42,237 bases of DNA from Acidimicrobiia bacterium (GTDB taxonomy: Bacteria > Acidobacteriota > Vicinamibacteria > Vicinamibacterales > CAVVIG01): positions 64,646 to 106,882 of the forward strand of contig VFZL01000013.1 of assembly GCA_016871175.1 (NCBI GenBank), read 5' to 3'. The position numbers were made by a program, and so were the translations under genes. This document shows, piece after piece, positions 1 to 42,237 of this stretch (positions are counted from its first letter, which is position 1; each line of letters opens with the position of its first letter). A model generated the notes under the pieces. The model was not told the origin of the DNA and did not search any database. It was given only the letters and a program-made list of their open reading frames with translations.

Positions 1-72
1 GGTTATCCACCGCAGCGCGCCACGCGGGGGTGGACCAGACGACGTGAGGACAATTCAGAGGACGTAGACGAC

Positions 73-1272
<1,200 letters not shown>

Positions 1273-1333
1273 GTCGGCGAATCGGGGCCGGACGCACTCG
1301 ACTTCTGGTCAGTGATCGTCGGAGTAGACAGCC

Positions 1334-1483
1334 ATGAGAGACATCGTGACGCTGGCGTGTCAGGACTGCAAGCGACGGAACTACAGCACGACCAAGAACA
1401 AGAAGAAGACGACCGAACGGCTCGAGATGAGCAAGTTCTGCCGTTTCTGTCGGAAGCACACGTCGCACAAGGAGACGAAGTAG
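1334..1483 (+). CDS. rpmG: 50S ribosomal protein L33
   Basis: This 49-residue protein of the large ribosomal subunit is basic and carries two CxxC pairs, CQDC and CRFC, so it is the zinc-binding (C+) form of L33. GGAG at 1321-1324 precedes the ATG by nine bases. The gene sits between tuf and tRNA-Trp, its usual place in many bacteria. The length and the two zinc knuckles match the family. A 65-codon ORF in another frame over the same DNA is a shadow. Confidence 0.95.
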
Positions 1484-1534
1484 AGATTGAAGACCTCTTC
1501 AATAGATGAGGCTTCGCGGCAGGTCAGGTGGTAA

Positions 1535-1610
1535 AGGACAGTAGCTCAATTGGCAGAGCGCCGGTCTCCAAAACCGGGGGTTGGGGGTTCGATTCCCTCC
1601 TGTCCTGCCA
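1535..1610 (+). tRNA. trnW: tRNA-Trp (CCA anticodon)
   Basis: A complete cloverleaf can be folded by eye. The 7-bp acceptor stem pairs 1535-1541 with 1600-1606, the discriminator is G1607 and CCA is encoded at 1608-1610. The anticodon stem pairs 1561-1565 with 1573-1577 and the anticodon CCA is at 1568-1570. The T stem pairs 1583-1587 with 1595-1599 around TTCGATT. Position between rpmG and secE is the classical place for tRNA-Trp in tuf-secE-nusG operons. Confidence 0.97.
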
Positions 1611-1657
1611 ATTTTGAAGGAACCAGCCCCGTGGGGCGGTAAGGCGCACGCAGAAAC

Positions 1658-1909
1658 ATGGCGGAGAACACAACCACGCTCGAGACGGTCAAGGAGGCGG
1701 CTGGCGGACGCTGGGAGCGCGCGCGGCTGTTCCTGAGCGAGGTACGGAACGAGCTCAAGCGCGTCACCTGGCCGTCGCGCAAAGAAGTCTATGCCACGAC
1801 GATCGTGGTGATTCTGACCTCGCTGATCTTCGGCTTGTATCTGTTCGTGCTGGACTACGGCGTCAACACGCTCGTCCAGTGGGTCTTCCGTCGGTTTGGT
1901 GCGGCATGA
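1658..1909 (+). CDS. secE: Preprotein translocase subunit SecE
   Basis: SecE is the small essential membrane subunit of the SecYEG channel. The 83-residue protein has the single-span bacterial form: a polar N-terminus, an amphipathic segment around residues 25-46 containing the conserved [12 protein letters not shown] motif, and one transmembrane helix at about 47-70. Its stop codon overlaps the nusG start (ATGA at 1906-1909), so the two are translationally coupled. Confidence 0.96.
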
Positions 1910-2472
1910 GCGAGCTCGAGATCGAGTCGGTTCCCGCCTCGAGCGGGAAGAACTGGTACATCGTCCATACGTACTCGGGCTTCGAGAAGAAGGTCGCCGA
2001 GTCGCTGCAACAGCGCGTGCAGGCGTACGGACTCCAGGACGAGATTGGCGAAGTCCTCATTCCGACCGAAGACGTGGTCGAGATGCGGGGCGGCCGCAAG
2101 GTCGTCACGTCGAAGCGATTCTTCCCAGGCTACATCCTTGTCGAGATGAACATGTCCGACAACGCGTGGCACGTGGTGAAGAACACACCGAAGGTGACTG
2201 GGTTCGTCGGCGCGGGCGCGAAGCCGACGCCGCTCAGCAAAGATGAAGTCGATCAGATCTTGACGCAGGTCAAGACCGCGGCGGAAAAGCCCAAGCCGAA
2301 GTACATGTTCGAGAAGGGCGAGCAGGTGCGAATCAACGAAGGGCCGTTCACATCTTTCAATGGCGTCGTGGATGAGGTGAACCTCGACAGGAACACGTTG
2401 AAGGTGATGGTCACGATCTTCGGTCGATCAACGCCGGTCGAATTGGACTTCTTGCAGGTCGAGAAGATCTAG
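1906..2472 (+). CDS. nusG: Transcription termination/antitermination factor NusG
   Basis: NusG binds RNA polymerase at the beta-prime clamp and affects pausing, Rho termination and transcription-translation coupling. The 188-residue protein has an NGN domain from about residue 13, starting [15 protein letters not shown], and a C-terminal KOW domain containing [20 protein letters not shown]. The ATG at 1906 was preferred over an in-frame start 27 bases upstream because it overlaps the secE stop codon and gives the normal family length. Confidence 0.96.
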
Positions 2473-2482
2473 ACACGGTTCA

Positions 2483-2905
2483 ATGGCAAAGAAAATTCAG
2501 GCACTCGTGAAGCTCCAGATTGCCGCCGGCAAGGCGACGCCGGCGCCGCCCGTCGGCACCGCGCTTGGCCCGCAGGGCGTGAACATCATGGACTTCTGCA
2601 AGAACTTCAACGCGCGCACGGCAAAAGACGACGGGTTGATCATCCCCGTGGTCGTGACCGTGTACGCCGACCGGTCATACAGCTTCGTCACGAAGACACC
2701 GCCGGCGCCGGTGTTGCTGAAGCGGGCCGCGAACATCGCGAAAGGGTCCGCCGAGCCGAATAAGACCAAGGTTGGCACGGTCACCGCGAAGCAGGTCGAG
2801 GACATCGCCAAGCTCAAGATGCCGGACCTGAACTGCGACTCGCTCGAGTCGGCCATCCGCACCGTGGCCGGCACGGCGCGGTCGATGGGACTCGACGTCG
2901 AGTAG
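2483..2905 (+). CDS. rplK: 50S ribosomal protein L11
   Basis: L11 forms the base of the L7/L12 stalk and binds 23S rRNA at the GTPase centre. At 140 residues it has the usual length. The N-terminal domain carries the proline-rich segment [16 protein letters not shown], and the C-terminal rRNA-binding domain ends in [14 protein letters not shown]. It starts 10 bases after nusG; no strong Shine-Dalgarno sequence is visible, so coupling to nusG is likely. Confidence 0.97.
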
Positions 2906-2925
2906 GTCAAGGGTATTGAGTGGGA

Positions 2926-2943
2926 GGGCCGTTCGACCGGCCC
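2926..2943 (+). other. Stem-loop upstream of rplA
   Basis: In the 60-base rplK-rplA spacer, GGGCCG (2926-2931) pairs perfectly with CGGCCC (2938-2943) across a six-base loop. It lies 22 bases before the rplA start. L1 is known to autoregulate by binding its own mRNA, so a regulatory role is possible. I could not match the hairpin to the known L1 site, and it could equally be a processing site or chance in GC-rich DNA. Confidence 0.35.
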
Positions 2944-2965
2944 GCTTGCACCACGGGGGATTCAC

Positions 2966-3673
2966 ATGCGCAGGCGCGGCAAAAAGTACACCGCGGCACG
3001 GGCGCAGGTCGCCGGCGATCGGTCGTATTCGATCGAAGAGGCGATTCCGCTCGTACAGAAAGTCAAGTTTGCGAAGTTCGATGAGACGGTCGAGTTGACG
3101 CTTCGGCTGGGCGTCGATCCCAAACATGCCGATCAGATGGTGCGCGGCACGGTGGTGCTCCCCCACGGTCTCGGCAAGACCAAGCGGGTTCTCGCCATTG
3201 CGGGCGGTGAGAAGCAGCGCGAGGCTCAAGATGCGGGCGCGGATATCGTCGGCGGCGAGGAGCTGGTCGAGCGAATCATGGGCGGCTGGACCGACTTCGA
3301 CGCGGTCGTGGCGACGCCCGACATGATGCGTGCGGTGGGCCGGCTCGGCAAGGTGCTCGGGCCGCGCGGCTTGATGCCAAACCCCAAGACCGGCACCGTG
3401 TCGGTCGACATCGGCAAGGCCGTTCGCGAGATCAAGGCCGGTAAGGTGGAGTTTCGGGTCGACAAGACCGGCATCATCCACGCCCCGGTCGGAAAGACCT
3501 CCTTTGCGAGCGACTCGCTGGTCGCCAACGCCCACGCCCTGGTCGACAGCATCGTCAAGGCGAAGCCGGCGGCGGCAAAAGGTAAGTACCTCAAGAGCGT
3601 CACAGTGTCATCGACGATGGGCCCGGGGGTCCGAATCGATACGACGCAAGTCGACGTCGTGGTGAAGCACTGA
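2966..3673 (+). CDS. rplA: 50S ribosomal protein L1
   Basis: L1 builds the mobile L1 stalk near the E site. The 235-residue protein begins MRRRGKKY and has the conserved regions [28 protein letters not shown] and [16 protein letters not shown]. The start is supported by GGGGGA about 6 bases upstream. Its TGA stop shares its last base with the rplJ ATG (3673), so L1 and L10 are coupled and no leader space remains between them. Confidence 0.97.
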
Positions 3674-4200
3674 TGTCGGTCACCAAAGCAGAAAAAGCCG
3701 CCGAGCTCGAAGTGCTCGAGGCCTCGTTCAAGAACGCGCAGACGGCGATCCTTCTGGACTATCGCGGCATCAACGTCCCGCAAGTGACCGATTTACGTCG
3801 GCAACTGCGGGCCGCCAAAGCCCAGTATCGCGTTGTCAAGAACACATTGGCGAAACGCGCGATCAAGGGCACCTCGTTCGAAGCGCTGTCCGAACACTTC
3901 GAGGGCACGACGGCGGTTGTGTATACCGAGATCGATCCCGTCGGTCTCGCAAAGACGCTGACCGCGTTCATCAAGACCACGCCGGTTGTCACCATCAAGG
4001 CGGCCGTCGTCGCTGGTCAGGCCATCAAGCCGGCCGAGGTGACGGATCTGGCGAACATGCCGGGTCGACCGGAACTGCTGGCGAAGCTGCTGTTCGTGCT
4101 GCAGGCGCCGATGGTGCAAATCGTGAGTGTGCTGAACGCCGCGCCGCGCGATCTCATGAGCGTGTTGGTGCAGGCGGAGAAGAAGCGTTCGCAAGCCTGA
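3673..4200 (+). CDS. rplJ: 50S ribosomal protein L10
   Basis: L10 anchors the L7/L12 dimers to the ribosome. The protein is 175 residues long, with the globular N-terminal domain ([29 protein letters not shown]) followed by the helical C-terminus that binds L7/L12. It overlaps the rplA stop by one base. The untranslated L10 leader that usually precedes rplJ is therefore absent from its normal position; any such element would have to lie inside rplA coding sequence. Confidence 0.97.
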
Positions 4201-4252
4201 GTCGCAGTCGTGGCCGGGTGAGAGACCTGTCGCCAACCCGAGGAGAGAAGCA

Positions 4253-4651
4253 ATGGCCGAAGTGACGCAACAGCAGGTGGTCGACTACATCAAGGGGATC
4301 AGCGTGCTCGAGCTCTCGCAGCTCGTGAAGACGCTCGAGGCCGAGCTCGGCGTGTCGGCCGCGGCCGCGATGCCCATGGCGATGCCGATGGGTGGCATGC
4401 CCGGCGCCGGCGGTGGCGCCGCGTCGCCTGCTGAAGAGAAGACCGAGTTCACCGTGACGCTGACCGAGATCGGCACCAATAAGATCAACGTGATCAAGGT
4501 CGTGCGTGAGGTCACGAGCCTCGGCTTGAAGGAAGCCAAGGATCTCGTCGAGAGCGCGCCCAAGCCGATCAAGGAAGCGATTCCGAAGGACGAGGCCGAG
4601 GCGATCAAGAAGAAGTTCGAAGAGGTTGGCGCGAAAGTCGAGATCAAGTAG
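4253..4651 (+). CDS. rplL: 50S ribosomal protein L7/L12
   Basis: L7/L12 is the multicopy stalk protein that recruits translational GTPases. The 132-residue protein has an N-terminal dimerisation helix (about 1-33), a flexible hinge at about 34-62 that is rich in Ala, Gly, Met and Pro with repeated MPM units, and the C-terminal domain with [19 protein letters not shown] Shine-Dalgarno sequence (GGAGAG) precedes the ATG. A 166-base spacer carrying a strong hairpin separates it from rpoB. Confidence 0.97.
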
Positions 4652-4712
4652 AAGGCGCGCGCCGAAGGACGCGTCGCGGAACTTGTCGGCTGCGGCGCGG
4701 GCTGGGCGGCCG

Positions 4713-4741
4713 GGACTCGTGAGCGTGCATCTCGCGAGTCC
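4713..4741 (+). promoter_or_regulatory. Strong hairpin in the rplL-rpoB spacer (attenuator or RNase III-like site)
   Basis: Bases 4713-4723 pair with 4731-4741 over 11 bp (one T-G wobble) around a seven-base loop, CGTGCAT. No T-tract follows, so it is not a textbook rho-independent terminator. In Escherichia coli the same spacer holds a partial terminator and an RNase III site that lower rpoBC expression relative to rplJL. An equivalent role here is inferred from position and structure. Confidence 0.6.
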
Positions 4742-4817
4742 GTTCGGTGCTCATCCCGACGCCGATGTTTGCCCGGTGCAGCACAGCGCTCCGTTTACCT
4801 CTCGAGGTCTTTAAAGC

Positions 4818-13325
<8,508 letters not shown>

Positions 13326-13490
13326 CTGGATCGTTGAAGGCTGTAGCTTGACTGCGGAGCCGGAGGCCACGCTCGACGAGAGACGAGGCGACCTGGCCTG
13401 CCGACCGTGACCGGGCGATGGTCGACCGGCTGTTCGAGATTGAGCCGGCCGGCGTCCGTGCCGAGACTCTTGCCGCGAGTTGACCGAGAA

Positions 13491-13513
13491 GGCGGCCCGG
13501 CAAATGGGCCGCT
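13491..13513 (+). terminator. GC-rich hairpin downstream of rpoC
   Basis: GCGGCCC (13492-13498) pairs perfectly with GGGCCGC (13506-13512) around GGCAAAT, with one extra G-T pair outside. It lies 166 bases after the rpoC stop and just before the 3' end of the minus-strand enolase remnant, a sensible place for a terminator. There is no T-tract on either side, so the call is tentative. The rest of 13326-13521 holds nothing I recognise. Confidence 0.4.
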
Positions 13514-13521
13514 GAGCGTCC

Positions 13522-13840
13522 TCAGCATGCGAGTCTTGCGATGGCTTTCTCGTTCCACTCGATGCCCTGTCCGGGTCTGTCGGGAGCCATCAGGTGTCCA
13601 TCCTTGAGCTGGAAGGGCTCGGACAATATGGCGTCGGCCCAATCCTGCCATTCGAGCCAGTGCACCGTATCGGTGACACGCATGAGGTGGGCGGCGATCG
13701 CCGGATAAAGTGAGTCGACATTGGAATGCCCGCAGCGCTCGTGATGGCGGCCATTCGGTGATACCGCGAGACGCATGGGGTCGGGCATGACATCGTCGCC
13801 GGCACCAGCGAGCACTGCGACCTCGCGCTCGGACGTGATG
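13522..13840 (-). pseudogene. Decayed C-terminal remnant of an enolase-superfamily (mandelate racemase group) gene
   Basis: Read on the minus strand, this region holds family-like pieces that jump frame. First comes DDVMPDPMRLAV, then in another frame RMAAITSAAGIPMSTH, then back in the first frame LYPAIAAHLMRVTDTVHW followed by LEWQDWADAILSEPFQLKD and PDRPGQGIEWNEKAIARL up to a stop at 13522. Placed in order these match the C-terminal barrel strands and the closing PDxPGxGxxW motif of mandelate-racemase-group enzymes. The two frame changes compensate each other, as expected from two small indels. The N-terminal two thirds is missing; at about 13840 the homology meets the region upstream of the opposing crotonase gene. 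Confidence 0.65.
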
Positions 13841-13904
13841 TTTGGGTCACCTTGAGCGCGGCTCGCGAGGTCACGGACCGAGATGGACGGGGGAAGAAGG
13901 AGCC

Positions 13905-14699
13905 ATGACCATGGACGCCACGAACGAGGCTGAAGAACTGGTGCTCGTTACGATTACGGGCGAGGTGGCGACCGTCACTTTGAATCGGCCCAATCAGTTC
14001 AACGCCCTGTCGACCGCCCTCATCCACGAATTACAGACGGCCATCGACCGCATCGCCGGCGACGCCTCCATCCGGGTCGTTGTGCTGGCGGCGCGCGGGC
14101 GCGGGTTCTGCTCCGGACACGACTTGAAGGAGATTCGCGCGATGGAGACCGTCGAGCAGGTCGAGTCGCTATTCGCGCGTTGCAGCGCAATGATGGTGGG
14201 CTTTACCCGGATGCCGCAGCCGGTTATCGCCAAGGTGCACGGCCTGGCGACCGCCGCCGGTTGCCAACTGGTGGCGACTTGCGATCTCGCCGTCGCGTCG
14301 ACCGCCGCCACGTTCGCGACGCCAGGTGTCGACATCGGGGCGTTCTGCGCCACGCCCGGTGTCGCACTCGGCCGCGCCGTTGGCCGCAAGGCGGCGATGG
14401 AGATGCTGCTGACGGGAGCCCCGATCACGGCCGAGCGTGCCTGCGCCGTCGGACTCGTCAACCGCGTGGTGACGCCAGAGGCGCTCGACAGTGAAGTCGG
14501 GGCGCTGGTGGCGCTCATCGCCTCCAAGTCGGCGACGGCCATCCGCACGGGCAAGCAGCTGTTCTACCGGCAGCTCGAGATGCCGTTGGTGGAGGCGTAC
14601 GGGGTTGCCGGTCACGCGATCGCGTGCGACTTCTTCACGCCGGACGGTCAGGAAGGAGTTGACGCGTTCCTCGGCAAACGCGTACCGCAGTGGCGCTGA
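13905..14699 (+). CDS. ECHDC3-like enoyl-CoA hydratase/isomerase family protein
   Basis: This is a crotonase-fold protein of 264 residues. The start at 13905 has AAGGAG just upstream (13897-13902); the longer in-frame extension is not family-like. The sequence follows vertebrate/bacterial ECHDC3: FCSGHDLKEI (68-77), GLATAAGCQLVATCDLAVAS (113-132), FATPGVDIGAFCATPGVAL (137-155), DGQEGVDAFLGKR near the C-terminus. The two glutamates that hydrate enoyl-CoA in classical crotonases (rat E144 and E164) correspond to Q121 and G141. It therefore should bind an acyl-CoA thioester through the oxyanion-hole fold but is unlikely to be a normal hydratase. It stands alone between decayed DNA and a 326-base gap. 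Confidence 0.88.
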   Translation: MTMDATNEAEELVLVTITGEVATVTLNRPNQFNALSTALIHELQTAIDRIAGDASIRVVVLAARGRGFCSGHDLKEIRAMETVEQVESLFARCSAMMVGFTRMPQPVIAKVHGLATAAGCQLVATCDLAVASTAATFATPGVDIGAFCATPGVALGRAVGRKAAMEMLLTGAPITAERACAVGLVNRVVTPEALDSEVGALVALIASKSATAIRTGKQLFYRQLEMPLVEAYGVAGHAIACDFFTPDGQEGVDAFLGKRVPQWR

Positions 14700-14737
14700 A
14701 TGGGCCTGACGCCCCGCCGGAACTCCAGGGTCAGCGG

Positions 14738-14790
14738 ACATCCGGCTCGGGGACTTCTAACGAGTCTTGACACATCCGGCTCGGGGGCTT
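14738..14790 (+). repeat. 19-bp imperfect direct repeat pair
   Basis: ACATCCGGCTCGGGGACTT at 14738-14756 recurs at 14772-14790 with one change (A to G at the third base from the CTT end). The two copies start 34 bases apart. Between and after them ACGAGTC and GACTCGT form an inverted pair. It lies in the otherwise gene-free stretch 14700-15025, where I see no protein or RNA gene. It could be a footprint of a lost mobile element or a regulator-binding tandem; nothing in the sequence decides. Confidence 0.5.
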
Positions 14791-14976
14791 GACTCGTCAG
14801 CGCCATCGCGACTACGGTTTCGGACCGCTCGCTTGAAACACGTCGTGCCTGAACACAAGCAACGGAGCGCTGGCCGGTCCGTTCATGCCCCCGGGTCGGG
14901 CTCAGGTCGGCCCAGCTGACCTCGGCCCCTCGTGCTCGCGCCGCGGACTGTCGGCCCCTCAGACCGTAATTGAGAA

Positions 14977-14992
14977 ACGGGCGTGAGCCCGT
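14977..14992 (+). other. GTGA-tetraloop hairpin upstream of the PNPOx-like gene
   Basis: ACGGGC (14977-14982) pairs perfectly with GCCCGT (14987-14992), closed by GTGA, a GNRA-type tetraloop. It sits about 22 bases before the Shine-Dalgarno sequence of the next gene. It may stabilise the 5' end of that mRNA or be a weak terminator remnant; no T-tract follows. Confidence 0.35.
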
Positions 14993-15025
14993 CCGGTTGT
15001 GAATGACAGCATCGGAGGACAAGGC

Positions 15026-15625
15026 GTGGCCATCGAATATTCCGACGCCAGTCGACACCTACAGGACCGTTTCGACACCCGACGCCTCGCAGATCGGCTC
15101 GTGGAGGTCAAGGTTCACCAGGGGTTCACGGATGCGGACCGAGAGTTCATCCAAGCCCAGGCCATGTTCTTCCTGGCGACCGTCGATGAGCATGGCCAGC
15201 CGACCTGCTCCTGCAAGGGCGGAGATCCCGGGTTGGTGACAATCCTGGATACGGCGACGCTGGCCTTCCCGAACTACGACGGCAATGGCATGTACCTGTC
15301 GATGGGAAACATCAGCCAGACCGGTCGCGTTGGGATCTTGTTTGTCGATTTCGAGCGGCAGCGTCGTCTGCGTGTGGAAGGCGTCGCTGAAATCGTGTTC
15401 GAGCACGATGTGATGAGGAGATACCCCGAGTGCCAGTTCCTGGTGCTGGTCCGAACGACGGCCATTTACCCGACCTGCCCGCGGTACGTGCATCAACACC
15501 AACTTGTTGCCCGCTCGCCGTTCGTGCTGAGAAGCGGCATGAGCACACCGACACCTGAGTGGAAGCGGTCCGGCTGGGCACGCGACGTTTTGGCAGCGCG
15601 CGACCCAGCGACGGATCAAACCTAG
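15026..15625 (+). CDS. Pyridoxamine 5'-phosphate oxidase-like flavin-fold protein
   Basis: The 199-residue protein has the split-barrel flavin-binding fold, with FFLATVDEHGQPTCSCKGG around residues 49-67 and further strands including MYLSMGNISQTGRVGILFVD and RLRVEGVAEIVF. Family members bind FMN, F420 or heme; the substrate cannot be inferred, and it is not a clear biosynthetic PdxH. GTG 15026 was chosen because GGAGGA lies at 15014-15019 with a six-base gap; a GTG at 14999 has no ribosome-binding site. Its TAG stop overlaps an AGGAGG at 15624-15629. Confidence 0.82.
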   Translation: MAIEYSDASRHLQDRFDTRRLADRLVEVKVHQGFTDADREFIQAQAMFFLATVDEHGQPTCSCKGGDPGLVTILDTATLAFPNYDGNGMYLSMGNISQTGRVGILFVDFERQRRLRVEGVAEIVFEHDVMRRYPECQFLVLVRTTAIYPTCPRYVHQHQLVARSPFVLRSGMSTPTPEWKRSGWARDVLAARDPATDQT

Positions 15626-15825
15626 GAGGCGACCACACGATGCGCCGCTCCGCCCTTCCGAGGCGGGGCGGCACGCTGTTCGTCGTCTGGACCAGGTTGG
15701 AGAAGGTTGGAGAAGCGCCTGAAACGATGCTCTGGCGACGCACCATCGACGTGGCGGGCGAGCGGGCGTTGTGGTCCAATGGTCCCGGTGTCAACTCCGC
15801 GACCCTGCGAGCCGCGCCTCAGCGA

Positions 15826-17028
15826 ATGATGAACCGCAGAGAAGTCCTTGTCGCCATGGCGGTTTCGATCGCGGCCAGAGCCCCAGGCCTGACCGCGCAG
15901 ACTGCCCCCGCAGGCGAGCGATCGAGGCATGTGCTCGACCGGTTCGAAGTCTTCCGCGTCCGGGTCAATCATCGAGGCGATTGGGTTCCGCTGCGGACGC
16001 ACACGTCGAGCGGCCTGTCCGGACTTGGCGATTGCTCCCAGAGCGGCGACGACCTCAAGGTGCTGGCCTTGCTCGACCAATACCAACGCGAGCTTCGGGG
16101 CCGAGGCATCTTCTCCGTTGAGGACCTTCGACCATGGGGCCGGTCAGAGACTGCCTCGCACGGCCGAGCTGCGGCCGTGGCGATCAGCGCCATCGAACAA
16201 TCGCTCTGGGATCTTCAAGGGCGCGCGCTGGGCGTTCCGACCTACGAACTCTTCGGCAGCGCGCTGCGCCCAGGCATCCGACAATACGCCAACGTGAATC
16301 GCATGACGACGGATCGCACGCCGGCCGGATTCGCTCGATCGGTCGAGCAGGCGGTGACGGACGGCTTCGATGCGGTCAAGATGGCGCCTTTCGACGGCCT
16401 GGTGCAGAGTCCGACAGCGGAGCGGACACGCCAAATCAGGCTCGCGATCGAGTGCAGCCAGGCTGCACGGCGAGTCCTCGGGCCGTCACGCGATCTTCTC
16501 ATCGACGTCCACAGCCTTCTGACCGTGTCGGAGGGACTCGATATCTTGAAAGAGCTGGAGGCGCTCGAGCTGTACTGGCTGGAGGAGGTCACTGGCGCCG
16601 AGCCCCTCGACGATCTGGCGACCATCAACCGAGCCACAACGATGACGACGGCTGGTGGCGAGGCCCTCGTCGGTATTCAGGCGTTCTCTTGGTACGCGAA
16701 TGCGGGCGCTGTCGACGTATTGATGCCTGACGTCAAATGGTGCGGTGGTCTTCTCGAACTCCGCACGGTCGCGGCGATGGCTGAGGGGATGAACCTGCGG
16801 GTCTCACCGCACGGTCCGGCCAGTCCAGTGGGGAACATCGCCGCAGGACATGCGTGCGTGACGCTGCCGAACTGCGAGATCAATGAGTTCGCGTACGCTG
16901 AGGTGCCGTGGCGAAAGGACCTGGTGGAGCCGCCAGAGACGTTCGACAAGGGACACCTCACGCTGAGCACACGGCCAGGTTTCGGGATCACGCTCAACGA
17001 GAAGATCGTTCGGCAGTTTGCGCGGTGA
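15826..17028 (+). CDS. Enolase-superfamily (mandelate racemase group) enzyme with Tat-like signal
   Basis: The family removes a proton alpha to a carboxylate with Mg2+ assistance, typically as a dehydratase, epimerase or racemase of acid sugars. From the ATG at 15826 the 400-residue protein starts MMNRREVLVAMAV, a twin-arginine-like export signal ending near LTAQ (25). Barrel motifs are KMAPF (K185), metal ligands D227 (LLIDVHS), E253/E254 (YWLEEV) and E279 (GGEA), and H329 in SPHGPASP as candidate base. The substrate is unknown. The frame is open further upstream: ATG 15640 has an AGGAGG 10 bases before it, but would add 62 residues with no family similarity ahead of the Tat motif. Export of such an enzyme is unusual. 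Confidence 0.85.
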   Translation: MMNRREVLVAMAVSIAARAPGLTAQTAPAGERSRHVLDRFEVFRVRVNHRGDWVPLRTHTSSGLSGLGDCSQSGDDLKVLALLDQYQRELRGRGIFSVEDLRPWGRSETASHGRAAAVAISAIEQSLWDLQGRALGVPTYELFGSALRPGIRQYANVNRMTTDRTPAGFARSVEQAVTDGFDAVKMAPFDGLVQSPTAERTRQIRLAIECSQAARRVLGPSRDLLIDVHSLLTVSEGLDILKELEALELYWLEEVTGAEPLDDLATINRATTMTTAGGEALVGIQAFSWYANAGAVDVLMPDVKWCGGLLELRTVAAMAEGMNLRVSPHGPASPVGNIAAGHACVTLPNCEINEFAYAEVPWRKDLVEPPETFDKGHLTLSTRPGFGITLNEKIVRQFAR

Positions 17029-17122
17029 ATCGAGAGATACCCACCCCTGGGGAGAACTCGTGGTGCTGGTGGTGTTCTTGCGCGCCGCCCACCAGTGTAG
17101 ACTCGGCAAGGGTCAGGCCGTA

Positions 17123-18652
17123 GTGAGTGAAGGCAGCAGCGCGACGACCTTGGTGGCAGGCATCTCTGGTCCGCGCCGTCACGGGTGCGTCGCCCTTTAG
17201 GATGGCCACGGCCTTCGCGCTGTCTGCGAGCAGGAACGCGTGACGAGGGCCCGGGGCGCCGGCCTCAATCCGTCCGGGCTTCCGGACGAGGCCCTCGATA
17301 TGCTCCTCGAGCGCACCGGACATGCGCGCGTAGACGTCTCCCGCTTTGTCGCCGCGGGGTTTCAGCCACCGACGCGCTCCTGTTTTTCCGGCGAGATCAT
17401 CGAGCGTCCGCACGCGCACGCGCTCGCCGCATACTTGTCGTCGCCGTTCTCCCACGCCGCGGTTCTGGTGTGCGACCACGGTGCTCCGAGCATCAGCTTG
17501 TGGCGCGGCAGGGGCGCCGACCTCGAACCCATCGCGTCGGCGTGGGATGGTCCAGGGTTCGTCGATCTGTACTCGCGGTGTGCGGAGGTCGTCGGGTTCC
17601 ATGGCGACGGACATACGCAGCGACTTGAAGCGTTGGCGCGACCGTGGCCGGGCTATCGCGACGTCCGCATCGACCGGTTGTTCGCCTGGATCGACGGCCG
17701 GCTCCGGGCGAACGATGGGTGGGAGCGCGTGGTCGACGAGGTCGTGCGCGATGCTTCCTCGGACTCCCCCTGGCAGGCACAGTCGCTCGCGGCCGCCGCC
17801 TTCCAGTCGCGGCTGATCGACCTGGTTCTCGAGCTGATGGCTGATGTGCGCTCGCGTCTCGACGACCCGGTGATCTGCCTTGGCGGGAGCCTGTTCTACC
17901 ACTCGTCGATCAACACCGCGATTCGGCAGTCTCGGCTCTTTGCCGACGTGTTCGTCCCGATCGATCCTGGTGAGGCGGGCCTGGCGGTTGGTGCAGCGCT
18001 TTACGCCCAGCGATCGGTGCCTCGAGACGTGGAGCCCTTCCTCGGTCCTCGCTATCGCGCCGACGAGATCAAAGAAACGCTCGACAACTGCAAGTTGCCC
18101 TACACCTGGGAGTAGGACGAACGAGCGGTCGCGATCGCGGTCGATGCGCTCAAGAAGGGGAGACTGGTTGCGTGGTTTGACGGATCGATGGAGTGGGGCC
18201 CGCGTGCGCTCGGAGCGCGCTGCATCCTGGCCAGCCCGTTCTCACCGTATGTGCTCGAGAATCTGAATCGCTTCCTGAAGCGCCGGGAACCGTGGCGTGG
18301 CTACGCGCTGAGCGGCCTGGTTGAGGCGATGGACACAAGCTTCGCTGGCCGTCCGCAGGCCCGGTTCATGGAATGCGACTACTTGCCGAAGGAACCGAGC
18401 GGTCCGTTTCGCCATGCGATGCCGGCACCGGGAGCGGCGATCCGAGTCCAGGCCGTGGACAGACAGGCACCCTGGCGATTCCGGCGTCTGCTCGAGGCCT
18501 TCGGTGACACCACTGGACATCCATTCCTGGTGAACACGTCATTCAACGGGTTTCACGAGCCCATTGTCTGCAACCCACGCGATGCGGTGCGCGTCTTCTA
18601 CGGCACCGGTGTTGACCTTTTGGTGCTCGAGCAGTTCGTGCTACGAAAGTAG
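17123..18652 (+). pseudogene. NodU/CmcH-type carbamoyltransferase interrupted by two in-frame TAG codons
   Basis: One reading frame carries the whole family sequence from GTG 17123 to the TAA-less end at TAG 18650-18652, but is broken by TAG at 17198-17200 and 18113-18115. Before the first stop: VAGISGPRRHGCVAL. After it: DGHGLRAVCEQERVTRARG, then the Kae1-like domain with PHAHALAAYLSSPFSHAAV, CLGGSLFYHSSINTAI and FVPIDPGEAGLAVGAAL. After the second: the C-terminal domain with VAWFDGSMEWGPRALGARC and PFLVNTSFNGFHEPIVC. The enzyme class O-carbamoylates natural products and sugars using carbamoyl phosphate and ATP. No frameshift is seen in 1.5 kb. The only in-frame ATG after the second stop (18188) is inside the GPRALG motif, so reinitiation would not rescue the domain. 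I read it as recently inactivated. Confidence 0.8.
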
Positions 18653-18763
18653 TGGGCTCGGGCCGACGCCCGAGCCGATCCGCCGATTCGTGCGGCCGAC
18701 GGCGTGCACGCGGCGGTCCCGCTGTGCGCAGAGCGGAACGGCCTGTCTTGCCTCACACGGTGA

Positions 18764-18769
18764 TATTGT
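18764..18769 (+). promoter_or_regulatory. Candidate -10 box of a leaderless transcript
   Basis: TATTGT ends six bases before the GTG start at 18776, and no Shine-Dalgarno sequence is present. The spacing would put transcription initiation at or next to the start codon. No clear -35 box is visible. Confidence 0.35.
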
Positions 18770-18775
18770 GGACGC

Positions 18776-19396
18776 GTGGACCAACACACGCACGAGCGGT
18801 GGATGCGTCTCGCCATCGAGGAGGCGGCGCTGGCGCGCGGGACGACGGGTGACAACCCCTGGGTTGGCTGCGTGATCGTGAGCGCCAGCGGCGAGCTCTT
18901 GGGACGTGGCCACACATTGGGTCCGGGCGAAGACCACGCTGAGGTCGCGGCGGCGCGAGACGCCGCCGCGCGGGGGCATCGTCTGATCGGCGCGTCGCTG
19001 TATTCGACCCTTGAGCCGTGCTCGTTCCACGGACGGACGCCCGCGTGCTCGCGCTCGATCGCGGCTCGCGGCATCGCCAAAGTCGTCATTGGGATGCGCG
19101 ATCCCCACCCGCTGGTTGATGGCGCCGGCGTGGGGATTCTGCTCGACGCCGGTGTCCACGTGATCGAAGGGATCTGTGAGGCCGAGGTCAGGCGCCAGCT
19201 CGGACCGTGGGTCATCGAGCAGCACCCCCATGAACCGCTGCGGCGAGCGCTGAGGTTCCCACAGGAGCAGCGCGTCGAGCAGCTCGCTGAGATCTACGGA
19301 GTGGACCGTCTGTGCGTCGAAGCGTTACTCGCGGAGCACAGGCGTTCGGCGCGCCACGAGATGAGCCACGGCGTGGATCCGAACGACCACGCATGA
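18776..19396 (+). CDS. RibD-type cytidine/pyrimidine deaminase domain protein
   Basis: The 206-residue protein matches the deaminase half of RibD, which deaminates the pyrimidine intermediate of riboflavin synthesis. Zinc site residues are H54-A-E56 and C82/C91 in the PCSFHGRTPAC motif; GDNPWVGCVIV at 26-36 binds substrate in the family. The reductase half is missing: after about residue 150 comes a short, unrelated basic/acidic tail. The GTG start lies six bases after a -10-like box; ATG 18803 is an alternative that would lose only an N-terminal segment. The stop overlaps the next ATG (ATGA, 19393-19396). It may serve riboflavin synthesis with a separate reductase or a modified-nucleotide pathway. 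Confidence 0.8.
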   Translation: MDQHTHERWMRLAIEEAALARGTTGDNPWVGCVIVSASGELLGRGHTLGPGEDHAEVAAARDAAARGHRLIGASLYSTLEPCSFHGRTPACSRSIAARGIAKVVIGMRDPHPLVDGAGVGILLDAGVHVIEGICEAEVRRQLGPWVIEQHPHEPLRRALRFPQEQRVEQLAEIYGVDRLCVEALLAEHRRSARHEMSHGVDPNDHA

Positions 19397-20040
19397 GCTC
19401 AGGCATGCCCACCAGTAACTCAGCGGAGCACCCGCCGCGGCGGCGAGCTGCCGTCGGCGTCGCCGAACACGTGAACACCGCGGTGCTCGTCACCGTCGGA
19501 CCCGGTGGCGAGCTGCTCGATCGGCGGTGCATCGACCGCACCGATCCAAGCCTGCCGACGCACCCTCATCACCACGAAGGGTCCTGGGCCGTCGGCCGTT
19601 ATCTGAACACACCGGGTGTGCGGCCGATCTCGCTGGCGCAGGCCGTGGCGCTGGTCGAGCGCGTGCGTGCGGCCGCCGTGTGCGGGGCGCAAGAGGGCCT
19701 CTCGGCATTGGCCGCGTCCGTTCTCGTCCCGATCGAGCGCATCGCAATCCGGGCGTGCCCGTCGCTTCCGCCAACCGCAGCGGAGCGGATGACCGACCAC
19801 CGCGCACAGATGGTAGCCGACTCCGTGATGTATCGAGACGCTCTCGCGACAGCGGCCGAGGCTCGTGGCTGGCCCGTGTCCTGGTACGAGCGCGAGGAGG
19901 TATTTCGCCAGGCGGCGGCAGTGCTGGGTCGCGACGATATCAGCGCGTTCCTATCCGCGATGGGTCGTTCGGTCGGCCCGCCGTGGCAAGCGAGGCACAG
20001 ACTCGCGGCTGCTGCGGCGCTTGCGGCCATGCGATCGTGA
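19393..20040 (+). CDS. Conserved protein of unknown function coupled to the deaminase
   Basis: I do not recognise a named domain. The 215-residue protein has a histidine-rich segment THPHHHEGSWAVGRYLNTPG at about residues 56-75, a central helical part, and a conserved-looking C-terminus including DSVMYRDALATAAEARGWPV, then WYEREEVFRQAA and MGRSVGPPWQARHR. There is no signal peptide or membrane segment. I believe similar proteins are scattered across bacteria as uncharacterised entries. The ATG at 19393 overlaps the deaminase stop and was preferred over an earlier in-frame start inside the deaminase gene. Coupling suggests a shared pathway, but the reaction is unknown. Confidence 0.75.
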   Translation: MSSGMPTSNSAEHPPRRRAAVGVAEHVNTAVLVTVGPGGELLDRRCIDRTDPSLPTHPHHHEGSWAVGRYLNTPGVRPISLAQAVALVERVRAAAVCGAQEGLSALAASVLVPIERIAIRACPSLPPTAAERMTDHRAQMVADSVMYRDALATAAEARGWPVSWYEREEVFRQAAAVLGRDDISAFLSAMGRSVGPPWQARHRLAAAAALAAMRS

Positions 20041-20102
20041 TGTAGCACAAACCCGGTGCCGCCCATGGTGCCTTCCTTGGAACGCGACTCGAGCGCTGGA
20101 GC

Positions 20103-20108
20103 TAGAAT
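20103..20108 (+). promoter_or_regulatory. Candidate -10 box upstream of the exported lyase gene
   Basis: TAGAAT at 20103-20108 lies 22 bases before GTG 20131. TTGGAA at 20077-20082 could be a -35 box, but the 20-base spacing is longer than ideal. Confidence 0.35.
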
Positions 20109-20130
20109 AGTCGCGAAGACGGAGGCACCT

Positions 20131-21687
20131 GTGCGTGAGATTCGAGACCGACATCACCGTTCCGTGATCCGGCGCGCGCTGTTGACCCTCGTGGCCGTGG
20201 TCGCGACCGCGACGATCGGGGGCACCGCGGCGCATGCACAATCGCCTGCGCGTGGCCAGGCCGAGAGCCGAGATGGCTTCTACTGGTTGAACGAGCAGAA
20301 CAAGGCGTCGCTCATCATGCTCGCAGAGGAACACATCATCACGAAGGAGCTGGGCGGCAAGATCGCTCGCTCGCTCACGCAGGTGATCGCTGAAGGGGCG
20401 AAGCCGGGCGCGGCCCGATCGAGGGACTACCTCGAGGTCGAGTCCGACCTGATCAAGATCGGCGGGCCAGACGTCTCAAGGCTTCACTCCGGACGTTCTC
20501 GCCAGGACCTGGGCCAGACGTCGACACGCTTGATCTTGCGCGAGGCGTTCCTCGGCACCTACGGGCAGTTCCTCGACGCCCGCGACGCGCTCCTGGCGTT
20601 GGCGGAGAAGCACCCACTCGCCATCCTCCCGTTTTACACGCACGGCGTGCAGGCGCAGCCCACCGTGCTCGGGCATTATCTGGGCGGCTACGTCCAGGCC
20701 ATGGCCCGAAGCTCGGATCGTTACAAACAAGCGTGGGCGCGACTGAATCTGTCTCCGCTGGGCGGTGCGGCCGGTGGGACGTCGAGCTTTCCCGTCAATC
20801 GTAAGCGTCTCGCGCAGCTCCTCGGCTTCGACGACATCATCGTGAACTCGTTCGACGCAGGCCAGATCGCGAATCAGGACACTGGCGTGGAGTTGTCCAC
20901 TGTGGCGGCGTCAGGCGCGCTGACCGTCAGCATGCTGGCGGCCGACCTCACGATCCAGTACGCCGATCCACACCCCTGGTTTCAGCTGAAGGAAGGCGAG
21001 CAGACCGGCATCAGCAGCATCATGCCACAGAAGCGCAATCCGATCGGCCTCGAACGTCTGCACCTCACCACGAGCACAGTGACCGGTGAAGCCGTCACCT
21101 TTCTGATTCAGGCGAACAACGTGATGTCCGGCATGGGTGACTACAAGGGCGACCAGCCGCTGCAGGTGGTGCGTCTGCTCGGCCGGATGTACGCCGACTT
21201 CAGCAACATGCTGAAGGCGCTGGTGTTCCATCCGGAGCGGGCACTCGAGGAAGTGAACAACGATTACTCTATGACGACCGAGCTCGCCGACATCCTTCAG
21301 CGCGAATCTGAAGTCCCGTTCCGTGTCGGACACCACTTCGCCTCCGACATCGTCACCCACGGCCGCAGCCACAAGTTGAAGCCGGCCGAGATTCCCTACG
21401 ACGTGGCGCAGAAGCTGTTTGCCGAAGCGTGGAAAGCCTTCGGCAAGAACGATGAACGCCTGCCGCTCACCGAGCCACAGTTCCGCCGCGCGCTCTCCGG
21501 GGAGAACATGGTCGAGTCCGCGAAGCCGATCGGCGGTCCGCAGCGAGCGGAGGTGATCCGGATGCTGAACGCCGAGCGTGCGCGTCTTCAGGCGGATCGC
21601 GAGTGGCTGACCGCCACCACGCGCAGGCTCGAGGACGCGGCCAAGCAGCGGGATGCCGGCGTCGCGGCGCTGCTGGCCTCGCGATAA
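20131..21687 (+). CDS. Exported argininosuccinate lyase/fumarase-superfamily protein
   Basis: The 518-residue protein belongs to the aspartase/fumarase superfamily and resembles argininosuccinate lyase (ArgH), which splits argininosuccinate to arginine and fumarate. Visible motifs are RLHSGRSRQD (ArgH HTGRSRND), YTHGVQAQP (catalytic histidine loop) and the signature GISSIMPQKRNP. Unlike ArgH it starts with a signal peptide: basic N-terminus, hydrophobic core about 16-30, and cleavage site AHA-Q near residue 36. GTG 20131 was chosen because GGAGG lies at 20121-20125; earlier in-frame starts would put 25 extra residues before the signal. A periplasmic lyase suggests a substrate other than cytosolic argininosuccinate, perhaps in catabolism. 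Confidence 0.85.
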   Translation: MREIRDRHHRSVIRRALLTLVAVVATATIGGTAAHAQSPARGQAESRDGFYWLNEQNKASLIMLAEEHIITKELGGKIARSLTQVIAEGAKPGAARSRDYLEVESDLIKIGGPDVSRLHSGRSRQDLGQTSTRLILREAFLGTYGQFLDARDALLALAEKHPLAILPFYTHGVQAQPTVLGHYLGGYVQAMARSSDRYKQAWARLNLSPLGGAAGGTSSFPVNRKRLAQLLGFDDIIVNSFDAGQIANQDTGVELSTVAASGALTVSMLAADLTIQYADPHPWFQLKEGEQTGISSIMPQKRNPIGLERLHLTTSTVTGEAVTFLIQANNVMSGMGDYKGDQPLQVVRLLGRMYADFSNMLKALVFHPERALEEVNNDYSMTTELADILQRESEVPFRVGHHFASDIVTHGRSHKLKPAEIPYDVAQKLFAEAWKAFGKNDERLPLTEPQFRRALSGENMVESAKPIGGPQRAEVIRMLNAERARLQADREWLTATTRRLEDAAKQRDAGVAALLASR

Positions 21688-21700
21688 CCGACCGCTCGTT

Positions 21701-22465
21701 TCACCGCGGCGAACGCATCGCATCCAGACGATTCGTGGTGACCATGATCTCGCGTTTCAGGCGTCCGACCATCTCCCGCACGAGGTCTCGCCCTTGGGCA
21801 GCCGCTTCGTCAACCATCAGGTTCAGCTTCCACAACGGTGTTTCCTTGACCGTCGCCAGGTCATCGGCGAGCTGATCGATCTGTGCCTCGATCTGTGCGA
21901 TGCGACGAACCAGCCGTAGTCGCAGGGCCTCGGGATCGCTCCCCTGCACGGCGTCAGGACTTCGCTCCCACGCATCAAGAATGCGGCGCAGCTGCTCTTC
22001 GTCGCCGAGCGCGTACGCCCGGTTGGCTTCAATCATGAGCGTGTGATGCCGATCTCGTGCGGCCTCGTCACGCGCGAGGTCTGGATGAATCGCCTTGGCG
22101 ACGTCCCGAAAGAGCTTGCGCACGGCGTCGGACGTGAACCGCGCTGGCGATTCGGGACGCGTCGCTGGGGCCGTCTGGCCGGCTGCATCTGCACCGTCGG
22201 GGATCCGCTTTGCCAGCTCGCCCACTTCGGCTTCGGCGATGGCGAGCTCGATCTGATCGAGTTGTTCGTGCAGCGTGCCCACCTCCTGGCGATACCGGAT
22301 CCGAAACGTCTCGAGCCCCATCTTCACCCTTGCGAGCTCGGCGCCCCGCTCCCTGAACACCGCCTCGAGCTCGCTCGCGCGTGAACTCAGGCTGGCCAGG
22401 TCATGATCGTCGGGCTTTTCGAGTGGGACGAGCGTCGTCACACGGAGATGATAGTCGGTCCGCAT
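21701..22465 (-). CDS. J-domain protein with flanking coiled coils
   Basis: The 254-residue cytoplasmic-looking protein has a J domain in the middle (about 108-160) with the HPD motif at H127-D129 in KAIHPDLARD, which stimulates Hsp70 (DnaK) ATPase in known family members. The N-terminal (about 20-85) and C-terminal (about 176-250) regions are long charged helices likely to form coiled coils. There is no G/F region, zinc finger or DnaJ C-terminal domain, so this is a class C J-protein rather than DnaJ. It converges with the exported lyase gene (13-base gap) and is divergent from the cytochrome gene. Confidence 0.8.
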   Translation of the reverse strand: MRTDYHLRVTTLVPLEKPDDHDLASLSSRASELEAVFRERGAELARVKMGLETFRIRYRQEVGTLHEQLDQIELAIAEAEVGELAKRIPDGADAAGQTAPATRPESPARFTSDAVRKLFRDVAKAIHPDLARDEAARDRHHTLMIEANRAYALGDEEQLRRILDAWERSPDAVQGSDPEALRLRLVRRIAQIEAQIDQLADDLATVKETPLWKLNLMVDEAAAQGRDLVREMVGRLKREIMVTTNRLDAMRSPR

Positions 22466-22481
22466 CGAGTGGTCTCTCGGC

Positions 22482-22487
22482 TACAAT
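22482..22487 (+). promoter_or_regulatory. Candidate -10 box of a near-leaderless cytochrome c transcript
   Basis: TACAAT ends eight bases before ATG 22496, with no Shine-Dalgarno sequence in between. Transcription would start at or almost at the start codon. Confidence 0.45.
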
Positions 22488-22495
22488 GCCTCGCC

Positions 22496-23530
22496 ATGAA
22501 GCCCCGGACGGCCGTTCTCGGCGCAGGCATCGCGCTTGTCGCCTGGGTGACGTGTGGCGCGCCGACACGCGCGCAATCGGTGCGCACGGTCACGCACACG
22601 GCTGCGGACGCCCCCGGCTCCCCAGCGTACGCGGCGCCTGCTGATTTTCCGTACTGGGCGTATCCGTGGGATCCGACGTTCAAGGCTCCGCCTCCGGACG
22701 CCACCCCGCGGCATGTCCCGAACAGCCCGCGTACGTTCTCCTTCGTCGATGCGCGTGACGCTTTCTTGTCACCCGACTGGCACCCTGCAGACCATCCCAG
22801 GATGCCCGAGGTCGTCCAGTACGGTCACAAGCCGCGGCTGCGCGCGTGTGGGATGTGCCACCGCGCCGAGGGCACCGGCGGTCCGGAGAATTCCTCGCTG
22901 GCCGGCCAGCCCGTGCCGTACCTCGTGCAGCAGATGATCGATTTCAAGAACGGCTCCCGACGGTTCTCTGGACCGCGACGCGGGCCGGTCGTGCTGATGA
23001 TCCAGGTCGCGCGGAACGTCCTCGACCCGGAGGTTCGCGTCGCGGCGGAGTATTTCGCCGCGCTCACACCGAAGCGGACCCTCAAGGTCGTCGAGGCCGA
23101 CACGATACCCAGCGTCTTTGTGCACGGCAACTTCTACACCTTCAGGAACGACGGCACCTCCGAGCCTCTCGGCCGCCGCATCGTCGAAGCGCCCTTCGAT
23201 CGCGAGCAGTTCGAGCTCCGAGACTCGCGGTCGCTGTTCCGCGTCTACGTGCCGCCAGGCAGCGTCGCCCGCGGCGAGGCGATTGTGAGAAACCCACGTC
23301 CTGGGACGACGGTCACCTGTGCGCGGTGCCATGGCCCCCAGCTCCGGGGAGGTGGGCTCGTGCCCGGCATCGCCGGCCGGTCACCGAGCTACATGATGCG
23401 CCAGCTGTACGACCTCAAGCACGGCACTCGCCGCGGCCCCGGGGCCTGGCAGATGCTGGCCACGGTGGAAAGCCTCACCCACGAGGACATGTTGGATGTT
23501 GTGGCGTACTTGGCGACGCTCGCGCCGTGA
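22496..23530 (+). CDS. Secreted di-heme cytochrome c
   Basis: The 344-residue protein begins with a signal peptide (MKPRTAVLGA..., cleavage near TRAQ, residue 27) and has two class I c-type heme motifs, CGMCH at 118-122 and CARCH at 275-279. Each is followed by a cytochrome c-like helical segment with GQPVPYLVQQMIDFKNG and SPSYMMRQLYDLKHG. It should be a periplasmic electron carrier. The start at 22496 gives the natural signal peptide; a longer in-frame start overlaps the divergent J-protein gene. The permease gene follows after 16 bases and is probably co-transcribed. Confidence 0.88.
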   Translation: MKPRTAVLGAGIALVAWVTCGAPTRAQSVRTVTHTAADAPGSPAYAAPADFPYWAYPWDPTFKAPPPDATPRHVPNSPRTFSFVDARDAFLSPDWHPADHPRMPEVVQYGHKPRLRACGMCHRAEGTGGPENSSLAGQPVPYLVQQMIDFKNGSRRFSGPRRGPVVLMIQVARNVLDPEVRVAAEYFAALTPKRTLKVVEADTIPSVFVHGNFYTFRNDGTSEPLGRRIVEAPFDREQFELRDSRSLFRVYVPPGSVARGEAIVRNPRPGTTVTCARCHGPQLRGGGLVPGIAGRSPSYMMRQLYDLKHGTRRGPGAWQMLATVESLTHEDMLDVVAYLATLAP

Positions 23531-23546
23531 TTCGCCAGCCTGATTG

Positions 23547-24839
23547 ATGCCTGAAGCGCCCGTCGCGGCGATGGTGCTGTTCGGCGCGATCTTCGCGGTC
23601 GCCACCATCCGGAAGGTGCACCTCGGCATCCTCATGTTCGTGGCGGCGTGCGGCGCGGGCCCCATGCTGGCGGGCATGACGCTGCGCGACGTGCTTGGGG
23701 GCTTTCCCGTCACCATTCTGATCCTGGTCGCGGGCGTCACGTACTTCTTCGGCATTGCGCAGGCCAATGGCACGACCGACCGTGTCATGAGCGGCCTCAT
23801 CGCTCGTGCGGGTACTCGACGTGGCGTACTGCCGCTCGTCTTCTTTGGCCTGGCTGCCGTAGCCTCCGCCATGGGTTCGCCGCAAGCCGGCCTCGTCACC
23901 GGACCTGTCGGCATGCCGCTGGCGAGACGAGCGGGCATCGACACCGCCCTCATGGCGATCGCCATCAACTCTGGGATCAGCGCGGGCGCCTTCGCGCCGA
24001 CCAGCTTGTTCGGCGTCGTCACCCACCGAATCGCCCGCGAAGCGGGAATCGATGTCAATCCGTTCACGCTGCTCTTCGTGGCGTCGATGGCCAACCTCGT
24101 GCTGCTGGCGGGGGCCATCTGGCTCTTTCCGCTTGGTCGTCTGAGCATCGACGACGGCGCCGGCTCGACACGGGCGGACAGAGCCTCGCCTGCTGGCGCC
24201 GCGTCCGAAGGGCCGGCGGCGTTCCCACCGTTCAATCGCGTTCAGATGGCCACCCTCGCCTGCATGGCGGGGCTTGTCGCTACGATCGTCATTTCCGCCC
24301 TCGCCGGCGTCGAGCCGGATGTCGGCGTGGCCGCGCTCGGATTCGGCGCATTGCTCGCCCTGGTCGACCCCTCCAACGGGTCGCGTGCCTTGGCGAGGAT
24401 CGATTGGTCGACCGCATTCGTGGTCGGCGGCATCGTCACCTATGTTGCGGTCCTCCAGAGGCTGGATGCCATCGATCTCCTTGGCCGCGGGGCGATGCGC
24501 GCAGGCTCACCGTTCATCGCCGCATTGCTCGTGTGCGCCATTGCGGCGCTTGTATCCGCGTTCGCGTCGACGACGGGTGTGCTCGCCGCGCTTGTCCCGA
24601 TGGCGGTGCCGGTCGCGATCTCTGGAGCGGTTCCAGGATGGGCGCTCGTGACGGCGCTGGGTGTCTGTGCCACAGTCGTGGACGCCTCGCCGTTCTCGAA
24701 TACCGGTGCGACCTTGGTGGCGTCGGCCCCAGAGGAAGAACGACCGAGGCTCCGAGCGATGTTGCTGCGCTGGGGGATGACGTTGATTCTCGTCGGGCCG
24801 GCCATCCTCGTCCCAGTGCTGACGCTGATCAGGTGGTGA
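23547..24839 (+). CDS. MatC/SLC13-like carboxylate permease
   Basis: The 430-residue inner-membrane protein has about ten to twelve hydrophobic segments in two halves, split by a hydrophilic loop near residues 205-235. The N-terminal half (VAACGAGPMLAGMTLRDVLG, then GGFPVTILILVAGVTYFFGI) resembles MatC-type dicarboxylate carriers of the ion transporter/SLC13 superfamily, and the motif SAFASTTGVLAALVPMAVP near the C-terminus fits that superfamily. The likely substrate is a di- or carboxylate, but this is not determined. ATG 23547 directly follows a TTG. It lies 16 bases after the cytochrome c stop. Confidence 0.78.
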   Translation: MPEAPVAAMVLFGAIFAVATIRKVHLGILMFVAACGAGPMLAGMTLRDVLGGFPVTILILVAGVTYFFGIAQANGTTDRVMSGLIARAGTRRGVLPLVFFGLAAVASAMGSPQAGLVTGPVGMPLARRAGIDTALMAIAINSGISAGAFAPTSLFGVVTHRIAREAGIDVNPFTLLFVASMANLVLLAGAIWLFPLGRLSIDDGAGSTRADRASPAGAASEGPAAFPPFNRVQMATLACMAGLVATIVISALAGVEPDVGVAALGFGALLALVDPSNGSRALARIDWSTAFVVGGIVTYVAVLQRLDAIDLLGRGAMRAGSPFIAALLVCAIAALVSAFASTTGVLAALVPMAVPVAISGAVPGWALVTALGVCATVVDASPFSNTGATLVASAPEEERPRLRAMLLRWGMTLILVGPAILVPVLTLIRW

Positions 24840-24963
24840 TCCGAGGGGGAAAGTACGCTACAAGTGCGGGTCAGGGCTCGGGAGTGCGCCCATGGCCAAG
24901 ACAACCTCGTCTCGGCCGAATTGAAGATGAATGACATCCGGTGACCGGAGAAGGAGTGGAGGC

Positions 24964-26151
24964 ATGAGGCTGGGAACTCCGAGGGTTGCCCGCTCGCTGC
25001 TGATGCTCGCCGTGCTCGCGATGGGCGGCGTGACGGGCATGGGACAGGCACCTCAGCGGTCCGCGAGTGCGCGAAGCGCGGGCTATGTCCCAACGCGGGA
25101 TAACTGGGAAACGAGGAAGCCTGCCGACGTCGGCATGGACGCGGCGCTGCTCAATCAGGCGATCGAGTACGCGAAGACGCGCGACTCCGCCTGGGGTCGT
25201 GACGACTACATGGCCGATCAGGTCAAGACCTTCGGTCGTCCGCTGGGCCAGGTGCCAAAGAGCCACGGTCGTACGAACGGCATCGTCATCCGACATGGCT
25301 ACGTCGTCGCAGAATTTGGCGATACTGGCGTCGTCGAGCCGACCTATTCGGTGGCCAAGAGCTACTTGTCGACGCTCCTCGGGCTGGCGATCGACCGCGG
25401 GATGATTCGACGCGTTTCCGATCGCGTGGTGGAGTATGTCCATGATGGAGGTTACGTGTCGCCGCACAACGCGGCCATCACGTGGGAGCATCACGCGCGT
25501 CAAGCGAGCGAGTGGGACGGCACGCTGTTCGACAAGACGTCCACGTTCATCGGCCACGAGGAGTTCGGCGCGGGGGAGATGAAGCCGCGCGAGCTTCGAG
25601 CCCCTGGTACCTACTACGAGTACAACGACGTCCGGGTCAATCGATTCGGGCTGTCACTGCTGCGGGTGTGGAGACGGCCGCTTCCCGACGTGCTGAAGAC
25701 CGAGATCATGGACCCGGTCGGTGCATCGGACACGTGGCGGTGGATTGGGTACGACAACTCGGACGTCACGGTCGACGGCAAGACGATGCGATCGGTACCG
25801 GGAGGGACGCGGTGGGGCGGTGGCTTGTGGATGAGCACGCGCGACCACGCGCGCTTTGGCCTTCTGATGGCCCGGATGGGGAATTGGAACGGTAAGCAGC
25901 TCGTCTCGGCCGATTGGATTCGGCAGGCGACGATCCGCGGTGGCCCCGCCAACTCGAACGACTACGGCTACATGTGGTGGCTCAACACGACGGGCGGTTC
26001 GAAGGGCGTGCCGACGACGAGCTATGAAGCGCGGGGCGGTGGGTCGAATACGATATTCATCGATCCCGATGATGATGTGGTGATCGTGTGGCGGTGGCAT
26101 GCCGGTGGCGATTTCTTCGCTCGCGTGGTGGCATCGATTGTTCGCAGGTGA
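24964..26151 (+). CDS. Exported serine hydrolase of the class C beta-lactamase fold
   Basis: The 395-residue protein has a signal peptide (MRLGTPRVARSLLML..., cleavage near residue 29) and the SxxK catalytic pair S129-V-A-K132. A YEYND segment (218-222) stands in the place of the YxN motif, and RGGGSN near the C-terminus in the place of the KTG motif. Family members include esterases, D-aminopeptidases and beta-lactamases; the atypical third motif argues for an esterase or peptidase rather than a true beta-lactamase. GAAGGAG lies about 8 bases before ATG 24964. It is preceded by a 124-base spacer with no other gene. Confidence 0.85.
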   Translation: MRLGTPRVARSLLMLAVLAMGGVTGMGQAPQRSASARSAGYVPTRDNWETRKPADVGMDAALLNQAIEYAKTRDSAWGRDDYMADQVKTFGRPLGQVPKSHGRTNGIVIRHGYVVAEFGDTGVVEPTYSVAKSYLSTLLGLAIDRGMIRRVSDRVVEYVHDGGYVSPHNAAITWEHHARQASEWDGTLFDKTSTFIGHEEFGAGEMKPRELRAPGTYYEYNDVRVNRFGLSLLRVWRRPLPDVLKTEIMDPVGASDTWRWIGYDNSDVTVDGKTMRSVPGGTRWGGGLWMSTRDHARFGLLMARMGNWNGKQLVSADWIRQATIRGGPANSNDYGYMWWLNTTGGSKGVPTTSYEARGGGSNTIFIDPDDDVVIVWRWHAGGDFFARVVASIVRR

Positions 26152-26315
26152 GCATGAAGGCTCGGCTCGAGATGGCATCCGTGGTGATGAAGGTATTCAG
26201 TGCGAGTCTGGCCAGTGGCCGGAATCGCGCGCTTTCGGCCGTCTCCCTCTCACCGGTGACCTGTGCTCGGTCGCGCCGGGTTCGGGCGGAGCGGCGACTT
26301 CAGTTGGAGGCTTCA

Positions 26316-27236
26316 ATGAGGCACTTGGTGGGTTCGATCGTCGCGATTGTTCTCGCGCTGGGAGGGTCAGCCGTTGCCGCTGGTACAAGCGTGCTGTTCA
26401 TCGGCAACAGTTTCACGTTCGGCTCGGGTTCGGCGGTGCGGTTCTACCGCGCGAACACCGTGACCGACTTGAACAACGAAGGGATCGGTGGTGTTCCCGC
26501 GCTGTTCAAGTCGTTCACGGAACAGGCCGGTCTCGACTACGACGTCGCGCTCGAGACGCGCGGCGGCAGCGGACTGGATTTCCATCTCGAGAACAAGCTC
26601 GGTGTGATCGGTCGACGAGCGTGGGACAACGTGGTCATGCACGGCTTCAGCACGCTCGACGCGGACAAGCCGCGCGACCCAGCGAAGCTCATTGCCACGA
26701 GCAAGCAGATGGCAGAGTTCCTGCGCGGCCGCAACCCGAAGGTCGAGCTCTACCTCATGGCGACGTGGTCGCGAGCCGATCAGACGTTTCCCGCCAAGGG
26801 CGCGTGGGCTGGCGAAGCGATCGATGCCATGGCACGGGACGTACGCAGCGCCTACGACAGAGCGGCCGTCGGAGCCGGGATCAAGACCGTGATTCCAGTG
26901 GGCGAGGCCTGGAACCGGGCCATGAAGGGCGGCGTGGCCGATCCGAATCCGTACGACGGGGTCGACGTCGGGAAGATCAATCTCTGGACCTATGACCACT
27001 ATCACGCCAGCACACATGGCTACTACCTCGAGGCGCTGGTCATCTTCGGCAGCGTGACCGGTCGCGATCCGCGGTCGCTCGGCGAGAACGAGTGCTCCGC
27101 CTATGAGCTTGGGCTTTCACGCGCCGAGGTCAAGGCGCTGCAGCAAGTCGCTTTCGACCAGCTCGGGAGCGCTGTTACTCCTTCCCCATTGGTGTTGCCG
27201 AAGCCGGTGAATCCGGAGCGCTGCGCGCACTCGTAG
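26316..27236 (+). CDS. Exported SGNH/GDSL-like hydrolase
   Basis: The 306-residue protein has a signal peptide (MRHLVGSIVAIVLALGGSAVA, cleavage near residue 22), then SVLFIGNSFTFGSG, in which S32 matches the nucleophile of block I of SGNH hydrolases. The block V acid/histidine pair is probably D227 and H230 in YDHYHASTHGYYL. It resembles DUF4886-type members. Substrates of the family are esters, including acetylated carbohydrates. GGAGG lies upstream of ATG 26316; the 228-base in-frame extension overlaps the preceding gene and looks non-coding. It follows the serine hydrolase by 164 bases. Confidence 0.8.
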   Translation: MRHLVGSIVAIVLALGGSAVAAGTSVLFIGNSFTFGSGSAVRFYRANTVTDLNNEGIGGVPALFKSFTEQAGLDYDVALETRGGSGLDFHLENKLGVIGRRAWDNVVMHGFSTLDADKPRDPAKLIATSKQMAEFLRGRNPKVELYLMATWSRADQTFPAKGAWAGEAIDAMARDVRSAYDRAAVGAGIKTVIPVGEAWNRAMKGGVADPNPYDGVDVGKINLWTYDHYHASTHGYYLEALVIFGSVTGRDPRSLGENECSAYELGLSRAEVKALQQVAFDQLGSAVTPSPLVLPKPVNPERCAHS

Positions 27237-27266
27237 CCTGTCCGCGCTGTATCAGTACCGCCTGCC

Positions 27267-27284
27267 GGGCGGGGCATCCCGCCT
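27267..27284 (+). terminator. Hairpin between convergent genes
   Basis: GGCGGG (27268-27273) pairs perfectly with CCCGCC (27278-27283) around GCAT, with a further G-T pair outside. It lies 31 bases after the SGNH gene stop, in the spacer facing the matrixin gene. It could act for both strands; no T-tract is present. Confidence 0.4.
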
Positions 27285-27375
27285 CGCGGCGTTGCTCATC
27301 GCACGTATGCCCGGTACACTCGCTCTTCGCGTCTGGCGATCCGGGCCCACGCTCCGGCAACTGGTACTGATGCCA

Positions 27376-28044
27376 CTAGCGCTCGGGATACAGCGTCCGA
27401 GCCTTCACGACGTCCGCGTCCGACATCGCCGAGACCTGCGGGATGTCGTCTCGGGTCTTCAACTTCCTGCGATACCGGCTGAAGTATTCGACGATGTCGC
27501 CGCCGTATTGGAAGGAGTACATGATGTCGCGGAAGTTCGCGGTGTGCTCGAGACCGAAGGCGTGCCCGAGCTCGTGCACGCACGTCAGGAAGACGATCGC
27601 CTCGCGTAGGAGCGGATCCTTTTCGGTCAAAACGGCGATGTCTGGACCGAGCGCGTTCATGTCCGGCCTGACGAAGACCGCAGCGCCCACCTGACCGCCG
27701 ACCAGCAACGAACGCATCTCGCCGTACTGCCCGCCCCGCGGGCTCCCCCAGTACACGCGGACGCGTGCCGAGGGCTCTGGCATCGCCGACAGCTTCAGCG
27801 TGGCCCCGATCGTCCGGTGCCACGACTCGAGCGCCCATTGCGCCAGCTGCGAGTCGCCAGGGCGAAAGCTATCTCTCGGATCGCCCTTCGCAATGAAGTA
27901 GCCCACCGGCCGCGAGACATCGAGCCCCTGTGGACCCTGAGCCACGAGTCCGGCCGACCATCCGGCCAGCCACGCTGCTGCGATCGCCAGGGAGACGACC
28001 AGTGCAAGCCGGCAACGCGCGATCGTTCCGTCCACCGGCGTCAT
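27376..28044 (-). CDS. Matrixin-like zinc metalloprotease, exported or membrane-anchored
   Basis: The 222-residue protein has a hydrophobic N-terminus (about 12-35, signal peptide or anchor) and the full metzincin signature HELGHAFGLEH at 157-167, with zinc ligands H157, H161, H167 and catalytic E158. A Met-turn candidate follows (RDIMYS, M175). It therefore looks like an active extracytoplasmic endopeptidase of the matrixin/M10 type. Its ATG overlaps the stop codon of the PQQ dehydrogenase (ATGA on the minus strand), so it is the second gene of that operon. Confidence 0.85.
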   Translation of the reverse strand: MTPVDGTIARCRLALVVSLAIAAAWLAGWSAGLVAQGPQGLDVSRPVGYFIAKGDPRDSFRPGDSQLAQWALESWHRTIGATLKLSAMPEPSARVRVYWGSPRGGQYGEMRSLLVGGQVGAAVFVRPDMNALGPDIAVLTEKDPLLREAIVFLTCVHELGHAFGLEHTANFRDIMYSFQYGGDIVEYFSRYRRKLKTRDDIPQVSAMSDADVVKARTLYPER

Positions 28045-30011
28045 GGGAGGCTCAGCGCGATGATTTCGGACGGCCGTCCTCGCGTTCCCACTGGCAGCAC
28101 GATGAATTGCTTGCCCTGGTGCAGGTAGGTCGAGAAGCCACCGACCGCCCCGGCAGGGAGGGACATCTCCGACAGGACCTTGCCAGACGCTTTGTCGTAC
28201 GCGCGGAGCAGATGACTACCGTCGGCGCCGAACGTCGGTGTCGCCGCTTCGCCGCCCGCATCACCCTGCGCGGCGATCAGCATGGTCGGCGTGGCGATGA
28301 GCCGGTCGTGAATAGGCTGGCCGAGCGGTGGCAGGCTGAGGCCTTGGAGCGCCGGGTGATCGCGCGGGCCATCAGCGTTCGGCACCATCCACTTGTGGTC
28401 GCCCGTGTGGAGATCGATAGCGACGATACGGCCGTAAGGCGGCTTCATGATCGGCAGCCCTTGCGGACCGGGAACCTGCTCGCGCGTGCCTCTGACGTAC
28501 CGAAGTCCTGTTTCAGGGGCGCCTGGCTGGAGGTCGGCGGCAAACGTCGCGGTGATTGACGAGATATACAGGAGGCCGGTTTGCCGATCGAACGCCGCAC
28601 CGGTGTACTGCGCGCCACCTATCTCGCCAGGCAGTTGCAGCGTGCCTCTCGTGTCGCTCGGACCGCCGCCGGCGATCGACGGCGGCGTGAAGATCGGCCC
28701 GAGGACGTACCGCTTCGCGATGGCCAATCCCTCGGCCTTGAGCGCGGGCGTGAAGTCGATGAGGTCGGCCTCCTGCAGACCATGCCGATCGAAGGGGGCC
28801 GGTTTGGTGGGGAAGGGCTGCGTTGGCGACGCCCGCTCGCCAGGTGTCTTCGACGCCGGCACCGGACGTTCCTCGATCGGCCAGACAGGCCTGCCTGTCA
28901 CGCGGTCGAACACGTAAGCCATGGCCTGCTTGGTGAGCTGCACCACCGCCTTGATGGGTCGCCCATCGACCGAGATGTCCGTGAGAATGGGCGCTACGTT
29001 GTTGTCCCAGTCCCACAAATCGTGGTGAATCGTCTGGAAGTGCCACACGCGTTCGCCCGTCGCGCAGCGCACGCACACGATGCTGTTGCCGAAGAGGTTT
29101 TTGCCGAGGCGCGACCCGCCGTACATGTCGCCGGTCGGTGAGCCCGTCGGCAGGTAGGCCAAGCCCAGGTTCTCGTCGGCGCTCATGGCGGACCAGACGT
29201 TCGCAGATCCGCTATACGACCATGAATCGTTCTCCCACGTCTCGTTGCCGAGCTCACCAGGACGTGGGATCGGATTGAAGATCCATCTGGGCTGACCGGT
29301 CTTGACATCGAAGGCCTGCACGAGTCCCGGCGGCTCTTGCCGCGTCTTGATGTTGTCGTTCAGGGAGACGCCGACCATCACGACGTCCTGGCAGACGAAC
29401 GGTGCGAAATTCCACATCACCATCGCCTGACCACGCGGGCCCAGCCGCGTCGTCAGGTCGACGCCGCCCTTGTCGCCCCATGAGGCGATGATCGCGCCCG
29501 TTGTCGCGTCGAGCGCCCACAGGCGCTGATTCTGGAGCGCGAAGATGCGCGTCTCGCGTGCGTCACGCCAGAGCGCGACGCCGCGTGTGGCGGCTCCCGT
29601 CAGCGGCTGCCCAGTCGGCAGTGGCTGGGTCCAGATCGTGCGCCCGGTGCCTGGGTCGACGGCTTCGACAAGACCGACGGCATTGGTGAAATAGAGCACG
29701 CCGCGAGAGAAGAACTGCGTCGATCGGATGTTCCCGAACTTGAGATCGGGATGTGCTGTCGTCAGCTCATGAGCGACCGCGGGACGCCGCCACGCAAGGC
29801 GAAGCGTGTTCAGATTGGCGGGTGTGAGCTGCGTCAGTGACGAGTAACGTGTGCTGCCGGAGTCCCCTCCGAGATGCAACCATTCACCGTCGGCCGAAGC
29901 CGAACCGGATGGGGCCCGAAGAGCTTGAGAGCGGATCGCCGTCGCCGTGACGACGAGCGCAACGGCCATGACGAGCGTGCGAACGGTCCACCTTCGACCC
30001 GGAAGCGGCAT
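28041..30011 (-). CDS. PQQ-dependent dehydrogenase (quinoprotein), exported
   Basis: The 656-residue protein is a beta-propeller quinoprotein of the glucose/alcohol dehydrogenase type. It has a signal sequence (TLVMAVALVVTATAIRSQ) and then propeller blades such as EWLHLGGDSGSTRYSSLTQL near the N-terminus, WENDSWSYSGSANVWSAMS and TIHHDLWDWDNNVAPIL. It should oxidise an alcohol or sugar in the periplasm and pass electrons to quinone or cytochrome c. No CxxCH is present, so it is not a quinohemoprotein. ATG 30011 is preceded by GGGAGG; an 18-residue longer start exists but has no ribosome-binding site. The matrixin gene follows with a 4-base overlap. Confidence 0.9.
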   Translation of the reverse strand: MPLPGRRWTVRTLVMAVALVVTATAIRSQALRAPSGSASADGEWLHLGGDSGSTRYSSLTQLTPANLNTLRLAWRRPAVAHELTTAHPDLKFGNIRSTQFFSRGVLYFTNAVGLVEAVDPGTGRTIWTQPLPTGQPLTGAATRGVALWRDARETRIFALQNQRLWALDATTGAIIASWGDKGGVDLTTRLGPRGQAMVMWNFAPFVCQDVVMVGVSLNDNIKTRQEPPGLVQAFDVKTGQPRWIFNPIPRPGELGNETWENDSWSYSGSANVWSAMSADENLGLAYLPTGSPTGDMYGGSRLGKNLFGNSIVCVRCATGERVWHFQTIHHDLWDWDNNVAPILTDISVDGRPIKAVVQLTKQAMAYVFDRVTGRPVWPIEERPVPASKTPGERASPTQPFPTKPAPFDRHGLQEADLIDFTPALKAEGLAIAKRYVLGPIFTPPSIAGGGPSDTRGTLQLPGEIGGAQYTGAAFDRQTGLLYISSITATFAADLQPGAPETGLRYVRGTREQVPGPQGLPIMKPPYGRIVAIDLHTGDHKWMVPNADGPRDHPALQGLSLPPLGQPIHDRLIATPTMLIAAQGDAGGEAATPTFGADGSHLLRAYDKASGKVLSEMSLPAGAVGGFSTYLHQGKQFIVLPVGTRGRPSEIIALSLP

Positions 30012-30138
30012 CGGTACCTCCCGCACGCGCGCGGTGGCCTCACACCATGCGTGTTGCCGGGCCATTCTGTCAGTCGGCAGAGGCGTCCCGCAAGTCCTGT
30101 GGGTGCAGGTATGCTACTCGCGGTAACAGGAGACCACC

Positions 30139-30813
30139 ATGGCACACGACTCAGAAGCGCCGCGCGTCCTTCATCCAATCGATCGACCAACGGGCGACGG
30201 ATCAGCTGACGGGCTCTCGATCGACCTCGACCGCCGCGCATGGCTCGATCGCAGTGTCGGCGCGGGACTAGCGGGGCTGTTCCTCGCCGGCTTGAACGGG
30301 CTCGGTTCCGAGATGTCGGCGGCGGAGCAGGGCGCTGTCGCGAGCGTTCCCGGCATCAACCTTGCGAAGGGCGTCCGCCGCATCATTACCGGTCACAACG
30401 CCAAGGGGCGGTCCTACATCATCAAGGACGATCGGATCACCGGCGGTGCATTCCCGAGCCTGTACAAAGCGACCGGAGCCGAACCGCTCGGTCCGGCGCC
30501 GGCTGACGAAACCAAGGCCGTCCGGCCGACAGACGCGCCGCAATTGGAACCGGCGCTTGGCGGGAGCAGCTTTCACTTCGTCACGCTGCCACCGACGCCC
30601 AAAGGTGCGAAACCCGGCTGGCATCGGACCGAGACGCTCGACTACAACATCCTGATGGGGGGCGAGCTCGTTCTGATGCTCGACGACGGTGAGACGAAGC
30701 TGTACCCGGGCGACGTGGTGATCCAGCGGAACACGATGCACGCCTGGCGGAACGACACCTCGTCGCCGGTCTACTGGGTGGCGGTGCTCGTGCCCATGAA
30801 GATGCTGAAATAG
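30139..30813 (+). CDS. Cupin-domain protein with possible Tat signal
   Basis: The 224-residue protein ends in a cupin barrel with likely metal ligands H162 and E165 in WHRTETLDYN, and H201 in RNTMHAW, separated by GGELVLML and the GDVVIQ turn. The N-terminus has RR at 32-33 followed by a hydrophobic stretch (about 39-53), consistent with a twin-arginine signal with an unusually long leader. AGGAG precedes the ATG. It is divergent from the PQQ dehydrogenase, with only 127 bases between starts. Cupins are functionally diverse; the substrate is unknown. Confidence 0.82.
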   Translation: MAHDSEAPRVLHPIDRPTGDGSADGLSIDLDRRAWLDRSVGAGLAGLFLAGLNGLGSEMSAAEQGAVASVPGINLAKGVRRIITGHNAKGRSYIIKDDRITGGAFPSLYKATGAEPLGPAPADETKAVRPTDAPQLEPALGGSSFHFVTLPPTPKGAKPGWHRTETLDYNILMGGELVLMLDDGETKLYPGDVVIQRNTMHAWRNDTSSPVYWVAVLVPMKMLK

Positions 30814-30855
30814 GCGGCCAGGCGGGCAGCCTGGGCACACCCGTGACTGGCCGCC
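30813..30855 (+). terminator. Strong hairpin between convergent genes
   Basis: Nine bases at 30813-30821 pair perfectly with 30847-30855 across a 25-base apical region that can pair internally (GGG with CCC). It begins at the cupin stop codon and lies before the end of the opposing unknown gene. No T-tract follows, so a bidirectional terminator is plausible but unproven. Confidence 0.4.
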
Positions 30856-30940
30856 GCGCGACTGGTTACCGTGCGGCGACCAGGACTTGACCGTGCTCGA
30901 AGTCCCCGATCGACCGCGGCCGGTTGCACCCCCCAGTCGG

Positions 30941-31561
30941 CTACCGCTTGGTCCGCGTGACCCCTCGGAAGACCACTGGCGCGGCTTCGTACCCGTCGAT
31001 CGTCAACAATTTCCCCGCCGAGTCGGCGGTGACCTTCGCTGACAACTTCCCTTCGCCTGGACCAGCCGCGGGCAGTCGGAGCTCGACCGCGGTCAGCGGT
31101 GGGGCGGGTTCGGTCGAGGCTGCACCCGGACGTCGGTTCCACTCGAGGATGTTCTCGGTTGTGACCAAGACGACCCGCTGACGGCCATCGGGGAGCTTGG
31201 TGTCGATGGCGTACCGTACGGACTGGCCCAGCCCGCTGCCGCTTCTCCAGATGTATCCGACCGACTCGGCCTTCTGCATGCCCTCGGCGGCCTGCTGCGC
31301 ACCCTGCGAGTACGCCGCGACGAGCTTGCTCCGTTCTTCCTCAGTGGACCAGCGACGGATATCGATGGTAATGGTCTCGCCTGCAACGCGTTCCAGGTTT
31401 GCCGCCGTGCCCTTGAACGACGCGACAACACCGGTCGCGGCCGATGCAGGCGCAGCCGTGGGGCTAGGGGCTGGCTTTGCCGTTTGTGCAAGGGCTGGCG
31501 TGAGAGCCAATCCGAACGCGACGAACAGGTTCATGAGCGTGGGTAAGGATAGCGACGACAT
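30941..31561 (-). CDS. Exported protein of unknown function
   Basis: I recognise no domain. The 206-residue protein has a clear signal peptide (about 1-26, ending LTPALAQ), a Pro/Ala-rich linker at 27-42, and a compact domain with GETITIDIRRWSTEEERSKL, GYIWRSGSGLGQSVRYAIDT and KLLTIDGYEAAPVVFRGV. GGAGGG lies upstream of the ATG on the minus strand. I have an impression that similar proteins occur repeatedly in Acidobacteriota, but this was not checked. It is monocistronic, divergent from the alanyl-tRNA editing gene with a 181-base spacer in which I see no other feature. Confidence 0.72.
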   Translation of the reverse strand: MSSLSLPTLMNLFVAFGLALTPALAQTAKPAPSPTAAPASAATGVVASFKGTAANLERVAGETITIDIRRWSTEEERSKLVAAYSQGAQQAAEGMQKAESVGYIWRSGSGLGQSVRYAIDTKLPDGRQRVVLVTTENILEWNRRPGAASTEPAPPLTAVELRLPAAGPGEGKLSAKVTADSAGKLLTIDGYEAAPVVFRGVTRTKR

Positions 31562-31742
31562 ATGACCCTCCGTGTCACGAAGATGATCGACTCGAGCGTT
31601 CTGTTGAGTTCATCGCACAAATCTTTCCGACATTTGACGTGGTTTCGTCAAGACCTAGTTTGGGTCGGCGGTCATTCGTGGGGTCACTCGGCCCTGGACA
31701 GGGCGCCCGTGTGGCAGAATCTCCGCGCGGGTCCAAGGAGCA

Positions 31743-32951
31743 ATGACCAACCACCAATCGAGGTTGTACTACGACGATCCATATCTCCGCGAGTTCGACG
31801 CGACGGTGACGCGGGTGGAGGCTAGGGGTCAACTTTCGGCGATTTGGTTGGATCGGAGCGCCTTCTATCCGGCGTCTGGCGGTCAACCGTTCGATACCGG
31901 CTCGCTTGCCGGTCAACAGGTCGTCCAGGTTGTCGACGAGAATGATGACGTCGTGCACCTGGTCGATGGTGAGGGACTGGCGCGCGTCAGCCACCGCGTG
32001 CGGGGCACGATCGATTGGAAGCGCCGCTTCGATCACATGCAGCACCACACGGGACAGCACGTTCTCTCTGCCGCCATCGTGCATCGCTTCAACGTCCCGA
32101 CGCTGAGCTTTCACTTGGGTCACGACGCCTGCACGATCGACATCACGCGTGAGCTTTCAGTGGATGAGTTGATCGCCGCGGAAGACGATGCCAACCGCGT
32201 GGTCGGAGAGAATCGACCGGTCACGATTCGATATGCCACGGCCGAGGAGGCGGCCACCCTCGGGTTGCGGAAGCCGTCGCAACGGCCAGGCACGGTGCGG
32301 CTGATCGCTGTCGACGACTTCGACCTGTCTGCCTGTGGAGGGACGCACGTTCGCGCCACCGGAGCCATCGGCGGGATCGTGATCACGGCCTGGGCGCGGT
32401 TCAAGGGTGGGCAGCGGATTGCCTTCGTGTGCGGCGGTCGCGCGGTACGCGCCCACCGCCTGCTGCGGGACACGGTCGCCGCCAGTATCCGCCTCCTCTC
32501 GGTGCTTCCATCGGAGCTCCCAGCTGCCATCGGCCGCCTGCAGAGCGAGCAACGCGAGCGCGATCGCACGCTCGACGCACTCCAGCGTGAGCTGGCGACT
32601 TTCCAGGCGGCGTCGCTCGTCGAGGGGGCCGAGCCACGCGGCCCGGTGCGATGGGTGTTCAGGGCTGTCGACACGAACGCCAACGGCCTCAAGACGCTCG
32701 CCCAGGCGATCGTGGCGGCTCCCGGGCTGATGGTCGTTCTCGTGTCGACGACAACGCCCGTGCTGCTCGTCGCGGCCCGCTCACCCGAGCTGACCAACGC
32801 GTGCGACAGTCTGGTCAAATCGATTGCCGCTGAGTTTGGCGGGCGTGGTGGTGGCCGCCCGGACTTCGCTCAAGCTGGCACGCTGGCGGCGAGCCCGGAC
32901 GCCGTCCTCTCTCGTGCCCGTGCGCTCGCCGAAAGCCGCTCCCCACGGTAG
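31743..32951 (+). CDS. Alanyl-tRNA editing protein (AlaX family)
   Basis: AlaX proteins remove serine or glycine wrongly attached to tRNA-Ala, acting in trans. The 402-residue protein has the editing domain with zinc ligands H102 and H106 in HHTGQHVLS, and C198 and H202 in SACGGTHVRATG. This is followed by a C-terminal region of about 190 residues ending in GGRPDFAQAG, which matches a DHHA1 domain; it is thus the long AlaX form. The N-terminal FYPASGGQPFDTG motif is typical. AAGGAG lies just before the ATG. Confidence 0.9.
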   Translation: MTNHQSRLYYDDPYLREFDATVTRVEARGQLSAIWLDRSAFYPASGGQPFDTGSLAGQQVVQVVDENDDVVHLVDGEGLARVSHRVRGTIDWKRRFDHMQHHTGQHVLSAAIVHRFNVPTLSFHLGHDACTIDITRELSVDELIAAEDDANRVVGENRPVTIRYATAEEAATLGLRKPSQRPGTVRLIAVDDFDLSACGGTHVRATGAIGGIVITAWARFKGGQRIAFVCGGRAVRAHRLLRDTVAASIRLLSVLPSELPAAIGRLQSEQRERDRTLDALQRELATFQAASLVEGAEPRGPVRWVFRAVDTNANGLKTLAQAIVAAPGLMVVLVSTTTPVLLVAARSPELTNACDSLVKSIAAEFGGRGGGRPDFAQAGTLAASPDAVLSRARALAESRSPR

Positions 32952-33026
32952 ACGCTGCCCGCCGGGTTCGATAAGCTTCGCGAACGAGTCTCGTCCCGAG
33001 CCGCAGAGCGGTTCAAGGAGCATCCC

Positions 33027-33962
33027 ATGCGATGGTGGCTAGCCGTGCTGGCGCAAGTCTCCGGTGTTCTCAGCGGACCCGATCCCGCGCAGATGGAGAA
33101 GGCGCCGGATCTGGGATACAAGCCGATCCCTCACGGCCTCGCCCTGCCCGCCGGCATGGCGCTCGGAGCCTCGTCGAGCGCGGCATTCGACGCGGACGGG
33201 CACTTGCTGGTGTTCACCCGCGGTGAACACCCGCTGATGGAGTTCAACCCGGCGACGGGGCAGCTGATTCGGACGTTCGGCGAAGGTCGGTACGCCCGGG
33301 CGCACGGCATGCGAATCGATGCGCAGGGCAACATCTGGACGACCGACGTTGCCGGTCACGTGGTCACGAAGATGAGCCCGAAGGGAGACGTGCTTCTCAC
33401 GCTCGGCACGAAGGGCCAGGCCGGCAAATGGGACGAGGCGTCCGGGTCTCGCTTGCTCAACGAGCCGAATGACATCGGGTTTTCGCCAAACGGCGACGTC
33501 TACGTCGTGCAGGGCCACGGGCGCGGCGAGCCTCGTGTGCTTCGGTTCGACAAGGCAGGGAAGTTCGTCACGTCGTGGGGCGGGCAGGGCACTGGACCGG
33601 GGCAGTTCGACATCGCCCATTCCGTGGTCGTGGACGCCAAGAGCTTCGTGTACGTCGCGGATCGGGAAAACCGTCGCGTGCAGGCCTTCGACGCGAACGG
33701 GAAGTACGTCAAGGATTGGAAGTACGCTGGCCTGCCGTGCGGTCTCTACCTGGGGAAAGATCAGCAGATGTATCTCGCGAGCGGGTTCGCGGGACAGATT
33801 CTGAAGTTGGATGCCAACGGCAAGGCGACGGGGATGTTCGGACAGCCGGGCAAAGGGCTCGGCGAGTTCGGCGAGGCCCACTACATGACGCTCGCGCCAA
33901 ATGGTGACATCTACGTGGCCGATACGGTGAAGCCCGAGCTGCATAGATTCGTGAAGCGTTAG
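33027..33962 (+). CDS. NHL-repeat beta-propeller protein
   Basis: The 311-residue protein has a weak N-terminal signal (MRWWLAVLAQVSGVLSG) and about six NHL-type repeats, for example GMRIDAQGNIWTTDVAGHVV, SVVVDAKSFVYVADRENRRV and MTLAPNGDIYVADTVKPEL. Such propellers bind ligands or, in peptidyl-alpha-hydroxyglycine lyases, catalyse C-N cleavage; nothing here allows a specific choice. AAGGAG precedes the ATG. It is followed after 15 bases by another propeller gene. Confidence 0.82.
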   Translation: MRWWLAVLAQVSGVLSGPDPAQMEKAPDLGYKPIPHGLALPAGMALGASSSAAFDADGHLLVFTRGEHPLMEFNPATGQLIRTFGEGRYARAHGMRIDAQGNIWTTDVAGHVVTKMSPKGDVLLTLGTKGQAGKWDEASGSRLLNEPNDIGFSPNGDVYVVQGHGRGEPRVLRFDKAGKFVTSWGGQGTGPGQFDIAHSVVVDAKSFVYVADRENRRVQAFDANGKYVKDWKYAGLPCGLYLGKDQQMYLASGFAGQILKLDANGKATGMFGQPGKGLGEFGEAHYMTLAPNGDIYVADTVKPELHRFVKR

Positions 33963-33977
33963 CAAGGGAAGGGGACC

Positions 33978-35273
33978 ATGTTCTGGACCGCACTCCCACG
34001 ACCGCGCTGCAAGGGCGACACCCGCGCGAGGTTGATTCGATCCGTGGCGTGGCCGACCTTCGTGGCGTTGCTCCTTCTGCCCTCGTCCCTACTCGCTCAG
34101 CCGCCGGCGGGACGAGGCGGTCCGCCCGTCATCCTGCCGGACGGCCCCGGCAAGAGCGACGTTCAGAGCGCGTGTACGACCTGCCACGGCCTCGGGCAGA
34201 TCGCGAACTCCTGGGGCAACACGAAGGCAGGATGGGAGCAGGTCTTCAGCTCGATGGTGGTGCTACCACCCGGTCAACGTGATGCAGTGGCTGGATACTT
34301 GGCGACGCACTTCCCCGAGAGACCGAAGCCGCCGGTGGTCACACGACCCGGGCCGGCGAAGGTCGACATTCAGGAGTGGCTCGTGCCGTCGCTGGGCTCG
34401 CGGCCGCACGACCCGTTGTGGTCGCACGACGGCAAGCTGTGGTGGGCAGGGCAGTGGGCGAACGTCCTCGGTCGGTTGGATCCGAGGACCGGCGCAATGA
34501 AGGAATTCCCGCTGAAGACTCCACGCTCCGGACCACATGGCCTGACGGAGGACCGGTCCGGCCAGATCTGGTACACCGGCAACTCGGCGGCGCTCGTTGG
34601 GATGCTCGACCCGAACACGGGGACGGTCACCGAGTACCCGATGCCGGATCCCGCGGCGCGTGATCCGCACACACCGATATTCGACCAGAAAGGGCGGCTG
34701 TGGTTCACGCTGCAGCAGGCCAACATGGTGGCGCGCCTGGAGCCGAAGACTGGCGAGATCGAGTTGGCTACCATGCCCACCCCACGGTCGTTGCCATACG
34801 GCATGGTCGTCAGTTCGACAGGTGTTCCCTTTGTCGTGCTCTTCGGGACGAACAAGGTTGCGAGTCTGAGTCCAGAGTCAATGGAGGTGCGTGAGTATCC
34901 GCTCCCCAACGCCGAGACGCGGCCGCGCCGTATCGCAATCACGAGCGACGACGTGATCTGGTATGCGGACTATGCGAGAGGCTATCTCGGGCGCCTCGAT
35001 CCCCAGACGGGAGCGGTCAAGGAGTGGCCGTCGCCAAGCGGTCCCAAGTCACAGCCGTACGGGATGGCCGTGGCGAAGGACGTCATCTGGTACAGCGAGT
35101 CGGCCGTCAGGCCGAACACGCTCGTGCGCTTCGACCCGAAGACCGAGCAGTTTCAGTCGTGGGTCATTCCGTCAGGCGGCGGTGTCGTGCGCAACATGAT
35201 GGCCACGCCCGAAGGGAATCTCGTGCTGGCGTGCAGCGGTGTCAATCGCGTGGCCCTCGTGACCGTCAAGTAG
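33978..35273 (+). CDS. Exported cytochrome c / Vgb-like beta-propeller fusion
   Basis: The 431-residue protein has a signal peptide (cleavage near residue 40), a short mono-heme cytochrome c-like domain with CTTCH at 66-70, and then a seven-blade-type propeller from about residue 115 resembling virginiamycin B lyase (Vgb), with repeats such as RLDPRTGAMKEFPLKTP and LDPNTGTVTEYPMPDP. In non-resistance contexts Vgb-like propellers of this kind are of unknown activity; I would not call this an antibiotic-resistance gene. GGAAGGGG precedes the ATG, 15 bases after the NHL gene, so the two are probably one operon. Confidence 0.82.
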   Translation: MFWTALPRPRCKGDTRARLIRSVAWPTFVALLLLPSSLLAQPPAGRGGPPVILPDGPGKSDVQSACTTCHGLGQIANSWGNTKAGWEQVFSSMVVLPPGQRDAVAGYLATHFPERPKPPVVTRPGPAKVDIQEWLVPSLGSRPHDPLWSHDGKLWWAGQWANVLGRLDPRTGAMKEFPLKTPRSGPHGLTEDRSGQIWYTGNSAALVGMLDPNTGTVTEYPMPDPAARDPHTPIFDQKGRLWFTLQQANMVARLEPKTGEIELATMPTPRSLPYGMVVSSTGVPFVVLFGTNKVASLSPESMEVREYPLPNAETRPRRIAITSDDVIWYADYARGYLGRLDPQTGAVKEWPSPSGPKSQPYGMAVAKDVIWYSESAVRPNTLVRFDPKTEQFQSWVIPSGGGVVRNMMATPEGNLVLACSGVNRVALVTVK

Positions 35274-35278
35274 CGCAG

Positions 35279-35767
35279 ATGTCCGCAACGCCGGCGTCGC
35301 GCGCGCGTGCGAGAGAACTCATCGCTCGCCTTGTGCTCGAACCGCATCCGGAGGGAGGCTACTACCGGCAGCTCTACAAGTCATCGTCCTCGGTGCGCAC
35401 CCATGACGGCCGTGGCTCGCGGGCAGCGCTCACGACGATCTACTTCCTGCTCGAGGCAGGCCAACACAGCCGCTGGCATCGCGTGCGATCCGACGAAGTC
35501 TGGCACTTCTACGAAGGCGATCCGCTCGAACTGTCGATCATGACGCCCGAGTGCACGGAAATCTCGACTCTCGTGATCGGCGGGACGGGTGCAACCAGCC
35601 GCGTCCACGTGGTGCCGGCTGGGTGGTGGCAGGCGGCGCGACCCACCGGCGCGTACGCGCTCGTTGGATGTACGGTGGCGCCAGGGTTCAAGTTCGCCGA
35701 CTTCGACTTCCTGCCGACCGTCGAGCCGATCCAGCGGCTGCGGCCGGACCTGATCACGCTGGCCTGA
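35279..35767 (+). CDS. DUF985 cupin-fold protein
   Basis: The 162-residue protein matches the DUF985 (cupin_5) family by EPHPEGGYYRQLYKS near the N-terminus, TTIYFLLEAGQHSRWHRV and DEVWHFYEGDPLEL in the core, and APGFKFADFDFL near the C-terminus. The biochemical function of the family is not established. ATG 35279 starts five bases after the Vgb-like gene and was preferred over an in-frame start inside it. Confidence 0.88.
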   Translation: MSATPASRARARELIARLVLEPHPEGGYYRQLYKSSSSVRTHDGRGSRAALTTIYFLLEAGQHSRWHRVRSDEVWHFYEGDPLELSIMTPECTEISTLVIGGTGATSRVHVVPAGWWQAARPTGAYALVGCTVAPGFKFADFDFLPTVEPIQRLRPDLITLA

Positions 35768-35775
35768 CGCGGTGA

Positions 35776-35781
35776 TAGCAT
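35776..35781 (+). promoter_or_regulatory. Candidate -10 box of a leaderless DUF2277 transcript
   Basis: TAGCAT ends six bases before ATG 35788 with no Shine-Dalgarno sequence between. The gene may also be read from the upstream operon. Confidence 0.35.
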
Positions 35782-35787
35782 TCGACC

Positions 35788-36090
35788 ATGTGCCGAAACA
35801 TCGCGACACTGGCGAACTTCGAGCCTCCGGCGACCGACGACGAAATCCGCGCGTCCGCGTTGCAGTTCGTGCGCAAACTCAGTGGGACGACCAAGCCCTC
35901 GCGAGCGAACGAAGGTGTCTTCAATCAGGCGGTCGATCAGGTGACGGAAGCGGCGCGACGACTCGTGCGGTCGCTCACGACGAGCGCGCCTTCGCGCAGC
36001 CGCGAAGAAGAGGCGCGCAAGGCCCGCGAGCGTTCACGGCTGCGGTTTTCATTGAGCGGCCGGGGACGTGAACCTCTCGGCCGCACGTAG
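35788..36090 (+). CDS. DUF2277 family protein
   Basis: The 100-residue protein begins MCRNIATLANFEPPATDDEI, the strongly conserved start of DUF2277, and continues with ALQFVRKLSGTTKPS. Function is unknown. The C-terminal 30 residues are basic and poorly conserved in appearance. The gene ends 10 bases before the opposing ATP-grasp gene. Confidence 0.9.
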   Translation: MCRNIATLANFEPPATDDEIRASALQFVRKLSGTTKPSRANEGVFNQAVDQVTEAARRLVRSLTTSAPSRSREEEARKARERSRLRFSLSGRGREPLGRT

Positions 36091-36100
36091 TTCTGGGCGC

Positions 36101-37066
36101 TCAGAACGACACCGATCCGCCGCGAGTCTCCACGATCTGTCGCCTCAGGTACTCGACGACCCTCTCGAACGGGTCGAAGCCGAACGTTGCGGCGACCGAC
36201 GGACGGAGATTCGAGTTCGCGTTGATGTCGTAGAACACGCGGCGGCCATCTGGCGTTTCGAGGTACTCGATTCCGCCTACATCGAGGCGCGCGGCCCGAA
36301 CGATTCGCGTGGCGGTCTCGACGGCCTCGCGGGGTACCTCAGGATACGGATGGAACTCCACGGGCGGAGCGGGCTCCGCGGCCGGCACTTCACACACGCC
36401 GTCCCCGTCATCCGGGTTGCACACCGGCGACGGGCACAGATTGAAGCGTCCGTGGGTGACCACGCGCATCGCGTACAACAAGTCCCCGCCGAGGAACTCC
36501 AGCCTGACGATCCCGTGCTCAGGATCGTGCGGGAGGTACTCCTGTAGCAGGAACAGGTTGTCGGGCAGCCAGATGTCTGGATCGCGCGCGAACAGCGCCT
36601 CGACCTCGTCCAGCGTCTGCACGACTTGGATCCGGGCTCCGCTGCCACCTTGGTCGGGCTTGAGCAACGCCGGCCACCGGAGGGTCGCCCCGTGCGCGCG
36701 GAGCGAACGGGGATCGTTGAACGTGATCGACCTGGGCGTATCGATGCCCAAGTGGTGGAGCAAGGCGGCCTGCGTGCTCTTGCTGAGCTCGAGCGCGAAG
36801 ACGTCCGCGCCGTTCAGGACGCGCGCGCCCCGTACAGCGAGCGAGCGCATCAGCGCCAACGCGAACGGCACGGCTCGTGTATGGCCTCGCACGTAGGCAC
36901 TCGGGCTCGCCTGATTGAAGTACACGGGTGCATCCGGGATGTCGACGTTACTGAACGCCGCGCGCGTCAGGTCGTACGGCGCGAAGGACACGCCGCCGAG
37001 CGCCAGCGCACTAAACAGTGGCTTTTGCCATTCGGGATGCTCGTGGAGCACGACCAGGTCCGGCAT
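36101..37066 (-). CDS. ATP-grasp ligase-like protein
   Basis: The 321-residue protein has an ATP-grasp fold. The nucleotide loop includes LLKPDQGGSGARI with K136, and the metal-binding end is FYDINANSNLR with D280, N282 and N284. RimK-type ligases join a carboxylate to an amine; the substrate here is not evident. Between residues 208 and 227 lie three cysteines (C211, C216, C225) in FNLCPSPVCNPDDGDGVCEV, which may bind a metal or be structural. It is transcribed alone and divergently from the small membrane protein gene. Confidence 0.82.
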   Translation of the reverse strand: MPDLVVLHEHPEWQKPLFSALALGGVSFAPYDLTRAAFSNVDIPDAPVYFNQASPSAYVRGHTRAVPFALALMRSLAVRGARVLNGADVFALELSKSTQAALLHHLGIDTPRSITFNDPRSLRAHGATLRWPALLKPDQGGSGARIQVVQTLDEVEALFARDPDIWLPDNLFLLQEYLPHDPEHGIVRLEFLGGDLLYAMRVVTHGRFNLCPSPVCNPDDGDGVCEVPAAEPAPPVEFHPYPEVPREAVETATRIVRAARLDVGGIEYLETPDGRRVFYDINANSNLRPSVAATFGFDPFERVVEYLRRQIVETRGGSVSF

Positions 37067-37077
37067 GTGGTACAGGG

Positions 37078-37083
37078 ATTATA
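37078..37083 (-). promoter_or_regulatory. -10 box (TATAAT) of the ATP-grasp gene
   Basis: A perfect TATAAT on the minus strand ends 11 bases before the ATG at 37066, so the 5' untranslated region would be only about four bases. No good -35 box or Shine-Dalgarno sequence is visible. Confidence 0.5.
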
Positions 37084-37122
37084 GAACCCAGGTTCGACCT
37101 GCCGGTGTCGGGTGCCGATAAC

Positions 37123-37551
37123 ATGAGGGTGAGTGGACTCCATCGTTCCCATCCCGGGCTCATGACCAAGGAGCGCGTCTTGCGAAGGCGACAGGGCGAG
37201 TTCGCGGCTGGATTCGCAGTGATCGCAGTGGCCACTCTCTGGCTGCCCGGTCTCGCGCCGATCTACGCCTACCTTGCGCTGGTTTGTGGCGTGGTCGCCA
37301 TCGTCGGGGCGGGCTTGCGGCCGTCACGAGTGACGGCCCGATCGATGGTCACGGCGGTGCTGCTCGCGGGTGCGATGGTCGGGCCTCTGGCTCAGCCGGT
37401 AGAGGTCCGCGCGCCCCAGGCGCCACAGGAGCGCTGCGTCCACGCTTACTCCAGACTGCTCAATCCTGAGGAAGCGGCGCTGGCTGAGCGTTTCCAGTCG
37501 CCCAAGAGTCGGGGCAGCGCCCCGACTGATCTCCCGATCCATCGAAGATGA
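37123..37551 (+). CDS. Small membrane protein of unknown function
   Basis: I do not recognise this 142-residue protein. It has a basic N-terminus (TKERVLRRRQGE) and about three hydrophobic segments between residues 25 and 90, followed by a polar, probably disordered C-terminus. ATG 37162 is an alternative start giving 129 residues. Its stop overlaps the ATG of the receiver-domain gene (ATGA, 37548-37551), suggesting they work together. Confidence 0.55.
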   Translation: MRVSGLHRSHPGLMTKERVLRRRQGEFAAGFAVIAVATLWLPGLAPIYAYLALVCGVVAIVGAGLRPSRVTARSMVTAVLLAGAMVGPLAQPVEVRAPQAPQERCVHAYSRLLNPEEAALAERFQSPKSRGSAPTDLPIHRR

Positions 37552-37931
37552 CCGATCGACCAGCCATTCGGGTGCTTGCGATCGACGATGAGCCGAATGT
37601 GCTCAACATGCTGTCACGCGTGCTCCGGCGCACGTTCGACATCGTGACCGCGTCGAGTGAACCGGCCGGGGTCGCAGCGCTCCAGACGCGGTCGTTCGAC
37701 ATCGCGCTCGTCGACTACTCGATGCCGCACATGACGGGCGTCGAGTTCTTCGAGATCGCCCGACGCATACGGCCAGAGATGATTCGCGTCGCCGTGACAG
37801 GGTACGGCGATCAGCCGGAGCTGCTCGATGCCGTGCGTACGGGCCTCTGTGCCGAAATCGTCTGGAAACCGTGGAAGGCGGTCGACCTCGAGGCGACCGT
37901 GCGCCGCCTCGTCGGTGCACCGACCGAATAA
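37548..37931 (+). CDS. Single-domain response regulator
   Basis: The 127-residue protein is a stand-alone receiver domain. The acidic pocket is D13, D14, the phosphoacceptor is D56 (ALVDYSMP), with T84 and K107 in VTGYG and IVWKPW. There is no output domain, so it should act by protein contact. No histidine kinase is encoded nearby. The ATG overlaps the stop of the membrane protein gene. Confidence 0.9.
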   Translation: MTDRPAIRVLAIDDEPNVLNMLSRVLRRTFDIVTASSEPAGVAALQTRSFDIALVDYSMPHMTGVEFFEIARRIRPEMIRVAVTGYGDQPELLDAVRTGLCAEIVWKPWKAVDLEATVRRLVGAPTE

Positions 37932-37935
37932 TGGC

Positions 37936-38460
37936 CTACGCGAAGCGATCGAACTCTGGACAGTAGTCAATCTCGCCGTCCGCGAGGGCCGCGTGGCCCG
38001 TCTCGAGCTCGAGATACATGAAGTGGTCGTCGTCTTGGGACCACTTACAGCGTAGCCCAATGTGGCGAGCAGACCTGAACCCGAACCGCGGGTAGTACTC
38101 GGGGTGACCGAGCACCACGATGAGGCCGCGGTGTCGGGCACGACAGGCCTCAATGCCGGCCCGGATCAGGGCGGACCCGATTCCCCGACGTTGCCACTCT
38201 GGTCGGACCCCCATCGGCCCCAGTCCCACCGCGCGTAGCTCGACGTTGCGATGACGTCCCAAGATTGGCGAGAACGTCAGGGCGCCCACCGCCTTGCGCT
38301 CACACACGGCAACGAGCGTGAAGACGTCGGGTCTTCGACGCAGCCCGTCGACGAGGTCCGCTTCGTCGGAACCGCCAAAGGCAGCTGTGAGGACACCCCG
38401 CACGGCTTCGGCATCCGCCGGCACTTCGGCTCGAACGGTGACGGTGGTTGGGTCTGCCAG
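37936..38460 (-). CDS. GNAT-family N-acetyltransferase, probable CTG start
   Basis: The protein has the GNAT fold, with the acetyl-CoA loop PEWQRRGIGSALI and the YYPRFGF motif typical of YhbS-like members; the substrate is unknown. The first conventional start is GTG 38424 (162 residues), which has no ribosome-binding site and truncates the first strand. Upstream in frame lies CTG 38460, six bases after a perfect AGGAGG (38467-38472), giving 174 residues that begin MADPTTVTVRAEVPADAEAV, a normal GNAT N-terminus. No ATG, GTG or TTG lies in frame between the upstream stop and 38424, so CTG is preferred. Confidence 0.8.
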   Translation of the reverse strand: MADPTTVTVRAEVPADAEAVRGVLTAAFGGSDEADLVDGLRRRPDVFTLVAVCERKAVGALTFSPILGRHRNVELRAVGLGPMGVRPEWQRRGIGSALIRAGIEACRARHRGLIVVLGHPEYYPRFGFRSARHIGLRCKWSQDDDHFMYLELETGHAALADGEIDYCPEFDRFA

Positions 38461-38466
38461 CGGGCA

Positions 38467-38472
38467 CCTCCT
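38467..38472 (-). promoter_or_regulatory. Shine-Dalgarno sequence that decides a CTG start
   Basis: AGGAGG on the minus strand is followed by six bases and then CTG (38460-38458), in frame with the GNAT protein. It has no ATG, GTG or TTG in range. Confidence 0.6.
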
Positions 38473-38488
38473 CGTTCTCGAGGCTCGC

Positions 38489-38494
38489 TACAAT
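38489..38494 (+). promoter_or_regulatory. Candidate -10 box of a leaderless DUF885 transcript
   Basis: TACAAT ends five bases before ATG 38500, with no Shine-Dalgarno sequence, so the transcript should start at the A of ATG or within a base or two. Confidence 0.5.
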
Positions 38495-38499
38495 GAGGC

Positions 38500-39837
38500 A
38501 TGTTGACCGCGCGAGCAATCGGTATCAGCATCGCAGTCGTGCTGGGGCTGGTATCGCCAGGGTTGCCGGCGCGACCAGCTGGACAAGCGCCGCAGGCTGG
38601 ACACGCCATGAGTGACGTCGCTGAGCTATATGTCCGCATGGTGCTGGCGGTCGGCCAGCACGACGCCGATTACGTCGACGCGTACTACGGACCGGCCGAA
38701 TGGAAGACCGAGGTCGCGGCGCTCGGGAAGCGGCCCCTGGCCGAGCTGTTGGCGGATACGCGTCGATTGGTCGGACTGGTGCCTGAACCCGCCCTCGTCG
38801 GTGAACGCGATCCGCTGGTGGAGTTGCGCCACGACTACCTGCGCCGGCAGCTGAAGGCCGTCGAAGCACGGCTTCGAATGCTCCGGGGCGAGACGTTCAC
38901 CTTCGACGAGGAGTCCCGGGCGCTGTACGACGCCCAGGCGTCCGAGCATCCGGCGTCGCACTACGAGCAGACGCTCCGGGAACTCGATCCGCTGCTGCCT
39001 GGTGACGGAACACTGATCGAGCGATACGATCGTTTCCGGCGCGACTTTGTCGTTCCCGCCGATCGCCTGTCCGGCGTATTCGCTCGGGCCATTGAGGAAT
39101 GCCGCCGACGTACGCTCGAGCACGTCACCCTCCCGGAGGGCGAGTCGTTCCGGGTGGAGTACGTAACGAACAAGTCGTGGAGCGGCTACAACTGGTATCA
39201 AGGCAACTTCCACAGCCTCATTCAGGTCAACACCGATCTGCCGATCTACGTCGATCGCGCCGTAGACCTGGCATGCCACGAGGGCTATCCGGGACACCAC
39301 GTCTACAACGCGCTTCTGGAGCAGCACCTGGTTCGCGCGCGAGGGTGGGTGGAGTTCTCGATCTACCCGCTGTTCTCGCCGCAGTCGCTCATCGCGGAGG
39401 GCACGGCGAATTATGGCATCGAGGTGGCATTTCCAGGGGACGGGCGGACACGCTTCGAGCGGGATGTCATCTTCCCGCTCGCCGGCCTCGATGCGTCACG
39501 AGCGGAACAGTACCAGCGTGTGCAAGCGCTGGTCGATCGGCTCGTCTATGCCGGCAACGAAGCGGCGCGCGCCTATCTGAACGGCCGCATGTCCCGCGCG
39601 GACGCCGTTGGCTGGTTGACGCGGTACGCGCTGATGTCGCCACACCGCGCCGAGCAGCGCACCCGGTTCTTCGATCAGTACCGGAGCTACGTCATCAACT
39701 ACAACCTCGGCAAGGACCTCGTGAAGGCGTACATCGAGTCGCGCGCCGGCGGCTCAGCCGCTGCGCGTTGGACCGCGTTTGCCGAGCTACTCTCCTCGCC
39801 ACGCTTGCCGAGCGGGCTGCAGCCGAGTGCCCGATGA
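38500..39837 (+). CDS. DUF885 family metallopeptidase-like protein
   Basis: The 445-residue protein begins with a probable signal peptide (ISIAVVLGLVSPGLPARPAG) and carries the HEGYPGHH motif at 260-267, a thermolysin/M32-like zinc site found in DUF885 proteins, with a downstream EGTANYG that supplies the third ligand region. Family members are thought to be carboxypeptidase-like but few are tested. Its stop overlaps the following GNAT gene (ATGA, 39834-39837). Confidence 0.87.
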   Translation: MLTARAIGISIAVVLGLVSPGLPARPAGQAPQAGHAMSDVAELYVRMVLAVGQHDADYVDAYYGPAEWKTEVAALGKRPLAELLADTRRLVGLVPEPALVGERDPLVELRHDYLRRQLKAVEARLRMLRGETFTFDEESRALYDAQASEHPASHYEQTLRELDPLLPGDGTLIERYDRFRRDFVVPADRLSGVFARAIEECRRRTLEHVTLPEGESFRVEYVTNKSWSGYNWYQGNFHSLIQVNTDLPIYVDRAVDLACHEGYPGHHVYNALLEQHLVRARGWVEFSIYPLFSPQSLIAEGTANYGIEVAFPGDGRTRFERDVIFPLAGLDASRAEQYQRVQALVDRLVYAGNEAARAYLNGRMSRADAVGWLTRYALMSPHRAEQRTRFFDQYRSYVINYNLGKDLVKAYIESRAGGSAAARWTAFAELLSSPRLPSGLQPSAR

Positions 39838-40280
39838 CGGACGACATTCTGGTGCGCGACGCACGCGTTGACGACGCACAGGATCTAGCGCCGCTCCTGG
39901 CGACGCTCGGCTACCCGGCGGACCCGACACTCGTGCACGATCGCTATCTGCGACTGCTGGCGAGCGATTCCACGGCTCGCATTCTGGTTGGAACGTGTCG
40001 CGGCCGGGTGACCGGCCTGGCCACGCTCCACGTCACGCCGATGATCCACCGGCCGACCAGCGTCGGTCGCATCACCGTACTCGTCGTCGCGCCGGACGCC
40101 CAGGGGACTGGCGTGGGGCGGCGGCTCGTCGAGGCCGCCGAACGACACTTCGCGGCCCTGGGCCTTGAACGTGTCGAGGTCACGAGCGGCGTGTCCCGCC
40201 GTCCCGCGTATGATTTCTACCGGCACCTGGGGTTCGTGGACCAGGGCGTGCGATTCGCGAAGCCACTGCCACGTGACTGA
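39834..40280 (+). CDS. GNAT-family N-acetyltransferase
   Basis: The 148-residue protein has the acetyl-CoA binding loop VVAPDAQGTGVGRRLVEAAE and the C-terminal RRPAYDFYRHLGF, a complete GNAT domain. The substrate is unknown. ATG 39834 overlaps the DUF885 stop and was preferred over earlier in-frame starts that lie inside DUF885. The next gene starts two bases after its stop. Confidence 0.88.
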   Translation: MTDDILVRDARVDDAQDLAPLLATLGYPADPTLVHDRYLRLLASDSTARILVGTCRGRVTGLATLHVTPMIHRPTSVGRITVLVVAPDAQGTGVGRRLVEAAERHFAALGLERVEVTSGVSRRPAYDFYRHLGFVDQGVRFAKPLPRD

Positions 40281-40282
40281 CC

Positions 40283-40843
40283 ATGGCTAAACACCACACG
40301 GAACTTGACGACACGCTTCGCGCCTTCATCGAGAAGCAACACCTCTTCTTCGTCGCGACCGCTCCGGCCGGGTCGTCAGGCCACATCAACCTCTCGCCGA
40401 AGGGTCTCGATCTCTTTCGGGTGCTCGGACCGCGTGAGGTGGCGTATCTGGACTGCGTGGGCAGCGGCGCCGAGACCATCGCACACGTGCGGCAGAACGG
40501 ACGCATCACGTTGATGTTCTGCGCCTTTGACGGCTCGCCGAACATCATCCGGCTGTACGGAACGGGCGAGGTGGTCGAACCGCAGGACCTGGCGTTCGGG
40601 CCGCTGCTCGAGCGGTTTGGCGCCGTGCCCGGCGGGCGGGCGATCATTCGAGTCCGGGTCCAGCGCATCGCCGATTCCTGTGGCTTCGGCGCCCCCCTTT
40701 TCGAGTATCGTGGGCAGCGCACGCAGTTGACCGCGTGGGCCGACCGGAAGGGCGAGTCGGCGCTGCGCGACTATCAGCGACAGAAGAACTCAACCAGCAT
40801 CGACGGGCTGCCGGCGCTGCGCTGGACCGAGCAGCGATCGTGA
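40283..40843 (+). CDS. Pyridoxamine 5'-phosphate oxidase-like flavin-fold protein
   Basis: The 186-residue protein has the PNPOx-like split barrel: FIEKQHLFFVATAP near the N-terminus, HINLSPKGLDLFRVL and VAYLDCVGSGAET, followed by GRITLMFCAFDGSPNIIRLY. This subfamily usually binds FMN or a related cofactor and acts on unknown substrates. It is the third gene of the DUF885-GNAT-PNPOx operon and is clearly distinct in sequence from the protein at 15026. Confidence 0.87.
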   Translation: MAKHHTELDDTLRAFIEKQHLFFVATAPAGSSGHINLSPKGLDLFRVLGPREVAYLDCVGSGAETIAHVRQNGRITLMFCAFDGSPNIIRLYGTGEVVEPQDLAFGPLLERFGAVPGGRAIIRVRVQRIADSCGFGAPLFEYRGQRTQLTAWADRKGESALRDYQRQKNSTSIDGLPALRWTEQRS

Positions 40844-40882
40844 CCCCGTAGTGACCCTGACGTTCCGCAGAGGAGGCCGCTC

Positions 40883-41695
40883 ATGACCCGCCGTGAATTC
40901 GTTTCCGGAGTGCTGCTCTCGGGAGGGCTTTCGCCGCTGCTCTCACACACCGGTGTCGAAGCGGCACAGGCTCAGTCCGCTTCCGCATCCGGCGTTCGCA
41001 TTCTGCTGTTCGACACGTTCGGGACCGTCGTCGACTGGCGGAGCTCGGTGATCGCTGAGGGCCAGCGTCTGGCTCGTGCCAAGAACATCACGCACGTGGA
41101 CTGGGCCGCGTTCGCGGACGCTTGGCGAGGCGGCTACGGTCCCTCGATGAGTCGCGTGCGCAAGGGGGAGCTGCCCTGGACCAAGCTCGACCGACTCCAT
41201 CGCATGGTGCTCGACGAGCTGGTGGTCAAGTTCAAGCTTGACGCGCTGTCGGAGGCGGACAAGGCCGATTTCAATCTGGTGTGGCACCGCCTAGATCCCT
41301 GGCCTGATGCCGTCGAGGGGCTCACGCGGTTGAAGTCCCGATTCATCCTCGCGCCGCTCTCGAACGGGAATGTGTCGCTGCTGACGGAGATGGCCAAGCG
41401 TGCCAAGCTGCCGTGGGACGTGATTCTCTCGACCGAGCTGGTTCGCCACTACAAGCCCGATCGCGAGACCTATCTGATGGCAGCGGATTTCTTCGACCTT
41501 CAACCATCGGCGCTGATGATGGTCGCCGCGCACGCGGGCGACCTGGACGCCGCGAAGGCCCTGGGCCTGAAGACGGCCTTCGTGCACCGGCCGCACGAGT
41601 TTGGCCCCGCCAAGCCGGCGCCCAAGGCGCCGCCCGGGAAGTACGACTACTATGCCGACGACTTCAAGCAGCTTGCCGGTCAACTCGGTGTGTGA
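40883..41695 (+). CDS. Tat-exported haloacid dehalogenase type II-like protein
   Basis: The 270-residue protein has the HAD fold of L-2-haloacid dehalogenases: nucleophile D44 in LLFDTFGTVVDWR, then APLSNGNVSLL, lysine motif HYKPDRETY and the acidic end MMVAAHAGDLDAAKALGLK. Those enzymes hydrolyse 2-halocarboxylates; activity here is inferred. The N-terminus MTRREFVSGVLLSGG is a twin-arginine signal with a hydrophobic stretch and a likely cleavage region near AAQAQ (31). AGGAGG precedes the ATG. Confidence 0.87.
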   Translation: MTRREFVSGVLLSGGLSPLLSHTGVEAAQAQSASASGVRILLFDTFGTVVDWRSSVIAEGQRLARAKNITHVDWAAFADAWRGGYGPSMSRVRKGELPWTKLDRLHRMVLDELVVKFKLDALSEADKADFNLVWHRLDPWPDAVEGLTRLKSRFILAPLSNGNVSLLTEMAKRAKLPWDVILSTELVRHYKPDRETYLMAADFFDLQPSALMMVAAHAGDLDAAKALGLKTAFVHRPHEFGPAKPAPKAPPGKYDYYADDFKQLAGQLGV

Positions 41696-41803
41696 GGGAA
41701 GCACGAGGTTGGATACGCCCCGTGGGTACACGATCGGGCGCGGCGAGGCCGCGGGAAAAAAGCCGTTCGCCCTTTGCGCGCGTGATCGCTTTTGGCGGAT
41801 TCG

Positions 41804-41812
41804 TGGTACTCT
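41804..41812 (+). promoter_or_regulatory. Candidate extended -10 box of the SWIB gene
   Basis: TGGTACTCT fits an extended -10 (TGn followed by TACTCT), 37 bases before ATG 41850. The leader it predicts contains a small hairpin, GACGC/GCGTC at 41820-41833, and a good Shine-Dalgarno sequence (AGAGGAG). Confidence 0.35.
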
Positions 41813-41849
41813 CTGCCAGGACGCTTGAGCGTCTTCTAGAGGAGACCGC

Positions 41850-42164
41850 ATGGCAAAAAAGATCGTGAAGAAGGCTGCCCCGAAAAAGGCTGCGGCGACC
41901 AAGAGTGGCCGCAAACCAAATGCGGCCTTCATGAAGCCCGTGACCCCGAGCGCTTTGCTCGCTGAGATCGTGGGCGCAAAGCCGGTTCCGCGCACCGAGA
42001 TCACCAAGAGGCTGTGGGCATACATCAAGAAGAACGGTCTGCAGGACAAGAAGAACAAGCGCCAGATCAATGCCGATGGGAAGCTGAAGGCGGTCTTCGG
42101 CGGCAAGTCCGCCGTGAACATGTTCGTGATGACGGCACTGGTGAGCAAGCACCTGAAAGCGTAG
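41850..42164 (+). CDS. SWIB/MDM2-domain protein
   Basis: The 104-residue protein has a lysine- and alanine-rich N-terminal tail (about 1-22) like those of DNA-binding proteins, followed by a SWIB domain: FMKPVTPSALLAEIVG, ITKRLWAYIKKNGLQDKKN, and INADGKLKAVFGGKSAVNMF. SWIB domains are best known from eukaryotic chromatin remodelling, but stand-alone versions occur in bacteria, including chlamydiae. A nucleoid-associated role is plausible but not established. A strong terminator follows. Confidence 0.93.
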   Translation: MAKKIVKKAAPKKAAATKSGRKPNAAFMKPVTPSALLAEIVGAKPVPRTEITKRLWAYIKKNGLQDKKNKRQINADGKLKAVFGGKSAVNMFVMTALVSKHLKA

Positions 42165-42189
42165 TCACTCCACCTTTCGCCGCATCCAG

Positions 42190-42227
42190 AACGGGCGACG
42201 GACCCGCGATCGTCGCCCGTTTCGTTT
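42190..42227 (+). terminator. Rho-independent terminator after the SWIB gene
   Basis: An 11-bp perfect stem (42190-42200 with 42211-42221) with a ten-base loop is followed by TCGTTT, giving a T-rich tract interrupted by CG. It lies 25 bases after the SWIB stop codon. Confidence 0.85.
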
Positions 42228-42237
42228 GGCTCCCCCC

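Follow-up and report, generated by a model that had tools for sequence, protein, structure and literature searches.

The stretch of DNA analysed here (the window, 42,237 nucleotides) covers positions 64646-106882 of contig C13 in a 4.44-Mb draft genome of 85 contigs that is 96.8% complete. On its + strand, at 17123..18652, lies an interrupted frame for a NodU/CmcH-like carbamoyltransferase. Translated from GTG 17123, it comprises 509 codons and a terminator, and its only internal stops are a TAG at codon 26 (17198..17200, + strand), early in the Kae1-like domain, and a TAG at codon 331 (18113..18115, + strand). The start is uncertain, as the same frame is open for about 52 more codons upstream of this GTG and the start codon is unproven. 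The native terminator is itself a TAG (codon 510; 18650..18652, + strand) at the conserved end of the protein, and beyond it there are 36 further codons before TGA 18761.

Both parts of the frame matched Pfam profiles above their cut-offs, Carbam_trans_N at residues 97-293 (39.5 bits) and Carbam_trans_C at residues 341-509 (141.7 bits). Because the first match ends at 293 and the second begins at 341, the second TAG falls between the two domains. The middle open piece (17240..18115, + strand; 291 codons from GTG 17240) carries most of the Kae1-like domain (PF02543), and the piece after the second TAG (18116..18652, + strand) carries the C-terminal domain (PF16861). The protein scored 72 bits against the NodU equivalog model NF041651 (NCBIfam), below the score of at least 1000 that this model needs. 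Aligned with an uninterrupted relative, the frame is continuous over residues 6-509 at 52% identity. This leaves no sign of an indel that would change the frame, and a chance resemblance is excluded. The original prediction of a single frame with two in-frame TAG codons, the second between the domains, and no frameshift was borne out by the translation, the alignment and the borders of the Pfam matches. It had also claimed family sequence throughout, which holds by Pfam for the two matched regions, while the first ~95 residues lie outside the Pfam match and were recognised only through close relatives. Judged by its sequence, the frame encodes a homologue of NodU/CmcH-type carbamoyltransferases, broken by TAG codons but not by a frameshift.

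Orthologues and catalytic residues

Of 27 genomes searched for the family, 21 had matches, the window genome (G000) among them; within the matches listed, internal stops occurred only in the window copy. G011 had two adjacent carbamoyltransferase matches. Orthologues were aligned from a genome of the same genus (G001), one of the same family (G026) and a Vicinamibacterales MAG (L038); the search within the genus covered two genomes, that of the window and G001. All three orthologues are uninterrupted (loci L003 1498-3162, L006 1354-2994 and L038 6016-7584). The G001 protein has 554 codons and is 52% identical to the window frame, with identities of 45-46% for G026 and about 40% for L038. At the first TAG, the aligned residues are Ala (G001), Trp (G026) and Leu (L038), and at the second they are Ser, Ser and Asp, respectively. 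Thus, these orthologues have neither a TAG nor a conserved residue at either place. The native TAG of the window copy falls at the residue where the G001, G026 and L038 proteins also end. The original prediction had called for an alignment with orthologues from close relatives, and for its idea to be dropped if the upstream and downstream pieces proved always to be separate genes. They are not, since all three orthologues are single continuous genes.

GdmN and TobZ (PDB 7vyj, 3ven) are class III carbamoyltransferases with the same domain order as the window copy, Kae1-like followed by C-terminal. In its C-terminal part, the window copy also has stretches (among them GPRALG and NTSFN) in common with a canonical carbamoyltransferase of G001. 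The catalytic His of GdmN is H27, and iron is bound by H133, H137, D156 and D333 (PMC9633730). We mapped these positions through the canonical G001 paralogue. The counterparts of H137 and D156 are kept in the window copy, but Arg is found in the H27 and H133 columns and Glu in the D333 column. The class III set of a catalytic His and four metal ligands is therefore incomplete in this copy, with H27, H133 and D333 replaced. The uninterrupted orthologues also differ from GdmN in the H27 column (Arg in G001 and G026, Gln in L038) and in the D333 column (Asn), but keep both ligand histidines and D156. With the counterparts of H27 and D333 replaced, the G001, G026 and L038 orthologues form a divergent carbamoyltransferase group and are perhaps not ordinary carbamoyltransferases. 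It is conceivable that such divergent copies would act as the non-catalytic partner of a canonical carbamoyltransferase, a hypothetical role.

Genomic context

The neighbours of the window gene, assigned by profile matches, are open frames on the + strand, one for a mandelate-racemase/muconate-lactonising (MR/MLE)-type dehydratase upstream (15559..17028) and one for a RibD-type deaminase-domain protein downstream (18776..19396). The carbamoyltransferase is thus an orphan amid unrelated metabolic genes. Across the 4.44-Mb genome, no second match to Carbam_trans_C was found, the window gene holding the only match to PF16861. A search of the same genome for full-length asparagine synthase gave only three partial matches (the best 72.7 bits, covering positions 2-159 of 354).

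The surroundings of the orthologues are of another kind. Near the G001 orthologue there is an asparagine synthase (305.9 bits) and a canonical carbamoyltransferase (Pfam matches of 329 and 250 bits), and on the contig of the G026 orthologue there is a second carbamoyltransferase match ~20 kb away, found by the family search alone. Both genomes also have glycosyltransferases and GNAT (Acetyltransf_6) proteins close to the orthologue. Judged by these gene families, the surroundings in G001 and G026 are apparent surface-glycan clusters. When relatives of 28 window frames were sought in the carbamoyltransferase neighbourhoods of G001, G026 and L038 and in a 400-kb sample of G001, which together make up a small part of those genomes, only the carbamoyltransferase and one weak, unrelated match were found.

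Other interrupted genes and constraint on the frame

The window gene is one of several interrupted genes in its assembly. Candidate stops were sought with a Markov model, which flagged 56 over 941 kb of the window genome and, over 400 kb of G001, 18 (39 and 14, respectively, in an earlier scan); most of them resembled ordinary gene ends with a same-frame gene next. In the window genome, 7 of 18 candidates picked by eye lay inside a Pfam match that spans the stop: three TAG (an ABC transporter, a sigma-54 regulator and an isochorismatase-type (nicotinamidase-type) protein), two TGA (a thiolase and a TPR protein) and two TAA (a Lhr-like DEAD-box helicase and an endonuclease IV-like AP endonuclease). 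In G001, a Pfam match spanned the stop in 0 of 18 candidates, although the two samples were treated differently: the 18 from the window genome were chosen by eye from overlapping lists (56 and 39), and those from G001 were all 18 of the later scan, excluding stops unique to the earlier one.

Single families gave a similar picture. Among 59 ABC_tran matches in the window genome, one had an internal TAG and two domains were split between frames; among 12 kinase matches, one had an internal TAG and one domain was apparently split between frames (G000 C22:66353-67135 and C7:41125-41729). No internal stop was found in the 16 short-chain dehydrogenase matches of the window genome, or in the ABC matches listed for G001, G026 and G008. 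Besides the carbamoyltransferase, interrupted loci in the window genome include L155 9716-10660, L157 2510-3505, L160 15106-16131, L179 1030-2403, L182 18850-19754 and L198 398-1066, some of them with a frameshift or deletion too.

Our count, made by hand and by eye, is 14 genes with 17 nonsense codons (11 TAG, 3 TGA and 3 TAA), the carbamoyltransferase included; a spanning Pfam match confirms 7 of these stops. Half of these genes (7 of 14) carry a second lesion. This is a second stop in the carbamoyltransferase, ABC and TPR genes, an added frameshift in the helicase, endonuclease IV and S9 peptidase genes, and, in the thiolase, an internal deletion beside the stop, seen in direct alignment as gaps of ~55 residues.

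Are these true lesions or errors in the assembly? The main rival to decay is that the gene is intact, and that both TAG codons, together with the other stops and frameshifts, are assembly or consensus base errors arising from low coverage or mixed strains. Consistent with this are the draft state of the assembly (85 contigs) and its several internal stops and split frames, when a like test of the sister-genome sample gave none. Cooley and Wright (2024; PMC11017572) report that internal stops in assemblies are often errors and are linked to coverage, platform and assembler, and this dependence on coverage fits the rival.

The state of the frame also speaks for base errors, as it has no clear relaxation of constraint. 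Tajima tests of the window copy with four outgroups were not significant. A rate test of low power, counting unique changes at codon positions 1 and 2 under two alternative outgroups, gave 105 versus 99 under the first (p 0.36) and 112 versus 91 under the second (p 0.08); within that power, there is no clear sign that the window copy evolves faster. Of the 36 columns that are invariant in the six other aligned proteins, none is changed in the window copy (G001, 2 of 38; G026, 2 of 38). A random substitution in this frame has a 3.1% chance of being nonsense. Two stops should therefore as a rule be accompanied by tens of further changes, which requires a young decay, or else one or both stops may be miscalls.

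The clustering of lesions argues the other way. Three genes, counted by eye, have two nonsense codons each, compared with 0.17 expected by chance (850 genes assumed). A frameshift in three genes and the thiolase deletion lie beside stops, frameshifts having been sought only in genes already broken. The frameshift regions inspected (helicase, endonuclease IV and S9 peptidase) contain no homopolymer longer than 5. The broken genes that we could recognise, a small sample, presumably belong to dispensable families, which also weighs against miscalls. Taken with the orphan context, the clustering of lesions and the lack of long homopolymers in the three inspected regions favour true decay; the absence of any frameshift or indel in 1.5 kb, the absence of clear acceleration and the 0 of 36 invariant columns changed count against it. 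On balance, we regard base errors as a possible but less likely source of the two stops.

Decoding of TAG

Amber decoding is known from pyrrolysine systems and TAG-recoded phages, and an in-frame TAG in a long gene is a feature that the window gene shares with them. The window genome differs from such systems in that TAG is a normal terminator. In a 941-kb sample, 400 long open frames (the longest non-overlapping ones of at least 300 codons, some of which may be antisense) ended in TAG (123), TGA (239) or TAA (38). The original prediction had named tuf, rpmG, nusG, rplK, rplL and rpoC as ending in TAG, which we confirmed, and had judged genome-wide amber recoding unlikely on that account, a view upheld by the stop usage. 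A reassignment of TAG throughout the genome is ruled out by the 123 of 400 frames, the gene's own TAG and the ends of tuf, nusG, rpoC and the others. RF1 is intact; an apparent internal TGA in prfA was an artefact, the stop sitting just before the prfA ATG.

Natural readthrough or suppression confined to some genes, which would yield a full-length protein, was the exciting reading in the original prediction. In its favour, the sequence seems to be under constraint past each stop, and each stop sits in a variable column that seemingly tolerates many residues. However, the gene's own terminator is TAG, and efficient decoding of this codon would lengthen the protein by 36 codons. In addition, RF1 and the genome-wide use of TAG as a terminator, in tuf, nusG and rpoC among others, speak against it. 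The search for a tRNA with a CUA anticodon, which had been proposed as a check, found none among 38 tRNAs called by ARAGORN (37 at the sites of Rfam matches, one inside the window) in this 96.8% complete assembly. ARAGORN did not call a weak tRNA-like match (L153; G000 C58:50-250) that falls short of the Rfam gathering score and whose anticodon is CTT by eye. The best PylRS match in the window genome reached 28.9 bits against a cut-off of 178.15, a cut-off exceeded in 1 of 14 genomes in a control search. The aligned orthologues lack TAG at either site, the two positions are not conserved, and TGA and TAA interruptions are also present in the genome. Readthrough is therefore disfavoured on several counts, and we consider it very improbable. 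We give just as little credence to a milder form, in which near-cognate decoding or an unassembled suppressor tRNA would allow both TAGs to be read at a low level and some full-length protein to be made from interrupted genes. If it were true, the genome would be tolerating a load of stops rather than decaying.

That both interruptions are the same codon is correct as an observation but is a weak pointer to special decoding. From codon usage, the expected TAG share of random nonsense is 56-61% genome-wide and 52-55% in the window frame, over a range of mutation biases, and the chance that two of two stops are TAG is ~0.3. As nonsense mutation under this codon usage yields TAG more often than any other stop, the identical stops carry little weight. 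The 11 TAG among the 17 nonsense codons counted by hand are likewise in line with what mutation should give (with TAG shares of 0.55-0.60, p is 0.29-0.45).

A split enzyme, with the pieces translated separately from GTG 17240 and ATG 18188, would suit the open pieces with possible starts and a second TAG between the domain matches, but is scarcely credible given that the three orthologues are continuous genes, that starting at these codons would cost the protein roughly 39 N-terminal residues and the front of the C-terminal domain, respectively, and that no clear ribosome-binding site was seen by eye in the 25 bases upstream of each.

Discussion

Two stops in a frame whose relatives are uninterrupted, an orphan context and other interrupted genes in the same assembly are what we observe at this locus. 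The reading that best accounts for them, with a probability of roughly 0.6, is that the window gene is a recently broken, nonsense-decayed and dispensable homologue of a carbamoyltransferase, in a genome with many interrupted genes. This was the plain reading in the original prediction, and of those put forward there it has the best support.

What could have led to such decay? We infer that the living organism really carries these stops and that the loss of partners preceded them. Because the partners were not found (there is neither a second carbamoyltransferase C-terminal domain nor a full-length asparagine synthase match) and the neighbours are unrelated metabolic genes, the carbamoyltransferase probably lost its purpose once it was alone, and would then have been free to gather stops. 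Translation would now stop at codon 26, and any restart would give an incomplete protein.

Bacterial pseudogenes in draft genomes (PMC11017572) likewise consist of internal stops in a recognisable gene, occur with other such genes in the same assembly, and are hard to assign to decay or to miscalls without the reads. The window gene is no different in kind from these; its particular traits are the same codon twice and no indel.

Thus, the interrupted carbamoyltransferase is an ordinary broken gene of a known kind, and a false lead is removed: ordinary nonsense mutation, or miscalling, accounts for the apparent pair of amber codons, in a genome that has other interruptions. Two simple checks serve for findings of this sort, namely to look at the gene's own terminator, and to look for the other two stop codons within other genes of the assembly.
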